Source: Flavobacterium sp. WV_118_3 (lineage in GTDB: Bacteria > Bacteroidota > Bacteroidia > Flavobacteriales > Flavobacteriaceae). Taken from it: a DNA stretch of 64,000 nt. The notes below the pieces were generated by a model. That model did no database searches. It worked only from the letters and a program-made list of their open reading frames with translations, and had not been told where the DNA came from. Both the position numbers and the translations under genes were made by a program. This document shows positions 1-64,000 of the stretch, piece by piece (within the stretch, counting starts at the first letter, position 1; every line of letters begins with the position of its first letter). The DNA is taken from assembly GCF_039778605.1 (NCBI RefSeq), contig NZ_CP156060.1:1240001-1304000 (forward strand). The letters are read 5' to 3'.

Positions 1-948
1 GGAGGGGATTCGCCGGGTATGAATGCAGCCATCCGTTCCGTAGTGCGTACCTGCGCTTACCATAATATTGAATGTGTCGGAATTTACCGCGGTTTTCAGG
101 GAATGATTGAGGGTGACTTTAAAGAAATGGGCCCCCGTTCGGTTAACAATATTGTGAATAAAGGCGGAACGATACTAAAATCGGCACGATCAAAAGAATT
201 TATGACACCCGAAGGGCGTAAAAAAGCCCACGATAACCTTAAAAATGCCGGAATTGATGCTTTAGTGATCATTGGTGGTGACGGAAGTTTTACCGGCGGT
301 CTTGTATTTAATAAAGAGTACAACTTCCCGATTATGGGAATTCCCGGTACTATCGATAACGATATCTTCGGAACCAGTCATACCCTCGGATTTGATACCG
401 CTTTAAATACCGTGGTGGAAGCGATCGATAAAATCCGTGATACGGCCAGTTCGCACAACCGTCTGTTTTTTGTGGAAGTAATGGGACGTGATGCCGGACA
501 TATCGCTTTAAATGCCGGAATTGGTGCCGGAGCCGAAGATATTCTGATCCCGGAAGAAAACCTGGGATTGGAACGATTACTGGAATCGCTGCGAAAAAGC
601 AAGACGTCCGGAAAATCGTCCAGTATTGTCGTAGTAGCCGAAGGCGATAAAATCGGAAAAAACGTTTTTGAATTAGGGGATTATGTAGAAGAAAATATGC
701 CGGAATACGATGTTCGCGTATCGGTTTTAGGACATATGCAACGCGGTGGATCACCGTCCTGTTTTGACAGGGTATTGGCCAGTCGACTTGGCGTAAAAGC
801 CGTAGAATCCCTGTTGGAAGGGAAATCCAACTTTATGGTTGGGTTGATCAACGATAAAGTAGAACTGACGCCATTGGAACAAGCAGTTAAGGGACATTCG
901 GAAATCGACAGGGAACTGTTGCGCGTTTCGGAAATTGTTTCGATTTAA
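1..948 (+). CDS. pfkA: ATP-dependent 6-phosphofructokinase, 5'-truncated
   Basis: Phosphorylates fructose 6-phosphate to fructose 1,6-bisphosphate, the committed step of glycolysis, in the cytoplasm. The reading frame is open from base 1 and reads GGDSPGMNAAIR, the N-terminal glycine-rich ATP-binding loop of the family, so the true start lies just before the window and the ATG at 19 is internal. Further signatures are GGDGSFTGG, the catalytic PGTIDNDI segment followed by GTSHTLGFDTA, and MGRDAGHIAL, all in the usual order. The C-terminal end is complete (stop at 946-948). It lies 21 bases before gapA on the same strand, giving a glycolytic gene pair. Only about the first ten residues should be missing. 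Confidence 0.96.
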   Translation, partial: GGDSPGMNAAIRSVVRTCAYHNIECVGIYRGFQGMIEGDFKEMGPRSVNNIVNKGGTILKSARSKEFMTPEGRKKAHDNLKNAGIDALVIIGGDGSFTGGLVFNKEYNFPIMGIPGTIDNDIFGTSHTLGFDTALNTVVEAIDKIRDTASSHNRLFFVEVMGRDAGHIALNAGIGAGAEDILIPEENLGLERLLESLRKSKTSGKSSSIVVVAEGDKIGKNVFELGDYVEENMPEYDVRVSVLGHMQRGGSPSCFDRVLASRLGVKAVESLLEGKSNFMVGLINDKVELTPLEQAVKGHSEIDRELLRVSEIVSI

Positions 949-951
949 TAA

Positions 952-1971
<1,020 letters not shown>

Positions 1972-1993
1972 GAATAATAAATAGTTCTAAAAT

Positions 1994-2029
1994 AAAAAAG
2001 CCTTTTCGCTGTAGCGAAAAGGCTTTTTT
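1994..2029. terminator. Bidirectional rho-independent terminator after gapA
   Basis: A perfect 17-bp inverted repeat (A-run, GCCTTTTCGCT / AGCGAAAAGGC, T-run) with a minimal loop. It has a T tract on both strands and sits between the convergent gapA and dipeptidyl peptidase genes, so it can end both transcripts. Confidence 0.9.
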
Positions 2030-2038
2030 ATTTTGAGT

Positions 2039-2074
2039 TACACCTGACAGGTTTTTAAAAACCTGTCAGGTGTA
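2039..2074. repeat. Dispersed palindrome, copy 1
   Basis: Near-perfect palindrome with arms TACACCTGACAGGTTTTT / AAAAACCTGTCAGGTGTA, lying between the gapA terminator and the 3' end of the convergent peptidase gene. It is one of ten related copies in this window. Confidence 0.9.
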
Positions 2075-2081
2075 GAAACTA

Positions 2082-4259
2082 TTAGTTATTCTTTAAATGC
2101 AAATCGAAATAACGGGCGATTTTTTCATTTAAGTGAATACGGTCTCTACCGGATACATTGTGTTCGTGCGTCGGATAAAGGAAATAATCCACTTGTTTAC
2201 CGGCTTTGATACACGCTTCGATAAACTCCATACTTTGTTGTTGTACCACTACCGGATCCTGCGCTCCGTGAATCACTAATAAATCCCCTTTTAATTGGTT
2301 TACTTTATTGATCACGCTGGATTTTTCATAACCATCAGGGTTTTCCTGTGGCGTATCCATATAACGCTCACCATACATTACTTCATAATATTTCCAGTCG
2401 GTTACCGGTCCACCAGCTACACCAACTTTAAACGTATCGCTTTGGTTTAGCAGTAATGAAATGGTCATAAAACCACCAAAACTCCATCCGGAAACACCAA
2501 TTTTATTTTGATCTACAAATGATTTGGATTTTAAGAATTCCACACCTTTCATCTGATCCGCCATTTCATTCTGACCTAATTTTCTATGGTTCACATGACA
2601 GAAATCTTTTCCTCTGGAATCACTTCCACGGTTATCCAATGTAAACACTACATAACCCTGTTGTGCCATATAATTGTCGAAAAGATTGGCACCACCCAAC
2701 CAACGGTTGTTTACCAATTGCGCGTGCGATCCACCGTAAACATACACCATTACCGGGTATTTTTTGGTAGCGTCAAAATTAGCAGGATAGATCAAACGTC
2801 CGTTTAGAGGCGTTTTTCCGTCGGCAGATGTAATCGTTACCAATTCCATTTTCGGCATGTTGATTTTACCGGCATATGGATTTTCAGCACTGATCAATGA
2901 AGTCGCTTTTTTAGATTTAACGTTTACAATAGCTGCTTCGTTTGGCGTGGTCGTATTGCTATACTGATCGAAATAATACGCTCCGTTTGAACTTAAACTC
3001 GCCGCGTGTGTTCCGCTAACGGTTGTTAACGTAGTTGTTTTCCCTGATTTAAGATCCACTTCATACAACAGACGGTCTAATCCGTTGTTTGCCGTTCCGA
3101 TATAGCTGATTTTAGTTCCTTTGGCGTCAAAATCCAACAGGTCTTTTACCACTACATCTTTATAGCCTAATTTCTTGATCAGTTTTCCATCCGTACTATA
3201 AAGATACAATTGGTTGTATCCTTCGTTTTCGGTCTGATATAAAAACTGATTTGGATTGTTTGGTAAGAACGTCAAATCGTGTTGTGGCTCTACATATGTA
3301 CTGGCTTTTTCTTCGAATAAGGTTTTTACCAACGCACCTGAAACCACATCATACTGGTTTAACTTCAAATGATTTTGCTCGCGGTTTAATAAACCTACAT
3401 AGATAAATTTACCGTTTGGATCCCAGGTAACACAAGTAAGGTACTGTTCTTTAGGTTCGCCTGTTTTAAGTGTTACTTTAGTATTGGTGTTCGCGTCAAA
3501 AATTACTAAAGTAACTTCTTCGCTCTTCATTCCGGCCATCGGATATTTGATATCTTTTACCTCAGCAACGCGGGCTCCGAAATCAACCAACGGATAATTG
3601 GTTACCATTGTTTCATCTTTGCGGTAGTACGCCAGTTTATCACCGGATTTGTTCCACCACATACCCTGGTGAATTCCAAACTCCTGACGGTGTGTATAGT
3701 CACTTCCGTTTACGATGCCGCTGTCGGTATCGTTCGTTACTTCGATGGTTTTCCCATTTGCATCGGTAATACGGATGTTGTTTTTGTTTAACCAGGCTAC
3801 ACGGTTTTTAGCATCGGTTGCCAGTTGGTTACTTGCATCAGACGGAATTGATAAGGCTTTGGTAATGCTTTTTTGTGTCGCGTCAAATTCGACGATATAA
3901 TTTGCTTTTTTACCGGCTACTTCAAAAGCCATGATATTGGCGCTTTTCCACTCATAGGCAAACGGGAACATTCTTAGATTGAACTCGTCCTGTGGGAATT
4001 TGGCGCGTAAAGCATTCTGAACATCGTCTTTGGTCAATAAGGTGGTTTCTTTCCACTGGTTGTTTTCGTTGCGGGTTACCAGATTCTGGTAGGTGTTGTC
4101 AAGATACGTAATCGCACTTACATCTTTTCGCCATTGTGTGGCCAACATCGATTTCGGTGCATACGTACGCATGCCTGTAGTTGCTTCTTCGATCGTCAGG
4201 TTCCGTTGCGCAAACGTCATCGAACCGGCTAAAAGAAACAGAAAAGTGAACTTTTTCAT
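2082..4259 (-). CDS. Secreted S9 family peptidase, dipeptidyl peptidase IV-like
   Basis: A serine exopeptidase expected to release X-Pro or X-Ala dipeptides from peptides outside the cytoplasm. It is 725 aa. Residues 1-17 form a signal peptide ending TFAQ. Residues of about 90-450 form the DPP IV N-terminal beta-propeller region, and about 500-725 an alpha/beta-hydrolase domain. The catalytic triad can be placed: Ser593 in GWSFGG (DPP IV enzymes usually have GWSYGG), Asp668 in HGAQDPVV, and His700 in PTHEHN. It stands alone on the minus strand, convergent with gapA. Similar enzymes are common in Bacteroidota that feed on protein. The S9 family call is firm; the exact dipeptide specificity is inferred from overall similarity. 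Confidence 0.92.
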   Translation of the reverse strand: MKKFTFLFLLAGSMTFAQRNLTIEEATTGMRTYAPKSMLATQWRKDVSAITYLDNTYQNLVTRNENNQWKETTLLTKDDVQNALRAKFPQDEFNLRMFPFAYEWKSANIMAFEVAGKKANYIVEFDATQKSITKALSIPSDASNQLATDAKNRVAWLNKNNIRITDANGKTIEVTNDTDSGIVNGSDYTHRQEFGIHQGMWWNKSGDKLAYYRKDETMVTNYPLVDFGARVAEVKDIKYPMAGMKSEEVTLVIFDANTNTKVTLKTGEPKEQYLTCVTWDPNGKFIYVGLLNREQNHLKLNQYDVVSGALVKTLFEEKASTYVEPQHDLTFLPNNPNQFLYQTENEGYNQLYLYSTDGKLIKKLGYKDVVVKDLLDFDAKGTKISYIGTANNGLDRLLYEVDLKSGKTTTLTTVSGTHAASLSSNGAYYFDQYSNTTTPNEAAIVNVKSKKATSLISAENPYAGKINMPKMELVTITSADGKTPLNGRLIYPANFDATKKYPVMVYVYGGSHAQLVNNRWLGGANLFDNYMAQQGYVVFTLDNRGSDSRGKDFCHVNHRKLGQNEMADQMKGVEFLKSKSFVDQNKIGVSGWSFGGFMTISLLLNQSDTFKVGVAGGPVTDWKYYEVMYGERYMDTPQENPDGYEKSSVINKVNQLKGDLLVIHGAQDPVVVQQQSMEFIEACIKAGKQVDYFLYPTHEHNVSGRDRIHLNEKIARYFDLHLKNN

Positions 4260-4381
4260 TTAGTACTAGAATTTTAAAAGGCTAAATTTATTTAATCTTA
4301 TAGGATTATCGTGTTAACATCAACACAAAAAACACTACTGTTAGTCATTAGTTGCAGGATTGCCGATTTTGTTACAAACAA

Positions 4382-4418
4382 AAAATCCGCCTAAGACATA
4401 AAATCTTAAACGGACTTA
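4382..4418 (-). terminator. Probable terminator of the Cys/Met-metabolism enzyme gene
   Basis: An imperfect inverted repeat (ATCCGCCTAAGA / TCTTAAACGGA) lies just beyond the stop codon at 4439 and is followed, read on the minus strand, by a run of six T residues. Two mismatches in the stem lower the confidence. Confidence 0.55.
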
Positions 4419-4438
4419 AACTAAAAAAAACTAAAAAC

Positions 4439-5644
4439 TTAATTTAAAATCGAAAGTTCCTTCATACAATCTTTCATCATCTGATAGGTTCTCTCAATAT
4501 CGTTATCCAATCCGATGGAGAAACGGATTAATCCGTCTGTTAAGCCCATTTCGGCTTGTTCTTCCAATGGAATTTCGGAAGATGTTGATGTTCCCGGTGC
4601 ACTGAATAAGGTTTTGTAAAACCCTAAGCTCACCGCCAGGTATCCTAAATTACGGTTTTGCATCAATTCCATAAGCGCATTGGCTTTATCCAACGAACCT
4701 ACGTCAATCGTTAACATACCACCAAATCCGTATTCCGGATTGATCATATTTTTATAAAGTTCATGGCTCGGGTGACTTGCTAATCCCGGATATACGGTTT
4801 TAATTCCGTCTTTTTCAAATTTTTCAGCCAGATACAGAGCGTTATGACTGTGTTGTTTCATACGGATATGTAACGTTCTCAGGTTTTTTAAAACACTGGC
4901 CGAACGCAAACTGTCCATTGTTGGACCTAAAAGCATGCTGGCTCCGTCGTTTACATTTTTTAAGGAGTTGATAAAGTCATGCGTTCCGCAAACCACACCG
5001 CCAACTGTATCGCTACTTCCGTTGATGTATTTTGTTAAACTGTGAATCACCACATCGGCTCCTAATTTGGCAGGCGCTACCGATAAGGGCGAAAAAGTAT
5101 TGTCAACAACCAAAGTAAGGTTGTGCTTTTTAGCCAGTTTGGCAAGACTCTCAATATCGGCTACTTCCAATAAAGGATTACTAACCGTTTCGCAGTACAA
5201 TACTTTAGTATTGGGTTGGATAGCGGCTTCTACCACGTCCAGTTTCGTAATGTCTACAAATGTTGTTTTAATACCCAAACGAGGTCCGAAATTTTTAAGG
5301 AAAGCATACGTTCCACCATAAATGGTACGACTAGACACTATGTGTTCTCCATTTTGACATAGTTGCAATAAGGTTGGTGTGATCGCGCCCATTCCGGATG
5401 CCGCTACGTTGGCCGTTTCGGTTCCTTCCATCGCAGCCAACGCTTCACCTAAATATAAGTTACTAGGGGAAGAGTGACGGGAATAAAGGTAGCAACCTTC
5501 GGCATTTCCTTCGAAAGTATCGAACATGGTTTTGGCCGACAGGAAGGTATAGGTAGACGAATCGGAGATAGATGGGTTAACGCCTCCAAATTCGCCAAAA
5601 TACTGTAAGTCCTGTATTTTATCAGCCGGGTTGAAATTTTTCAT
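4439..5644 (-). CDS. Cys/Met metabolism PLP-dependent lyase, methionine gamma-lyase-like
   Basis: A 401-aa fold-type I PLP enzyme of the trans-sulfuration family (cystathionine gamma-synthase, cystathionine gamma-lyase, methionine gamma-lyase). The PLP lysine is Lys205 in HSLTKYINGSSD; Asp181 in VVDNTF binds the pyridine nitrogen; YSRHSSP near residues 54-60 contributes the phosphate-binding Tyr/Arg from the partner subunit. The gene is divergent from an Lrp-family regulator (5837-6295), as in the mdeA/mdeR pair of Pseudomonas putida, which favours methionine gamma-lyase. However, the cysteine that typifies methionine gamma-lyases (IYGC in P. putida) is Gly111 here (TIYGGTY). Cystathionine gamma-lyase or O-acetylhomoserine sulfhydrylase activity therefore remains possible. 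The family is certain, the substrate is not. Confidence 0.88.
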   Translation of the reverse strand: MKNFNPADKIQDLQYFGEFGGVNPSISDSSTYTFLSAKTMFDTFEGNAEGCYLYSRHSSPSNLYLGEALAAMEGTETANVAASGMGAITPTLLQLCQNGEHIVSSRTIYGGTYAFLKNFGPRLGIKTTFVDITKLDVVEAAIQPNTKVLYCETVSNPLLEVADIESLAKLAKKHNLTLVVDNTFSPLSVAPAKLGADVVIHSLTKYINGSSDTVGGVVCGTHDFINSLKNVNDGASMLLGPTMDSLRSASVLKNLRTLHIRMKQHSHNALYLAEKFEKDGIKTVYPGLASHPSHELYKNMINPEYGFGGMLTIDVGSLDKANALMELMQNRNLGYLAVSLGFYKTLFSAPGTSTSSEIPLEEQAEMGLTDGLIRFSIGLDNDIERTYQMMKDCMKELSILN

Positions 5645-5836
5645 GCTTCTATAGTTAGTTGTGTTATACTATGTAATATAAAATGTCAAAATAAAGTTAT
5701 TGGTGAAAAAAAGTCAATGATAGTTTTTAAACTTAGATAATAAAACTATTAAAATGTATATTTGTAGTTTAATTTTTTGTTTTAAAGTGATTTATACTAT
5801 TTTGACCAATTTTTTTTAATTCTACTAACGATCCGT
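5645..5836. promoter_or_regulatory. Divergent promoter region between PLP lyase and Lrp regulator
   Basis: 192 A+T-rich bases separate the two divergent genes. TATATTTG at 5757-5764 fits the Bacteroidota -7 box TAnnTTTG reading toward the regulator gene. Lrp-type proteins usually bind such intergenic regions and control both directions, so this is the expected operator region, but I cannot point to a clear palindrome. Confidence 0.5.
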
Positions 5837-6295
5837 ATGAAATTCGATAACATTGATAAAAAATTGCTGCAATTGTTGCAAAATGATTGTAAGCTGACCA
5901 ATAAAGAGCTTTCGCTAAAACTGAACCTATCGGTTACGGCCGTTTACGAACGCATTAAGAAAATCGAAAAAGAAGGCATTATTTCGCGCTATGTAGCACT
6001 TTTAAATCGAAATAAGATCGAAAAAGGATTTGTCGTGTTTTGTCATTTAAAGCTAACACAACATACCCGCGAGTTTATCAGTCAGTTTGAAAAAGAAGTG
6101 GTGCAGCTAAATGAAGTCCTGGAGTGCTTTCATGTGAGTGGTGATTACGATTATATCCTTAAGATATGTGTAAAGGATATGGAAGAATACCGGGAATTTA
6201 TGGTTACAAAACTGACTACATTGCAGCATATTGGCAGTACTCATAGTACTTTTATGATTGGTCAGGTTAAGAATACTACATCTTTTGTGATTTAA
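5837..6295 (+). CDS. Lrp/AsnC family transcriptional regulator
   Basis: A 152-aa DNA-binding regulator of amino-acid metabolism. The N-terminal 60 residues hold the winged helix-turn-helix (DKKLLQLLQNDCKLTNKELS, then LSVTAVYERIKKIEKEGII). Residues of about 70-150 form the ligand-binding RAM domain with the typical FHVSGDYDYILKI strand. The length is normal for the family. It is divergent from a methionine gamma-lyase-like gene, so local control of methionine or cysteine breakdown is the natural inference. The downstream peptide array begins 80 bases later and could be read from the same transcript, since I see no terminator hairpin in between. Confidence 0.93.
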   Translation: MKFDNIDKKLLQLLQNDCKLTNKELSLKLNLSVTAVYERIKKIEKEGIISRYVALLNRNKIEKGFVVFCHLKLTQHTREFISQFEKEVVQLNEVLECFHVSGDYDYILKICVKDMEEYREFMVTKLTTLQHIGSTHSTFMIGQVKNTTSFVI

Positions 6296-6375
6296 AGCCT
6301 TTTTTTATATTATTTGTATTGCATTTTGCGAATAAATTCTTATTTTGGCAAATAATTAATCAAACCAAATAACTT

Positions 6376-6576
6376 ATGAAAACAAACCTTTTAAACATCA
6401 CCGGAGTACAGGTGTTATCGAAAGAAAACCAAAGAAGTATTTACGGACAAGTATTCGTGGAAGAACCGATCGATTTGAGCAAATGTGGTTGCTCGTGCAG
6501 TGGCGCTGTAACCGGACCGGCTTATTGTGATCGCTATTTTGGATGTCCTCAGGTATACACTTGTGGTGAAGTATAA
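6376..6576 (+). CDS. Six-cysteine leader peptide, array copy 1
   Basis: A 66-aa peptide precursor, first of four tandem paralogues. Residues 1-25 (MKTNLLNITGVQVLSKENQR then SIYGQ) resemble the leaders of Bacteroidota bacteriocin-like and RiPP precursors, which have a lysine/asparagine-rich start, a GxQxLSKxxQ box and a glycine at the cleavage site. Here the usual GG is GQ. The core has six cysteines in the pattern C-x-C-x-C-x9-C-x5-C-x5-C, with GCSCSGAVTGPAYC and CPQVYTC. There is no hydrophobic signal peptide, so export would need a leader peptidase-type ABC transporter, and none is encoded nearby. The function is unknown; antimicrobial, signalling or metal-binding roles are all open. Confidence 0.85.
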   Translation: MKTNLLNITGVQVLSKENQRSIYGQVFVEEPIDLSKCGCSCSGAVTGPAYCDRYFGCPQVYTCGEV

Positions 6577-6606
6577 GCTATTCTAATCGCATTAATCTAT
6601 TTAATT

Positions 6607-6801
6607 ATGAAAACAAATCTTTTAAATATTTCCGGAGTACAAGTGTTATCCAAAGAGAACCAAAGACAAATTTCAGGACAGGCATTGGTTATAGGTGATA
6701 TCTCCAAATGTGGTTGTTCGTGCAGTGGTTCGGTAACGGGACCGGCTTATTGTCAGCGTATCATGGTCTGTCCTCAGGTGTATACTTGTAATCATATATA
6801 A
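6607..6801 (+). CDS. Six-cysteine leader peptide, array copy 2
   Basis: A 64-aa paralogue of the preceding gene. The leader is nearly identical (MKTNLLNISGVQVLSKENQR, then QISGQ). The spacer before the first cysteine is two residues shorter (ALVIGDISK). The six-cysteine core keeps exactly the same spacing, with GCSCSGSVTGPAYC and CPQVYTC. The 30-base stretch before its ATG (GCTATTCTAATCGCATTAAT and onward) is repeated exactly before copy 3, which points to a recent tandem duplication. The variable positions are the five residues between cysteines 4 and 5 (QRIMV) and the tail. Confidence 0.85.
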   Translation: MKTNLLNISGVQVLSKENQRQISGQALVIGDISKCGCSCSGSVTGPAYCQRIMVCPQVYTCNHI

Positions 6802-6831
6802 GCTATTCTAATCGCATTAATCTATTTAATT

Positions 6832-7038
6832 ATGAAAACAAATCTTTTAAATATTTCCGGAGTTCAAGTGTTATCGAAAGAGAACCAAAGACAAATTTTA
6901 GGACAAGTATTGGTTGAAGAACCACATGATTTATCCAAATGCGGATGCTCATGCAGTGGCTCGGTAACCGGACCTGCGTATTGCAGTCTGTATATCGGTT
7001 GTTTACAGGTATACAATTGTGGTGAAACAAAAATATAA
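6832..7038 (+). CDS. Six-cysteine leader peptide, array copy 3
   Basis: A 68-aa paralogue with leader MKTNLLNISGVQVLSKENQR followed by QILGQ. The core matches the others in cysteine spacing but is the most diverged after cysteine 5: CLQVYNC in place of CPQVYTC, with a slightly longer tail GETKI. The upstream 30 bases are identical to those before copy 2, so the unit of duplication (225 bases) includes the ribosome-binding region. An open frame on the opposite strand across this gene has no family features and is a shadow. Confidence 0.84.
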   Translation: MKTNLLNISGVQVLSKENQRQILGQVLVEEPHDLSKCGCSCSGSVTGPAYCSLYIGCLQVYNCGETKI

Positions 7039-7067
7039 TTGAATTTGAACTATTTAACCCCAAAACT

Positions 7068-7268
7068 ATGAAAGCAAATCTTTTAAACATTGCTGGTGTT
7101 CAGGTGCTAACCAAAGAACATCAAAGAGCTATTACAGGAGAAATTGAAATCATCAACCCGGATCTATCCCTGTGCGGATGTTCGTGCAGTGGTTCGGTAA
7201 CCGGACCGGCGTATTGCCGTAAATATATTGCTTGTCCACAGGTATATACTTGTCAGGAAGTAATGTAA
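7068..7268 (+). CDS. Six-cysteine leader peptide, array copy 4
   Basis: A 66-aa paralogue and the most diverged leader of the four (MKANLLNIAGVQVLTKEHQR, then AITGE, with GE at the position of GQ). The core is again GCSCSGSVTGPAYC, five variable residues (RKYIA), then CPQVYTC. Its upstream spacer differs from those of copies 2 and 3, so it is probably an older duplicate. A hairpin with a T-run follows at 7288-7324 and closes the array. The gene call rests on strict conservation with the other three copies, not on any known function. Confidence 0.84.
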   Translation: MKANLLNIAGVQVLTKEHQRAITGEIEIINPDLSLCGCSCSGSVTGPAYCRKYIACPQVYTCQEVM

Positions 7269-7678
7269 TCCAAAAACAAAAAAAGGTAGAGGGCTGTCTC
7301 AAATGGAGATAGCCCTCTTTTTGTTTTATATAGCATCAACGAATCAAAAAATAAAATCAGAATCAGACAAAAACTATTGATCAAATTAATTGGTCGTTCC
7401 ATTGTGTGCAATCAGAAAATTGTGATTTTACTTTTGTGACAGCCTCTTTTTGGTGTTTTGTTTTTGTGAATACTGCCACGAAATGAATCGGTTTTAAATA
7501 GTAAAAGAGGTAGAGTAGTAAAGCTAATTGTTGGCAGAATGAACTTAGTTGTTACAAAACAAAATTATACCGTTTATTTTGATATTTGGTTAACTTTTAT
7601 GTTCAAAAAAAACAAATGCATTTTGTGAATTATTTTGTAAATTGTTATTAAAAATGTCCCATTTATAAATAGCAATTT
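7269..7678. other. Non-coding gap between peptide array and signalling operon
   Basis: This 410-base A+T-rich stretch holds the array terminator, a second copy of its arm in inverted orientation at 7431-7451 (CTTTTGTGACAGCCTCTTTT) and, closer to 7679, presumably the promoter of the response regulator gene. I found no convincing TAnnTTTG box and no -24/-12 sigma-54 element (GG-N10-GC) in it, and no coding potential. Confidence 0.6.
7288..7324 (+). terminator. Terminator of the peptide array
   Basis: Inverted repeat AGAGGGCTGTCTC / GAGATAGCCCTCT (two G-U type positions) followed by TTTTTG. It lies 20 bases after the stop of copy 4. The left arm also resembles the end of a short inverted-repeat pair (see 7288-7451). 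Confidence 0.75.
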
Positions 7679-9037
7679 ATGCAGGCTCTTAAAATATTTT
7701 TAGTGGAGGATGATCCCTTTTTTGGAGAGGTAATTAAGTATCATTTAATGTTAAATCCCGATTATACCGTTACTCTTTTTCAAACCGGGAAAGAATGTCT
7801 TGAAAAGTTGTTTTTAAAGCCGGATATAGTTTGTCTTGACTTCGGATTACCCGATATTTCAGGAGATGTACTCTTAAAAAAAATTCTACAAATTAATAAT
7901 ACTGTTTCGGTAATCATGATTAGCGGACAGGAAGATATCGAAGTGGCTGTCAACTGCTTAAAGGCCGGTGCCCAAGATTATATTGTTAAAAACAATAATA
8001 CTAAAGATCTTTTATGGAATTCGATAATCAAAATCCGGGAAAATCGCAATTTGCAAAATGAGGTCGAAGTACTTAAAGAAAAATTAGAACAGAAATTTAG
8101 TTTTGCTAATACCATTATTGGACAGAGTGACGCTATTAAAACTGTTTTTAAGAAAATTGAAAAAGCGGCGCAATCCAATATTACGGTTTCAATATCCGGT
8201 GAAACGGGAACTGGAAAAGAAGTGGTAGCAAACGCAATCCATTATAATTCGGAACGAAAGAATAAACCTTTCATTGCTGTTAACATGGCAGCAATACCTA
8301 GAGAGCTAATTGAAAGTGAATTTTTTGGGCATGAGAAAGGTGCTTTTACAGGAGCCGATAACCGCGTCATCGGTAAGTTTGAACAGGCAGATGGAGGAAC
8401 AATATTCTTAGACGAAATAGCAGAACTGGATTTAAGTCTTCAAAGTAAACTATTACGGGTGTTACAGGAGCGGGAAGTGACTCGTATAGGAGGAACCACT
8501 AAAATTAAATTGAATGTCCGACTAGTAATTGCTACTCATAAGGATTTGAAACAGGAAGTTGTAAAAGGAAACTTTAGAGAAGATTTGTATTATCGTGTTA
8601 TTGGACTTCCTATTGAATTGCCGCCTTTGCGGGATAGAAAAAATGATGTTTTACTATTGGCAAAACACTTTATCGATCTGTTTACAAAAGAAAACAAAAT
8701 GAAAACAATAGGATTAACAAAGGGTGCGCAGGAAAAATTATTAAAGTATCCGTTTCCGGGTAATGTCCGGGAATTAAAATCAGTTATAGATCTGGCTTGT
8801 GTTATGTGTGATGATCAACAAATTTCAGAAGAAAACCTGATGTTTAACAGTTTAAGAGAAACGGATTTCTTTTTATCGGAATCCAAAACACTCAAAGAGT
8901 ATACTTCGGAAATCATTATGTACTTTCTAAAGCAAAATAAAAACGATGTCTTAAAAACGGCAAAACAATTAGATATCGGAAAATCGACAATATATAATTT
9001 AATTCAATCGGTTCAACTAAAAAATATAGCGTTATGA
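7679..9037 (+). CDS. Sigma-54-dependent response regulator, NtrC family
   Basis: A 452-aa two-component activator of sigma-54 RNA polymerase. Residues 1-120 are a receiver domain with acidic pocket Glu10/Asp11/Asp12, phosphoacceptor Asp54 (VCLDFGLPD) and Lys104. Residues of about 143-375 are an AAA+ domain with Walker A GETGTGK (174-180), the sigma-54 contact motif GAFTGA (221-226) and Walker B TIFLDE (241-246). The last 50 residues form a Fis-type helix-turn-helix (DVLKTAKQLDIGKSTIYNLI). All residues needed for activity are present. Its stop overlaps the start of the FIST gene by four bases (ATGA), so the two are co-translated. The likely partner kinase is encoded at 10179-13229. Confidence 0.95.
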   Translation: MQALKIFLVEDDPFFGEVIKYHLMLNPDYTVTLFQTGKECLEKLFLKPDIVCLDFGLPDISGDVLLKKILQINNTVSVIMISGQEDIEVAVNCLKAGAQDYIVKNNNTKDLLWNSIIKIRENRNLQNEVEVLKEKLEQKFSFANTIIGQSDAIKTVFKKIEKAAQSNITVSISGETGTGKEVVANAIHYNSERKNKPFIAVNMAAIPRELIESEFFGHEKGAFTGADNRVIGKFEQADGGTIFLDEIAELDLSLQSKLLRVLQEREVTRIGGTTKIKLNVRLVIATHKDLKQEVVKGNFREDLYYRVIGLPIELPPLRDRKNDVLLLAKHFIDLFTKENKMKTIGLTKGAQEKLLKYPFPGNVRELKSVIDLACVMCDDQQISEENLMFNSLRETDFFLSESKTLKEYTSEIIMYFLKQNKNDVLKTAKQLDIGKSTIYNLIQSVQLKNIAL

Positions 9038-10176
9038 AAATAGCTTCTTTATTGTTTGAGAATAATTCCTTTTGTAAAGAAGTGAACACTGACGGACTAG
9101 TATATGAAGATGCAGAACTGGTTATTGGTTTTGGTTTAAGGGAATTGGTAACGAATCCATCTAATTTTATAAAAATACGGGATACGTTTCCAAACGCTAA
9201 ACTGGTTTTGTGTTCGTCGGCTGGAGAAATCTACCATGATACTGTTTTTAACAATACAATCTCATTAGTTGCTCTTACCTTTTCAACGACGGCTGTAAAA
9301 ACATTCGAAGTCAACAGTAAAGCTTTTAGTTCCAGTTATGATGCCGGTGTTGCACTAATCAAAAAGTTTTCCGGGGACAATTTGAAACTGGTGATGATTT
9401 TTTCGGATGGCGGGATCGTTAACGGAAGTGAGTTAGTAAAAGGAATCAACGCTTTTAAAGGGGAAAATGTACTTATTACCGGTGGTTTGGCTGGTGATGG
9501 TGCCGATTTTAACGAAACGGTGGTAGGATTAGACCAGCTTCCGAAGTCGGGTACTATTGTAGGTATCGGTTTTTATGGTGATCAACTGCAGGTGTCCCAT
9601 GGTTCGATGGGAGGATGGGAAAGTTTTGGCTTGGAGAGGACGGTTACAAAAGCAGATGGGAATGTTTTATACCAGATTGATGAGAAAAATGTGCTGGAAC
9701 TTTATAAAAGTTATTTGGGAAAGTATACTGAAAAGCTTCCCGCATCGGCATTATTGTTTCCGCTATCAATTCAAACGGGAAACGAATCGAAACCTATTGT
9801 AAGAACAATATTGTCTATCGATGAAGATAATCAATCGATGATATTTGCCGGTGATATCCCAATAGGGAGTAAGGTACGTTTTATGCGGTCTAATTTCGAT
9901 AGGTTGATTGATGCGGCAAGTCAGGCCGCTTCGGCTTGTCTGGAAATGAATAACTTTAAGCCCAAGCTGGCATTACTCATTAGTTGTGTTGGACGAAAAT
10001 TGGTTTTGGACACTAGAACAGAGGAGGAAATTGAGGCTGTTTCGGAAATCTTAGGCGAAGGAACTATTCTTTCCGGGTTTTATTCCTATGGCGAAATATC
10101 GCCGTTAAAACCATGGGAAGATTGTGTACTGCATAATCAGACAATGACTATTACGTGTTTAAGTGAAATCGATTAA
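9034..10176 (+). CDS. FIST domain sensor protein
   Basis: A 380-aa soluble protein with FIST_N (about residues 20-190) and FIST_C (about 210-360) domains. Supporting segments are CSSAGEI (60-66), the glycine-rich GGLAGDGADF (150-159) and the VSHGSMGGWESFG stretch near residues 187-199. FIST proteins are thought to sense small molecules for signalling proteins. In Pseudomonas, Shewanella and Vibrio the FIST protein NosP binds haem and nitric oxide and controls a co-encoded hybrid kinase (NahK/HnoK type). The gene here overlaps the response regulator by four bases and precedes a hybrid kinase by two, matching that arrangement. A histidine at 189 could be a ligand, but haem binding is only a guess. 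Confidence 0.88.
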   Translation: MKIASLLFENNSFCKEVNTDGLVYEDAELVIGFGLRELVTNPSNFIKIRDTFPNAKLVLCSSAGEIYHDTVFNNTISLVALTFSTTAVKTFEVNSKAFSSSYDAGVALIKKFSGDNLKLVMIFSDGGIVNGSELVKGINAFKGENVLITGGLAGDGADFNETVVGLDQLPKSGTIVGIGFYGDQLQVSHGSMGGWESFGLERTVTKADGNVLYQIDEKNVLELYKSYLGKYTEKLPASALLFPLSIQTGNESKPIVRTILSIDEDNQSMIFAGDIPIGSKVRFMRSNFDRLIDAASQAASACLEMNNFKPKLALLISCVGRKLVLDTRTEEEIEAVSEILGEGTILSGFYSYGEISPLKPWEDCVLHNQTMTITCLSEID

Positions 10177-10178
10177 TT

Positions 10179-13100
10179 ATGGAAGTCCATAAACTATTAC
10201 AACGGCAAATTAAAAAACATCTTACAGATGATTGTCTGAAAAATCCACAGTTTACAACATTTATCAATTCGGTTAATGAATCGTATCATTCGTTTGAAAG
10301 AGATAAAGATCTGTTGGAACATGCTTTTCAGATAAGTGAAAAAGAATACAATGAAATTAACGATAATCTAAAAAAAGAATATGCCTTAAAACAGCAGTCG
10401 ATATCGAATTTATTTGCGAATATTCTGGAACTGGATGCCGAATATGTTATGCAGTCTGATAATAATAAGGACGATTTATTACTCGTTACAGGTTATGTAA
10501 GCAGACAAATTAAGGAAAGAAAGAAGGTCGAAAAAAAACTACGGCAAACCGTCGAATTACTCCAAGCATTACTGGATAATTTACGATCGGGTATCTTAGT
10601 CGTCGATAATCAGGGGAAGATAGCATTTATCAACAGTTATTTCTGTGAAATGCGAAAAATAAGTATAGCGCCGGAACATTTGGTTGGAGCCGACCATTCG
10701 AGGATTTTCGATGAGTCTAAAATCGTTTTTAAAAATCGAGAAGCGTATGCGGAACGAGTAAATGCCATTGTAGAAAAAAATGAACTAGTGATCGGAGAGT
10801 TGTTGGAAACAGAGGAAGGATACTTTTTTGAGCGGGATTATATTCCGATTTTTATTGAACAGGAAAGTGTGGGACATCTGTGGAAACTTCGCGATGTTAC
10901 CGAAAAAACACAATATCAAAATTTATTGGTACAAAGTGAAGAATTCAACAGAATTATTATGAATTCTTCTTTTAATGCCATCATAACGGTCGATGCTTCC
11001 GGAAAAATCACTTCATGGAATAAGCAGGCTGAAATTATTTTTGGCTGGAGAAAGGAAGAAGTGATCGGAGAAAGTTTAATAAAACGGATTATTCCGAGCA
11101 CCGATCTAAAGTCCTATATGAAGGGAATGGAATATTATGTAAAAACGGTTACTGAAGATAATTTGAGTACCCAACTTGAAATTGAAGTGATCAATCGATT
11201 TGGCGTCCAGTTTCCGGTGGAACTTTTTGTTGTACCATTGGAGCAAAACGGAGAACGGTTTTTCTGTTCCTTTATTCAGGATATTTCAGAACGAAAAGAA
11301 AATGAAGCACGATTGCGGTTTCAGGAAGAAAAGTATCGGAATATTATCACGAATATGAATTTGGGATTAATAGAGGTCGATGTAAATGAAACGATTCAGT
11401 TTGCTAATAAAAGTTTTGCCGGAATGTGCGGTTTTGAGATTTCGGAACTTATCGGAAAAAAACCAGCCGAAATATTTGTTTTTGGTGAAAATATTAGCAC
11501 CATCAAAAGTAAAATAAAATTGCGTGAACAAGGAGTGTCGGATGTTTATCAAATTCCGATTAAGAATAAAAGGGGAGAATTGAAATGGTGGGCTATTGGT
11601 GGTGCTCCCAATTATGACGATAACGGAAAACTGATCGGTTCTATCGGTATCCATTTGGATATCACAGCACAGAAAGAGCTTGAAATTGAATTACAAAAAG
11701 AGAAATTAAAAGCTATTGAGGCCTCAAAAGCAAAAGAGGTTTTTTTAGCCAATATGAGTCATGAAATGCGAACGCCGCTTAATGCCATTATTGGTTTTAT
11801 AAGAGAATTAAATAAGGAATCACTTTCGGAAAAACAACATGCTTGTGTGGAAAATTGCCGGATTGCTTCCAAACACCTACTGGATATTATCAATAATATT
11901 CTGGATATCTCAAAAATTGAAGCCGGTGAAATCGCGTTGGAAAATAAAGATTTTATCCTAAAAGAATCGCTGGATAAGGTGATCCGGGTAATGAAACCGG
12001 TAGCAAAACAAAAAGGTTTACGCCTTAGTTTTTTTATGGACGAAAAAATTTGTCCGGTGGTAATTGGGGATGCGCTTCGATTGGAACAGATCTTGTTTAA
12101 TCTGATCGGAAATGCGTTAAAGTTTACACCAAAAGGAAAGATAACGCTGAGTTGCATTTTGGAATCAGAAACGATACACGAACTGCAAGTGCATATTGCT
12201 GTTACGGATACGGGTATTGGAATGGATCAGGCTTTTATAAAAAAAATTTTTAGTAAATTTTCTCAGGAGGATATTGCGGTTACCCGAAAATTTGGCGGTA
12301 CCGGATTAGGGATGGCCATAACCAAAGAGCTAGTGAATATGATGAAAGGAGAAATATGGGTGGAAAGTACTAAAAATATAGGCACAACGATGCACATTCG
12401 GATCGTCTTGCCAAAAGGGAATATGGTTGATGTGGTTAAAGAGGAAAAAGAGATCAATGTTGATATTACCGGAGTTCGGATTTTATTGGTGGAGGATAAT
12501 CCGATGAACCGGTTGGTGGCTATTAATTCACTCAATTATTTTAATGCTGTGGTAACTGAGGCATGCGATGGAAACGAGGCTTTGGAGATAGTAGCCAAAA
12601 CGAAATTTGATATTATTCTGATGGATGTTCAAATGCCGGGAATGGATGGTATGGAAGCCACTGATAAAATCCGGAACCAGCTTAAATTGACTATTCCGAT
12701 AATTGCGCTTACAGCTAACGCATTTAAGAGTGAAATCGATAAATGCAGGGAAGTCGGAATGAATGATTATGTTACAAAACCGTTTGAAGAACGGGTATTG
12801 ATCGAAACGATTGCAAAATATACGGTAAACAATGTTGTGGTAGATGAAGACGACGACCTTATGGATTCCACATATGATCAAGAGGGATACGATCTTACGA
12901 ACATCAAAATTTTAAGTAGAGGAAATGATTCTTTTGTTGCGAAAATGATCCACATTTTTATAACGCAAACAACAGAAACGCTTCAGAAAATTGACCGTGC
13001 ATTTGAGTCTGGCGACTTACTTGAAGTAAGTCGTTTAGTCCATAAGGTTAAGCCTAGTATAGAAAGTATTGGTATTAAGGCGGTTCTCAATGAGGTAAAG

Positions 13101-13229
13101 GCACTTGAGATTATGGCTAAAGAGAATAATACGGGTAACCTTAAGGATTGTATACAGTTGTATAAACCCGTTAAAAAGCATTTGCTTTTGGTAATTGAAA
13201 AACTTAAGAAAGTATTTGATATGTCCTAA
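10179..13229 (+). CDS. PAS-containing hybrid sensor histidine kinase with receiver and HPt domains
   Basis: A 1016-aa soluble kinase with no membrane segments. A coiled-coil start (1-125) is followed by three PAS-like domains (about 128-240, 250-375 and 380-500). Then come the HisKA dimerisation domain with His528 (ANMSHEMRTPLN), an HATPase domain with N box LIGNALKF and G boxes DTGIGM and GGTGLGM, a receiver domain with Asp816 (ILMDVQMPGMDG) and Lys867, and a C-terminal HPt domain with His955 (LVHKVKPS). It thus contains a full phosphorelay. The gene starts two bases after the FIST gene, so the FIST protein is the probable cytoplasmic input. Phosphate could pass from the HPt domain to the regulator at 7679-9037 or to the one at 13359-13793. 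Confidence 0.95.
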   Translation: MEVHKLLQRQIKKHLTDDCLKNPQFTTFINSVNESYHSFERDKDLLEHAFQISEKEYNEINDNLKKEYALKQQSISNLFANILELDAEYVMQSDNNKDDLLLVTGYVSRQIKERKKVEKKLRQTVELLQALLDNLRSGILVVDNQGKIAFINSYFCEMRKISIAPEHLVGADHSRIFDESKIVFKNREAYAERVNAIVEKNELVIGELLETEEGYFFERDYIPIFIEQESVGHLWKLRDVTEKTQYQNLLVQSEEFNRIIMNSSFNAIITVDASGKITSWNKQAEIIFGWRKEEVIGESLIKRIIPSTDLKSYMKGMEYYVKTVTEDNLSTQLEIEVINRFGVQFPVELFVVPLEQNGERFFCSFIQDISERKENEARLRFQEEKYRNIITNMNLGLIEVDVNETIQFANKSFAGMCGFEISELIGKKPAEIFVFGENISTIKSKIKLREQGVSDVYQIPIKNKRGELKWWAIGGAPNYDDNGKLIGSIGIHLDITAQKELEIELQKEKLKAIEASKAKEVFLANMSHEMRTPLNAIIGFIRELNKESLSEKQHACVENCRIASKHLLDIINNILDISKIEAGEIALENKDFILKESLDKVIRVMKPVAKQKGLRLSFFMDEKICPVVIGDALRLEQILFNLIGNALKFTPKGKITLSCILESETIHELQVHIAVTDTGIGMDQAFIKKIFSKFSQEDIAVTRKFGGTGLGMAITKELVNMMKGEIWVESTKNIGTTMHIRIVLPKGNMVDVVKEEKEINVDITGVRILLVEDNPMNRLVAINSLNYFNAVVTEACDGNEALEIVAKTKFDIILMDVQMPGMDGMEATDKIRNQLKLTIPIIALTANAFKSEIDKCREVGMNDYVTKPFEERVLIETIAKYTVNNVVVDEDDDLMDSTYDQEGYDLTNIKILSRGNDSFVAKMIHIFITQTTETLQKIDRAFESGDLLEVSRLVHKVKPSIESIGIKAVLNEVKALEIMAKENNTGNLKDCIQLYKPVKKHLLLVIEKLKKVFDMS

Positions 13230-13358
13230 AATTGTTTCGATGGAATTGTTTCCAAAATATGGAAAATAACAACATCTTTTTTGTTTTTAATATACTGATA
13301 ATCTGATTGTTAATTGTATGGTCTGACTTTGGTTGTGCTATAAATAAAAAAAGCAATC

Positions 13359-13793
13359 ATGGAAAATCAGACCCAATTCAAAATTTTTATTGTAGATGAC
13401 GATGTATTCTGTGCCAATGTATATGAGCAACATTTACGAAACAGTCATTACAATGCTATTACTTTTTATGATAACGGAAACGACTGCATTCTGAATCTTT
13501 ATCAGAATCCCGATATCATTTTTTTGGACCATAACATGGAGGATATTACGGGCTTTGAAGTCTTAAAAAAGATTAAACGATATAACCCGAATATCTATGT
13601 GATTATGGTTTCCGGTCAGGAAAACATCAAAACCGCTGTCGATGCACTGAAATATGGCGCTTTTGATTACGTCATAAAAGATAATGATGCCTGTGATAAA
13701 ATCATACAATTAATTAATAAGGTGGCGCGGGTAAAGGAAGAACTCCGAAAATCCAACCCAAATATTATTCAACGGTTGTTATCCCTTTTTTAA
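13359..13793 (+). CDS. Single-domain response regulator
   Basis: A 144-aa receiver domain with no output domain. The acidic residues IVDDD (11-15), phosphoacceptor Asp57 (IFLDHNMED) and Lys107 (YVIKDND) are all present, and about 25 basic residues follow the domain. It resembles the receiver of the sigma-54 regulator at 7679 in several stretches (KAGAQDYIVKNN compared with KYGAFDYVIKDN), so the two may be paralogues competing for the same phosphodonor. It lies 129 bases after the hybrid kinase, possibly with its own promoter. Such proteins act as phosphate shuttles or sinks or by protein contact. Confidence 0.9.
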   Translation: MENQTQFKIFIVDDDVFCANVYEQHLRNSHYNAITFYDNGNDCILNLYQNPDIIFLDHNMEDITGFEVLKKIKRYNPNIYVIMVSGQENIKTAVDALKYGAFDYVIKDNDACDKIIQLINKVARVKEELRKSNPNIIQRLLSLF

Positions 13794-13812
13794 TGCACTT
13801 AAAATGCAAATC

Positions 13813-13932
13813 ATGAAAACGATAGTTGGTTACCTCATTGTGGTTTTATTTTTCAGCTCCTGTAAAACCCAGAATTTATTAGTTCAGGACGATACTGTAA
13901 AAGATTCGACAGACGAATGGCTATGGTACTAA
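13813..13932 (+). CDS. Small lipoprotein, 39 aa
   Basis: A short frame not usually called because of its length. It encodes MKTIVGYLIVVLFFSSCKTQ and a 19-residue acidic tail ending DEWLWY. The basic start, hydrophobic stretch and lipobox FSSC make a complete lipoprotein signal, so the mature product would be a lipid-anchored peptide of about 21 residues. An in-frame ATG at 13804 is an alternative start. It begins 20 bases after the response regulator gene and could share its transcript. The function is unknown. Confidence 0.6.
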   Translation: MKTIVGYLIVVLFFSSCKTQNLLVQDDTVKDSTDEWLWY

Positions 13933-14018
13933 TGTTTGTAGCCGTAATTAAAATACTATTGCTCTTTCACGGATTAAAAGAATGGACAGCCATCCTGAAA
14001 AAACTGGAACAAGGCTAG
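13932..14018 (+). CDS. Possible microprotein overlapping the small lipoprotein
   Basis: A 28-aa frame starts at the ATG overlapping the preceding stop (TAATG), an arrangement typical of translational coupling. It has a hydrophobic start (FVAVIKILLLFH) and an amphipathic charged end (KEWTAILKKLEQG), which would suit a small membrane peptide. ATGs at 13917 and 13923 give longer forms. It is supported only by the overlap and composition and could be chance. Confidence 0.3.
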   Translation: MFVAVIKILLLFHGLKEWTAILKKLEQG

Positions 14019-14173
14019 TTGAAAAGATTGTGCCAGTAAGGAAAAAAGGAAAATTACACCGGGAATTTAATCGTAATAGTCATTATAATTGTTTTAAACG
14101 ATTCTGACGTTTAATGTATTTTGGGTATAATTTTATTTTGAAAATAAACCGATTTCGTCTAAACAAAAATGCT

Positions 14174-14181
14174 TAATTTTG
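14174..14181 (+). promoter_or_regulatory. Putative -7 box of lpdA
   Basis: TAATTTTG matches the Bacteroidota consensus TAnnTTTG and lies 41 bases before the lpdA start codon. No clear -33 TTG at standard spacing was seen. Confidence 0.45.
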
Positions 14182-14221
14182 TAATGAAATTTTTAAAAAC
14201 ACAACATAATATAATTATACT

Positions 14222-15625
14222 ATGAGTTCATTTGACGTAGTTGTTATTGGTTCGGGGCCTGGAGGCTATGTAGCGGCAATCCGTTGCGCCCAATTAGGAA
14301 TGAAAACGGCCATTATTGAAAAATATTCCACTTTAGGAGGTACTTGTTTAAATGTTGGATGTATCCCGTCTAAAGCAATGTTGGCTTCTTCCCACCATTT
14401 CGAAGAAATTTCTCATTTTGCAGATCACGGTATTGAAGTGAGCGGTGACGTGAAAGTGAACCTTGAAAAAATGGTGGCCCGTAAAAAAGCTGTTGTTGAT
14501 CAAACTGCCGGAGGGGTGAAATACCTGATGGATAAAAATAAAATTACCGTATTCGAAGGAGTAGGTGCTTTTGAAAGCGCTACAGCTATCGCGATTACTA
14601 AAAAAGATGGTTCGGTTGAAAAAATCGAAGCAAAAAATACCATTATTGCTACCGGTTCAAAACCATCCAGCTTACCTTTTATCAAAATCGATAAAGAAAG
14701 AATCATCACCTCTACAGAAGCATTGGAATTAAAAGAAGTTCCGAAACATTTAGTGATCATCGGTGGTGGTGTCATCGGGTTGGAACTAGGTCAGGTGTAT
14801 TTACGTCTTGGTGCTCAGGTTTCTGTGGTGGAATTTATGGATCGTATTATTCCGGGCATGGATGCCGGTTTGTCGAAAGAATTGACAAAGGTGTTGAAAA
14901 AACAGGGAATGAAATTCTATACGTCACATAAAGTTCAGGCGGTGGATCGTAACGGAGAAGTGGTCACCGTTAAAGCGGAGAACGCTAAAGGTGAAGTGAT
15001 CACCCTTGAAGGTGACTACGCGTTGATTTCAGTAGGTCGTCGTCCGTATACAGAAGGATTAAATGCCGATAAAGCCGGTGTGAAAATTACCGAAAGAGGT
15101 CAGATTGAAGTAAATGATCATTTACAAACTACGGCGTCAAACATTTATGCTATCGGTGACGTAGTTCGCGGAGCGATGTTGGCGCACAAAGCAGAAGAAG
15201 AAGGTGTGGTTGTGGCAGAATACCTTGCCGGACAAAAACCACATATCGATTATAACCTAATTCCGGGTGTGGTATATACCTGGCCGGAAGTGGCTGCTGT
15301 TGGTAAAACAGAAGAGCAGTTAAAAGAAGCCGGAGTAGCCTACAAATCGGGAAGCTTCCCATTCAAAGCGTTAGGTCGTGCCCGTGCCGGAGGTGATACC
15401 GACGGATTTGTAAAAATCCTGGCCGATGCTAAAACCGATGAAGTTTTAGGCGTACATATGATTGGGCCTCGTTGTGCGGATTTAATCGCGGAAGCGGTTA
15501 CAGCTATGGAATTCAAAGCTTCGGCGGAAGATATTTCCAGAATGTCGCATGCACACCCAACATTTGCAGAAGCCATCAAAGAAGCGGCTTTAGCCGCTAC
15601 CGATAACAGAGCATTACACGTGTAA
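14222..15625 (+). CDS. lpdA: Dihydrolipoyl dehydrogenase
   Basis: The E3 flavoenzyme of the pyruvate and 2-oxoglutarate dehydrogenase complexes and of glycine cleavage. It reoxidises dihydrolipoamide with NAD. It is 467 aa, the normal length. An FAD-binding GSGPGG motif is at 10-15, the redox-active disulfide Cys42/Cys47 is in GGTCLNVGCIPSK, and a NAD-binding GGGVIGLELG segment is near residue 180. The C-terminal dimer-interface base pair His445/Glu450 is in HAHPTFAEA. It is a single gene with its own promoter and terminator. Confidence 0.97.
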   Translation: MSSFDVVVIGSGPGGYVAAIRCAQLGMKTAIIEKYSTLGGTCLNVGCIPSKAMLASSHHFEEISHFADHGIEVSGDVKVNLEKMVARKKAVVDQTAGGVKYLMDKNKITVFEGVGAFESATAIAITKKDGSVEKIEAKNTIIATGSKPSSLPFIKIDKERIITSTEALELKEVPKHLVIIGGGVIGLELGQVYLRLGAQVSVVEFMDRIIPGMDAGLSKELTKVLKKQGMKFYTSHKVQAVDRNGEVVTVKAENAKGEVITLEGDYALISVGRRPYTEGLNADKAGVKITERGQIEVNDHLQTTASNIYAIGDVVRGAMLAHKAEEEGVVVAEYLAGQKPHIDYNLIPGVVYTWPEVAAVGKTEEQLKEAGVAYKSGSFPFKALGRARAGGDTDGFVKILADAKTDEVLGVHMIGPRCADLIAEAVTAMEFKASAEDISRMSHAHPTFAEAIKEAALAATDNRALHV

Positions 15626-15645
15626 TTTTTGGAATCAAGATATAG

Positions 15646-15680
15646 AAAAGCCCCGATGAGTTTATCATCGGGGCTTTTTT
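15646..15680 (+). terminator. Terminator after lpdA
   Basis: Perfect stem AAAAGCCCCGATGA / TCATCGGGGCTTTT with a five-base loop and a T-run. The A-run on the other side lets it also serve the convergent lipoprotein gene. Confidence 0.92.
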
Positions 15681-15714
15681 ACATCTGACAGGTTTCCAAA
15701 ACGGGTCAGGTGTA
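15680..15714. repeat. Dispersed palindrome, copy 2 (degenerate)
   Basis: TACATCTGACAGGTTT and the arm GGGTCAGGTGTA form a decayed copy of the CCTGACAGGT palindrome, directly abutting the lpdA terminator. Confidence 0.75.
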
Positions 15715-15728
15715 GTTATGGGTGATAA

Positions 15729-16556
15729 TTATTTTACTTCAAAATACTGTCCGGTAAAGGTATAAACGGTAAAACCCTTTGTTACACTTCCGTCATTGGT
15801 TACCACCGGAAGATAAATCTGTTTTTTCTGATCATCGTATTTGATTAATTTCAACGGTCGTTCCGGTCGGTCAACTACACTAAAAAAGTCAAAGTCAATA
15901 CGTAATTCTTTTACAAATCCTTCTTTTGTTTTAAACAGTTTGGTTTCTTTTTTCAGTTCGCCATTTTCAATGGTAAAGACTTCAATCGACTGACTCACAT
16001 CTTTGGAGGAATACACACCATTGCTAACCGCTAAATAATAGGTTTTTGTACCGTTTTTTAGTGTGAACAGCTCCGAATAAAACGGAATATAATCATCATC
16101 ACTTTCGGGATTGGTGTCTTCCGATAATTTTGCTTTTACTTTTGTCCCGGATTGGTATTGGAACAAGTTCATAAAGTCTAACATGGTACCACCTTCCCAG
16201 GTATTCCAACTGTAAATTTTAAATAAGGAATCACTACTGATTACAATATCGATATTTTCCTTTTTTAAAGAATCAAATGGATATCGGATGGATTCCGGAT
16301 TTTTAGTCAGACTGTTTAAAAAGGCCGTTTGAAATTTTTCGTTCACCGTTTCTAAAGAATCAACAGGGATATCATTGCCATCGGAGTGATAGGCTACAAT
16401 TTTTTGATACATTTTTTGCAACATGAGTTCTTCTTCTTTTAAATGAGAAACCTGTTGCGGCGCTTTTGGATCGGGTGTATCTACCTTTTTTTGCTTCTGA
16501 TCGCAACTATTTAAAAATAGAGCCAGTAAAATAAATAAGGGAATACGGATTTTCAT
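15729..16556 (-). CDS. Lipoprotein of unknown function
   Basis: A 275-aa protein with a lipoprotein signal (MKIRIPLFILLALFLNSC; lipobox LNSC) followed by a charged, low-complexity linker. The rest contains no motif I recognise. It alternates hydrophilic beta-strand-like segments and ends YTFTGQYFEVK, which suggests a periplasmic or surface beta-rich domain. It stands alone, convergent with lpdA and downstream of dnaN on the same strand. A repeat and the dnaN terminator separate it from dnaN, so it is probably transcribed separately. Confidence 0.8.
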   Translation of the reverse strand: MKIRIPLFILLALFLNSCDQKQKKVDTPDPKAPQQVSHLKEEELMLQKMYQKIVAYHSDGNDIPVDSLETVNEKFQTAFLNSLTKNPESIRYPFDSLKKENIDIVISSDSLFKIYSWNTWEGGTMLDFMNLFQYQSGTKVKAKLSEDTNPESDDDYIPFYSELFTLKNGTKTYYLAVSNGVYSSKDVSQSIEVFTIENGELKKETKLFKTKEGFVKELRIDFDFFSVVDRPERPLKLIKYDDQKKQIYLPVVTNDGSVTKGFTVYTFTGQYFEVK

Positions 16557-16651
16557 GGTGTTGGATTAAGAGGTGAAATAATTAAACGCTTTTATATTGT
16601 AACATCTAAAAATAGGAATTTCCGGGTAGATGGTACTCATAGTGCTAGGTT

Positions 16652-16702
16652 TTTTTACTTACACCTGACAGGTTTCTAAAACCTGTCAGGTGTAAGTAAA
16701 AA
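16652..16702. repeat. Dispersed palindrome, copy 3 (extended)
   Basis: The longest copy: arms TTTTTACTTACACCTGACAG and its complement, 24-25 bp each, around a two-base centre. It lies between the lipoprotein gene and the dnaN terminator. As RNA it would fold into a very stable hairpin. Confidence 0.92.
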
Positions 16703-16714
16703 CCTTGATCAAAT

Positions 16715-16750
16715 AAAAAACCGCAATCCTAATAAGTTTTGCGGTCTTTT
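16715..16750 (-). terminator. Terminator of dnaN
   Basis: Stem ACCGCAA / TTGCGGT with A/T-rich flanks. Read on the minus strand it ends in TTTTTTAT, 31 bases beyond the dnaN stop. Confidence 0.75.
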
Positions 16751-16780
16751 GGTTATAAAGGGGTTGGTTATAGCGTAAGA

Positions 16781-17902
16781 TTAGCTGTTTAACATTACCG
16801 GCATGACCAGCATGGTTACGGTTTCGCCTTCATCCAATCCGTCTACCGGGGTTAAAATTCCGGCACGGTTTGGTAACGACATTTCCAGCATGATTTCGTC
16901 CGATTGCAGGTTGGTTAACATTTCGGTTAAGAAACGGGAGTTAAACCCAATTTGCATATCGTCGCCCTGATAATCACAGGTCAATCTTTCTTCTGCCTTG
17001 TTGGAGTAATCGATATCCTCAGCAGAGATGTTTAATTCCGCTCCGGCAATTTTTAATCGGATCTGGTGCGTGGTTTTGTTGGCAAAAATCGCCACACGAC
17101 GTACAGAGCTTAAAAACTGGGTACGGTTCATTAATAATTTATTCGGATTCTCTTTCGGGATAACCGCCTCATAATTTGGATATTTTCCATCAATTAAGCG
17201 ACAGGTTAAAATATAGTTGTCAAAAGAGAAAGTTGCATTCGAATCGTTGTAATCAATTTTTACTTCCGCATCCGAAGCCGCCAAAATACCTTTTAAAATG
17301 TTTAATGGTTTTTTAGGCATGATAAAATCGGCCACTTGAGATGCTTTTACATCGGTACGGGCATATTTTACCAATTTATGCGCGTCGGTCGCTACAAAGA
17401 TTAATCCTTCCGGGGAAAACTGGAAGAATACTCCCGACATTACCGGACGTAAATCGTCGTTACCTGCTGCGAAAATGGTTTTACTCACAGCCGTTGCCAA
17501 TACTTCTGCCGGAACCAAAGTCGAAGACGGTTCCTCCAGAACTACTGCTTTCGGGAATTCATCACCCGGAGCGTAGGCCAGGGCATATTTACCGGAGTTC
17601 GAACTGATCTCTACCGTATTGTTGTCTTCAACGGTAAAGGTTAGCGGTTGTTCCGGGAATGTTTTTAAAATTTCAAGTAAAAGTTTCGCCGGAACGGCTA
17701 CGCTTCCCTGACTGGTAGAATCGATTTCCAATGTGGCCGACATGGTAGTCTCCAAATCGGATGCCGATACTCTAAGTTGGTTATTGTCTAATTCAAATAA
17801 GAAATTATCTAAAATAGGCAAGGTGTTGCTACTGTTGATAACACTACCTAAAACCTGTAATTGTTTTAATAAATATGAACTGGATACAATAAACTTCATC
17901 AT
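16781..17902 (-). CDS. dnaN: DNA polymerase III beta subunit (sliding clamp)
   Basis: Forms the dimeric ring that tethers the replicase and other DNA enzymes to DNA. At 373 aa it has the length and three-domain pattern of bacterial clamps. It has the N-terminal MKFIVSSSYLLKQL, the domain-linking VPAKLLLEILKTFP, the EFPKA segment and the C-terminal LVMPVML, which is part of the protein-binding pocket. Two methionines lead the frame (17902 and 17899); homologues begin MKFIVSS, so 17899 is equally likely. As in many Bacteroidota it is not next to dnaA here. It lies 94 bases upstream of where gldG ends on the same strand. Confidence 0.97.
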   Translation of the reverse strand: MMKFIVSSSYLLKQLQVLGSVINSSNTLPILDNFLFELDNNQLRVSASDLETTMSATLEIDSTSQGSVAVPAKLLLEILKTFPEQPLTFTVEDNNTVEISSNSGKYALAYAPGDEFPKAVVLEEPSSTLVPAEVLATAVSKTIFAAGNDDLRPVMSGVFFQFSPEGLIFVATDAHKLVKYARTDVKASQVADFIMPKKPLNILKGILAASDAEVKIDYNDSNATFSFDNYILTCRLIDGKYPNYEAVIPKENPNKLLMNRTQFLSSVRRVAIFANKTTHQIRLKIAGAELNISAEDIDYSNKAEERLTCDYQGDDMQIGFNSRFLTEMLTNLQSDEIMLEMSLPNRAGILTPVDGLDEGETVTMLVMPVMLNS

Positions 17903-17996
17903 CTTTCTTTTTTAGGTTTGTAAAATCCTCGATTACATTTTACATTTCACAAATATATCGTAATCTCTCTAATGAAAAAACATTTTTTATTAACAA

Positions 17997-19682
17997 CTAG
18001 CGGGAATATTTTCTTTTTCTCAGGAAAGTGAACAATAGTCCAAACAAGGCCAGTACAACTATTGGTAATCCGACAGTTAGAATCTGGGTGATCGTGTAGT
18101 TGTCGTACACTTTTTGTTTGTCCAGTAACGGCAAATCGACATCTTTACTTCTAATGTTAATAAGTCCGGTGTCGTCCAGTAAATAATTCACACAGTTTAA
18201 AAGGAATTCTTTATTGCCATACAGGTTGTTCGTCCACTTGTCATAACCCAGTTCCATAGGCTGAAATGCCTGATCCAGTTGGTTTTTAATAATGTCGCCA
18301 TCGGAAATCACAATCATTTTTCCGGTTTTTCCGCTAGTTTTATACGTACTGTCTTTAAACGGAAGCACACGGTTGTCGTACATCGATTGGAATTTACCTT
18401 CCAACAACACCGATACCGGTATACGACCGCCACCCACATAGTCTTTTGGTCCGCTTTCTTCGGTAACCATATTCAGGCTCACTTCAATTGGTGTACCGAT
18501 ACTTTTCGAATATTGCGACGATTCCATCAAAATGGTTTTCTTAATTCCATTTTTTAACGTATCGATAGGGTTGGCAAATTCAAAACGTACGCCTTCGATG
18601 TTTTTTACAATCGGATTTTGCGATTGCGGATAGATAAATGGCGAATATTTCCAGAAATATTGTTCGTATTGTGTCGCACTTCCGCGTTCGCCGGAAGCCA
18701 GTTTTATCGGTGCTGCCTGTTCGTCTTTTACCAAAGCCGGGTTGATTCGGAATCCGTATTTAAAGAACATATCGTTTAGGTTCAGATCTCTTGGAAAGGC
18801 CAGAATCGATCCACTGTCGTTATACAAACTGTCCATTTCGGCCTGAACCGCATCGACCAACCATAATGTTTTTCCACCGTTAACGATAAACTGATCCAAA
18901 ACCTGTTTTTCTTCCTCGTTAAACTTCTCACTCGGTTTGGCAATAATGGCTAAATCGTATTTTTTAAGCGCTGCGGCTGTTTTTACCGGGTTTTTCGCCA
19001 CTGAATCCAATGTGAAAGGTCCGATATAATAACTCTCGCGAATGGTTTTTAGGAAATCGGCAATCTGTAGTTCGTGTAATTCTCCGTTTCCTTTGATGAT
19101 CGCGATTTTCTTTTCCTTGCTTTTTGAGATTTTATTAAAGGCATCGGCAAAGGCATATTCCAAATGTTGTACCGAACTCACTACTTTTTCTTCGGTAGTC
19201 GCTCCCATCATGTTTTTAAGCAACTGTATTTTGGTGCTTTTGTCATTATAGGTCGCAATAGCCCACGGAAAAACCACTTCCTGTGATTGTTTACCACGAT
19301 CGTCTACCGTAATACTGATAGGTGTCAGTCCACGTTGGTAAAGCATTTTCATGGTTGCCTCGCGCTCTTCTTCTTTTTCCAACGGATTGACGAATTGGAA
19401 AATGATGTTGGAATTATAGGCTTTATATTCTTCTAAAAGCTGTTTGGTTTCGGCTTGCAATCGTTTGAATTCTCCCGGAAACTGCCCGTCCAGAAATACA
19501 TCAATATACAACGGACTGTCGATGCTTTTAAGGATATCTAAAGAGGTTTCGGATAGGGTATAGCGTTTGTCCTGCGTTAAGTCAAATCGTTTAAAAAAAT
19601 AACTACCGATAACGTTTACCGCAACCAGAGCAAGTAGGGTAATCCCGAATTGTTTTAGGTGTTTCTTTTGCTGCGCTTTCAT
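17997..19682 (-). CDS. gldG: Gliding motility ABC transporter component GldG
   Basis: A 561-aa membrane-anchored component of the GldA-GldF-GldG ABC transporter, needed for gliding in Flavobacterium johnsoniae. It has one N-terminal transmembrane helix (FGITLLALVAVNVIGSYFF), the conserved DLTQDKRYTLSETS segment, a large extracytoplasmic ABC-type uncharacterised region, and a C-terminal helix (VGLPIVVLALFGLLFTF) followed by RKRK. The start at 19682 overlaps the gldF stop codon by one base (TAATG), indicating translational coupling; a GTG at 19688 would extend it by two residues. The ATPase gldA is not in the window, as is usual. Confidence 0.95.
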   Translation of the reverse strand: MKAQQKKHLKQFGITLLALVAVNVIGSYFFKRFDLTQDKRYTLSETSLDILKSIDSPLYIDVFLDGQFPGEFKRLQAETKQLLEEYKAYNSNIIFQFVNPLEKEEEREATMKMLYQRGLTPISITVDDRGKQSQEVVFPWAIATYNDKSTKIQLLKNMMGATTEEKVVSSVQHLEYAFADAFNKISKSKEKKIAIIKGNGELHELQIADFLKTIRESYYIGPFTLDSVAKNPVKTAAALKKYDLAIIAKPSEKFNEEEKQVLDQFIVNGGKTLWLVDAVQAEMDSLYNDSGSILAFPRDLNLNDMFFKYGFRINPALVKDEQAAPIKLASGERGSATQYEQYFWKYSPFIYPQSQNPIVKNIEGVRFEFANPIDTLKNGIKKTILMESSQYSKSIGTPIEVSLNMVTEESGPKDYVGGGRIPVSVLLEGKFQSMYDNRVLPFKDSTYKTSGKTGKMIVISDGDIIKNQLDQAFQPMELGYDKWTNNLYGNKEFLLNCVNYLLDDTGLINIRSKDVDLPLLDKQKVYDNYTITQILTVGLPIVVLALFGLLFTFLRKRKYSR

Positions 19683-20407
19683 TACCACTTTAAAGATTTA
19701 AGTTTATAAACCGTTGCCGACAAAAATAGTACGGTAACACTGATAAAATAGATAATGTCGCGGGTATCGATCACACCACGGCTCATACTTTTAAAATGGT
19801 AATCCATTCCTAAACTGGCTATCGTATTTCCGAAAGAGCCCATAAAACCCGACATTCCTTCGAAACCGAAATAGAACACAAAACAAAGGAAAACGGCAAT
19901 AATAAACGCTACAATCTGATTGTCGGATAGGGTAGATGTAAAGATTCCAATGGCGGTATAAGATGCAATCAGGAACAATAAACCAAAATAGGACCCCAAA
20001 GTACTTCCCATATCGATATTCCCTTCCGGGTTTCCAAATTTAGAAAGTACCACAACATAAATAATTGTTGGAATAATGGCAATTACAATTAACAAAAAGG
20101 CACCCAGAAACTTACCGTTTACAATTTCCCAGATACTTAACGGTTTGGTTAGCATCAACTCGATGGTACCTTGTTTCTTTTCATCCGAAAAACTACGCAT
20201 GGTAACCGCCGGAATCAGGAAAATAAGAATCCACGGAGATAGGGTGAAAAAGGGACTTAAATCGGCAAAACCACTTTTCAGAATATTAAAGTCGCCTTCA
20301 AATACCCATAGGAACAGGCCGTTTAGCAACAGGAAAATAGCGATAACCAAATAACCGATCGGCGAACCGAAAAAGGATTTGATCTCTCTTAATAATAAGG
20401 CTTTCAT
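19682..20407 (-). CDS. gldF: Gliding motility ABC transporter permease GldF
   Basis: A 241-aa integral membrane permease with six hydrophobic helices. It begins LLREIKSFFGSPIGYLVIAI and carries the SFSDEKKQGTIELMLTKPL loop typical of ABC-2-type permeases. It works with GldG and the ATPase GldA in the cytoplasmic membrane. The one-base overlap with gldG and the absence of a gap show a two-gene operon. The small ABM-domain gene upstream (20430-20726) lies 22 bases away and may be co-transcribed. Confidence 0.95.
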   Translation of the reverse strand: MKALLLREIKSFFGSPIGYLVIAIFLLLNGLFLWVFEGDFNILKSGFADLSPFFTLSPWILIFLIPAVTMRSFSDEKKQGTIELMLTKPLSIWEIVNGKFLGAFLLIVIAIIPTIIYVVVLSKFGNPEGNIDMGSTLGSYFGLLFLIASYTAIGIFTSTLSDNQIVAFIIAVFLCFVFYFGFEGMSGFMGSFGNTIASLGMDYHFKSMSRGVIDTRDIIYFISVTVLFLSATVYKLKSLKW

Positions 20408-20429
20408 TTATTTTATTGTACGTTTTATT

Positions 20430-20726
20430 TTATTCCAGACTCACCAGTTTATCCACGCTCCAGGCTTCGGGTTTGGCATTAAAAAATTGCTTTGTATACG
20501 CCCAAACTTCGATAAAAAGCTCCGATTTCCGGTAGTTTTCCAAATCGGCTTCCGTTTCCCAATAACTATAGGTAAAGAAAACCGACGGGTTGTTTTTGTC
20601 CTGGTAAAGCTCCAAAAAGCGATTACCGGGGAAGTTGCGTATTTTTTGCTTTACTTCATGAAAATTCGTTAAAAAAGCTTCGATTTTATCTTCTTGGAAA
20701 CTCATTTTTACGATGCGTACAAACAT
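20430..20726 (-). CDS. Antibiotic biosynthesis monooxygenase (ABM) domain protein
   Basis: A 98-aa small alpha/beta barrel of the dimeric ABM fold. It begins FVRIVKMSFQEDKIEAFLTNF and contains FLELYQD, FFTYSYWETEADLENYRKS and FIEVWAYTKQFF in the order seen in putative quinol monooxygenases and other ABM proteins of Bacteroidota. The conserved tryptophan of the YWE motif is present. The substrate cannot be inferred. It lies between the SAM hydrolase gene and gldF, all on the minus strand with short gaps (27 and 22 bases), so the four genes may form one transcript. Confidence 0.82.
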   Translation of the reverse strand: MFVRIVKMSFQEDKIEAFLTNFHEVKQKIRNFPGNRFLELYQDKNNPSVFFTYSYWETEADLENYRKSELFIEVWAYTKQFFNAKPEAWSVDKLVSLE

Positions 20727-20753
20727 AAGGAATTATGAATTAATTTTTGGAAT

Positions 20754-21584
20754 TTAAGATTTGAAAATTACAGTCACCCGATCGCGGAATTTCAGGCCTA
20801 ATAATGAGGTGGCCGAACCCACTGTAGACGGGTTACTTTTGTAGATGGCAATTTCGAGAAAATCAGCTTCGTTAAACAACGCCAGCTTTTCGCCTTCGTA
20901 GTCCTTTAAAACAAATTTCTCGGATACTTTAAAATCGGAATAGTTCTGGTGGATGCTTTTAATGGTCTTGGTTCCGAAACGGATCTCAAAGTTTCGTCCG
21001 CGGGCGGTTTCCTGAATCAGTTTTCGGGAAATATTCGTAACACAGTTACCAAAATGATCAATATAAACTACCGCACCGTTAATCGCGTTATAATCGGTGG
21101 CAACAGTTGCCTGAAGTTCGCTGATTTCTTTGATACTGTTAATTTCCCGACCGATGACGTTCATCACACCGCCTTTTGCCAAATGACAGGCCACTTTTAC
21201 AAAAACGTCCATATCGGTCGCATTATCCGCTAAACGATCGTGTATGTTGATCTCTACAATCTTCTGAGGCACAATTTTCTGCGTTAGGATACTCAAAATA
21301 CCATTATCGGCACAGATAAAATAATGGTCGTTCCATTGCATGGCAATATGCTTGTTTTCGAAAGTGCGCTCCGAATCGACTCCGATCAGGTGCACGGTTC
21401 CTTTCGGAAAGCTACTGTAGGCCGCATTGATAATATAGCTGGCTTCCGAGATGTTAAACAAATCGATATTGTGCGAAATGTCAATAATTTGCACATCAGG
21501 ATGTTCTGTAATAATCTTACCCTTCAGCGAACCCACAAAGTGGTCCTTCAGCCCGAAGTCGGTAGTAAGCGTAATTATTGACAT
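20754..21584 (-). CDS. SAM hydrolase / chlorinase-fluorinase family protein (DUF62)
   Basis: A 276-aa member of the S-adenosyl-L-methionine hydroxide adenosyltransferase family, which splits SAM into adenosine and methionine. Characteristic segments are ITLTTDFGLKDHFVGSLKG at the N-terminus, IIDISHNI near residue 37, GTVHLIGVDSE, the YFICADNGIL strand, and the C-terminal beta-domain with VVYIDHFGNCVTNI. The family includes the rare halogenases, but most bacterial members are hydrolases, and I see no reason to prefer a halogenase. A -7-like box (TAGCTTTG on the minus strand, 21643-21650) lies upstream. A second ATG at 21587 is a possible start. Confidence 0.9.
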   Translation of the reverse strand: MSIITLTTDFGLKDHFVGSLKGKIITEHPDVQIIDISHNIDLFNISEASYIINAAYSSFPKGTVHLIGVDSERTFENKHIAMQWNDHYFICADNGILSILTQKIVPQKIVEINIHDRLADNATDMDVFVKVACHLAKGGVMNVIGREINSIKEISELQATVATDYNAINGAVVYIDHFGNCVTNISRKLIQETARGRNFEIRFGTKTIKSIHQNYSDFKVSEKFVLKDYEGEKLALFNEADFLEIAIYKSNPSTVGSATSLLGLKFRDRVTVIFKS

Positions 21585-21627
21585 CATTTTGTTTATAACT
21601 ATTAAGGGAACTTTCTTTAAAAATTGC

Positions 21628-21650
21628 TAGATTTGAGATATGCAAAGCTA
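21628..21650. promoter_or_regulatory. Divergent -7 boxes for phoH and the SAM hydrolase gene
   Basis: TAGATTTG (21628-21635, plus strand, toward phoH) and TAGCTTTG (21643-21650, minus strand, toward the SAM hydrolase) both match TAnnTTTG and lie back to back in the divergent gap. Confidence 0.5.
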
Positions 21651-21680
21651 ACTTATTTTTTTAATTAAATCCCGTTGCTT

Positions 21681-22631
21681 TTGAACGAAAGAACCATCGA
21701 ATTGACAGACATCACCCCTAAAGAATTCTGGGGGGCTCAGGATGCTCATCTTGAGATAATTAAAAAATTATACCCAAAATTAAAAATCGTAGCCCGTGGC
21801 ACGCTGTTGAAAGCCTACGGAGAGAAGGAAATTTTGGATGAGTTTGAAGTGCGGTTCCATAGATTGATGAATCACTTTTCGCGCTATAATTCTATCGACG
21901 ACAACGTGATCGAACGCATTGTGCAAACCAACAGTCAGGACGAACAAAAAATGGCCGATCACGACAAGATTCTGGTACATGGTATTGGAGGAAAGTTGAT
22001 TAAGGCCTTAACGCCGAATCAGCAGAAACTGGTCGATTTTACCATGAAAAACGATATGGTTTTTGCCGTAGGACCTGCCGGAACCGGTAAGACCTATACC
22101 GGAGTTGCATTAGCAGTTAAAGCATTGAAAGAAAAGCAAGTAAAGCGGATCATCTTAACCCGTCCTGCAGTAGAAGCCGGCGAAAATTTAGGCTTCCTTC
22201 CGGGCGATATGAAAGAAAAACTCGATCCGTATATGCAGCCGTTATACGATGCGTTGCGCGATATGCTGCCACCGCAAACACTGGAAGATTATCTCCTAAA
22301 AGGGGTTATCCAGATTGCACCATTGGCCTTTATGCGCGGGCGTACGTTGGACAATGCTTTTGTTATTTTGGATGAAGCACAAAACACGACGCATTCGCAA
22401 ATGAAGATGTTTCTAACCCGTATGGGGCGTAATGCCAAGTTTATTATTACAGGCGATCCGGGGCAGGTCGATTTACCACGACGGACTATTTCCGGACTAA
22501 AAGAAGCCTTATTGATTTTAAAAGACGTAGAAGGTGTGGGTATTTTATACCTCGACGATAAGGACATCGTGCGCCACCGACTGGTTAAGAAAATCATTGA
22601 CGCCTACAAGAGTATCGAAAATCACGATTAA
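21681..22631 (+). CDS. phoH: PhoH family ATPase
   Basis: A 316-aa PhoH-like P-loop ATPase, implicated in RNA metabolism under stress. A Walker A motif GPAGTGKT is near residues 131-138 and a Walker B-like VILDEAQN near residue 230, followed by KMFLTRMGR and the GDPGQVDLP motif that typifies the family. The N-terminal 100 residues form the PhoH-specific domain. No ATG is available at the expected site. TTG at 21681 (giving [10 protein letters not shown]) is the likeliest start, with another TTG at 21675. The gene is monocistronic with a terminator at 22642. Confidence 0.94.
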
Positions 22632-22641
22632 AATTTATACC

Positions 22642-22672
22642 AACCGCCCTTCACGAAAGGGCGGTTTTTTTT
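22642..22672 (+). terminator. Terminator after phoH
   Basis: Stem CCGCCCTT / AAGGGCGG with loop CACGA and an eight-T tract, ten bases after the phoH stop. Confidence 0.92.
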
Positions 22673-22701
22673 GGTAGCAGTAGGGTTTTTAATTACTTTT
22701 G
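22671..22701 (+). promoter_or_regulatory. Promoter of purC
   Basis: TTG at 22671-22673 and TACTTTTG at 22694-22701 are separated by 20 bases, matching the Bacteroidota -33/-7 pattern, 31 bases before the purC start. Confidence 0.6.
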
Positions 22702-22732
22702 CACCTTTATAACAACTAACTACAAGCGTTCT

Positions 22733-23683
22733 ATGAACACAATCACAACAACTAATTTTAACTTCCCGGGTCAGAAATCCGTATACCGCGGTAAAGTACG
22801 GGAAGTGTATAATATCAATGACGAACTTTTGGTAATGGTTGCTACCGACCGGCTATCGGCTTTTGATGTCGTAATGCCAAAAGGAATCCCTTATAAAGGT
22901 CAGATTCTTAACCAAATTGCAACCAAATTCATGCAGTTAACGGCCGATATCGTACCCAATTGGTTAATCGCGACGCCCGATCCGAATGTTGCCGTAGGAC
23001 ACTTATGTGATCCGTTTAAAGTAGAAATGGTCATCAGAGGTTATCTATCCGGACATGCGGCACGCGAATATGCTTTAGGAAAGCGTATGCTTTGCGGTGT
23101 AGCACTAGCGGAAGGTTTAAAAGAAAACGACAAATTCCCGGAACCGATTATCACACCATCGACTAAAGCAGACAATGGGGAACATGACGAAGACATTTCA
23201 CGTGAAGATATCCTGGCGAAAGGAATTGTTTCGGAAGAAGATTATCTTGTTTTAGAAAAATATACCCGGGCGTTATTCCAAAGAGGCACTGAAATCGCAG
23301 CCAGTAAAGGCTTGATTTTGGTGGATACCAAATATGAATTCGGAAAAACAAAAGACGGAAAAATCGTTTTAATCGACGAGATCCACACACCGGATTCGTC
23401 CCGTTATTTTTATGCCGATGGTTATCAGGAGCGTCAGGATAAGAACGAAGCGCAAAAACAATTGTCGAAAGAATTTGTACGCCAATGGTTAATTGCCAAC
23501 GGTTTCCAGGGGAAAGACGGACAACAGATTCCGGAAATGACCGACGAATATATTGCAACCGTTTCCGATCGTTATATTGAGTTATACGAAAACATTTTAG
23601 GCGAATCGTTTGTAAAAGCCGATATTTCGAATATTGATGCACGTATCGAAAAAAATGTGTTAGCGTTTTTAAGCAGCAAATAA
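22733..23683 (+). CDS. purC: Phosphoribosylaminoimidazole-succinocarboxamide synthase
   Basis: Joins aspartate to CAIR in step eight of purine synthesis. At 316 aa it is the longer SAICAR synthase form. Diagnostic segments are [11 protein letters not shown] at the start, [50 protein letters not shown] and [15 protein letters not shown]. It is a single gene with its own promoter, a terminator at 23709, and no purine riboswitch visible upstream. Confidence 0.97.
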
Positions 23684-23708
23684 GATTTTTAAATCAAAAA
23701 TAGAATAG

Positions 23709-23738
23709 AGGACCGTTATGAAACGGTCCTTTTTTTTC
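23709..23738 (+). terminator. Terminator after purC
   Basis: Stem AGGACCGTT / AACGGTCCT with loop ATGA and an eight-T tract. Confidence 0.9.
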
Positions 23739-23744
23739 TCCTAA

Positions 23745-23777
23745 TACCTGACAGGTTTTAAAAAACCGGCTGGTATA
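23745..23777. repeat. Dispersed palindrome, copy 4 (decayed right arm)
   Basis: The left arm TACCTGACAGGTTTT is intact; the right arm AAACCGGCTGGTA has lost the match. It follows the purC terminator directly. Confidence 0.7.
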
Positions 23778-24110
23778 GCGGCTGAGAGTGGACATTTTAC
23801 GATCTGTTTGATGTTAAAATTCTATAAAAAACCGACTTTTTTCAACAATGTCTGGCATTGTCTTATTGTTGTCCTTTTTAAATGATAAATATTCTGATTT
23901 TTAATATGTTATATGCTTTTGATAACGTTGTAATTGCAAAAAAACAAGCCAAAACAGCATAATTTCGTTGCTCTAGGGGCTTTTTTGTAAGTGTTTCAGG
24001 GTTAGTTATTTAGTTGATCATATTGTCCGTTTTTGTCCTATCGCAGCATTCTGTTTTTAACTACATTAGCTTTCGGGATTTGATAGGTTTTTCAGCGCGA
24101 TAACATTTTA

Positions 24111-24144
24111 ACATCTGACAGGTTTTTAAAACCTGTCAGATGTA
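24111..24144. repeat. Dispersed palindrome, copy 5
   Basis: ACATCTGACAGGTTTT / AAAACCTGTCAGATGT. The outer variable pair is ATC/GAT in place of ACC/GGT on both arms, a compensatory change that preserves pairing. Confidence 0.88.
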
Positions 24145-24260
24145 AGATATAGATGAACAATATTGACCAATTAGCGGCTTTATTGTCCGTTTTGAATGGG
24201 AATAAAGAGGTATTTTTTAGTTAAATTGCTGTATGCCAATTTACTAAAATCAATATTGTT

Positions 24261-24737
24261 ATGTCACATTTCGATACATCCGATAAAAAAATACATCAGG
24301 GAAGGAATATCAAACGTTTTCGGGAAATGTTAGGAATCAAACAGGAAGCTTTGGCTTGTGATCTTGGCGAAGACTGGAATCAGAAAAAAGTATCGTTGAT
24401 GGAACAACGGGAAACGATCGAAACCGATATACTGGCTCAGGTAGCTACGATATTTAAAATACCTGTGGAGGCTATTGAAAATCTTGACGACGATATGGCA
24501 ATACATATTATTACCAATACATTTAATATTGAAAAAAACGATGGATGTGTAGGAGGTAACGGTAATGGAGGAAACTTAAATTCAAGTCCGTTTACAGTAA
24601 ATCCGATAGATGAGATCAGGCAATTGCATCAGGAAAAGATTGCTTTGTACGAGCGGATGTTAAAAGAGAAAGACGAAATGATCGCCCGATTGGATCAGTT
24701 AATTCAGGAAAATAGTGCTCCTAAAAATAGGGGATAA
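24261..24737 (+). CDS. Helix-turn-helix regulator with C-terminal coiled coil
   Basis: A 158-aa protein. Residues 12-75 form an XRE-like helix-turn-helix (GRNIKRFREMLGIKQEALAC, then WNQKKVSLMEQRETI and ILAQVATIFKIPVEAI). A glycine/asparagine-rich linker (CVGGNGNGGNLN) leads to a charged coiled coil (residues of about 118-152, DEIRQLHQEKIALYERMLKE and onward). This layout recurs in small Bacteroidota regulators, but I know no defined target. It stands alone with unusually long non-coding flanks rich in palindromes and direct repeats. The DNA-binding call is firm; the regulon is unknown. Confidence 0.82.
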   Translation: MSHFDTSDKKIHQGRNIKRFREMLGIKQEALACDLGEDWNQKKVSLMEQRETIETDILAQVATIFKIPVEAIENLDDDMAIHIITNTFNIEKNDGCVGGNGNGGNLNSSPFTVNPIDEIRQLHQEKIALYERMLKEKDEMIARLDQLIQENSAPKNRG

Positions 24738-24776
24738 TCGCTAATAACCAGCGAACAAGAAAATTGGAAACACCAA

Positions 24777-24810
24777 ACACCTGACAGGCTTTTAAAACCT
24801 GTCAGGTGTA
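24777..24810. repeat. Dispersed palindrome, copy 6
   Basis: ACACCTGACAGG-CTTTTAAAA-CCTGTCAGGTGT, a near-perfect copy 39 bases after the HTH gene stop. Confidence 0.88.
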
Positions 24811-24933
24811 GACGAAGAAATGATTAGGTTTACGAATGTATGTTGTATGATTTGCGATATCGAATTAAAAATACAATAGTACTCAAACAGTTAAAAAAAT
24901 AGTAGTTTTCATAAAGTGGGGTTACCCTAAGCA

Positions 24934-24973
24934 CTGCAAGCTTCTGACGGGTTTTTAAACCTGTCAGTTGCAG
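24934..24973. repeat. Dispersed palindrome, copy 7 (variant)
   Basis: Core CTGACGGGTTT / AAACCTGTCAG flanked by an extra matched pair CTGCAA / TTGCAG, unlike the ACACC/GGTGT flanks of other copies. The outer pairing again covaries, which suggests that the stem is maintained or was copied as a unit. Confidence 0.75.
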
Positions 24974-25109
24974 CGGTGTTAACGAGAGTTGTAACTGTTG
25001 TGTTCTTTATAAAACGATATGAAATCAAAAAAAATGTTGTAAAAATATTCGGAATCATTCGTAACTGTTTTTTTTGTACATTGCCTGTAATCAACCAAAT
25101 CACCCCATT

Positions 25110-25745
25110 ATGAAACAATATGTTATCCTGGCTGTATCGTTACTGTTTACGGTAGGCATGTACAGTCAGAAGAAAAAAGCAGGAGGTAAGGCACCGGCGG
25201 CAAAAAGTCAGACAACCGTTTTGGCAAAGGCAGATGATCTTACAGCTGAGCTGATCAAAAATAAAAACCAGCAGACTTTTTATGTTTTCCGAAATGAAAA
25301 AGGAACCAAAAAAGACACACTATTGGTAAAAGCAATCGACAAAGCGTTGCCGTCCGAATGTAAGATCACAACCTTTAAAGCAAAAGACACGCCGCTATGT
25401 TGTATTACCTGGACCGAAAAGAATATAACCGAAACCAAAACCAAAAACGAAGAGGCGTTGAGTACCTATTCGGAAATCTGGGAACCGGCGACGAAAACGC
25501 AAATATTGAGTAATGTGCAAACCACGACAAAAATTAAGGAAATCGTTTTTTTAGATAAAGGACAAAATGCTTCGGAAACTCAGGAACGCATGAGAAGAGA
25601 AGGTTTTGAGTTTACGCTAACCGGAGAAGGGGATGTGATCCTAAAAAATAAATCGCAGGAAAGTCGGATGACGTACAATCCTACGGATAAAAAATATGTG
25701 AACAACGTTCCGGCTAGTGCCGCTCCGGCGAAGAAGAAAAGATAA
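25110..25745 (+). CDS. Secreted protein of unknown function
   Basis: A 211-aa protein starting at the ATG at 25110, which gives a clean signal peptide (MKQYVILAVSLLFTVGMYSQ). An upstream in-frame start at 25074 would bury it. After a short basic Lys/Ala/Gly-rich linker comes a domain with strands FYVFRNEKGTKKDTLLVKAI, CCITWTEKNI and EIVFLDKGQNASETQERMRREG, and a basic end AAPAKKKR. I recognise no family. It is convergent with the efflux operon and was followed by a bidirectional terminator that is now split by the IS element. Confidence 0.78.
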   Translation: MKQYVILAVSLLFTVGMYSQKKKAGGKAPAAKSQTTVLAKADDLTAELIKNKNQQTFYVFRNEKGTKKDTLLVKAIDKALPSECKITTFKAKDTPLCCITWTEKNITETKTKNEEALSTYSEIWEPATKTQILSNVQTTTKIKEIVFLDKGQNASETQERMRREGFEFTLTGEGDVILKNKSQESRMTYNPTDKKYVNNVPASAAPAKKKR

Positions 25746-25748
25746 ATT

Positions 25749-25787
25749 ATTACACCTGACAGGTTTTTAAAACCTGTCAGGTGTAAT
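25749..25787. repeat. Dispersed palindrome, copy 8
   Basis: ATTACACCTGACAGGTTTT / AAAACCTGTCAGGTGTAAT, perfect arms, four bases after the secreted protein stop. Confidence 0.92.
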
Positions 25788-25849
25788 ATTCACAACGCTT
25801 TATAAAATTAGAAAGTAAAACCTTTTAGCTTTTGATAAGTTGCTAAAAC

Positions 25850-25867
25850 AAAAAAGGGATCATTTTT
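25850..25867. terminator. Left half of a bidirectional terminator split by an IS element
   Basis: AAAAAAGGGATCATTTTT here pairs perfectly with AAAATGATCCCTTTTTT at 27313-27329 on the far side of the IS. Without the IS the two would join into a 17-bp stem with a one-base loop between the convergent genes ending at 25745 and 27381. Confidence 0.85.
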
Positions 25868-25915
25868 AAAATGAACTGCCCCCAAAAAGTTAGACACTAT
25901 TTGGGGGCATTTTTT

Positions 25916-26446
25916 ATGGAAAGAAAAGTCAAGTACAATTATGAATTTAAACTTCATTGTGTAGAAGAAGTATTAAATAAAAACCGCTCAAAGGGCTCAG
26001 TTGCTCAGGAGCAAGAAATTAGTAAAACTAATCTTGGAAGATGGATAAACTTCTATCTTAAGTATGGAAAAGAAGGTCTGTTATCCCGTAAGAATCAGAA
26101 TTACAGTTCCGATTTTAAGCTAAAAGTTATACGTACCATTGATCAGAAGTGTTTATCTTTGAGTCAGGCCTGTTTATTTTTCAACATTCCCAATGATGGG
26201 ATAATCTTGGCCTGGCAGCGTCAATTTAAAAACCATGGCGCACCAGGTTTAGTACAAAAACCAAAAGGAAAACCCATATCGATGACTTACAAAAGAGCTA
26301 AAAAGAAATCCGATAAACCTTTGACCAGAGAAGAAGAGCTTTTACTGGAAAATGAATCTTTACGTGCTCAAGTAGCCTATTTAAAAAAGTTACAAGCCTT
26401 AATTCAAGCAGAAGAAGCCGAGCAAAACAAAAGGCACAAACCATAG
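25916..26446 (+). CDS. IS3-family transposase OrfA
   Basis: A 176-aa N-terminal transposase part with two helix-turn-helix units of the IS150 type (residues of about 10-55, and 60-110 with the QACLFFNIPNDGIILAWQRQF segment). A C-terminal leucine-zipper-like coil (ELLLENESLRAQVAYLKKL) serves for oligomerisation. The frame is open from 25871, but that ATG lies inside the terminal repeat; ATG 25916 gives MERKVKYNYEFKL, as in relatives. The slippery heptamer A_AAA_AAG at 26383-26389 allows -1 frameshifting into orfB, yielding the full OrfAB transposase. Confidence 0.92.
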   Translation: MERKVKYNYEFKLHCVEEVLNKNRSKGSVAQEQEISKTNLGRWINFYLKYGKEGLLSRKNQNYSSDFKLKVIRTIDQKCLSLSQACLFFNIPNDGIILAWQRQFKNHGAPGLVQKPKGKPISMTYKRAKKKSDKPLTREEELLLENESLRAQVAYLKKLQALIQAEEAEQNKRHKP

Positions 26447-26481
26447 AGGAATTAAGGCATAACCATGATCTATCTCTTTTA

Positions 26482-27279
26482 TTGGATCATGCAAATATGG
26501 CACGGATTAGTTATTATTATCATCAAAAGAGAAACGCTGTTATTGACAAATATACAGAGCTTAAAGAGTTGATTAAATCGATCTATCATTCTCATAAAGG
26601 TCGTCTGGGCTATCGCCGTATCACTCTTGAGATAAGGAATAAAGGTTTTGTAATTAATCACAAGACTGTATTGAAACTAATGAAAGTTTTAGGGCTTAAG
26701 AGTTTAATAAGAGTTAAGAAATATAAATCGTATAAAGGAGAACATGGCAAGATAGCACCTAATATATTACAACGGAATTTTAAAGCAGAACAACCCAATC
26801 AAAAATGGGCAACTGATATAACCGAATTCAATGTAAAGGGAAAGAAGCTATACTTGTCTCCTGTCATTGATCTATTTAATGGAGAAATAATAAGCTATGA
26901 ATTATCAGAAAGGCCAAATTTTGAACAGGTCACTAATATGCTTAAAAAGTCATTTAGGAAAATAGCAGATAATACTGGGCTTATATTGCACTCTGATCAA
27001 GGATGGCAATACCAAATGAAACAATATCAAAGATTATTGAAGGACAAGGGAGTTACTCAAAGTATGTCAAGAAAAGGGAATTGCTTAGACAATGCTGTTA
27101 TAGAAAACTTTTTTGGTATTATTAAATCAGAGTTGTTTTATCTTCAAAAGTTTAAATCAACAGAACATTTAAAACAAGAGCTTAAAAAGTACATAAGCTA
27201 TTACAATAACAATAGAATTAAACTTAATTTAAATGGAATGAGCCCGGTGAAATACCGAGCTCATTATTGTCAAATTTAA
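26482..27279 (+). CDS. IS3-family transposase OrfB (DDE integrase domain)
   Basis: A 265-aa catalytic part of the transposase, read in the -1 frame relative to orfA. That frame is open from 26356, so the natural product is the OrfAB fusion made by slippage at 26383-26389; the TTG at 26482 is only a nominal start. It has the HTH_21-like segment HKGRLGYRRITLEI, then the rve integrase core with Asp112 (WATDITEF), Asp172 (LHSDQGWQY) and Glu208 (DNAVIENFFG), giving the DD(35)E spacing of the IS3 family. There are no stops or frameshifts, so the element should be active. Confidence 0.94.
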   Translation: MDHANMARISYYYHQKRNAVIDKYTELKELIKSIYHSHKGRLGYRRITLEIRNKGFVINHKTVLKLMKVLGLKSLIRVKKYKSYKGEHGKIAPNILQRNFKAEQPNQKWATDITEFNVKGKKLYLSPVIDLFNGEIISYELSERPNFEQVTNMLKKSFRKIADNTGLILHSDQGWQYQMKQYQRLLKDKGVTQSMSRKGNCLDNAVIENFFGIIKSELFYLQKFKSTEHLKQELKKYISYYNNNRIKLNLNGMSPVKYRAHYCQI

Positions 27280-27312
27280 TTATAAATTTGTCTAACTTTT
27301 TGGGAGCACTCT

Positions 27313-27329
27313 AAAATGATCCCTTTTTT
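27313..27329. terminator. Right half of the IS-split terminator
   Basis: AAAATGATCCCTTTTTT, complement of 25850-25866. On its own it cannot form the original hairpin, so the efflux operon may now rely on sequences within the IS for termination. Confidence 0.8.
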
Positions 27330-27338
27330 AGTTACGTT

Positions 27339-27372
27339 ATACCTGAGAGGTTTTCGAAACCTGTCAGGTGTA
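27339..27372. repeat. Dispersed palindrome, copy 9
   Basis: ATACCTGAGAGGTTTT-CG-AAACCTGTCAGGTGTA, with one substitution in the left arm, between the IS and the end of the efflux operon. Confidence 0.85.
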
Positions 27373-27380
27373 GGAATGAA

Positions 27381-28787
27381 TTATTGCGTTCCACCACCTA
27401 GCGCTTTATATAGCATGATGATGGCATTAAACTGTCGGTATTTATTATCGATAAGATCCAATTCGCTGCTTAAAGCAGAGTTCTTTGCCGTTAATACTTC
27501 CAAATAATTTACAAAACCGTGGTTTAACAACTCGTCCGAATAGTTGGCTGCTTTTTTAAGTGCATCCACTTGTTTTTCACGGATTACCAGTTTTCCGGTT
27601 TCGTTTTTATACTGAGATAATGCATCCGAAACTTCTTTCCCGGCTGTTAACAGGGATTGTTCAAATTGTAAATAGGCTTTTTCCTGATTCGCTTTAGCAA
27701 CCTCATATTTGGTTCTAATTTGTCGCTGATTAAAGATCGGTTGTGTTAAACCGGCAACGATATTCGCAAACAGGGAATTGGTGCTAAACCATTCTTTTAA
27801 CTGTAAACTTTGGAAACCTCCGGAAGCCGTTACCGTAAAGGATGGATAGAAATTACTACGCGCTACATTGGTCATCTCAAAATTAGAGATCAGGTTGTAT
27901 TCCGCGGCCATTACATCCGGTCTTTTAGCTAATAAATCGGCAGGAACACCCAGGTTTACATCTACATTCATCGCTTGGCCAGCAAGGGTTCCTCTTTCGA
28001 TTTTACCCGGCGACTGTCCCAATAAAATAGACAGGGTGTTTTCCATGATCACAATGTTATTTTTTAAATCGGCAATGATCAACTCGGTAGCATATTTCTG
28101 TGCTTCCGTTTGTTTCACCGCTACTTCGTTAACATTTCCGGCGTCTTTTAACGCTTTGATCGTTACCACACTGTTATCGCGGTTGAGTAAGGTTTCTTCG
28201 GCTACTTTTAACTGTGCATCCAACGATAACAATTGGTAATAGGTAGAAGCGATACTCGCCAATAATTGTGTTTTTACCGCCTGATTGGCCGCTACCGTCT
28301 GTAAATAGGAAGCATTGGCCGCACGTTTGTTACTTCTGATTTTCCCCCAAACATCGGCTTCCCACGATAAGTTTCCGGCCAATTGGTATTGGTCTAAAGC
28401 ACCATTAAAAAAGGAACCAAACTGGCTGTTTTTGGCCAACTCCTGGTGGGTAAGGCTGGCACCCATGCTAAGCGTAGGCAGGTAACCCATTTTTCCCTGT
28501 TTCAGATTCGCTTCGGCTGCTACAATCGACTGCATGGCGATACGGATATCGTAATTGTTCTGTAGTCCTTTTTCGATATAGCCCTGAAGAATCGGATCGG
28601 TAAAAAGTGTTTTCCACGAAACACCCGCCAGCGACGCCCCTTCGGTAGCCGTAGCATCGGTACGATACAATGCTTCGGTTTTTACCTGTGGACGTTCATA
28701 ATTCTTGGCGACAAAGCAGGACTGCATCACCGATGCAGCTGCTATGACAACCATTATTTTATATGATTTTTGATATTTCATTTTCAT
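27381..28787 (-). CDS. RND efflux outer-membrane factor lipoprotein (TolC/OprM/NodT type)
   Basis: The outer-membrane channel of a tripartite drug or metal efflux pump. From ATG 28787 it is 468 aa with a lipoprotein signal (lipobox MQSC) and the two OEP repeats seen as long helical stretches rich in Ala, Gln, Lys and Asn. Typical segments are SWEADVWGKIRS, LSILLGQSPGKIERG and LLAKRPDVMAAEYNL. The frame extends to 28805 into the preceding gene, but ATG 28787 lies four bases past that gene's stop and gives a proper signal. It is the last gene of the adaptor-pump-channel operon 33079 to 27381. Confidence 0.94.
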   Translation of the reverse strand: MKMKYQKSYKIMVVIAAASVMQSCFVAKNYERPQVKTEALYRTDATATEGASLAGVSWKTLFTDPILQGYIEKGLQNNYDIRIAMQSIVAAEANLKQGKMGYLPTLSMGASLTHQELAKNSQFGSFFNGALDQYQLAGNLSWEADVWGKIRSNKRAANASYLQTVAANQAVKTQLLASIASTYYQLLSLDAQLKVAEETLLNRDNSVVTIKALKDAGNVNEVAVKQTEAQKYATELIIADLKNNIVIMENTLSILLGQSPGKIERGTLAGQAMNVDVNLGVPADLLAKRPDVMAAEYNLISNFEMTNVARSNFYPSFTVTASGGFQSLQLKEWFSTNSLFANIVAGLTQPIFNQRQIRTKYEVAKANQEKAYLQFEQSLLTAGKEVSDALSQYKNETGKLVIREKQVDALKKAANYSDELLNHGFVNYLEVLTAKNSALSSELDLIDNKYRQFNAIIMLYKALGGGTQ

Positions 28788-28791
28788 AGTT

Positions 28792-31700
28792 TTATAATGC
28801 AACATTTTCAGAATCCTGCTCGGCCGCTTTTTGAGCTGCTGTTTTTCCGGTAATACGTTCCTGTAGTCCCTGGAAGATCACAAACAATACCGGAATAAAG
28901 AATACCCCTAAAATAGTACCGACTAACATTCCTCCAACAGCCCCCATACCAATGGAACGGTTACCTACGGCTCCAATTCCGTTGGCTAAAGCCAGTGGCA
29001 ACAGACCAAAGATAAAGGCGAAAGAAGTCATCAGGATCGGTCGTAAACGGGCTTTAGCTCCTTCAACAGCCGATTCGAACAGGCTCATGCCATGACGTCT
29101 ACGCTGGATGGCAAACTCTACGATCAGAATGGCATTTTTCGCGAGTAATCCGATAAGCATGATCAGTGCAATCTGGAAGTAAATGTTGTTTTCCAGACCG
29201 GCCAGTTTTACAAATCCGATGGCTCCTGCAATACCTACCGGTAACGATAGGATTACCGATAACGGTAGTAAATAACTTTCGTACTGTGCACTTAACAGGA
29301 AGTATACGAAAATCAAACTCAACAGGAATACACCAATTGCCTGACCTCCGGAAGCAATCTCCTCACGGGTCATACCGGAAAACTCATACGTATAGTTGTT
29401 TGGTAAATGTTGCGCGGCTACTTCTTCAATCGCTTTAATCGCGTCCCCGGAACTGTATCCCGGTTTGGCTTTACCGTTCACGTTAACCGATTTTAATAAG
29501 TTAAAACGCGTAACCGATTCCGGTCCATAGGTTTTCTTAAGGCTTACGAACTGGCTTATCGCTACTAATTCGTCATTTCGGTTTTTGATATAAATCTTAT
29601 CCAAACTTTGTTCCGTAGCACGATCTTCCGGTTTCGCCTGAATCATCACACGATATTGTTTACCAAAGCTGTTAAAGTCGGTGGTATATAATCCTCCGTA
29701 ATACCCTTGTAGCGTATTGAAAATATCGGATACACTGATACCGGCATCTTTCGTTTTTTCAATGTTAATGTCCAACTGGTATTGTGGGAAGTTCGGGTTA
29801 AAGTTGGTCATCGCATACTGGATTTCCGGACGTTGGTTTAGGGCTTGTAAAAACTCACCGGTCACTTTACTAATGGTTGCCCAGTCGTCATCTGCTTTGG
29901 ATTGTAGCTTAAACTCAAATCCGTCTGCCGTACCAAATCCCTGTACACTCGGAGGTGTAAAGAATAACGCTCGGGCATCTTTAAATTGTGCTGTACGTCC
30001 GAATAGTTCACCAACTACCGCTTCAATCGATTGGGTCGCTTCTTTACGGTGCGCCCAGTCTTTTAATTTGATAACGGTAAAGGCATATGAACCACCATTT
30101 ACGTTGTTTAATAAACTGAAACCAACCACACTCATACGGGATTCGATAATGTCCATAGAGGCTAAAATAGAATCCAGCTCGTTAACGGCTAATTGTGTTT
30201 TTTCTAAAGTGGTTCCCGGAGGTAAGGTTAAATCACCCATAATGATACCACGGTCTTCATTCGGAATAAACCCGGATGGAGTGGTGTTGAATAATAGTAA
30301 TGTAATACCCGTTACTGCTAATAAAGAGATTCCGGTGATCCATTTTCTTTTAACCAGGAAGTTTAACGACTTACTGTATTTGTTGTTCATCGAATCGAAT
30401 GCCGTGTTGAACGCGGTAAAGAAACGATCTTTTAATCCTTTTTTAGCATGTTCCGAATCGTCATGCGGTTTTAAGAACAGGGCACAAAGCGCCGGACTCA
30501 AGGTTAAGGCGTTGATCGCCGAAATCACAATCGCAACGGCCAATGTAATCGCAAACTGTTTGTAGAATACTCCGGATGGTCCTTTCAGGAAGGAAACCGG
30601 TACGAATACTGCCGACATAACCAGGGTGATCGAAACAATCGCTCCGGTGATCTCGTCCATAGCCGAAATCGTCGCTTGTTTGGCGTCTTTTATACCGTGG
30701 TCGAGCTTGGCGTGAACGGCTTCCACAACTACGATGGCGTCATCCACTACGATACCAATCGCCAGAATCATCGCAAACAACGTAAGCATATTGATCGAGA
30801 ATCCGAATAATTGGAGGAAGAAGAAGGTACCTACAATCGCAACCGGTACGGCAATGGCCGGAATCAAGGTAGAGCGGATGTCCTGAAGGAATACGAATAC
30901 TACGATAAATACCAGAATAAAGGCTTCTATCAATGTCGAAACTACTTTCGCGATCGACGCATCAAGGAAGGTTTTCGAGTTGTAAGGGATTACATAATCA
31001 ATACCTTTAGGGAACGTACCTTTACTTTCTTCCAAAATATGGATTACTTCTGTCATGATGTCCTGAGCGTTCGATCCGGATGTCTGGAAGATACCAACAG
31101 CCACACCTTGTTTACCCATTGCCATGTTTTTGGCGCCGTAGTTAAAGGCTCCTAATTCGACAGTCGCTACATCTTTTAATCGAAGGAAATTTCCGTTTCC
31201 GGTCGATTTGATAATGATGTTTTCGTATTCTGAAATTTTAGATAAACGTCCTTTATATTTGATTACGTATTCGTAAACACCATCTGCGTTTTCACCAAAT
31301 TTACCCGGTGCAGCTTCTAAGTTTTGTTCGCGTAACGCATCCTGAATATCGGACGGCACTACTTTATAGTTGGCCATTTTCTCCGGATCGATCCAGATAC
31401 GCATCGAGTAGTCTTTGGCACCAAATACGTTTACCTGACCAACCCCTTTTACACGTTGTAATTTCGGTACCAGGTTGATACGGGCGTAGTTTTGGATAAA
31501 CGTCTCGTCATAATCTTTATTGTTCGAATATAAAGCGAAGAACATCAACGCACTCGTCTGACTTTTAATGGTGGTTACACCGGTATTGACTACGGCTTGC
31601 GGTAGTTTACTGGTAGCACGTGCCACACGGTTTTGTACGTTTACAGCAGCGATATCGGGATTTACTCCCAATTCGAAGAATACGCTAATATTGGCCGCAC

Positions 31701-31956
31701 CGTTATTGGCCGATGTCGACGTCATATAGGTCATTCCTTCCACACCGTTGATTTCTTCTTCGATTGGCGTTACAACACTGTTTAAAACCGTTTCGGCATT
31801 GGCTCCGGTATAGGTAGCACTAACCTGTACGGTTGGCGGTGCAATTTCCGGGTATTGTTCGATGGGTAACGACGTTAATCCCAAGATACCCAGAATGGTT
31901 ATGATGATGGAGATTACGGTAGAAAGTACCGGTCTGTTTATAAATGTTTTAATCAT
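28792..31956 (-). CDS. RND efflux pump inner-membrane subunit, HAE1 (AcrB-like) family
   Basis: A 1054-aa proton-driven transporter with 12 predicted membrane helices and two large periplasmic loops. Signatures include the N-terminal FINRPVLSTVISIIITILGI, the charged transmembrane-4 motif GIVVDDAIVVVEAV (aspartates of the proton relay), FIPNEDRG after helix 7, and the C-terminal AILIVEFAIQRRRHGM. The length and the GFGTADGFEF loop fit the hydrophobe/amphiphile efflux-1 group, so drugs, bile salts or dyes are more likely substrates than metals. It starts four bases after the adaptor gene stop. Confidence 0.95.
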   Translation of the reverse strand: MIKTFINRPVLSTVISIIITILGILGLTSLPIEQYPEIAPPTVQVSATYTGANAETVLNSVVTPIEEEINGVEGMTYMTSTSANNGAANISVFFELGVNPDIAAVNVQNRVARATSKLPQAVVNTGVTTIKSQTSALMFFALYSNNKDYDETFIQNYARINLVPKLQRVKGVGQVNVFGAKDYSMRIWIDPEKMANYKVVPSDIQDALREQNLEAAPGKFGENADGVYEYVIKYKGRLSKISEYENIIIKSTGNGNFLRLKDVATVELGAFNYGAKNMAMGKQGVAVGIFQTSGSNAQDIMTEVIHILEESKGTFPKGIDYVIPYNSKTFLDASIAKVVSTLIEAFILVFIVVFVFLQDIRSTLIPAIAVPVAIVGTFFFLQLFGFSINMLTLFAMILAIGIVVDDAIVVVEAVHAKLDHGIKDAKQATISAMDEITGAIVSITLVMSAVFVPVSFLKGPSGVFYKQFAITLAVAIVISAINALTLSPALCALFLKPHDDSEHAKKGLKDRFFTAFNTAFDSMNNKYSKSLNFLVKRKWITGISLLAVTGITLLLFNTTPSGFIPNEDRGIIMGDLTLPPGTTLEKTQLAVNELDSILASMDIIESRMSVVGFSLLNNVNGGSYAFTVIKLKDWAHRKEATQSIEAVVGELFGRTAQFKDARALFFTPPSVQGFGTADGFEFKLQSKADDDWATISKVTGEFLQALNQRPEIQYAMTNFNPNFPQYQLDINIEKTKDAGISVSDIFNTLQGYYGGLYTTDFNSFGKQYRVMIQAKPEDRATEQSLDKIYIKNRNDELVAISQFVSLKKTYGPESVTRFNLLKSVNVNGKAKPGYSSGDAIKAIEEVAAQHLPNNYTYEFSGMTREEIASGGQAIGVFLLSLIFVYFLLSAQYESYLLPLSVILSLPVGIAGAIGFVKLAGLENNIYFQIALIMLIGLLAKNAILIVEFAIQRRRHGMSLFESAVEGAKARLRPILMTSFAFIFGLLPLALANGIGAVGNRSIGMGAVGGMLVGTILGVFFIPVLFVIFQGLQERITGKTAAQKAAEQDSENVAL

Positions 31957-31960
31957 AAGT

Positions 31961-33079
31961 TTACTTTTTTACGGGCGCATTTGCTGCCGGTTGTGCATTT
32001 TTACCAGCTTCCTGTGGAACGATTTCCTGATTGTCGGCCAATTTGGTAACACCTTCCACCACAACTACTTCTCCGGATTCAACACCACCGGTCACGATAA
32101 AATTCAAACCGGAAGTACCGTTGGTTTCTATAATTTTCGAATGTACTTTATTGTCTTTTCCAACCGCATAGATCATTTGTTTCCCTTGCATGTCGTAAAC
32201 CGCATTCTGAGGAATCAGGATTACGTCTTTGGCTTCAACCGGTAGGCGAATGATGCCGCTACCACCGCTTCTTAAAACCGATTGCGGGTTTGGAAACTGT
32301 GCACGGAACTCGGTACTACCGGTACGGGCGTTTACTAATCCGTTTACCGTTTCGATTTTCCCTTTGTGCTCGTATACCGAATTGTCGGCAAGGATTAATT
32401 CTACCGAAGGGATCGCTTTGATCTTGTCCGATAATGTAGCACCCGGGAAGGTTCTGCTAAACTGGATCATTTGTTTTTCATTCATCGTAAAATAAGCGCG
32501 AATATTACGGATATCCGATACTGTAGTCAATGGATCGGCTGTGGTAGCGCTTACCAAACTTCCTACTTTATACGGAATACTTCCAATAACACCGTCTACC
32601 GGACTGGTGATGGTTCCAAAGTTGATATTGGCCGCAATACTGTTGTAACTGGCTTTGGCACGTGCCAGATTGGCTTTTGCCGTTTCCAGGGTTACATTAC
32701 TGATAATCTTGCGTTCTACCAACGGAATTAAACGATCCACTTCTACCTGAGCGGCTGCTACGGCTGCTTTGGCCGCACCGGCATCCTGCGATAGGGTATT
32801 GGTTTCCAATTTAAACAATACCTGTCCTTTGCGTACTGTTTGTCCTTCGTCGACAAAAATCTGCTCGATAAAACCGCTTACTTTCGGGCGGATTTCAACG
32901 TTTTGCTGACCTTGTAAATTGGCGGAATATTCTTGATAGGTTGTGGTATTTTCTTTAACTACTTTCTGAACGGGAAAGGGCATGGGACCAGTAGGTTGCT
33001 GCTGTTGCGGATTTTTGTCTCCACACGATGCGAATACCATCGACAGGGCCAACATGCTAAATATTACTTTATTCTTCAT
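31961..33079 (-). CDS. RND efflux periplasmic adaptor subunit
   Basis: A 372-aa membrane-fusion protein linking pump and channel. It begins with a lipoprotein signal (MKNKVIFSMLALSMVFASC) and a Gln/Pro-rich linker. The lipoyl half-motifs are VEIRPKVSGFIEQIFVDEGQ and GTITSPVDGVIGSI around a helical hairpin (about residues 100-160). The C-terminal beta-barrel and membrane-proximal domains contain IPQNAVYDMQGKQMIYAV. It is the first gene of the operon, 526 bases downstream of the regulator's start codon. Confidence 0.95.
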   Translation of the reverse strand: MKNKVIFSMLALSMVFASCGDKNPQQQQPTGPMPFPVQKVVKENTTTYQEYSANLQGQQNVEIRPKVSGFIEQIFVDEGQTVRKGQVLFKLETNTLSQDAGAAKAAVAAAQVEVDRLIPLVERKIISNVTLETAKANLARAKASYNSIAANINFGTITSPVDGVIGSIPYKVGSLVSATTADPLTTVSDIRNIRAYFTMNEKQMIQFSRTFPGATLSDKIKAIPSVELILADNSVYEHKGKIETVNGLVNARTGSTEFRAQFPNPQSVLRSGGSGIIRLPVEAKDVILIPQNAVYDMQGKQMIYAVGKDNKVHSKIIETNGTSGLNFIVTGGVESGEVVVVEGVTKLADNQEIVPQEAGKNAQPAANAPVKK

Positions 33080-33113
33080 AGGGTAAAATATTTATATATA
33101 ATTGTAAATAGCT

Positions 33114-33605
33114 TTAAAATTCGTCTTTTGATAAGGATTCTTCCTTCATACATTCCGTGAGTATACTTTCAAATTTGCTCAGATAATTCATATAGGTATT
33201 CAAAGCATTCACAACAAAAGCCGTATGAGCTTTATCTTCTGCCGGATAGGTGAGCTCATAGGATTTTACACGGTTGAGCATGTTTTTCTCGGATTCAATA
33301 AATTTCAGATGGTTCTGAATGCGTTCGTTGGGAGGGGAAGGCATAAAATATTTTTTGCGGTCGCCGGTTTTGGTATAATAACTGATTTTTCCCAGCTTGA
33401 GCAATAAATTGATGTTGGTCGATATCGTGCTTTTACTGGCACAACCCTGATCGACCAGTTCTTCGAATGTCATTCCTTTATCCCGGACATTCATAATTAA
33501 TAATCCTAATATTCGGGCCGCACAAGGCGGTAAATGATAATACGTTTCAAAGTGTATCCCGAATAGTTCGATTAATTCTTCTTTTTCTTCCTGCTGTTTA
33601 TTCAT
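33114..33605 (-). CDS. GbsR/MarR-type transcriptional regulator of the efflux operon
   Basis: A 163-aa winged-helix repressor. ATG 33605 (MNKQQEEKEELIELFG) is preferred over the upstream frame extension to 33638, which would cover the promoter. Segments typical of the GbsR group are LPPCAARILGLLIM, GMTFEELVDQGCASKSTISTNINLLLKLGKI and the wing YYTKTGDRKKYF. A C-terminal helical region serves dimerisation. It lies 34 bases upstream of the adaptor gene on the same strand, so the regulator probably controls its own operon. A dyad at 33644-33662 overlaps its promoter. Confidence 0.9.
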   Translation of the reverse strand: MNKQQEEKEELIELFGIHFETYYHLPPCAARILGLLIMNVRDKGMTFEELVDQGCASKSTISTNINLLLKLGKISYYTKTGDRKKYFMPSPPNERIQNHLKFIESEKNMLNRVKSYELTYPAEDKAHTAFVVNALNTYMNYLSKFESILTECMKEESLSKDEF

Positions 33606-33627
33606 GGGGATTCTTGATTTTGGTTCG

Positions 33628-33662
33628 CAAAGATACAATTAGTTTGGTTGAAACCGAACCAA
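33628..33662 (-). promoter_or_regulatory. Promoter and candidate operator of the efflux operon
   Basis: Read on the minus strand, TATCTTTG (33628-33635) fits the -7 box TAnnTTTG. Immediately upstream lies the dyad TTGGTT-N7-AACCAA (33644-33662), inside the region a polymerase would cover. A second pair TGGTTCG (33620-33626) / CGAACCA (33655-33661) overlaps it. This is a plausible autorepression site for the GbsR/MarR protein. Confidence 0.6.
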
Positions 33663-33894
33663 CCGAACTTCAGAATAGCGTTAAAAAATACTTAATATTT
33701 TCGGCACTGCGACAGCGGTAAAAAAAGAATCTGAATATTAGGATATTACTACTATTCAGATTCAAAAAACATTGAACTAATTTACAACAAAAATGAATTA
33801 AAAAAGCATTTTCTTGTTAAGAAATTATTGTCATACGTCCATTTCTGTGATATTGTCGTAGCATGAGAGTGCCTTTTGAGGTTTTGATTTCTTT

Positions 33895-34512
33895 TTAAAG
33901 ATTCCCAAACACCACTATATAAGTGGCATAATTCAATTTATCATTGAGCCATGCTATAAATTGCATTTTAAACTCAAGTACTTTTGGGTCGTCTGTTTTT
34001 GACTGTGCGATTCGGTCTGATAGTATTCGGCAAGTTGCATTGTCAAAATAATTATGTCCGTAAATATATAAAGCGGTTTCAATCTGTTTATTCCATGGAT
34101 TTTGGATAGGAAAAACGGAGTTGAATTCGTCCAGGATAAAGTCAAAATCGTAGGCCGGAATAAAGACATCGTTTCGCTTTTTGGTTTTATAATAATGTCT
34201 TTCATGATCGACAGGCCATATACTAAACCCGATTTCATTTCGGGATGTCGGTTTTTCTCTTGTGGAGATTCGTACGGTTCTATTATTAATTCGTTCAATC
34301 GCTTTAGTAGTGTCATATTTACATAATTCATAATACTCCTTGGCGGTTTCATAATCACATTCTGCTTCAAACACTATTGCTCTTATTTTGTTGTGGTGAA
34401 ATGCTTGTTCACTGGCGTCAATATCACCGTTATTTTCTTTTAAAAGTTGTATCGCAACGTCCAATGGAATTGCAGTTCTACTCCGTAATATTTTTATTTT
34501 AGTTGGATCCAT
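33895..34512 (-). CDS. Unknown protein with an EF-Ts-like UBA segment
   Basis: A 205-aa protein. Residues 5-40 (KILRSRTAIPLDVAIQLLKE, then NNGDIDASEQAF) closely resemble the UBA-like N-terminal domain of elongation factor Ts (LR..TG.....AL....GD...A). A second related helical segment follows (FEAECDYETAKEYYELCKYD). The remaining 120 residues match nothing I know. A one-base overlap of regions with the next gene upstream (ATG 34512 directly follows the stop at 34513) indicates an operon with the HD gene. A second overlapping frame inside it is a shadow. Confidence 0.7.
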   Translation of the reverse strand: MDPTKIKILRSRTAIPLDVAIQLLKENNGDIDASEQAFHHNKIRAIVFEAECDYETAKEYYELCKYDTTKAIERINNRTVRISTREKPTSRNEIGFSIWPVDHERHYYKTKKRNDVFIPAYDFDFILDEFNSVFPIQNPWNKQIETALYIYGHNYFDNATCRILSDRIAQSKTDDPKVLEFKMQFIAWLNDKLNYATYIVVFGNL

Positions 34513-35067
34513 TTAGTATTTATTTTTGTAAAGATCTATTTTGTCTAATAGTCTTTTTGCCAAATAGGCGTTGCCGTCTTTTAAATAGGTATAAATAACT
34601 TTTGCTTCTTCACGGTATTTTTCCTTTTTCGATTGGTCCCAATAATAGGGTTGCGCATATAAATTACAAATTCTATCGGCCATTTTAACCGCCCAGATTT
34701 CTTTGGGTTGTGCTTTTATCCGGTTTAAACTATCAAGCATTTGAAGTTCTCTTTCAAGCTGCGTGTTTTTGGTTAAGGCCAGTACGCCTTCCAGAACCGG
34801 TTTCCCATAGTCTTTTTCCAATTCTTCGATACTAAGATCGGTATCTTCTATGGTATCGTGTAAAAGAGCACATTTTACGGCAAGCGCTACGTCGAAGTCT
34901 AAAGTATTTTTTGAAGCATTTATAATTTCGAATACAACACTACCGATATGATTGATGTATTCGATTTTTTCGCCTTTATTTTGCCCGCCATAGGTTTGTC
35001 CGCTATGTAAAAGGCTAACTTTTTGCCATAAGTCTTGTAAATCATCAATGGTAAACGTATCGTTCAT
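34513..35067 (-). CDS. HD-domain phosphohydrolase, Mesh1/SpoT-hydrolase-like
   Basis: A 184-aa HD-superfamily enzyme. The metal ligands can be placed at His40 (YINHIGSV), His70-Asp71 (ALLHDTIEDT) and Asp131 (VKMADRICNL), with Glu74-Asp75 of the EDT motif. This set and order match the (p)ppGpp hydrolase domain of SpoT and the stand-alone small alarmone hydrolase Mesh1. No synthetase or TGS/ACT domain is present. A role in clearing ppGpp or a related nucleotide is likely but not proven, because some HD proteins of this shape act on NADPH or other nucleotides. It is tightly packed with its neighbours (0 and 7 bases). Confidence 0.8.
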   Translation of the reverse strand: MNDTFTIDDLQDLWQKVSLLHSGQTYGGQNKGEKIEYINHIGSVVFEIINASKNTLDFDVALAVKCALLHDTIEDTDLSIEELEKDYGKPVLEGVLALTKNTQLERELQMLDSLNRIKAQPKEIWAVKMADRICNLYAQPYYWDQSKKEKYREEAKVIYTYLKDGNAYLAKRLLDKIDLYKNKY

Positions 35068-35074
35068 TTTAGGT

Positions 35075-36193
35075 TTAATTTTTTAATTCATCGTCTGTAT
35101 TCCAATAATCGCCAACGCCTATATATTCGATTTCTTTTTTAGCGAAAAATTTTTCGTAAACCTTATCTTCTTCCCGGATGGTTTTTATGTCATCTTCAAT
35201 TCTGTGCTTTTCAAAATACCATTCTTTCCAGGTGTTCAGGTTGGTCCAACGAATGGTTGTATCGAAATGTTCCACCTGAATACCTTTTACCCATCCGCTA
35301 CACGAAGGAACGCCACAGCAACATGAAAAGATAAAGTATTCTCCATTCTGTTCCATACTTTTTAGAAATTCCGAAATATCAATGATGTCGCTTTCTGCAT
35401 AGGGTTTTTCAGCGTTGATCCGGATTTCAAATTTTCCCTGCATATAGACCTCGTTCTCATCATATATCGATTGCGAAGCCGTAACGACCAACTCTACACA
35501 AATGCTATCGTATATTTGCGCCTCCAGCCAATTGGTTAGTTGTGTCAATTTCTCCGGTGCAATATGACTTTTGTAATTTAAAAGCTGTTGTAGTAATTCC
35601 TGATAATCTTCTACATCGTAATGCCGTTCTTTGGGGTCTTCACCTTCTTTAATTATTTCATTATGGTGTAGTATCATTTCATTTGCTTTTTCAACATAAA
35701 AATCGGCAAGGAGCTGTTTGGAATCGGCATAGTTGTCGACTACGTATTCTTCAAAAAGGCAATTCCAACGCGTAAAGTTCCGGGTACTTTTGAAATTTAA
35801 CGTTCCCTTTATAATTTCATACCGACTGATTATGTCATCCCAGAGTACATAAAATAAAGCATCTTCCAAATAGGTCGCCATCGTCGTAAAAAAGGCATTG
35901 AAATCGCTACCAAAGCCGGACTTGCTGCCACTTTGTATCGATATATAGATACCGGGTTCATTGAAATCGATTATCCGATCTGTTGCATAAAGAGCATACC
36001 GCTCGATTTTCCCGTCTTCTGAGTTTATGATAAACGTATTGGAAAAAACACCTTGTACATTGGTATCGTTTCCCTGATTGACAATGGTATATTTTTTTAA
36101 AAAAGCAGCTTCTTTATTTTTACGAACCCGTAAAATAGTACCGGAATTAATGATTCTTGGTTTAAGCTGATACAGATCGTTTGTTATTCCCAT
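35075..36193 (-). CDS. Unknown protein with a CCC-x4-C cysteine cluster
   Basis: A 372-aa soluble protein with no signal peptide. The N-terminal 110 residues look beta-rich (SGTILRVRKNKEAAFLKKYT, then YALYATDRIIDF). The middle is helical (ADFYVEKANEMILHHNEII). A striking CCCGVPSCSGW stretch near residue 295 could bind a metal, and it is followed by a beta segment with WTNLNTWKEWYF. I recognise no family. It lies seven bases before the HD gene and nine after the gene at 36203, so these are one transcript. Confidence 0.72.
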   Translation of the reverse strand: MGITNDLYQLKPRIINSGTILRVRKNKEAAFLKKYTIVNQGNDTNVQGVFSNTFIINSEDGKIERYALYATDRIIDFNEPGIYISIQSGSKSGFGSDFNAFFTTMATYLEDALFYVLWDDIISRYEIIKGTLNFKSTRNFTRWNCLFEEYVVDNYADSKQLLADFYVEKANEMILHHNEIIKEGEDPKERHYDVEDYQELLQQLLNYKSHIAPEKLTQLTNWLEAQIYDSICVELVVTASQSIYDENEVYMQGKFEIRINAEKPYAESDIIDISEFLKSMEQNGEYFIFSCCCGVPSCSGWVKGIQVEHFDTTIRWTNLNTWKEWYFEKHRIEDDIKTIREEDKVYEKFFAKKEIEYIGVGDYWNTDDELKN

Positions 36194-36202
36194 TTGTTGC
36201 TT

Positions 36203-36553
36203 TTAAATTAGGGGCGTTCCAATACTTTTTCCGAAGAACCGTTCTCGGGCCATATCGTACGTAAGCTTTTCCTTTTTGATGATCCAGGCGATTTCAAATA
36301 AACCGGTTAGGTTGGACATTGCTAAGAATCGGGTAGGTTCTTCCATTGAACAAAAAAATTCCGCTCGTTCCGAAACAGCGTAGCCTTTACCATGATCGGT
36401 TAAAGTAGTTATAACAATAGTCTTGGCATCATCACCCGACATTCCGAACTCAGTATCCCATTTCCATCGTAGGTTGTCAGTTCCACCAACCAAAATAACA
36501 TTCTTGCCAATATCGATCCAATTGACTACAAGGTGTGTAAGTGATTCACTCAT
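36203..36553 (-). CDS. Small unknown protein
   Basis: A 116-aa acidic soluble protein without signal or membrane segment. It has a beta-like start (THLVVNWIDIGKNVILVGG), then WKWDTEFGMSGDDAKTIVIT and a helical end (FEIAWIIKKEKLTYDMARERFF). There is no recognised family. Its size, acidity and place among similar orphan genes resemble contact-dependent toxin immunity proteins, but no toxin is in the window, so this is only a suggestion. Confidence 0.62.
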   Translation of the reverse strand: MSESLTHLVVNWIDIGKNVILVGGTDNLRWKWDTEFGMSGDDAKTIVITTLTDHGKGYAVSERAEFFCSMEEPTRFLAMSNLTGLFEIAWIIKKEKLTYDMARERFFGKSIGTPLI

Positions 36554-36694
36554 TTGTTTTATAGTTATTAAAAGTGGTTTTCTATAGTTTAATTTAATCG
36601 TAATCGGCTATTGGGCTATCTTCATGCTTTATATTTCGCCGTTGCAATATCACTTTTGTAATTCGAAATTTTATGTCATAAATCGGCATTGATT

Positions 36695-37252
36695 CTAATA
36701 GTCCAAATTGCGTAACGTTTTTTGGGGCTTAAAATATTTTAATCCTAAAAAGCCTTTGTGAATACAAAGATTTATAGAATCTCCGACTTTATGTTTTTCA
36801 TTATAACTTTCTCCAAAGCTTACTCGTTCCTCTCCATTTTTTCCATTAATAAAGATATAATGCGCCGGATTTTTGGATCCGCTTTTGCCAAGGTCTATTA
36901 TTTTATACGTTTTGCAATTCGTTTCATTGATTTTGTATTCATTGACAAGTCGTATCAAACCAAATGAAATCAATATAAAAACAAAAACTAATTGATGTAG
37001 CATTTTAATCCCTTTTGCATTTTTATAGGTTCTTATTTTTGGCTCAAAGAAACACATCAAATTGTAAATTAGTAATGCCAAAACAATTCCGAAGATTAGG
37101 CAGGTAATAGTAAACAATAGCCAATTGGTATAATTTTCAATGTTTTTTAATCCGATTGCAAAAAAAAATAATGAGATAATTCCAAATATCGAGAGTATAA
37201 AACTGAATTTATCTAATTGTTTTTTAGTCATCATTTGTTTTTTAGTTCGCAT
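36695..37252 (-). CDS. Unknown membrane protein, three predicted helices
   Basis: A 185-aa protein with hydrophobic segments at about 16-37 (FSFILSIFGIISLFFFAIGL), 43-68 (WLLFTITCLIFGIVLALLIY) and 86-105 (LVFVFILISFGLIRLV). A C-terminal soluble domain contains HYIFINGKNGEERVSFG and CIHKGFLGLKYF. ATG 37252 or the nearby methionines at residues 7 and 8 could be the start. The codon composition looks more A+T-rich than its neighbours. The function is unknown. Confidence 0.65.
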   Translation of the reverse strand: MRTKKQMMTKKQLDKFSFILSIFGIISLFFFAIGLKNIENYTNWLLFTITCLIFGIVLALLIYNLMCFFEPKIRTYKNAKGIKMLHQLVFVFILISFGLIRLVNEYKINETNCKTYKIIDLGKSGSKNPAHYIFINGKNGEERVSFGESYNEKHKVGDSINLCIHKGFLGLKYFKPQKTLRNLDY

Positions 37253-37359
37253 TGGATAAAATGGTACCTAAGACCAAAGCTGTTGATAGTATGAAAATAG
37301 GAGCTAAAAAGCGACCTTATTCATTATGTGTAACCTAGATTGTGCAGATTTATAATCCT

Positions 37360-37388
37360 GATCTCGCGGATTTGTAATCCGTGAGATC
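37360..37388. repeat. Palindrome of a second type
   Basis: GATCTCGCGGATT-TGT-AATCCGTGAGATC forms a 13-bp stem with one G-T mismatch and no CCTGACAGG core, between two genes of the accessory cluster. It is the only copy seen here and may act as a terminator for the gene at 37419-38189, although a T-run is lacking. Confidence 0.7.
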
Positions 37389-37418
37389 AAGGTATACACT
37401 GTGATCAATTGTTTTTAT

Positions 37419-38189
37419 TTATTTGATCAATCTTTTCTGTAGAAAGGATCCGATTTCGTTATAGTCCCAGTTATCAATGGAAGCCGAATAATCGGTTCCG
37501 GCGTAAACAGCGATGGTGTTGTCTTTTTGACCCAAGACGGTTTGACTCCAAAAATCAAAATAGTCCAAATAAAATACATGGATACTATCCGGTTGGTGTT
37601 TTACTTTATTGCCTTCGGCGAATAACTGAGCAGCCGGTGGAATGATGGTTCGTATTCCCGAATCGGCAAACTCAATAGCAGCTTCACCATAGAATACAAA
37701 TTCTTTTACCATGTTTGGATCTGACATACGATTGTTAAAAGCAGGTTCATCAAAATCCAATCCGATCATAGCATGAAACTCATCTCTGACTTCGTCTTCG
37801 TATGCTTCATTTTTGATCATATCGGCATAGCTCAACGCTTCCGGATCGACATCAAATTGATCCCAATCAACGATTTCATCTTTATCGTATTCTTCCCAAA
37901 CTTTACTTGGGTTGATGTATCGGAATTCAAATCCGTCAAAACACTCGTAAAAGGAGGCCAATTCCGGATCGATTTCCTTGTTAAACAATTGCTTGTATTG
38001 TGTGGCCAGCATTTGTGCGTTTTCTGCCGATCCTTTTGGAATATACAAATGGGTAATGAATAGATTCGGGTTCTGGTGGATGCTTTTAATTTTGTCGTAA
38101 ACACGTTGACCTAAGTTTTCGAATGTACTGCCTTTTGTTCCTTTACACTCTTTTAGGTATTCGATTTGGTTTAATAAATCAGAGTTCAT
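37419..38189 (-). CDS. SMI1/KNR4 (SUKH)-like protein
   Basis: A 256-aa acidic soluble protein. The segment NKEIDPELASFYECFDGFEFRY, split as IDPELASFYECFDG, is the clearest sign of the SUKH fold, where an L..FY...NG-type motif follows the first helices. Strands such as YGEAAIEFADSG, SIHVFYLDYFDFWSQ and TIAVYAGTDYSASIDNW fit the remainder of that fold. SUKH proteins often act as immunity proteins in polymorphic toxin systems. No partner toxin is visible nearby. The fold is a moderate-confidence call and the role is inference. Confidence 0.65.
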   Translation of the reverse strand: MNSDLLNQIEYLKECKGTKGSTFENLGQRVYDKIKSIHQNPNLFITHLYIPKGSAENAQMLATQYKQLFNKEIDPELASFYECFDGFEFRYINPSKVWEEYDKDEIVDWDQFDVDPEALSYADMIKNEAYEDEVRDEFHAMIGLDFDEPAFNNRMSDPNMVKEFVFYGEAAIEFADSGIRTIIPPAAQLFAEGNKVKHQPDSIHVFYLDYFDFWSQTVLGQKDNTIAVYAGTDYSASIDNWDYNEIGSFLQKRLIK

Positions 38190-38323
38190 ATTTTAATGGT
38201 TAAATGGTTGTAGTGCTTTTGAATTTTATATCGCAACAAAAAGTGAAAGATAAAAATAGTGGTAATGCAAGAACGCAATTAAAACGGCTTTTCCATTTTG
38301 GATGTAAGATAGCCGTTTTTTGT

Positions 38324-38830
38324 TTATCGGAGTTGGTACTGTTTTCGAATAAGTTCGATTATCGGAACAAACAGTTCTATGGCGTCTGTTGCCGCTCTCC
38401 AGGTATAATCTACATTTTTATGGGGCAAACGGAACCCAAATTTCCAGTCGGAACCGTCTAAAATGATTCCATTTTCATTCCGTATACTTTCGGGTAATGC
38501 GATTGATTCCAATTTGGATAATTGCTCTTTTAATAGTATCGTATCGGCTTCGGGAAGGATTTTTTCGCCCGTTACGATTCTAAGCCGATCCAGATTGTAA
38601 ATCCCGCTGGGCCATTGGGAATAGTTGTATTCGGTGTCCCATAGTCGGAATGCCGAACGGATGGTTCCGTTTGGATTTTCAACGATAATTATTTTATACG
38701 GAAATCCGCCAATTGATGGAAACTGGGCGAAATAGGCCAGGATTTTTTCTCCGTCTTTTAAATCAAAGCTTTCGACTTCAATTTCAGCCGCGCGCATTAC
38801 GGCCATAGCATCATTTGTAAGTCGTTCCAT
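38324..38830 (-). CDS. Unknown soluble protein
   Basis: A 168-aa protein without signal peptide. It begins with a helix (LTNDAMAVMRAAEIEVESFD), then a beta-rich middle (YKIIIVENPNGTIRSAFRLW) and a helical end (AATDAIELFVPIIELIRKQY). There is no recognised family. It belongs to the same-strand run of orphan genes and is separated by about 110-130 bases from both neighbours, so it may have its own promoter. Confidence 0.62.
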   Translation of the reverse strand: MERLTNDAMAVMRAAEIEVESFDLKDGEKILAYFAQFPSIGGFPYKIIIVENPNGTIRSAFRLWDTEYNYSQWPSGIYNLDRLRIVTGEKILPEADTILLKEQLSKLESIALPESIRNENGIILDGSDWKFGFRLPHKNVDYTWRAATDAIELFVPIIELIRKQYQLR

Positions 38831-38852
38831 TTTGGTATATTCCTTTTTTGTC

Positions 38853-38924
38853 CTTTATCCGGACAGATTTTTAGGTGAAAATTTCAGTTGATCCTTAGAT
38901 AGGAGTAAGGCTATCCGGATAAAG
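38853..38924. repeat. Inverted repeat pair in the accessory cluster
   Basis: CTTTATCCGGA (38853-38863) and TCCGGATAAAG (38914-38924) form an exact 11-bp inverted repeat with a 50-base interval, in the gap between 38831 and 38937. It could be a hairpin or a small element end pair. Confidence 0.55.
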
Positions 38925-38937
38925 CAAGCCTGTTCGG

Positions 38938-39378
38938 TTATTCTAAGTCAATTTTAAAATCCTCTTTGAGGAATTCTCTAAAGTCAGCCCATTCCACTTC
39001 ATTATGATGCCCACACCATGGATGAGCATCATTGAAGTCGAATATTTTAGCAAAATCTTCAGACGATTTATCACAGCATAGTAGGAACTCATGGTGTGAT
39101 CCCCATTCGCCAATGACCAGAAAAATGGTATCATTTTTGGTGCGTTGATTGGTATTCCGTCGTTCCAAAAATTCATCGTCAAACATTTCTGTCCATGATA
39201 TGGTGTTGGATAATGCTCTTGAAAGACTATATAAATCGCCAACGTCTAATTTTTGGACATTATCGGTATAGATTCGTGGCACTTCAAGGTTTTGATCAAG
39301 GTATTCTGAATCGAAATAAGGAGCGTAAATTTGCTTTAAGCGCTCCGTTACTTCCTTGTTGATTTCCTCGTGGGTCAT
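38938..39378 (-). CDS. Unknown small acidic protein, possible immunity type
   Basis: A 146-aa acidic cytoplasmic protein. It has a helical N-terminus (EEINKEVTERLKQIYAPYFD), a middle strand pair (TIFLVIGEWGSHHEFLLCCD) and an end rich in acidic and aromatic residues (EVEWADFREFLKEDF). The composition and the final FxxFL motif recall SUKH and other immunity families, but I cannot assign one. It is the first gene of the accessory run, and an overlapping shorter frame in another phase is a shadow. Confidence 0.62.
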   Translation of the reverse strand: MTHEEINKEVTERLKQIYAPYFDSEYLDQNLEVPRIYTDNVQKLDVGDLYSLSRALSNTISWTEMFDDEFLERRNTNQRTKNDTIFLVIGEWGSHHEFLLCCDKSSEDFAKIFDFNDAHPWCGHHNEVEWADFREFLKEDFKIDLE

Positions 39379-39407
39379 ATTTTGATTTATAGGATAGCTA
39401 CAAACAG

Positions 39408-40484
39408 TTAGTTTTCGATTTTAATTTCAAACATTTTATCCCAGTTTTTACCGGTCACAAAAATGGTTTTGGTTTTTGGATTGTAAGCGATTCCGTTTAA
39501 AACGTCAAGATCCGGATGTGCCGTTACTTTCGATTTAAGATCGCTAAGATTTACAATAGCTTCTACCGCACCATTTTTCGGATCAATAATCGCAATGGCA
39601 TCTTTGGTATAGATATTGGCGTAAATTTTACCGTCAATCCATTCCATTTCGTTTACCGCTTTAATTTTAGAACCGGCCGTATACACATTAATATAGTCCA
39701 CTTCCTTAAAGTCTGCCGGATTTACAAACCAGATTTTTTCGGTGCCGTCCGACATTAAAAGGTTTTTACCGTCGTTCGATAATCCCCATCCTTCCATTTG
39801 TTTAAAATAAGGGAAGGTTTTTTCTTTTTTAAAGGTGTCGGCATTATAAACGTAGGCTTCGTTATTCTGATACGTAAGTTGATATACCGTATTGTTTAAT
39901 ACGGTTGTACCTTCTGCAAATACATTTTGAGGTAATTCGACAATCTTATATACTTTTCCGGTTTTATAATCGGTTTTGCGTAAACTGGAAATACCGCGTA
40001 ATCCGGTTCCGTTTCCGGCACCGTTTCCGGTACTTTCAATTAAAGTGTCACGGTAAAATTCCAATCCCTGTGTATAGGCTTTGATGTCATGCGGGTAGGT
40101 GTTTAGGATTTTATAACTTAAAAGCTTGGGTTGTACATCCGATACTACTTCAATACGGCCGGTTACTTCATTGGCATTTCCTTCCGAATAAACCAAGGCT
40201 TTAATATTCTGATACCCCAGTTTTTGTTCTTTTAAAGCAAAAGCGAATTTTTCACTTCCTTTAACACGGCCTGCAATTTTGTTGTTGATATAAAAAACAA
40301 TAGAGTCGACAGGCTTGTTTTCGGCATTTTTTATACCCAATTGCAGGCTTTCATTGGGCTGGTATACCTCTTTTAAGTCGGTTGTATCGAGGCTAAATAA
40401 ATTTTCTTCATTTTTTTTTCCGTTGTCACACGAAAAGAAAAAAGAGCTTAATAAAATGAATGCGAATGCATTATACTTTTTCAT
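39408..40484 (-). CDS. Glutaminyl-peptide cyclotransferase, lipoprotein
   Basis: A 358-aa enzyme that converts N-terminal glutamine of peptides to pyroglutamate, of the plant/bacterial beta-propeller type. ATG 40484 gives a lipoprotein signal (MKKYNAFAFILLSSFFFSC). The open frame continues upstream to 40670 only because it crosses the SRP RNA gene. Family segments are PHDIKAYTQGLEFYRDTLIESTG, TDYKTGKVYKIVELP, FAEGTTVLNNTVYQLTYQNN, WGLSNDGKNLLMSDGT and NEMEWIDGKIYANIY. The first about 120 residues are an extra N-terminal domain. It faces the periplasm or the cell surface. Confidence 0.92.
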   Translation of the reverse strand: MKKYNAFAFILLSSFFFSCDNGKKNEENLFSLDTTDLKEVYQPNESLQLGIKNAENKPVDSIVFYINNKIAGRVKGSEKFAFALKEQKLGYQNIKALVYSEGNANEVTGRIEVVSDVQPKLLSYKILNTYPHDIKAYTQGLEFYRDTLIESTGNGAGNGTGLRGISSLRKTDYKTGKVYKIVELPQNVFAEGTTVLNNTVYQLTYQNNEAYVYNADTFKKEKTFPYFKQMEGWGLSNDGKNLLMSDGTEKIWFVNPADFKEVDYINVYTAGSKIKAVNEMEWIDGKIYANIYTKDAIAIIDPKNGAVEAIVNLSDLKSKVTAHPDLDVLNGIAYNPKTKTIFVTGKNWDKMFEIKIEN

Positions 40485-40548
40485 GGTTATTAAAATTGGA
40501 TACCACAATATACAATTGTATTTTATATCTCGCAATTGCCTTGCAAAA

Positions 40549-40570
40549 ATATAAAAAGATTGTATATTTG
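40549..40570 (+). promoter_or_regulatory. Promoter of the SRP RNA gene
   Basis: TATATTTG at 40563-40570 is a full match to TAnnTTTG, and a TTG about 19 bases upstream (GCCTTGCAA) supplies the -33 element. The RNA would begin a few bases downstream. Confidence 0.65.
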
Positions 40571-40574
40571 CACC

Positions 40575-40668
40575 GGCAAGTCCTACACGACCAGCTCCTG
40601 CAGACTCCTCCAGGGTGGGAACACAGCAAAGGTATGTGGTTGTAGCGGTGCGATGTAGGTCGCTTGCC
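40575..40668 (+). ncRNA. ffs: Signal recognition particle RNA (4.5S type)
   Basis: The ends GGCAAG (40575-40580) and CTTGCC (40663-40668) pair, with further pairing of TCCTACACGACC against GTGCGATGTAGGT. The apical domain contains the conserved internal loops around GGTGGGAACACAGCAAAGG, the Ffh-binding region. The RNA is about 94 nt, as in other bacteria with small SRP RNA. A consensus promoter precedes and a terminator follows it. It works with Ffh and FtsY in inserting membrane proteins. Confidence 0.92.
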
Positions 40669-40679
40669 ATTTTTTCTTT

Positions 40680-40703
40680 GATCTCCTTTTGGGAGATTTT
40701 TTT
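40680..40703 (+). terminator. Terminator of the SRP RNA gene
   Basis: GATCTCC-TTTTG-GGAGAT stem followed by seven T residues. Confidence 0.88.
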
Positions 40704-40767
40704 GTTTTAGGACTTTTGTAACGTTTTTCTTCCTTATTTTAGCAACTCAAATTTTGAACCGGATACT

Positions 40768-41571
40768 ATGGGAAAAGTGGTTTTAATTACCGGAGGCTCG
40801 TCGGGCATCGGAAAAGCCATAGGCGAATTATTATTTCAAAAAGGATATACCGTTTACGGAACCAGTAGAAACCCCGAAAAGATACAGCAAACGCTTTTTC
40901 CGTTACTGGCTATGGATGTGCGCCATGCTGATACCATTCGTATGGCTGTCGATACCATCGTAGCCAAAGAAGGACGATTAGACGTGTTGATCAACAACGC
41001 GGGAGTGGGAATTACCGGTCCGTTGGAAGAAATTCCGGGCGATGAAATCCGCAATAATTTTGAAACCAATCTTTTTGGTCCGATCGAAGTGATGAAGGCT
41101 GTTTTACCCTCGATGCGCAAGCAGCAATCAGGATTGATCATTAATGTGACGTCTATTGCCGGTTATATGGGATTGCCGTACAGAAGTGTGTATTCGGCCT
41201 CAAAAGGCGCATTGGAATTGATCACAGAAGCGCTTCGTATGGAAGTAAAAGCTTTTGGAGTTCATATCACCAATGTAGCACCGGGCGATTTTGCCACCAA
41301 TATCGCTTCGGGACGTTATCATGCGCCGTTGATTAAAGGATCGGCTTATGAAATTCCGTATGGGAATACGTTAAGTATGATGAATGATCATGTCGATAGC
41401 GGTAGCGATCCCGGGCAAATGGCTGCGGCGGTATATGCGATTCTTCAAAATCCAAATCCGAAGATCCATTATAAGGTGGGTGCTTTTATGCAAAAGTTTT
41501 CGATCGTTTTAAAACGGGTACTTCCGGATAAAGTATACGAAAAGTTATTAATGAACCATTATAAGTTGTAA
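40768..41571 (+). CDS. Short-chain dehydrogenase/reductase
   Basis: A 267-aa NAD(P)-dependent oxidoreductase of the classical SDR family. The cofactor motif is [11 protein letters not shown] (residues 9-19), NNAGVG is near residue 75, the catalytic serine is in [10 protein letters not shown], and the catalytic Tyr-x3-Lys is in [13 protein letters not shown]. The tail is long and hydrophobic-basic ([20 protein letters not shown]), as in SDRs annotated as acting on lipids or retinoid-like substrates, but the substrate is unknown. It lies 46 bases upstream of the transaldolase gene and may be co-transcribed. Confidence 0.9.
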
Positions 41572-41617
41572 TTTTGTAATCCGAATTTTAACACAACTAT
41601 CATTAAATATATTTAAG

Positions 41618-42274
41618 ATGAAATTTTTTATTGACACGGCTAATTTAGAGCAAATTAAAGAAGCGCAAGCTTTGGGAGTATTGGATGGTGTAACAACTAA
41701 TCCGTCGCTAATGGCCAAAGAGGGAATCACCGGAAAAGACAATATTTTAAAACACTATGTAGACATTTGTAACATTGTAGACGGTGACGTAAGTGCGGAA
41801 GTAATTGCTACCGATTACGAAGGAATGGTTCGGGAAGGCGAAGAATTGGCGGAACTACACGAACAGATTGTAGTGAAAATCCCAATGACCAAAGAAGGAA
41901 TCAAAGCGTGTAAATATTTTTCAGATCGCGGTATTAAAACAAACGTAACTTTGGTATTCTCTGCTGGTCAGGCTTTATTGGCGGCCAAAGCAGGAGCAAC
42001 ATATGTTTCGCCTTTCTTAGGTCGTTTGGACGATGTTTCGACAGATGGTTTAAATCTGATTGACGAAATCCGTTTGATCTATGATAACTATGCGTACGAA
42101 ACACAAATCCTGGCTGCTTCTGTTCGTCATACGATGCACGTGGTAAATTGTGCGAAGATCGGAGCTGATGTTATGACAGGACCATTGTCGTCAATCTTAG
42201 GATTGTTAAAACACCCGCTTACCGATATCGGTTTAGCGCAGTTTTTAGCAGACTACGAGAAAGGAAATAAATAA
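41618..42274 (+). CDS. fsa: Fructose-6-phosphate aldolase / transaldolase-like protein
   Basis: A 218-aa class I aldolase of the small transaldolase group. The Schiff-base lysine is in [14 protein letters not shown] (Lys of VKIP, near residue 88). Other family segments are [59 protein letters not shown] and [11 protein letters not shown]. The length separates it from the 310-350 aa transaldolases. True Fsa and short transaldolases differ at few residues, so transaldolase activity in the pentose phosphate pathway is the likely role. A terminator follows at 42296. Confidence 0.93.
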
Positions 42275-42295
42275 TATTCCTTATACTATAAAAGC

Positions 42296-42332
42296 AAAAA
42301 GGCGGTTTCAGTATTTGAAACCGCCTTTTTTA
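42296..42332. terminator. Bidirectional terminator after fsa
   Basis: AAAAAGGCGGTTTCA-GTATT-TGAAACCGCCTTTTT, perfect 15-bp stem with runs on both sides, between convergent genes. Confidence 0.94.
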
Positions 42333-42344
42333 TGTTTAGTTTGT

Positions 42345-43757
42345 TTATTTAAGGTTCTTTTCAAAATCGGAATCAAAAAGACTGATAAAAGCATTTTTGA
42401 TCATACCATTTGGCTGGAGTAGGATCGTCCGTTGTATTTTCGTAATCACCCAATGGTCTTTTAAAGCTTCGAAATTTGCCGAATGCAATTCCGTAGTGTT
42501 TTCAAAGGCATATTGCGATAGTATTTGTTTCCATTCCTGTTCGGAATCATCCACATTGATCGAAACAAAATGCAGGTTTGGATGTTTCTTTTTTAATTCG
42601 TTTACCTTTTTGTGTACGGTTACCATATGGGCTTTGGCATTGGATGTCCAGAAAAACAGTACCGTCTGTTTACCATCGGTTATCGAATTCAGGTCGATTT
42701 TTTCGCCTTTTTCGTTGATCAAATCCGCATCAGGCAATTTTTTTCCTTCCGTCAGCATTTGGATGGCATCACCAATTTTCTTGATTTCATTATGCCCACT
42801 GTTGTCGGTCGATAATTGTGAATAGCGGTCAAAAAATTTCTTTTTGTTGTGCATATTCTGATCTTCCAACAGGTACATAAAAGCAATATTGTTTAGTACG
42901 CTATTTTTAATCTTCTCGTTTTTAAACAAGGTATCGGCAATATTCAGTTTTTTGATGTTGTTTTCAATAGCCGTTTCTTCCAGATTAAAGGTATTATCGG
43001 CTTCCGAATAGGCTACATTGTTTAACATGGCAGTCAGATAGCGTACAAAAGGCGAATAATTGGTGAGCTGGGCGTTATTAAAGTCAATTTCCTTACGGAA
43101 GTTGTAATAATCTTTAGGTAATTTGGTGCTTACAACTTCACCGGTACGGCGTTCGTGTGCAAACGGATAAATTTCTTTTTTTGCCAAATGGTTAAAGTCT
43201 AAACTCGCTTTGGCATACAGATCGAATTTGTCATCCCAGTTAATTTCTGTTTTTTTACGAAGATAAAAGGCTTTTTTACGGGCATAAATGGAATCAATAC
43301 TTTTTGAGAATTGATCGTAATTTCTGTCAAAAAGATCAAACATATTATTTTTATCCGATTCGTTTTTCAGATACATTTCCATCAGGAAGTTGTTTTTTTG
43401 ATCGCCACGTCCGCAAAAAACAATCGAATTGTCAAAATCGCCCGTATTAATACGAACCATCAGACTGTCGTTTTTGTCAAAATAGATATATTGGTATTCC
43501 GGATCATGACGAAACGTATACATACCCGGCGTTAAAGAATCAAATTTCTTAAAAAAACGGTTTTTTTCGTCTAAGATAAGCGTGTCAAGTACCTTATTAT
43601 CTTTACATAAAAGGACATAACGACTAAGAGGATTGATTATTTCTCCTCCAAAATAGGCTGTATAATTATCGCTTTCAAACTTCTTGTTACAGGAAGTAAG
43701 GGAGCAAATCAGCACTGTAGATAGCGGGAGGAGTACGTTTTTTATATGGGCAAACAT
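42345..43757 (-). CDS. TlpA-like thioredoxin-fold lipoprotein lacking the CxxC motif
   Basis: A 470-aa lipoprotein (signal through VLICSLTSC). The first half (about 30-330) is a beta-strand region followed by helices, like the DUF4369-type N-terminal part of Bacteroidota TlpA proteins. The C-terminal domain from about 345 has the thioredoxin-like pattern: LPDADLINEKGEKIDL, then TVLFFWTSNAKAHMVTVHKKV, FVSINVDDSEQEW, and a TILLQPNGMIK strand. At the active site the sequence is FFWTSNAKA where redox members have WCxxC, so it cannot be a disulfide oxidoreductase. A binding or chaperone role is possible. Confidence 0.82.
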   Translation of the reverse strand: MFAHIKNVLLPLSTVLICSLTSCNKKFESDNYTAYFGGEIINPLSRYVLLCKDNKVLDTLILDEKNRFFKKFDSLTPGMYTFRHDPEYQYIYFDKNDSLMVRINTGDFDNSIVFCGRGDQKNNFLMEMYLKNESDKNNMFDLFDRNYDQFSKSIDSIYARKKAFYLRKKTEINWDDKFDLYAKASLDFNHLAKKEIYPFAHERRTGEVVSTKLPKDYYNFRKEIDFNNAQLTNYSPFVRYLTAMLNNVAYSEADNTFNLEETAIENNIKKLNIADTLFKNEKIKNSVLNNIAFMYLLEDQNMHNKKKFFDRYSQLSTDNSGHNEIKKIGDAIQMLTEGKKLPDADLINEKGEKIDLNSITDGKQTVLFFWTSNAKAHMVTVHKKVNELKKKHPNLHFVSINVDDSEQEWKQILSQYAFENTTELHSANFEALKDHWVITKIQRTILLQPNGMIKNAFISLFDSDFEKNLK

Positions 43758-43855
43758 TCAAACAATTTTATCTCTAAACAAAAGTATTTCTATATTATAG
43801 AACAGGCTGTTAAGGTACAGTTAAAATAAAGCTTTACAGATTCTAAATTAGATAG

Positions 43856-45532
<1,677 letters not shown>

Positions 45533-45540
45533 CCGTTAGC

Positions 45541-45573
45541 AAACCTGACAGGTTTTAAAAACCTGTCAGGTTT
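45541..45573. repeat. Dispersed palindrome, copy 10
   Basis: AAACCTGACAGGTTTT / AAAACCTGTCAGGTTT, with the outer pair AAACC/GGTTT in place of ACACC/GGTGT on both arms, eight bases after the ABC-F stop. Confidence 0.9.
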
Positions 45574-45597
45574 AATAATCTTGAAAAATAGAAACAG

Positions 45598-45623
45598 GCT
45601 GCTTTTTAAAGCAGCTTTTTTTA
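45598..45623 (+). terminator. Terminator after the ABC-F gene
   Basis: GCTGCTTT / AAAGCAGC stem followed by TTTTTTTA. Confidence 0.85.
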
Positions 45624-45697
45624 TGTCGTTTTTTAACCATTTTTCTGAAATTTGTGTTGAACCGAAAGGGCATGGTTTTTGGGTTGTCAATAAATAC

Positions 45698-45705
45698 TAT
45701 ATTTG
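45698..45705 (+). promoter_or_regulatory. Putative -7 box of the WG-repeat gene
   Basis: TATATTTG fits TAnnTTTG, 20 bases before the start codon; a TTG lies 16 bases upstream of it. Confidence 0.5.
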
Positions 45706-45724
45706 AAAAGCAATCAAAATTACT

Positions 45725-47491
45725 ATGAGGTTATTTTTACAAGTCGGACTCGGTTTACTTTTTTCGGTACAGGCTTTTAGTCAGGAAGTTACTATTCCAT
45801 TTCGCGTTGGAAATGTTTATGGATTATCGGATTACAATGGTAAGCTGGTCAATAAAAATAAATATGATCAAATAAATTATAACCGTAAGATGCCAAAAGG
45901 GTATTTTGCCTTTAAAAATAAAGAAGCAAACGGACTGGCATATAATGGTAAAGTCTTGGTTTCCGGCCCGGAATATGACGAATTTGGCGTGGAACCCAAT
46001 AAGTTTATCATCGCTGTTTTAAAAAAGAATAGCGTTAGTCGTTCGACGAGTACGTTTAAAAATGAAAAAGAATACAACGATTTTAAAAAACGAAGCCGGG
46101 AAGGCTATGCTTTATTTAACCTAAAAGGGGAGAATATTTATCCGGCCAATTTTAAAAAAATTCTTCCTGTTGATACCACGGGCGTTAGTGCTGCCAACGC
46201 TAAAAGAGCCCGTTACGCTTTAATGGCGACGACTAATTTTGACGATCAGTTTAGCTTGCTTGTGTATGATTGTGATAAGCAAAAAATTTCAGAATGGCTT
46301 TTAAAAGATTATGCTAAAATCAAACTGGACAGAGGTTTAACGATTCCCGGTAAATCTATTGCTTTAACCGCTTCAAAAGATAAATCGGATAATCCCGTGC
46401 CGATGCAAGTGATCAATATAGATGGAAAATTTCTCCTGCAACAAGCAACTTCCGAATATCGAAAGGGAATTAAAGAACAGTTCGAAAGTGAATATGGAAC
46501 AACTGAAGTTATAGCAGATCCGGAGAGTGGTAGTGGCCTTGGAAGAGGGACTAATAAACCCAATTATACGACCGAAGCGGTACCACCGCCACCGGCTTAT
46601 GGTGCTGGAGTAAAAGTGCCCGGCGATGGCGATAGCTTTGAAAGGAGTAAACCGAAAGCGGTTAAGAAATATATAATTCAAACGTTCGAAATAAAAGACG
46701 GAAAGCTGTTCCTGAATGAGCAAATCGGAGGGAAAAATGAAGTAAAGCCTGGAACAGAATTTCCAATGCCACCGGTTGCAGAAGGACAAACGTATACTTT
46801 TGAAAGTTTTCCTTATGGTACTACCATTCAGGATACGGATGAAAAAAGAGTCACACAGAAAAACATCATTCGTTTTAAAAGTGGTGATCAATACGGAATC
46901 GTACTTAGTCCTGAGCGTTTAATTCCGGCCAGTTATGATACCATTAATCCGATACGGTATTCGGTGTCCAGAGAAGAACAGTTGCTGTTTGTTGTCGGAA
47001 AAAAAGAAAAAGGCACGGAAAATATAAAATACGGACTTATTGATCAAAATGAAAAAGAGATTATTCCAATGCGTTATGAGGACTTGGATCCTTATGGGTT
47101 GGTCCGATCTTATTTTGCTACCAAAAGTGATAGTAACGTGTATAGTAAAAACTGGCGTTTTAAGGAAAACGGAAAATATGGGGTGATAACTCCTTTTGAT
47201 GGTATTGTATTACCGGCTGTATATGATGCAATAGAATGGAATCCGACTCGTTTTTCGGGACATCAGGACGATTTTGTGAGTCTTAAAAAAGAGGGATTGT
47301 ATGGTTTTGTATTGGCTGCTGATTTTAAAGAGGCCAATATAATACAACCCATTTTTCCATATAAAGTTGGTTTTTACGATCGAAATTATCAAAAAGAAAA
47401 AGGATTATTGCTTTTCGGATTGGTCGATAATGAAGGGAAATTCTTTTGTTATGCCCGTAAAGATGGCTTTTTATATTATAAAGCAAAATAA
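45725..47491 (+). CDS. Secreted WG-repeat protein
   Basis: A 588-aa exported protein (signal MRLFLQVGLGLLFSVQAFSQ). It contains WG/KWG-type beta repeats of the form yGLidyxGKxvxxxxYDxI: VYGLSDYNGKLVNKNKYDQI at residue 33, GLAYNGKVLVSGPEYDEF, then in the second half QYGIVLSPERLIPASYDTI, KYGLIDQNEKEIIPMRYEDL and KYGVITPFDGIVLPAVYDAI. A Pro/Gly-rich linker (PPPPAYGAGVKVPGDGD) divides the two parts. Such proteins are probably beta-propeller or solenoid binders in the envelope; the partner is unknown. Confidence 0.85.
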   Translation: MRLFLQVGLGLLFSVQAFSQEVTIPFRVGNVYGLSDYNGKLVNKNKYDQINYNRKMPKGYFAFKNKEANGLAYNGKVLVSGPEYDEFGVEPNKFIIAVLKKNSVSRSTSTFKNEKEYNDFKKRSREGYALFNLKGENIYPANFKKILPVDTTGVSAANAKRARYALMATTNFDDQFSLLVYDCDKQKISEWLLKDYAKIKLDRGLTIPGKSIALTASKDKSDNPVPMQVINIDGKFLLQQATSEYRKGIKEQFESEYGTTEVIADPESGSGLGRGTNKPNYTTEAVPPPPAYGAGVKVPGDGDSFERSKPKAVKKYIIQTFEIKDGKLFLNEQIGGKNEVKPGTEFPMPPVAEGQTYTFESFPYGTTIQDTDEKRVTQKNIIRFKSGDQYGIVLSPERLIPASYDTINPIRYSVSREEQLLFVVGKKEKGTENIKYGLIDQNEKEIIPMRYEDLDPYGLVRSYFATKSDSNVYSKNWRFKENGKYGVITPFDGIVLPAVYDAIEWNPTRFSGHQDDFVSLKKEGLYGFVLAADFKEANIIQPIFPYKVGFYDRNYQKEKGLLLFGLVDNEGKFFCYARKDGFLYYKAK

Positions 47492-47612
47492 CTACAATAA
47501 ATTAACATTTTTAACTAAAAAGTAAAAGAATAGCGTGAAAGGGTAACGTTGCTTTAAAGGTAATCGGGAGTCCGAAAGATATTTTTGCAGCGTCTAACGA
47601 AACACACTATTT

Positions 47613-50351
47613 ATGAAAAAAATGTACTTGTTACTGCTCCTGGTGGTCAGCCTGACCGCCGGGGCGCAAACGCTGTATCCGTATTTACAGAACGTCACGC
47701 CCACCTCGGTTTATGTGACCTGGAAAACCGAAAGTAATACGGAATCGATTGTGGAATATGGAACGGCTGCAAACGATCTGAATGTTACCGTTACCGGAAA
47801 CACCAACATTTTTACCGATTCCGGCTATCCCGGAAATTATTTCTACCACAATGTTAAGTTGATCAACTTAGCGCCCAACACCAAGTATTATTACAAAATT
47901 AAAACCGGTACTTCCGTTTCGGACGTGTATTCGTTTAAAACGCTTCCTAATCCGGGACAAGCTGCTACACCTGACGGCCATATCCGTTTCCTGATTATGG
48001 GCGATAATCAGCTAAAAGCCGTACCGCGTTATGATTCACTGGTTTCGGCTGCAAAGCGTAAAGTACGTGAAAAATGGGGTGCTAACCTATCACCGGAAGA
48101 TAATATCGCGATGACATTTATGGTGGGCGATCAGGTGGATGTGGGAACATTGGATCATTATGAGCATGTTCACTTTAAAAAGAATCGCGGTTTGTCGGGT
48201 AATATTCCGATTCAGACTACCGTTGGAAATCACGAAACTTATGGTACTCTGGGAATGCAATCGTATTATGATCATTTCTATATCAGTGAGTTATCTTATA
48301 AAGGAATTTCATCCGGAACAGAAAATTATTATGCGCAACAAGCTGGAAACGTATTGTTTATCAGTATGAGTTCGGAGCATACCGGAGCCGCTCAGATGAA
48401 TTGGTTACAACAGGTTGTTGCTGCTGCAAATACCGATCCTACGGTGGACTGGATTTTTTCGTTAAGTCACCGTCCGTACCAGGCAGAACAATACGTAGGG
48501 GATATTTCGACCTGGGTACGCAATACTGCGGTGCCGTTTTTAACCACTTCGTCCAAATATATTATGCATATCGGGGCGCACCATCATTTATACCACCGTG
48601 GTCAGTTAAAAAATTCGCCGGCTTATAATATTATATCCGGAGGAACGGCCTGGGATCAGTATTGGGGAATGTCTTCCGAAGAGGATTTTGAAGACGTACA
48701 GAAGACCATTTGTAACTGGATTTATCAAATTGTGGATATCGATGTGGTCAATGGTAAAATGAATGTGGAAAGTTATTCGATCGGAAGTGTGGACGGTTGG
48801 AAAAACAACCAGCTTATGGACGAATTCCACCGCTATAAAAACAAACCGGCTCCCGAAAAACCGAGTATCGAGAATACGTTTACCGGAAGTGTAACCTTAC
48901 CTTTAACGTTAAATGGAAGCGCTTATACGACAACTTCGGGTGAGTTATTGAATACCACACAGTTTCAGATTTCAAAAACCGCCGATTTTAATATCATCAC
49001 AAAAGAAGTGTACCGCGATTTTGAAAATTTATACGGAATGTACCAAACCAAAAGGGATTCTACCGTTGATCGCAATTTAGGGGTTGATATTACTAAAATG
49101 ACATTAGGTGCCAATTCGATTCCAAACGGACAATATTATCTGAAGCTACGGTACCGTGATCGCAATTTGGAATGGTCACCGTGGAGTGATGTAAAAACAT
49201 TTACGGTTACCGGTAGTAATGTTGTAAATACCGCTATTGTTACCGATGCGACAACCTATGCACAAAATAGTGTAATTAAAGTGAATTATACCGATGCTCC
49301 GGCTAGTACGTCAACATGGATCGGATTATATAAAGACAGTCAGACGCCGGGGTCATCTTCGCCATCGCAAACCTGGCAGTATACCAATGGAAATCCAAAT
49401 GGAGTTATCACTTTTACGAATGGTTTACCGAATAAAGGACGTTATTATGCGGCTATTTTTTCGAATGGAGGCTATACTGAAATCGCACCACGTCAGTATT
49501 TTTATGTCGGACCGGTCCCAACGGTTACGACCGATCAGGAAGAATATGCTGTAGGAATGCCGGTTACCGTTACGTTTGCTAACGGACCGCAATTGGCAAA
49601 TGACTGGATCGGAATTTATAAAATGGGACATATTCCGGGGCAAGTTACGGCTACAGCTTATCAATATGTGACAACGGCTTCCGGAGCAAAGACCTTTACC
49701 AATTTACCAACCGGATATTATTATGCCGAATATTTTTTACAGGATGGTTATAATGCCATTGGAAATAAAGCTTTCTTTAAAGTTGGAAATCTGGTAACCG
49801 AATTATGGATTAACAAACCGGTTTACGATTTAGGAGAACAAATTGTAGCTTCCTGGACCGATGCACCAGGGATTGTAAAAGACTGGTTGGGAATTTATCA
49901 CGAAGGAGAAAATCCAAATATCGATCCGTTGTTGAGTTATACCTACTTTAACGGTCAGGCGGAAGGAACCCTCGCGTTAACCGGAACGGCTTTACCTACA
50001 GAAACCGGAAATTACTTTCTGGTAATGTTTACCAACGATTCGTATAACGAAGTGTCCAACCGTGTTTCGTTTGAAGTGGTTGACAGCACTTTAGGCGGTG
50101 ATAAATTTAAAATTGACAACGGACTAAAAGTGTATCCAAATCCAACGAATAATACAAATCAGACGATTGTACAATCGGATTATCCGATCGATCTGATCGA
50201 GGTTTTTAATACCGAAGGAAAATTAATGTATGCGACGAAAAACGTCAATAACAATAAATATTCATTGATCACTCAGGATTTGCCAACCGGTGTTTATATC
50301 CTGAAAATTCATTCCCGAAAATTGTTTACAGCCAAGCTTATCGTTAAATAG
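47613..50351 (+). CDS. T9SS-secreted purple acid phosphatase-like metallophosphoesterase
   Basis: A 912-aa secreted protein. It has a signal peptide ending TAGAQ and a purple acid phosphatase-type fibronectin III domain (about 20-110). The metallophosphatase domain (about 120-390) has the metal-binding motifs RFLIMGDNQ, FMVGDQVD, VGNHET and GAHHHLYHRG. Then comes a Fn3-like segment, and three repeats of about 85 residues (525-790), each with an SWIGLY/DWIGIY/DWLGIY core. The end is a type A T9SS sorting domain (KVYPNPTNNTN to LKIHSRKLFTAKLIVK), which targets it across the outer membrane. The probable role is release of phosphate from organic phosphoesters outside the cell. Confidence 0.92.
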   Translation: MKKMYLLLLLVVSLTAGAQTLYPYLQNVTPTSVYVTWKTESNTESIVEYGTAANDLNVTVTGNTNIFTDSGYPGNYFYHNVKLINLAPNTKYYYKIKTGTSVSDVYSFKTLPNPGQAATPDGHIRFLIMGDNQLKAVPRYDSLVSAAKRKVREKWGANLSPEDNIAMTFMVGDQVDVGTLDHYEHVHFKKNRGLSGNIPIQTTVGNHETYGTLGMQSYYDHFYISELSYKGISSGTENYYAQQAGNVLFISMSSEHTGAAQMNWLQQVVAAANTDPTVDWIFSLSHRPYQAEQYVGDISTWVRNTAVPFLTTSSKYIMHIGAHHHLYHRGQLKNSPAYNIISGGTAWDQYWGMSSEEDFEDVQKTICNWIYQIVDIDVVNGKMNVESYSIGSVDGWKNNQLMDEFHRYKNKPAPEKPSIENTFTGSVTLPLTLNGSAYTTTSGELLNTTQFQISKTADFNIITKEVYRDFENLYGMYQTKRDSTVDRNLGVDITKMTLGANSIPNGQYYLKLRYRDRNLEWSPWSDVKTFTVTGSNVVNTAIVTDATTYAQNSVIKVNYTDAPASTSTWIGLYKDSQTPGSSSPSQTWQYTNGNPNGVITFTNGLPNKGRYYAAIFSNGGYTEIAPRQYFYVGPVPTVTTDQEEYAVGMPVTVTFANGPQLANDWIGIYKMGHIPGQVTATAYQYVTTASGAKTFTNLPTGYYYAEYFLQDGYNAIGNKAFFKVGNLVTELWINKPVYDLGEQIVASWTDAPGIVKDWLGIYHEGENPNIDPLLSYTYFNGQAEGTLALTGTALPTETGNYFLVMFTNDSYNEVSNRVSFEVVDSTLGGDKFKIDNGLKVYPNPTNNTNQTIVQSDYPIDLIEVFNTEGKLMYATKNVNNNKYSLITQDLPTGVYILKIHSRKLFTAKLIVK

Positions 50352-50386
50352 TGGATTGTTTATTATAAGGGTGATGTAAACAACAA

Positions 50387-50417
50387 AAACTCCCGCTAAA
50401 TGCGGGAGTTTTTAATT
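50387..50417. terminator. Bidirectional terminator after the phosphatase gene
   Basis: AAAACTCCCGC-TAAAT-GCGGGAGTTTT, perfect stem with T-run, between convergent genes. Confidence 0.93.
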
Positions 50418-50434
50418 TTACAGAGGTGTTTTAT

Positions 50435-50716
50435 TTAAAATAACACATCGTGAATGTCCTGATTTTTATCAAAAACGCTTTTGGCAAACGGACATAGCGG
50501 CATGATTTTAATATGTTTGTTTCGGGCAAAAGCTACGGCTTCCATCACCATGTTTTTCCCTACATTCTGTCCTTTAAAATCCGGATTTACTTCGGTATGG
50601 TCGATGATAATTTTGTCTGCTCCGGCCCAGCTATACGTCATTAATCCGGCTTCTTTTCCGTCGGAAATGGCTTTAAAAAAGCCTTTTTTGTCGTCGTTGG
50701 TTTGTTCTATGATCAT
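50435..50716 (-). CDS. GNAT-type N-acetyltransferase (YjdJ-like)
   Basis: A 93-aa short GNAT protein. ATG 50716 (MIIEQTNDDKKGFF) is chosen over the upstream frame extension to 50782, which overlaps the OsmC gene. Typical segments are AGLMTYSWAGADKIIIDHTEV, the acetyl-CoA loop FKGQNVGKNMV (variant of QGxGxG/A) and KIMPLCPFAKSVFDKN. Such small acetyltransferases often occur near stress genes; the substrate is unknown. It is the last gene of the pirin-pirin-OsmC cluster. Confidence 0.87.
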   Translation of the reverse strand: MIIEQTNDDKKGFFKAISDGKEAGLMTYSWAGADKIIIDHTEVNPDFKGQNVGKNMVMEAVAFARNKHIKIMPLCPFAKSVFDKNQDIHDVLF

Positions 50717-50724
50717 AATTGTAT

Positions 50725-51117
50725 TTACTGTACGGTTGTTGTAATTTCTATAGGATTGGTCAATGTTTTGTGTATCGGGCAACTGTTGGCAATCACTTTT
50801 AAACGTTCTTTCTGAGTTTGGTCCAGATTTCCGGTAAACTCAATTTTGCGTTCCAATCGGGTTACGTTCGCAGCCGCATCACGATCGAAAGTAACGTCGA
50901 TAGCTATTGATTCGACATCCCAACCTTTGCGATCGGCATACATTCGAAGCGTAATAATGGTACAACTGGCAAGAGCTGCTGCAAATAATTCCTGTGGCGC
51001 GAATCCGAGATCCTGTCCACCCATTTCTTCCGGTTCGTCCGAAATAAGATGGTGCTTCCGGGCCATTATTGTCGTGGTATAACGATCTTTTCCAATTTGT
51101 GCCGTGATGCTTTCCAT
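50725..51117 (-). CDS. OsmC family peroxide-reducing protein
   Basis: A 130-aa thiol peroxidase-like protein of the OsmC/Ohr superfamily, expected to reduce organic peroxides. ATG 51117 (MESITAQIGKDRY) is preferred to the frame extension upstream. The two cysteines that typify the family are in LFAAALASCTIITLRMYADRKG and VIANSCPIHKTL. The gene lies four bases after the pirin stop and eight before the GNAT gene, so these are one operon concerned with oxidative or electrophile stress. Confidence 0.92.
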   Translation of the reverse strand: MESITAQIGKDRYTTTIMARKHHLISDEPEEMGGQDLGFAPQELFAAALASCTIITLRMYADRKGWDVESIAIDVTFDRDAAANVTRLERKIEFTGNLDQTQKERLKVIANSCPIHKTLTNPIEITTTVQ

Positions 51118-51121
51118 AGGC

Positions 51122-52003
51122 TTAAAATTTAGGTGGTGACGGTAATGGTACAAACTCGGTTTCTCCCGGAACTTTCGGGAATTCCTGTTTTTCCCAACGT
51201 TCTTTGGCGGCTTCGATCAGGGCTTTGTCGGAAGCTACAAAATTCCAGAAAATAAAACGTTCTTCAGGAAAGGCTTCACCTCCAAAAATATAAACGGTGG
51301 TGTTTTCGCCCATTTCAAATTCGCAAAGCGTACTGTCTTTTGCGATCAGGATTTGTTTCGGATCAAAGGTGTTTCCGTCACTTTTAATGCTGCCTTCGAG
51401 TATATATAGGGCGCTTTCGCCATATAAATCGTTTCCGATGCTTACTTTTTGTGCCGATGTACTTTTAATTTCTATAAAATACAACGGACTGTAAACCGGT
51501 ACGCCTGATTTGCGACCAAAAGCTTCTCCGGCTATCAGTTTAAAAGAAAGTCCGTTTTCTTCCCAATGCGGCAAATCTTCTTTGTCGACATGTACAAATG
51601 ACGGTTCCATTTGTTCCAGTTCTTTTGGCAAAGCGACCCAAATTTGTAATCCGTGTAGTACTTTATCCGATGTTCGCAAATACTGCGGTGTTCTTTCTGA
51701 ATGTACAATTCCCTTTCCGGCAGTCATCCAGTTTACAGCACCCGGTTGAATTTCAATTTCCGTACCCAGACTGTCTTTGTGCATAATACTACCTTCAAAC
51801 AAATAGGTTAAAGTCGATAAGCCAATATGCGGATGCGGCGCCACATCAAGGTTTTGATACTCTTTTAAATACGCCGGACCCATATGGTCGATAAAAGCAA
51901 AAGGACCAACCGTTCGTTTTTCGCGAAAGGGTAAGAGGCGCCCTACCATAAAGTTACCAATATTGGCAGCGCGCTCTTCTATGATCAATTGAATATTAGA
52001 CAT
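51122..52003 (-). CDS. Pirin family protein 1
   Basis: A 293-aa bicupin. The N-terminal cupin metal ligands appear as HPHIGLSTLTYLFEGSIMHKDS and a later glutamate/histidine; the second cupin has ILEGSIKSDGN and EEDLPHW-like surroundings. The FIDHMGP segment near residue 38 is the family hallmark. Some pirins have quercetin 2,3-dioxygenase activity, others bind regulators; which applies here is unknown. It is paralogous to the next gene upstream. Confidence 0.9.
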   Translation of the reverse strand: MSNIQLIIEERAANIGNFMVGRLLPFREKRTVGPFAFIDHMGPAYLKEYQNLDVAPHPHIGLSTLTYLFEGSIMHKDSLGTEIEIQPGAVNWMTAGKGIVHSERTPQYLRTSDKVLHGLQIWVALPKELEQMEPSFVHVDKEDLPHWEENGLSFKLIAGEAFGRKSGVPVYSPLYFIEIKSTSAQKVSIGNDLYGESALYILEGSIKSDGNTFDPKQILIAKDSTLCEFEMGENTTVYIFGGEAFPEERFIFWNFVASDKALIEAAKERWEKQEFPKVPGETEFVPLPSPPKF

Positions 52004-52025
52004 GTTTTATGTTGTTTTTTGTTTT

Positions 52026-52907
52026 TTAGTCTTCAAGATAACCGAAACGACCCATATTAACGTCTTCAAAAGCCTGAATAATTTCCTCGCGGGTGTTCAT
52101 AACAAACGGCCCATGTGCGGCAATTGGTTCGTTAATCGGGGCTCCGCTTAAAATTAATACAATCGTGTCATTTTCCAAGGCTTCTATCGAAAAATCTTCC
52201 CCTTGGTTTTCAAATAGTACAAAATGATCGGTTGGGATTTCTTCTGTCCCGTTTACTTTGATACTACCTTGAATTACTAACAAAGCGGTATTATAGTCCG
52301 CTGGAAATGAAAATACGGCTTTTCCGCCTTTGTTCAATTTTGCATTTTGCAGGTGTACCGGTGTAAATGTAGACGCAGCGCCTTTTACATTTTGGTATTC
52401 TCCAGCGATGACTTCAACTAATCCGGCATTGTCCGGTAAAATGTATTTTTCAATCTGATCATTGGTGATACCCTGGTATTTCGGTTGGGACATTTTGTCT
52501 TTGGCCGGAAGGTTTACCCATAATTGTACCATCTGGAATTCACCGCCGGTTTTGCTAAATTCTTTTTCGTGGTATTCTTTGTGTAATACACCCGAAGCAG
52601 CCGTCATCCATTGTACATCGCCTTCACCAATCACACCGCTGTTTCCCGAACTGTCGTGGTGGGCTACTTTTCCTTTATAGGCGATGGTAACCGTTTCAAA
52701 GCCACGGTGCGGATGCACGCCAACACCTCTTGGGATTTCGGAAGGGGCAAAGTGGTATTTGGAATTATAGTCCATCATAATAAACGGACTCATACGTTCC
52801 ATATCCAAATGATAGCCACTTGGAATAAAATTGTGCACACGAAAACCGTCGCCTACAAAATGCGGGGTTCTGGGTGCAACTACGATTTCAATATTTTTTG
52901 TTGCCAT
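52026..52907 (-). CDS. Pirin family protein 2
   Basis: A 293-aa bicupin paralogous to the preceding entry, with FIMMDYNSKYHF in place of FIDHMGP and the metal site HPHRGFETVTIAYKGKVAHHDSSG. Both histidine pairs are intact. The identical length and tandem placement suggest duplication, but the sequences have diverged widely, so their roles should differ. It leads the four-gene cluster (pirin, pirin, OsmC, GNAT) and is separated by 80 bases from a Crp/Fnr-type regulator gene on the same strand. Confidence 0.9.
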   Translation of the reverse strand: MATKNIEIVVAPRTPHFVGDGFRVHNFIPSGYHLDMERMSPFIMMDYNSKYHFAPSEIPRGVGVHPHRGFETVTIAYKGKVAHHDSSGNSGVIGEGDVQWMTAASGVLHKEYHEKEFSKTGGEFQMVQLWVNLPAKDKMSQPKYQGITNDQIEKYILPDNAGLVEVIAGEYQNVKGAASTFTPVHLQNAKLNKGGKAVFSFPADYNTALLVIQGSIKVNGTEEIPTDHFVLFENQGEDFSIEALENDTIVLILSGAPINEPIAAHGPFVMNTREEIIQAFEDVNMGRFGYLED

Positions 52908-52987
52908 GATTGTTCCTTTTTAAAAGTTATAGTACAAAATTACTACCGGAACATTTTTCAGGCATTGATGTAGGATAAGAAATGCAA

Positions 52988-53590
52988 TCAATAGGGTTTG
53001 AAATTGCGTTTGGCGAGTTCTTTCCGTACACGACTTAAACTTTCGGGCGTAATGCCCAGATACGAAGCGATCATCCATTGCGGAACGCGTAGGGTTACAT
53101 CCGGATATAGCTTTATAAAGTCAAGATACCGTTGTTCGGCAGTAGCGGCAAGTAACAGGTTAATTCGTTTTTGTAAATGCCGGATATGATTTTGCAGTGC
53201 CTTTTCGTTAAAAATACGGAATGCGGTACTCATTTCGGACGCCCGGTGGATAAATGGCTGGTCCAGATAAACAAAAATGGTCGGCTCGACCGCATCGATA
53301 AAAAAATCGGACGGTTCATTAAAAAAGATACTACTCCGGTCGCTGATAATCCAGCTTTCGGTGGCAAACTGAATGATGTGTTCTTTTCCGGAATCATCAA
53401 TAGTATAGGAGCGGAGCAAACCCTGTTCTACAAAAAAAGAATGGTGACAAATTTCGCCCTGTTTGAGTAGTATCGCTCCTTTTTCAATTGTAGCAGTTTT
53501 TAGATTTTGGGTCAGCGCTTCGAATTGTTCTTCTGTTATCCCGGCTTTGGATTGCAGGTAGTTTTTTAGATTGGGTAATGCGGCTGTCAT
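52988..53590 (-). CDS. Crp/Fnr family transcriptional regulator
   Basis: A 200-aa regulator (a methionine two codons upstream at 53596 is an alternative start). The cyclic nucleotide-binding-like beta barrel (about 15-120) contains KGAILLKQGEICHHSFFVEQGLLRSY. A C-terminal winged helix is visible in VPQWMIASYLGITPESLSRVRKELAKR. No FNR-type cysteine cluster is present. This type is common in Bacteroidota and often controls neighbouring genes; the pirin/OsmC cluster downstream is the obvious candidate. Confidence 0.9.
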   Translation of the reverse strand: MTAALPNLKNYLQSKAGITEEQFEALTQNLKTATIEKGAILLKQGEICHHSFFVEQGLLRSYTIDDSGKEHIIQFATESWIISDRSSIFFNEPSDFFIDAVEPTIFVYLDQPFIHRASEMSTAFRIFNEKALQNHIRHLQKRINLLLAATAEQRYLDFIKLYPDVTLRVPQWMIASYLGITPESLSRVRKELAKRNFKPY

Positions 53591-53755
53591 ATTCAAATAT
53601 AGTTATATTTTTCCGGGAAACAGACCGATTTTATACTTTTTTAAGGTTCCGTTACAAAGCAGTATCCCTTCTCTTAAAATTTGTTTTTTAGGAAAAGCAT
53701 TTCGCAGTTTACACAAATTTATTGTACTTTTACCCTCCAAACACAACACTTCATT

Positions 53756-54307
53756 ATGAGTCAAAAAATATTGCTCACTTCGAAAGAAGTCAATATCATT
53801 CTGCACCGTTTGGCCTGTCAGTTAATCGAGAAACATCTTGATTTTACAAACACTATTCTTATCGGGATTCAACCCAGAGGGAAGTATTTAGCAGAACGAA
53901 TCAAACAACTTTTAGAGGATGAATATCAGGTAAAAGACGTAGCACTCGGATTTTTGGATATCACATTTTTCAGAGATGATTTCCGTCGGAATGAAAAACC
54001 GCTGGAAGCCAATAAAACCCAGATTGATTTCCTGGTGGAAGACAAAAAAGTGGTTTTTATCGACGACGTTTTATATACGGGACGTAGTATCCGATCGGCT
54101 TTAACCGCGATTCAATCGTTTGGGCGACCATCGGAAATTGAGTTACTGGTATTGATCGACCGTCGTTTTAGCCGTCATTTACCAATCCAACCGGATTACC
54201 GCGGACGACAGGTGGATGCTATTAACAACGAAAGGGTGATCGTAAACTGGAAACAGAATGAAGGAGCCGATGAAGTCCTTTTAGTGTCTAAAACAACAAC
54301 TAATTAA
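53756..54307 (+). CDS. pyrR: Bifunctional pyr operon regulator / uracil phosphoribosyltransferase
   Basis: A 183-aa PyrR-type protein. ATG 53756 (MSQKILLTSKEV) is used; the frame is open upstream but would add a basic, unrelated tail. The PRPP-binding signature is VVFIDDVLYTGRSIRSAL, and ILIGIQPRGKYLAERI and DRRFSRHLPIQPDYRG follow the family. In Gram-positive bacteria PyrR binds pyr mRNA to cause attenuation; in Bacteroidota this role is not established, and I see no attenuator in the 149 bases upstream. It lies 14 bases before pyrB. Confidence 0.93.
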   Translation: MSQKILLTSKEVNIILHRLACQLIEKHLDFTNTILIGIQPRGKYLAERIKQLLEDEYQVKDVALGFLDITFFRDDFRRNEKPLEANKTQIDFLVEDKKVVFIDDVLYTGRSIRSALTAIQSFGRPSEIELLVLIDRRFSRHLPIQPDYRGRQVDAINNERVIVNWKQNEGADEVLLVSKTTTN

Positions 54308-54321
54308 GCAACAATACAACA

Positions 54322-55248
54322 ATGAAAGAGTTAAGTGTCAATCATTTACTTGGAATAAAATACATCAATAAAAACGATATCGATCTGATTTTTGAAACGG
54401 CAGATCATTTTAAAGAAGTAATTAACCGTCCGATTAAAAAAGTACCTTCGTTACGCGATGTAACTATTGCGAATATTTTCTTCGAAAACAGTACACGAAC
54501 AAAATTGTCGTTCGAATTGGCGCAGAAACGTTTATCGGCCGATGTAATCAGTTTTTCCGCAGCACAATCGTCTGTAAAAAAAGGGGAGACCTTAATCGAT
54601 ACGGTAAACAATATCCTTTCGATGAAAGTCGATATGGTGGTTATGCGGCACAGTAATCCGGGTGCAGCACATTTTCTGTCGCAAAATGTAAACGCCAGTA
54701 TTGTAAATGCCGGCGACGGTGCACACGAACATCCGACACAAGCCTTACTGGATAGTTTTTCCATTCGTGAAAAATTAGGTGAAGTAGCCGGAAAGAAAAT
54801 CGTAATCGTAGGGGATATTTTGCACTCCCGAGTGGCGTTGTCGAATATTTTCGCCCTGCAAATGCAAGGTGCCGAAGTTAAGGTATGCGGACCCAATACG
54901 CTAATTCCGAAGTATATTGAAAGTCTTGGTGTAAAAGTTGAACCAAACCTACGCAAAGCATTGGAATGGTGTGATGTAGCAAATATGTTACGCGTTCAGA
55001 ACGAACGAATGGATGTGAATTATTTCCCGTCTACACGTGAGTATGCACAGCAATATGGTGTCGATAAAGCCTTACTGGATTCCTTAAATAAAGAAATTAT
55101 AATCATGCACCCGGGACCGATTAATCGCGGTGTTGAAATCACTTCAGATGTAGCCGATTCACAACAATCTGTAATTCTGAATCAAGTCGAAAATGGTGTC
55201 GCTATCCGAATGGCGGTTATCTATTTGCTGGCTTCAAAAATTAAATAG
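54322..55248 (+). CDS. pyrB: Aspartate carbamoyltransferase catalytic subunit
   Basis: Catalyses the first committed step of pyrimidine synthesis. At 308 aa the carbamoyl phosphate motif is FFENSTRTKLSFELA (STRT at 57-60), with AAQSSVKKGETLIDT, VMRHSNPGAAHFL, GDGAHEHPTQALLDSF and the C-terminal HPGPINRGVEI in normal order. No PyrI regulatory subunit is encoded alongside. Together with pyrR it forms a two-gene pyrimidine operon; the next lipoprotein gene follows after only six bases. Confidence 0.97.
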   Translation: MKELSVNHLLGIKYINKNDIDLIFETADHFKEVINRPIKKVPSLRDVTIANIFFENSTRTKLSFELAQKRLSADVISFSAAQSSVKKGETLIDTVNNILSMKVDMVVMRHSNPGAAHFLSQNVNASIVNAGDGAHEHPTQALLDSFSIREKLGEVAGKKIVIVGDILHSRVALSNIFALQMQGAEVKVCGPNTLIPKYIESLGVKVEPNLRKALEWCDVANMLRVQNERMDVNYFPSTREYAQQYGVDKALLDSLNKEIIIMHPGPINRGVEITSDVADSQQSVILNQVENGVAIRMAVIYLLASKIK

Positions 55249-55254
55249 CCCAAA

Positions 55255-55689
55255 ATGAAAAAATGGTTTGCGTTAGTATTGCTTTCTTTTATACTGTCAG
55301 GATGTACACTGGCCGAATTTTGTTGCATCCGGAACTATACCAACCAACCCATGCAGATTTCATTTCCTGAAAAATCGTTTCATCACGGTTTTCAGATTGA
55401 AATCAAAAACTGGTTGCTAACGGAAAACGAGATTAAAAGCGATTCTTTCCTGAGATATTTTAAAACGTGGAAAAAATCCGTTAAAAACAATAGAGTGGAG
55501 TTTACGGTTCCGGCGCAGAGTACGGTTTATCTGGAACGTTTTAAAATTAACTTTAAAGGAATGAAAATCAATACGCTTACGCCGGGTAAGGACTATCAAA
55601 AGATCAAAGCCCGAAAAGAAGTGTATAAACCCAGCTTTATGAGTGTCGTATATTGTCTGGATTTAAAAATGAAGAAGGATGAAGAATAA
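55255..55689 (+). CDS. Lipoprotein of unknown function
   Basis: A 144-aa lipoprotein (MKKWFALVLLSFILSGC, lipobox LSGC). The mature part has short beta segments (IRNYTNQPMQISFPEKSF, VEFTVPAQSTVYLERFK) and resembles small immunoglobulin-like envelope proteins, without a clear family. It begins six bases after pyrB and its stop overlaps the start of the next gene by 11 bases, so it is part of the pyrR-pyrB transcript; a functional link to pyrimidine synthesis is not evident. Confidence 0.75.
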   Translation: MKKWFALVLLSFILSGCTLAEFCCIRNYTNQPMQISFPEKSFHHGFQIEIKNWLLTENEIKSDSFLRYFKTWKKSVKNNRVEFTVPAQSTVYLERFKINFKGMKINTLTPGKDYQKIKARKEVYKPSFMSVVYCLDLKMKKDEE

Positions 55690-56107
55690 TGATAAAACAA
55701 AGGTCATTGTTGGTATCGTTATAGGAGTTATCGTTTTTATAGCGATCTTTTTTGCGGTACACAATTTAATGAAACCGTCGTTAGAAAGTTATTTGACTAC
55801 GGTATCTCATGAAATCAACAAACAATGTCCTATTTCGGTCGATCGTGAAACCCGACTTGATAATTCGATGGTATTGCCCAATAAAGTATTCCAGTACAAT
55901 TATACACTGATCAACCTTAATAAAGAACAGGTTGATATTGATCAGGCACAAAAAGTAATCGAACCCAATTTGATTAGTAATATCAAAACCAATCCTGATA
56001 TGAGCTATTTTCGAGACAATAAAGTTCAGATTATTTACTCCTATCGGGACAAAACAGGTGTTTTTTTATTTAAAATCAGGATCACTCCTGAAATGTACAC
56101 CAATTAG
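55679..56107 (+). CDS. Membrane-anchored protein of unknown function
   Basis: A 142-aa protein with one N-terminal transmembrane anchor (VIVGIVIGVIVFIAIFFAV) and a periplasmic domain of alternating strands (CPISVDRETRLDNSMVLPNK, KVQIIYSYRDKTGVFLFKI). It overlaps the lipoprotein gene by 11 bases in another frame, an arrangement that supports both starts. Similar small single-pass proteins are found in Bacteroidota without known roles. Confidence 0.72.
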   Translation: MKNNDKTKVIVGIVIGVIVFIAIFFAVHNLMKPSLESYLTTVSHEINKQCPISVDRETRLDNSMVLPNKVFQYNYTLINLNKEQVDIDQAQKVIEPNLISNIKTNPDMSYFRDNKVQIIYSYRDKTGVFLFKIRITPEMYTN

Positions 56108-56171
56108 TCCGTTTATTTCCGTACAGTATTCTAAAAATACTGTAAATTAGTATTTATATTAAGTATAACGA

Positions 56172-56504
56172 ATGAAAGTAGAAGAGAAAGGTCATACCAT
56201 TATCATCAAAGATACCGAAGGAAACATCCAGACTTTTCTGGGAAAAGTTACGGATCAGCACAATAGTTACAAAAATCACAACCTGATTTTGGATGTAACT
56301 CAGGATGAAAGTGTAACCATAGCCTCCTTAAAATTATGTTCCCCTTTGTCTAAAATCCATAAAAAAGGGAAAAAGTCTTTTGTAATAGTCGCGAATACTA
56401 TCGATTTTAATAGTGTTCCGGCCTCTCTTTTGGTTGTTCCAACACTGTTGGAAGCACATGATATGATTGAAATGGAAGAGATCGAACGCGATTTAGGCTT
56501 TTAA
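56172..56504 (+). CDS. Small STAS-like protein upstream of rnz
   Basis: A 110-aa cytoplasmic protein that pairs with the ribonuclease Z gene in Flavobacteriaceae. The alternation of strands and helices (HTIIIKDTEGNIQTFL, NLILDVTQ, FVIVANTIDFN, LVVPTLLEAHDMIEMEEIER) and the acidic end EEIERDLGF recall the STAS fold of anti-sigma factor antagonists, but the phosphorylatable serine cannot be located. It lies 15 bases before rnz. Confidence 0.65.
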   Translation: MKVEEKGHTIIIKDTEGNIQTFLGKVTDQHNSYKNHNLILDVTQDESVTIASLKLCSPLSKIHKKGKKSFVIVANTIDFNSVPASLLVVPTLLEAHDMIEMEEIERDLGF

Positions 56505-56519
56505 TCCGACTGCAGTTTC

Positions 56520-57425
56520 ATGAAAGTAACCATATTGGGCTGTTATGCAGCCACACCCCGAACTATTACCAATCCGACCGCACAGGTTTTAGAAATTCAG
56601 AACCGGATGTTTCTGATCGATTGTGGCGAAGGTACGCAGGTGCAGTTACGTAAAAATAAAATTCGGTTTTCAAAAATCGAACATATTTTTATTTCCCATT
56701 TGCACGGCGATCATTTTTATGGTTTGGTTGGATTAATCTCCACTTTTATGCTCCTAAACCGGGTGGCCGATCTACATGTTTACGGACCAAAAGGAATCAA
56801 AGAAGTCATCCTGCTACAATTGCGTTTGTCCGGTTCGTTTACCGGTTATAACCTCTATTTCCACGAACTGGAAAGCACCGAAAGTGAAGTGGTTTATGAA
56901 GATGATAAAGTTTTGGTGCGAACCATTCCGCTAAAACACCGTGTATATACGAATGGTTATCATTTTCAGGAAAAAGAAAAAGAACGCAAACTCGACATCA
57001 ATGCCATTTTGAATTACGGGATTGATCAATGTTACTATCAGAAAATTAAAAACGGGGGCGATATCACGTTAGACGATGGTACCGTTATCCCAAATAAAAA
57101 GATTACATCCGATCCGGAACCGCCAAAAAGCTATGCTTTTTGTTCTGATACAGTGTACGATGAAACCCTTGTTCCTCTGATTGAACAAACTACAGTACTT
57201 TACCACGAAAGCACCTTTCTGGAGTCAGAAGCGCATCTGGCCGAAAAAACCCTGCATACTACGGCAAAACAGGCGGCAAATATCGCCCGATTGGCGAACG
57301 TAAAACAGCTTTTATTGGGACATTATTCAACCCGATATGAAAAAATAAGTCTGTTCCGCGAGGAAGCCGAAACGATTTTTCCAAATGTGTTGTTGAGTGA
57401 CGACGGAAAAGTGTTCGAATTTTAA
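56520..57425 (+). CDS. rnz: Ribonuclease Z
   Basis: A zinc endoribonuclease that trims the 3' end of tRNA precursors. It is 301 aa with the metallo-beta-lactamase motif HLHGDH at residues 60-65 and the later histidines and aspartate in LKHRVYTNGYHF, FCSDTVYD and LGHYSTRY. The N-terminal TILGCYAATPR and the LIDCGEGTQVQLR segment identify the family. It starts 15 bases after the STAS-like gene and 66 bases before pdxH. Confidence 0.95.
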   Translation: MKVTILGCYAATPRTITNPTAQVLEIQNRMFLIDCGEGTQVQLRKNKIRFSKIEHIFISHLHGDHFYGLVGLISTFMLLNRVADLHVYGPKGIKEVILLQLRLSGSFTGYNLYFHELESTESEVVYEDDKVLVRTIPLKHRVYTNGYHFQEKEKERKLDINAILNYGIDQCYYQKIKNGGDITLDDGTVIPNKKITSDPEPPKSYAFCSDTVYDETLVPLIEQTTVLYHESTFLESEAHLAEKTLHTTAKQAANIARLANVKQLLLGHYSTRYEKISLFREEAETIFPNVLLSDDGKVFEF

Positions 57426-57491
57426 CGGGGATTTTTTAATCCGCATTTTAAAACATCCTAATTTAGCACGACTAATTATAATACCGATACC

Positions 57492-58136
57492 ATGAGTGAT
57501 TTGAGCAACTACAGAAAGTCCTACGAAAAATCGGCTTTGGTCGAAACCACTATTCCGGAAGATCCAATCAATCTTTTCCAGCGCTGGTTTTATGAAGTGG
57601 AAGATTTTGGCGGTATCGAAGAAGTGAATGCGATGACCGTATCGACGATTGGTTTGGATGGTTTTCCGAAATCGCGAATTGTTCTGCTAAAAAAATTCAA
57701 CGAGGAAGGTTTTATCTTTTTTACCAATTATAATTCTGAAAAAGGAAAGGCTATACAGGCCAATCCGCATATTTGCTTGTCTTTTTTCTGGCCTACAGCC
57801 GAAAGACAGGTGATCATTAAAGGAATTGCTGAAAAAACGTCTGAAACGGTATCCGATAATTATTTCGACAGTCGACCGGATGGGAGTAAATTAGGCGCTA
57901 TTGCATCCGATCAGAGCGATGTTATTCCATCCCGCGATTATCTGGAACAAAAACTGGCCGATCTCGAAAAAGCCTACGAGGGGAAAGTTATTCCGCGTCC
58001 GGAGCACTGGGGCGGTTTTCTGGTTCGTCCGGTAGAAGTAGAGTTCTGGCAAGGACGTCCCAACCGTCTTCACGATCGTATCCGCTATTCGTTGGAAGCG
58101 GATTATCACTGGAAAATGGAGCGTCTTTCATCCTAA
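57492..58136 (+). CDS. pdxH: Pyridoxamine 5'-phosphate oxidase
   Basis: FMN enzyme that makes pyridoxal 5'-phosphate from pyridoxine or pyridoxamine phosphate. At 214 aa, family segments are EDPINLFQRWFYEV, GFPKSRIVLLKKFNEEGFIFFTNY, SEKGKAIQANPHICLSFFW and the C-terminal signature VEFWQGRPNRLHDRIRYS. It supplies cofactor for enzymes such as the lyase at 4439-5644. Confidence 0.96.
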   Translation: MSDLSNYRKSYEKSALVETTIPEDPINLFQRWFYEVEDFGGIEEVNAMTVSTIGLDGFPKSRIVLLKKFNEEGFIFFTNYNSEKGKAIQANPHICLSFFWPTAERQVIIKGIAEKTSETVSDNYFDSRPDGSKLGAIASDQSDVIPSRDYLEQKLADLEKAYEGKVIPRPEHWGGFLVRPVEVEFWQGRPNRLHDRIRYSLEADYHWKMERLSS

Positions 58137-58190
58137 AAATAAGACAATTAGGTCAAAAACGTTAATTTTTAGGACATTTCATCGATTTTT

Positions 58191-58221
58191 TTTGCACGTA
58201 ATCGATATTAAAATACATTTG
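58191..58221 (+). promoter_or_regulatory. Promoter of the CAP-domain lipoprotein gene
   Basis: TTTG (58191-58194) and TACATTTG (58214-58221) are separated by 19 bases, a full match to the Bacteroidota -33/-7 pattern, 51 bases before the start. Confidence 0.65.
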
Positions 58222-58272
58222 TAGCATCTTTTCAATGTAAAAGATTGCCCCAGTGTTTAATAGACTTGATTA

Positions 58273-58767
58273 ATGCTTATGAGATTAATGCGTGGCGCAT
58301 CGGTATTGATGTGCTTTTTGATGATGGCTTCCTGTTCGACAGAAAGTGCCAATGAATCCCCTACGGATTATAAAGTAGTAAATAATTTTACGTACAATCA
58401 GGAAGAGTTACAGATTGAACAGAAAATTAATGAGTATCGGATTAGTAAAGGATTAACGCCTTTAGACAAGATCAATCATATTTCGTATTTGTCGGAAGGA
58501 CACGATGACTATATGATTACCACTAAAATTGTGGATCATTCCTATTTTAATGAACGGGAACAAAACCTGAAAGCCACATTGGGCGCTAAAAAAGTAGGTG
58601 AAAATATTGCCTATGGTTACGAAACCATTTCGTCCACTTTTAATGCCTGGCTAAACAGTGATTTGCACCGGATGAATATTGAAGGGGATTATACTAATTT
58701 TGGCGTTGCCGTTCGTAAAGATAACAACGGTACTATGTATATCACCAATATTTTTATTAAAAAATAA
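58273..58767 (+). CDS. CAP/SCP-domain lipoprotein
   Basis: A 164-aa lipoprotein (lipobox MASC near residue 21; ATGs at 58273 and 58279 are both possible starts). The CAP domain contains LQIEQKINEYRISKGLTPL, HDDYMITTKIVDHSYFN, VGENIAYGY and AWLNSDLHRMNIEG, with the histidines and glutamate of the CAP cavity present. CAP-domain proteins of bacteria have roles in binding or proteolysis that are mostly unknown. Confidence 0.87.
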   Translation: MLMRLMRGASVLMCFLMMASCSTESANESPTDYKVVNNFTYNQEELQIEQKINEYRISKGLTPLDKINHISYLSEGHDDYMITTKIVDHSYFNEREQNLKATLGAKKVGENIAYGYETISSTFNAWLNSDLHRMNIEGDYTNFGVAVRKDNNGTMYITNIFIKK

Positions 58768-58792
58768 AATAAACCGACCAGTACCAAAAATG

Positions 58793-58825
58793 CAAAAGCA
58801 TCCTTTTTTTAAGAGGATGCTTTTG
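58793..58825. terminator. Terminator between the CAP gene and the OmpA gene
   Basis: CAAAAGCATCC / GGATGCTTTTG with a T/A-rich loop, between convergent genes. Confidence 0.75.
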
Positions 58826-58856
58826 TCGTTTAAAGCAATATAATGAAATGAACACT

Positions 58857-60776
58857 TTACATTTTTATGACGATAAATTCGCTGCGTCGGTTTTTTTGGT
58901 GTTCGGCTTCAGAGCAGGGAACACCGTCGGAACAACGGTTTACCAGTTGTGTTTCGCCATAACCTTTGGCGGTGAGTCGATTGCGATCGATACCGTGTTT
59001 TACCATATATTCCAGAGTCGATTTTGCTCTTCTGTCAGACAAACGCTCGTTGTATTTATGCGTCTGACGACTATCGGTATGTGAGCGAATATCGAGGGTT
59101 ATCGTCGGATGTTCTTTTAGAACGGTAATTACTTTTTGAAGTTCCACTTCGGCATCCGGACGGATATTCCATTTATCCAGATCAAAATAGATGATTTCGA
59201 TATCCAGTACTTTAGCCAGATCGATACCCGGTTCGATAGGAATAGCTTTTTTCTCCAGTTCGATGTTTACTATGGTTTCACCTGTTTTGGCCGGTATGAT
59301 CACACTAACTTCCCGCGTCTGATAACCGTCATTTTCGGCTCTGACATAATAGGTTTTGTCACAATCGATCGTTTCAAAACGATACAATCCGCCGGAATCG
59401 GTTTGCATAGAGCCGATGGGTTTCATGTTGGCATCAAAAAGGGATACTTTGGCATTCGCTAATGGTAATCCACTTTCTTTATCGGTGATTATTCCTTTTA
59501 AAAGTTGTTCACATCGGAATTCCTGAACCTTATAAATATCATCCGATCCTTGTCCGCCATCGCGATTGGAACTAAAATAACCCGTTTGTTTCTGACTATT
59601 CATGATCAACGCAAAATCATCTTTTGGACTGTTTAGCGGACTTCCCAGATTTTCAGGTTTCGAATAACCAGCTGCCAGAATTTTGGATTTAAAAATATCC
59701 AATCCGCCAATTCCTAAATGTCCGTCGGAGGCAAAATACAGTTCGTTTTTTTGCGATACAAACGGAAAGGTTTCCCTTCCGGACGTATTGATCGTTTTCC
59801 CCAGATTTTCCGGTTTTCCATAGGTTCCATCGCTATTGATGGCTACTTTATAGATATCGGAGTTTCCAAGACTACCGGGCATATCGGATGAAAAATACAG
59901 TGTTTTTTCATCCGGACTCAATGCCGGATGTGCCGTACTGTAGTTGTTACTGTTAAACGGCATTTCGGTCACATTGTCCCATTTTCCTTCAGAAAGTACC
60001 GCCTTATAGATTTTCAGTTTTACGATCCGGTCGGAACTTTTTCCTTTTTTACCATTGTTATAATTGTTTCGGGTAAAATACATCGTAGTGCCGTCTTTCG
60101 TAAATACCGGCGTCGATTCGTGGAAGCGGGTATCAATATTTTCCGAAAACTTTTGAGCAGGAGCCAGGTAACCGTCATCGGAGATCTGAGCCGCATAAAG
60201 TTTAGTGAAATATTGATTCGTCCATCGGTGTTTGCGATGAAACACACCACCGGTATCGCGGGCCGAAGCAAAAACGACATCGTTATTAAAAAACGCCGGA
60301 CCATAATCGGAATATTTGGTATTCGTTCCGGAATTTTCCACTTTAAAACGTCCGGAATCTTCACGCAATTTTTTAGCATAATCCGGATTATTGAGCAGTT
60401 CACTAGCCGCGGGATCGTCGGTTTTCTGATAGAAAGCAGCGAGCATCTGATCGGCTTTGTCGTATTGTCCCACCGATTTTAAAGCCTGAGAATAACGGAA
60501 ATAATAGATCGGTTCGATGATTTGGTTGAGTGCAAAAAGCTCCCCATACCATTTTTCGGCCTTGTCCAATTCGCCATTAAAATAATAGGCATTTCCAAGA
60601 TTTTCGAACAGGTTTGCGGATTTATATCCTTTTTCTGCCACTTTTTCGTAAACTTTGATCGCGTCTATATAGGCATAGTGGTCGTATTTTTTATCGGCGT
60701 TGTTAATCCTGGCTTTTTGGGCAAAGGAAACAGTTGTACCGATAAAAACAAACAGAAGTATAACTATTTTTTTCAT
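58857..60776 (-). CDS. OmpA family protein with PD40 repeats (T9SS-associated)
   Basis: A 639-aa envelope protein (ATG 60776, signal MKKIVILLFVFIGTTVSFAQ). Residues of about 25-130 form tetratricopeptide-like helices. About 140-400 contains PD40 beta-propeller repeats (HPALSPDEKTLYFSSDMPGS, ETFPFVSQKNELYFASDGHLG). About 410-490 is a carboxypeptidase-regulatory-like domain (GIITDKESGLPLANAKVSLFD). The end is a peptidoglycan-binding OmpA domain (IRSHTDSRQTHKYNERLSDRRA). It resembles PorE-type proteins and their paralogues. It lies eleven bases after PorP/SprF and works with it for the large adhesin upstream. Confidence 0.92.
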   Translation of the reverse strand: MKKIVILLFVFIGTTVSFAQKARINNADKKYDHYAYIDAIKVYEKVAEKGYKSANLFENLGNAYYFNGELDKAEKWYGELFALNQIIEPIYYFRYSQALKSVGQYDKADQMLAAFYQKTDDPAASELLNNPDYAKKLREDSGRFKVENSGTNTKYSDYGPAFFNNDVVFASARDTGGVFHRKHRWTNQYFTKLYAAQISDDGYLAPAQKFSENIDTRFHESTPVFTKDGTTMYFTRNNYNNGKKGKSSDRIVKLKIYKAVLSEGKWDNVTEMPFNSNNYSTAHPALSPDEKTLYFSSDMPGSLGNSDIYKVAINSDGTYGKPENLGKTINTSGRETFPFVSQKNELYFASDGHLGIGGLDIFKSKILAAGYSKPENLGSPLNSPKDDFALIMNSQKQTGYFSSNRDGGQGSDDIYKVQEFRCEQLLKGIITDKESGLPLANAKVSLFDANMKPIGSMQTDSGGLYRFETIDCDKTYYVRAENDGYQTREVSVIIPAKTGETIVNIELEKKAIPIEPGIDLAKVLDIEIIYFDLDKWNIRPDAEVELQKVITVLKEHPTITLDIRSHTDSRQTHKYNERLSDRRAKSTLEYMVKHGIDRNRLTAKGYGETQLVNRCSDGVPCSEAEHQKNRRSEFIVIKM

Positions 60777-60787
60777 GATCATAACAT

Positions 60788-61699
60788 TTAGAAGAAACGA
60801 GGCGTTAACACCCGGTTATAGTTATTGAAAAACTCGAAACGGAGGAAAATCTCATGGGATCCCGAATTGTAATTCGCTAATCGGGTAGTTTCTGCATCAT
60901 AAGCATAGCCGATAAACCAGGAATCGGATACCTGAAATCCGGCCAGTGCACTTACGGCAGCATCCCAACGATAGGCCACACCAAGGGTAAGTTTGTCACT
61001 AATCAGAAAGTTTCCGGATACGTCAACCTGTAACGGTGCGCCTTCTACCGCTTTTACCAACAAGGCCGGTTTGAATTTTAATTCACTGCTAAAATCAAAC
61101 ACATGTCCTGCGATAAAATAATAGTGTAGTCGCTCTTTGGTTACCGAAACAGAATTGTCTTTATAATGTTTGGTTTCCAGAAAATTAGGGACCGACAAAC
61201 CAAAATAGGTGTTATCGGAATGCACATAAATTCCGGCACCCACATTAGGACTAAAATCCATATTTAGATTTTGAAACTGTGGATCGCCCTGGTGTTGGAT
61301 ATTCAGTTTGTTAATATCCAGGCTAAACAGATTGGCCGTTCCTTTTATTCCAAAGGAAACGGTATAGTCTTCTGATGCTTGTATACTATAGGAAACGTCT
61401 ACCGAGATATTGTTCTCGGTAGCCGGACCTATTTGATCATTAATAAATGACAAGCCTAAACCTACATTCGATTCATTGATAGGTGTGTTGATTGACGCGG
61501 TAGCCGTAGTTGGTGCTCCGTCTAATCCGACCCATTGCCGTCTGTACATTCCAAAAATACTCATCGCGCCACGCGAACCCGCATAGGCCGGATTAATAGT
61601 AATTGTATTGTACATATACTGAGTATATTGCGAGTCCTGTTGCGAATATCCGGTGGTACCCATCAATATCAGTGCGAATAATATAAGATATGTTTTCAT
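60788..61699 (-). CDS. Type IX secretion PorP/SprF family membrane protein
   Basis: A 303-aa outer-membrane beta-barrel protein with signal peptide (MKTYLILFALILMGTTGYSQ). The start YTQYMYNTITINPAYAGSRG and FGMYRRQWVGLDGAP are diagnostic of the PorP/SprF family. Strands such as VGLGLSFINDQIGPATE and LTLGVAYRWDAAVSALAGF follow. SprF is needed for secretion of the adhesin SprB; many paralogues sit directly after genes with type B sorting domains, as here. Confidence 0.94.
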   Translation of the reverse strand: MKTYLILFALILMGTTGYSQQDSQYTQYMYNTITINPAYAGSRGAMSIFGMYRRQWVGLDGAPTTATASINTPINESNVGLGLSFINDQIGPATENNISVDVSYSIQASEDYTVSFGIKGTANLFSLDINKLNIQHQGDPQFQNLNMDFSPNVGAGIYVHSDNTYFGLSVPNFLETKHYKDNSVSVTKERLHYYFIAGHVFDFSSELKFKPALLVKAVEGAPLQVDVSGNFLISDKLTLGVAYRWDAAVSALAGFQVSDSWFIGYAYDAETTRLANYNSGSHEIFLRFEFFNNYNRVLTPRFF

Positions 61700-61741
61700 G
61701 TATCCTTACTTTAAATTGAACTAAGAATAAAGCTATTACTA

Positions 61742-64000
61742 CTATCGGTTAAGATATAAATAGCCCGTTTTAGTATATTCGGTACCACTTTCGTTTTTAT
61801 ATTTCAAAATATAAAAATAAGTGCCATCGGGTAATTCGGCTCCTTTGTTAAAGGTAGCTCGTCCTTCCGATACGCCCCGGAATACCCGGGTTGTATTATC
61901 GTAACCATCTGTACTGAATACTAATATACCCCATCTGTTGTAAATTTCAACATTGTTTTGTGGATAACAGCTAATTCCGTCAATAAAAAAGACATCATTA
62001 TAACCATCATCATTTGGCGATACGGCATTATAGACATTTATAGAACAGGCCGGTAGTACAATACATCTGTCGTGTACTTCTATATTGATCTCAAAAATAC
62101 GCGGACAGTCTCCATTTGAAATGGTATAGCGGACAATATAGTTCCCTAATGCTACCTGATTAGGACTAAATATACTGCCTTCTAAGGCTGCTCCGGCATT
62201 TGTTGTTGACCAAGTGCCATCCTGTGGCGTTCCCTCCGGTAAGATACTAAAAAGATTAACAGGTTCATCCTTAATACAAATCGCTTTTGATACTACTGTA
62301 AGCGGATTATTAATTGTAACATTGACAGTTTGAGTATAGGTTTGTGTATTAAAACAGTTATCACTTACCGTCCAGGTACGAATAATGCTATAGGATTGCG
62401 CCGTTTGATTCGCTGTCGTTTCGCTGTATTCTACCGTTACCGTACCGCCACAATTATCGGCAAAAGTTGGTTCCGGAACGGGTGGAATATTGGCACAATC
62501 GGCAGTAACCTCAGTATCGAGAGTCGATGTTAGCGATGGTGCGATATCATCCGAAACGGTTATGATCTGGATACTGTTTGACGTGTTGCCACAAGCATCT
62601 GTAAACGCCCAGGTTCTTGTGATTATATACGAATTCGGACAGTTACCTTCGGTAGTTACATCCACACCTTGTACGGTGATCGCACCGGAACAGTTGTCAT
62701 TTGCTGTTAGGCTGATCATCGCTGGAACATCGCCACCACAAGAAAGTGTGATATCTGCCGGAGCAGTTGGCGCAACCGGAGCTATATTATCGTTGACGTT
62801 GATGTTTTGCGATACACTAGATGAATTGCCACAAGCATCTGTAAACGTCCAGGTTCTAACAATAGTATAAGAATTCGGACAGTTACCCGGGGTAGTCACA
62901 TCCACACCTTGTACAGTTATTGCACCGGAACAGTTATCATTTGCTGTTAAACTGATCATTGCCGGAACATCGCCACTACATGAAAGTGTGATATCGGCCG
63001 GAGGCGTTGGTGCCACTGGTGCTACGTTATCATTTACATTGATATTTTGTGATACGCTGGATGTGTTTCCACAAGCATCTGTAAACGTCCAGGTTCTTAC
63101 AATAGTATACGAATTCGGACAGTTACCCGGAGTAGTTACATCCACACCTTGTACAGTTATTGCACCGGAACAGTTATCATTTGCTGTTAGGCTGATCATT
63201 GCCGGAACATCGCCACCACATGAAAGTGTGATATCGGCCGGAGGCGTTGGTGCCACTGGCGCTACGTTATCATTCACATTGATGTTTTGTGATACACTGG
63301 ATGTATTGCCACAGGTATCGGTAAAGGTCCAGGTTCTTACAATAGTATAGGAATTCGGACAGTTACCTTGGGTAGTCACATCCACACCTTGAACAGTTAT
63401 TGCACCGGAACAGTTATCGTTTGCTGTTAAACTGATCATTGCCGGAACATCGCCACCACATGAAAGTGTGATATCGGCCGGAGCAACAGGAGCAACCGGT
63501 GCCACGGTATCATTCACATTGATGTTTTGTGATACACTGGATGTGTTTCCACAGGCATCGGTAAAGGTCCATGTTCTTACAATCGAGTAAGAGTTCGGAC
63601 AGTTACCTTGGGTAGTTACATCCACACCTTGTACGGTAATTTCACCGGAACAGTTATCATTTGCTGTTAAACTGATCATTGCCGGAACATCGCCACCACA
63701 TGAAAGTGTGATATCGGCCGGAGCAACAGGAGCAACCGGTGCCACGGTATCATTCACATTGATGTTTTGTGATACACTGGATGTGTTTCCACAGGCATCG
63801 GTAAAGGTCCATGTTCTTACAATCGAGTAAGAGTTCGGACAGTTACCTTGGGTAGTTACATCCACACCTTGTACGGTTATTGCACCGGAACAGTTATCGT
63901 TTGCTGTTAAACTGATCATTGCTGGAACGTCGCCACCACATGAAAGTGTGATATCGGCCGGAGCAGTCGGTGCAACCGGAGCCACGGTATCATTCACGTT
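61742..64000 (-). CDS. Repeat adhesin with T9SS type B (gliding-associated) sorting domain, 5'-truncated
   Basis: The visible part is the C-terminal 752 codons of a larger surface protein; the frame is open to the window end, so the start lies outside. It contains six nearly identical 80-residue repeats (core PADITLSCGGDVPAMISLTA, then NDNCSGAITVQGVDV and RTWTFTDACGN) and a diverged seventh (ADCANIPPVPEPTFADNCGG). Each has four cysteines that could form disulfides. After a short linker region comes the type B sorting domain (NVYNAVSPNDDGYNDVFFID, then EIYNRWGILVFST and LPDGTYFYILKYKN). It is the likely cargo of the PorP/SprF protein 42 bases downstream. Confidence 0.93.
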   Translation of the reverse strand, partial: NVNDTVAPVAPTAPADITLSCGGDVPAMISLTANDNCSGAITVQGVDVTTQGNCPNSYSIVRTWTFTDACGNTSSVSQNINVNDTVAPVAPVAPADITLSCGGDVPAMISLTANDNCSGEITVQGVDVTTQGNCPNSYSIVRTWTFTDACGNTSSVSQNINVNDTVAPVAPVAPADITLSCGGDVPAMISLTANDNCSGAITVQGVDVTTQGNCPNSYTIVRTWTFTDTCGNTSSVSQNINVNDNVAPVAPTPPADITLSCGGDVPAMISLTANDNCSGAITVQGVDVTTPGNCPNSYTIVRTWTFTDACGNTSSVSQNINVNDNVAPVAPTPPADITLSCSGDVPAMISLTANDNCSGAITVQGVDVTTPGNCPNSYTIVRTWTFTDACGNSSSVSQNINVNDNIAPVAPTAPADITLSCGGDVPAMISLTANDNCSGAITVQGVDVTTEGNCPNSYIITRTWAFTDACGNTSNSIQIITVSDDIAPSLTSTLDTEVTADCANIPPVPEPTFADNCGGTVTVEYSETTANQTAQSYSIIRTWTVSDNCFNTQTYTQTVNVTINNPLTVVSKAICIKDEPVNLFSILPEGTPQDGTWSTTNAGAALEGSIFSPNQVALGNYIVRYTISNGDCPRIFEINIEVHDRCIVLPACSINVYNAVSPNDDGYNDVFFIDGISCYPQNNVEIYNRWGILVFSTDGYDNTTRVFRGVSEGRATFNKGAELPDGTYFYILKYKNESGTEYTKTGYLYLNR
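62520..64000. repeat. Tandem 240-bp repeats within the adhesin gene
   Basis: The period is exactly 240 bases. The units starting near 63481 and 63721 differ at very few positions, while the unit starting near 62761 has diverged more, mostly at synonymous sites. The array continues beyond the window edge. Confidence 0.92.

Follow-up and report, generated by a model that had tools for sequence, protein, structure and literature searches.

An orphan six-cysteine peptide family of Flavobacteriales and its candidate C39/VKOR export system

Introduction

How would a set of small cysteine-rich peptides encoded in tandem be secreted and folded, and what constrains their sequence? The question is posed by an array in the window, by which we mean the whole 64-kb stretch of DNA analysed here. 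Four precursor open reading frames lie there head to tail on the + strand at 6376-7268, 29–30 nt apart and 64–68 aa long. The array and its flanks are as follows.

6296..6375, + strand: sequence preceding copy 1, probably the promoter
6376..6576, + strand: six-cysteine precursor copy 1 (66 aa; open reading frame and cysteine spacing)
6607..6801, + strand: six-cysteine precursor copy 2 (64 aa; cysteine spacing)
6832..7038, + strand: six-cysteine precursor copy 3 (68 aa; CLQVYNC variant)
7068..7268, + strand: six-cysteine precursor copy 4 (66 aa; cysteine spacing)
7288..7318, + strand: intrinsic-terminator-like stem-loop of 13 pairs with a T tail, ending the four-gene unit

Compared by eye, the upstream sequence is much alike in locus L032 of F. 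supellecticarium, which together with F. cerinum is the nearest named relative of the host genome.

The precursor family and its distribution

An initial annotation of this DNA had described a fixed C-x-C-x-C-x9-C-x5-C-x5-C spacing behind a leader of Bacteroidota type. The spacing holds in all four reading frames, and the leader common to the four precursors is of the double-glycine type, supporting that description. The core reads CGCSCSG[AS]VTGPAYC-x5-C-[PL]QVY[TN]C and its cysteines are spaced alike in every copy, copy 3 departing from the others in its CLQVYNC. The strings CSCSG, VTGPAYC and QVY, which had been called invariant, are so among the window copies; elsewhere CSCSG is often CDCAG in other genera, and the A of VTGPAYC is variable across the family.

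The four window precursors matched no Pfam or NCBIfam model at E <= 1, Rfam gave no match at window 5600-7700, and a full-length copy used as query found nothing in the host genome (3.85 Mb) at E <= 1 beyond the array itself. The AlphaFold model of the precursor has a mean pLDDT of 73 (79–84 in the core blocks) and a pTM of.39; a Foldseek search of this model against the PDB returned nothing better than E > 8, and the sole match of the family profile to PDB sequences had an E of.42. Four motif strings taken from the core are absent from the open-literature text searched, and neither the six-Cys family nor a VKOR/C39 peptide system was found in the literature looked through, including the available portions of PMC6671954, PMC10352776, PMC8939145 and PMC4573289. 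The core family thus appears to be unnamed, and the annotation's statement that it knew no named family is borne out in Pfam, NCBIfam and this literature.

Absence of homologues outside this strain, together with no expression, had been named as a result that would remove the claim of novelty or of function. Homologues do occur elsewhere. Using a single copy as query we recovered 71 protein clusters, and with a 50-row alignment (A1) 389 protein clusters at E <= 1e-5 among 7,990 candidates scored, as well as 139 places in genome contigs. Of these places, 80 were taken on, representing 79 distinct loci. The contig search placed relatives in Flavobacterium, Aquimarina, Tenacibaculum, Kordia, Dokdonia, Chryseobacterium and one further member of the Flavobacteriaceae, and their names in the source databases are of the type 'hypothetical protein', 'Natural product' or 'Bacteriocin'. 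Viral contigs yielded 13 pattern matches, none of which was confirmed.

Conservation and selection

Core statistics were computed for 105 precursors from 80 loci (the 79 plus the window), picked by the cysteine pattern and VTGP, a selection that itself makes the VTGP and cysteine columns invariant. The six cysteines span 27 residues in 105/105 precursors, though the pattern allowed 26–28. Column entropy averages 0.80 bits over the core and 1.80 over the final 20 residues of the leader. Within the core, variation is greatest (3.0–3.4 bits) at the residue preceding Y-C4 and at the two that follow C4, close to where the annotation had placed it, between cysteines 4 and 5. Two Kordia members deviate from VTGP-x-Y. 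The leader is about 25 aa long, with G at position -2 in 74 distinct leaders (the alignment was anchored there) and a variable position -1 at which Q, E, K and S are frequent; these residues are unusual there for C39 cleavage.

The window array was compared with that of L032, which also has four copies. Every window copy most resembles the L032 copy in the same position, with nucleotide identities for copies 1–4 of.88,.81,.86 and.88 on the diagonal and.67–.82 off it, the margin for copy 2 being small (.81 versus.78). The array is therefore probably older than the split between the window and F. supellecticarium, with its members kept apart, and its copies are not recent identical repeats. For the 27-residue core, the differences pooled over the four ortholog pairs number 39.5 at 73.5 synonymous sites and 5.5 at 250.5 nonsynonymous sites (dN.02, dS.95), and copy 3 shows zero nonsynonymous differences from L032 copy 3 across the core. 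The same pooled pairs gave dN.04 and dS.72 for the leader and dN.10 and dS.64 for linker and tail. Among the window paralogues linker and tail are far more divergent, with a pooled dN of.66 and dS of.81 from pairs that are not independent.

Because of its dN/dS of.02/.95, the core is judged from these substitutions to be under purifying, not diversifying, selection. The annotation's observation that synonymous codons differ while the amino acids stay constant holds, and its view that the peptide sequence is under selection gains support from the four ortholog pairs. Its proposal that the variable parts were diversified for recognition is not supported: these parts are constrained in the one orthologous array pair, and one core is kept across six genera. 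Diversification is seen instead in the VKOR/C39 regions described below, among Cys-rich peptides that share the leader.

Genomic neighbourhood

Three neighbours of the array belong to clusters that recur at Flavobacterium loci.

4439..5644, − strand: Cys/Met-metabolism PLP enzyme (PF01053 by Pfam; cluster in 12/16 Flavobacterium loci)
5837..6295, + strand: Lrp/AsnC-type regulator, left neighbour (PF01037 by Pfam; cluster in 15/16 Flavobacterium loci)
14222..15625, + strand: pyridine nucleotide-disulphide oxidoreductase (dihydrolipoyl dehydrogenase-like), the usual right neighbour in Flavobacterium (Pfam; cluster in 15/16 loci)

When neighbouring open reading frames of at least 70 aa were clustered across the 80 loci, sites recurred within a genus and differed between genera. 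Precursors aside, no cluster of three or more loci covers more than two genera, and at least 14 such clusters cover two. Immediate neighbours were scanned with Pfam in the window and in one locus each from five further genera. They are MgtE and a thioesterase in Aquimarina, an MFS transporter and a protein without a match in Chryseobacterium, GrpE and an EPSP-synthase-family enzyme in Tenacibaculum, MatE and a TPR/HTH protein in Kordia, an epimerase and a fatty-acid hydroxylase in Dokdonia, and the Cys/Met-metabolism enzyme, Lrp/AsnC and a sigma-54 regulator in the window. No maturase or C39 exporter was present beside the precursors in these scanned loci. With neighbours that are ordinary and genus-specific, the six-Cys peptides are therefore orphan precursors. 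A connection with the Lrp/AsnC and Cys/Met-metabolism genes next to the array was considered and dropped, since other genera have different neighbours.

The copies stand 166–348 nt apart in Kordia, Chryseobacterium, Dokdonia, Tenacibaculum and Aquimarina (seven gaps in five loci). No gene was seen by eye in the seven gaps from these five non-Flavobacterium genera, which suggests that the copies there may be separate transcription units.

Between the array and the lpdA-like gene, window 7679-13793 encodes a sigma-54 response regulator, a FIST-domain protein, a PAS hybrid histidine kinase and a response regulator. No open reading frame of this segment has a cluster partner in any of the other 79 loci, and the segment therefore looks like an insertion at the site.

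Co-occurrence with a C39 exporter and a VKOR fusion

Two partner families were counted in carrier genomes, a C39 exporter and a fusion of VKOR and thioredoxin domains. The same 49 carriers, drawn from 50 of the 79 contig loci with L056 left out, served for both counts. A C39 match is present in 49/49 carriers (weakest best E 1.9e-32) and in 128/397 genomes of a family draw, some of them weak, while the fusion is present in 49/49 carriers versus 55/397 family genomes. All 55 fusion genomes of the family draw have a C39 match (weak in G200, 3.3e-4). In some genomes C39 matches above cut-off land on the fusion itself, such as G415:C4:245576-245950 within the fusion at 245588-247165, so that a count of C39 matches may take in the C39-like domain of the fusion.

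Twenty-one genomes of the family draw have a six-Cys match at E <=.1, and five of them were counted as clear carriers (E <= 6e-20); the fusion is present in seven of the other 16 (E 1.4e-4 to.094) and absent from nine. Among C39-positive family genomes the fusion occurs in 5/5 carriers versus 50/123 others (p.013), an association that is weaker but present. The Flavobacterium draw has the peptide in 9/199 genomes and the fusion in 61, with all nine among the 61 (Fisher 1.5e-5, ignoring phylogeny). In the Chryseobacterium draw, which sampled the genus to which the C. indologenes genome belongs, the peptide is found in 126/138 and the fusion in 131/138: 126 genomes have both, none the peptide only, five the fusion only and seven neither (Fisher 4.9e-9, likewise ignoring phylogeny). 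The seven that lack both may represent a single loss, and the best fusion match is partial in two carriers, G677 and G701. The carrier threshold in these two genus draws was E <= 1e-6, with Chryseobacterium G771 weak at 2.5e-7.

None of the co-occurrence p-values takes account of phylogeny; carriers cluster in clades, and the 49 carriers and the family, Flavobacterium and Chryseobacterium draws partly overlap. What counts is not these values but an exceptionless one-way implication from peptide to fusion: the peptide never occurs without the fusion, in 49/49, 9/9 and 126/126 carriers (overlapping sets, with two of the 126 partial).

The host genome has two C39 exporters. One shares a locus with a 520-aa VKOR protein, the host's fusion, which lies at G000:C1:2591281-2592837, ~1.3 Mb from the array and ~6 kb from the exporter. 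The other adjoins a LanB gene in L114 (G000:C1:3128000-3146000), where positions 8697-16673 form a class I lanthipeptide-type locus with LanB (PF04738, PF14028), the C39 exporter, an HlyD-like gene and a GG-leader peptide.

Seven of the 49 carriers have a single C39 match. An HlyD-like gene is nearby in 7/7 (two HlyD genes were run through Pfam), the N-termini of the seven exporters look alike, and the fusion (~500–545 aa, matching alignment A2) lies in the same fetched region as the sole exporter in 6/7; in G408 it is on a different contig. No maturase was recognised near the sole exporter of these seven carriers in an inspection by eye of first residues only.

In the six fusions scanned, VKOR exceeds the Pfam cut-off in 6/6, Thioredoxin_4 is detected in 6/6 but above cut-off in only 2, and the C39-like N-terminus is found by Pfam in 2/6, below cut-off. 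The six aligned fusions (A2) keep Cys 188, 197, 264, 267, 379 and 382, and a fusion profile matched DsbA-like and VKOR/thioredoxin chains among PDB sequences. The fusion is a probable disulfide former.

A leader shared with diversifying peptides

Six-Cys precursors from Flavobacterium, Aquimarina, Tenacibaculum, Kordia and the further Flavobacteriaceae member were used to build a leader HMM. It was run on 48 C39/VKOR regions (761 kb; L113 and L115-L161, among which L117 has a C39 exporter and no fusion) and on a background of the 79 six-Cys loci plus the whole window (1,611 kb). At E <=.01 it matched 76 small open reading frames in the C39/VKOR regions versus 6 in the background, with the former confined to 23/48 regions. 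Of the six background matches, two (L070 and L090) are six-Cys variants from Kordia that the filter had excluded, and another (L046) is a GG peptide rich in cysteine that adjoins an array. All 76/76 leader-matched frames have at least four cysteines, versus 308/1,721 frames of 45–90 aa in the same regions. After rough trimming, their cores fall into 46 groups, 33 of them singletons; one group occurs in more than one genus, and it retains some leader residues.

Leader profiles from the remaining genera gave smaller numbers. That of Dokdonia has 5 matches in C39/VKOR regions versus 0 in the background, and that of Chryseobacterium 1 versus 0 at E <=.01, the one being in a Flavobacterium region. 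NF047798, a Chryseobacterium leader model, scores one VKOR-region peptide at 27.6. The leader HMM likewise has no match in the C39/VKOR regions of the host genome (L113) or F. supellecticarium (L122). With Chryseobacterium excepted, the six-Cys leader is shared by peptides encoded in VKOR/C39 regions.

Several of these peptides and regions deserve description. A 4-Cys core, LKDCIDPxTxxCKYYSxACAxPCRI, recurs in Flavobacterium VKOR/C39 regions (for example L116 12226-12405, L134 5642-5821 and L125 6409-6558) and forms the largest leader-sharing group, with eight members, all from Flavobacterium. In L046 the Cys-rich GG-leader peptide at 9800-9973 lies directly upstream of a six-Cys gene, and upstream in L073 the last part of a comparable reading frame can be seen. 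In L113 (G000:C1:2588000-2606000), positions 5213-9095 lie between the fusion and the C39 exporter of the host genome. They encode a possible ATP-grasp enzyme, whose MvdD domain scores 24.6 bits against a cut-off of 27, a protein of 347 aa that matches nothing in Pfam, and two small peptides containing GG, both of which have close copies in L122. The flanking order is the same in L115 (G400), which is without this cassette. To call the cassette 'Grasp-with-spasm' would be a guess.

Proposed mechanism and alternative explanations

With bacteroidetocins as the precedent, we infer the cleavage site, the export route, the disulfides and any activity of the six-Cys family. The ~25-residue leader ending in G-X would be recognised by a C39 peptidase/ABC exporter that works with an HlyD partner, and the exporter would cut after G-X and release a mature peptide of roughly 40 residues. 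The membrane-bound fusion of VKOR and a DsbA-like thioredoxin, with its C39-like N-terminus, would oxidise the six cysteines to three disulfides. The peptides would work in trans to the exporter/fusion locus, and the mature form would probably act on a conserved extracellular or envelope partner. Because loci in several genera encode peptides with the same leader and mostly species-specific cores, the six-Cys peptide would be the constant member of a repertoire; because one core is kept in six genera and in 126/138 Chryseobacterium genomes, a fixed partner is favoured. We put the probability of this explanation as a whole, comprising C39 export in trans, oxidation by the fusion, constant membership of the repertoire and a role with a conserved partner, at about 0.7.

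A more specific version can be offered only tentatively: that the peptide is a widely fixed, invariant three-disulfide signal or envelope ligand of several Flavobacteriales genera, secreted by a VKOR/C39 system that acts in trans and otherwise carries fast-evolving cargo. If so, a single export line would handle both this constant 'self' peptide and numerous variable ones, and a conserved receptor for the constant peptide would await discovery. On the conservation described above, a self-directed signal or envelope-active role seems more likely than that of a diversifying toxin or bacteriocin.

The alternative that survives best, though we regard it as unlikely, is that these are antibacterial toxins (class II-like, resembling bacteroidetocins) that use the same export machinery and have a broadly conserved target in other bacteria. 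Some databases do call relatives 'Bacteriocin', and the nearest characterised machinery is that of the bacteroidetocins, which are said in the accessible part of PMC8546649 to target BamA. The window copies match no bacteriocin model, and the breadth of the single core is unlike the variable peptides of the VKOR/C39 regions. We dropped the missing immunity gene as an argument against a toxin, because the bacteroidetocin regions, as described in the available portion of PMC6671954, have no obvious one and their producers inhibit themselves.

It is improbable that the peptides are RiPPs in the strict sense, with a core modified in trans by a radical-SAM/SPASM, lanthipeptide or graspetide enzyme. 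The scanned immediate neighbours, in the window and in one locus from each of five genera, include no maturase, and the inspection by eye of first residues near the sole C39 exporter of seven carriers recognised none. Such enzymes could be supplied from a distance, as the host genome has a LanB gene, the possible ATP-grasp gene in its VKOR/C39 locus and 15 radical-SAM places, and relatives bear a weak resemblance to TIGR04149 (best of ten 23.0 bits, cut-off 25). Least probable is that the CxCxC core is a metal-binding peptide (for example for copper or zinc) whose cysteines are not meant as disulfides: CxCxC with three further fixed cysteines would suit it, the leader alone leaves the chemistry unfixed and the scanned Aquimarina locus adjoins an MgtE-type cation transporter, but that neighbour is found in one lineage only (13 Aquimarina loci and one further Flavobacteriaceae locus), the precursor has no structure match and the association with the VKOR/thioredoxin fusion is tight.

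Export in trans with oxidation by the fusion, the reading we prefer, bears on how such peptides are found. Precursor peptides usually come to light through adjoining maturase or exporter genes, a rule to which the six-Cys family is invisible because its genes are orphans at genus-specific sites and the window copies match no database model. Disulfide-bonded, C39-exported GG peptides are already known as a kind; what appears new is the likely coupling of an orphan conserved peptide to a C39/VKOR export system, which was not found in the literature looked through. The analysis offers a concrete pairing of peptide, VKOR fusion and C39 exporter, and it opens the question of why one peptide is frozen while its leader-sharing companions diversify. 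Because Bacteroides is reported to be without general disulfide machinery (PMC6671954, part available), a dedicated oxidase for exported peptides would be of wider interest.

Comparison with known systems

Two leader models resemble the family. NF047798, a Chryseobacterium bacteriocin-like leader, and TIGR04149, an rSAM-modified RiPP leader, describe similar GG-type leaders, and the best of ten relatives reaches 21.7 bits against the former (cut-off 23.5), TIGR04149 too staying below its cut-off. Their matches centre on the leader, not on the six-Cys core, and the window copies are unmatched at E <= 1. Unlike class I lanthipeptides and graspetides, the precursors have no LanB or ATP-grasp gene beside them in the window and the five other-genus loci, the LanB locus of the host genome being elsewhere.

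The fusion combines VKOR and thioredoxin domains as do bacterial fusions such as PDB 4nv2 and 3kp9 (profile E.0018 and.015). Unlike these, it has an extra C39-like N-terminal part and, in the regions looked at, often lies near C39 exporters and Cys-rich precursors.

Bacteroidetocins, as the available text of PMC6671954 describes them, are class IIf peptides, of which A and B contain four cysteines and consist of a 15-aa leader and a 42-aa core. The predicted end of their leader is GG, and reduction alters how the peptides migrate. A four-gene region encodes a TM protein, the peptide, a thiol oxidoreductase and a C39 ABC exporter, and deletion of the oxidoreductase gene adjoining the exporter attenuates activity. 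The six-Cys system is like them in its Bacteroidota double-glycine leader, a predicted Cys-containing mature peptide of ~40 aa, a candidate C39 exporter and a candidate thiol oxidoreductase. Unlike bacteroidetocins A and B, it has six cysteines in another fixed pattern and a ~25-aa leader, and unlike the four-gene region, its precursor genes lie far from exporter and oxidoreductase among unrelated neighbours. Judged from these gene and sequence comparisons, bacteroidetocins are the closest known system, through their machinery and not through the core sequence.
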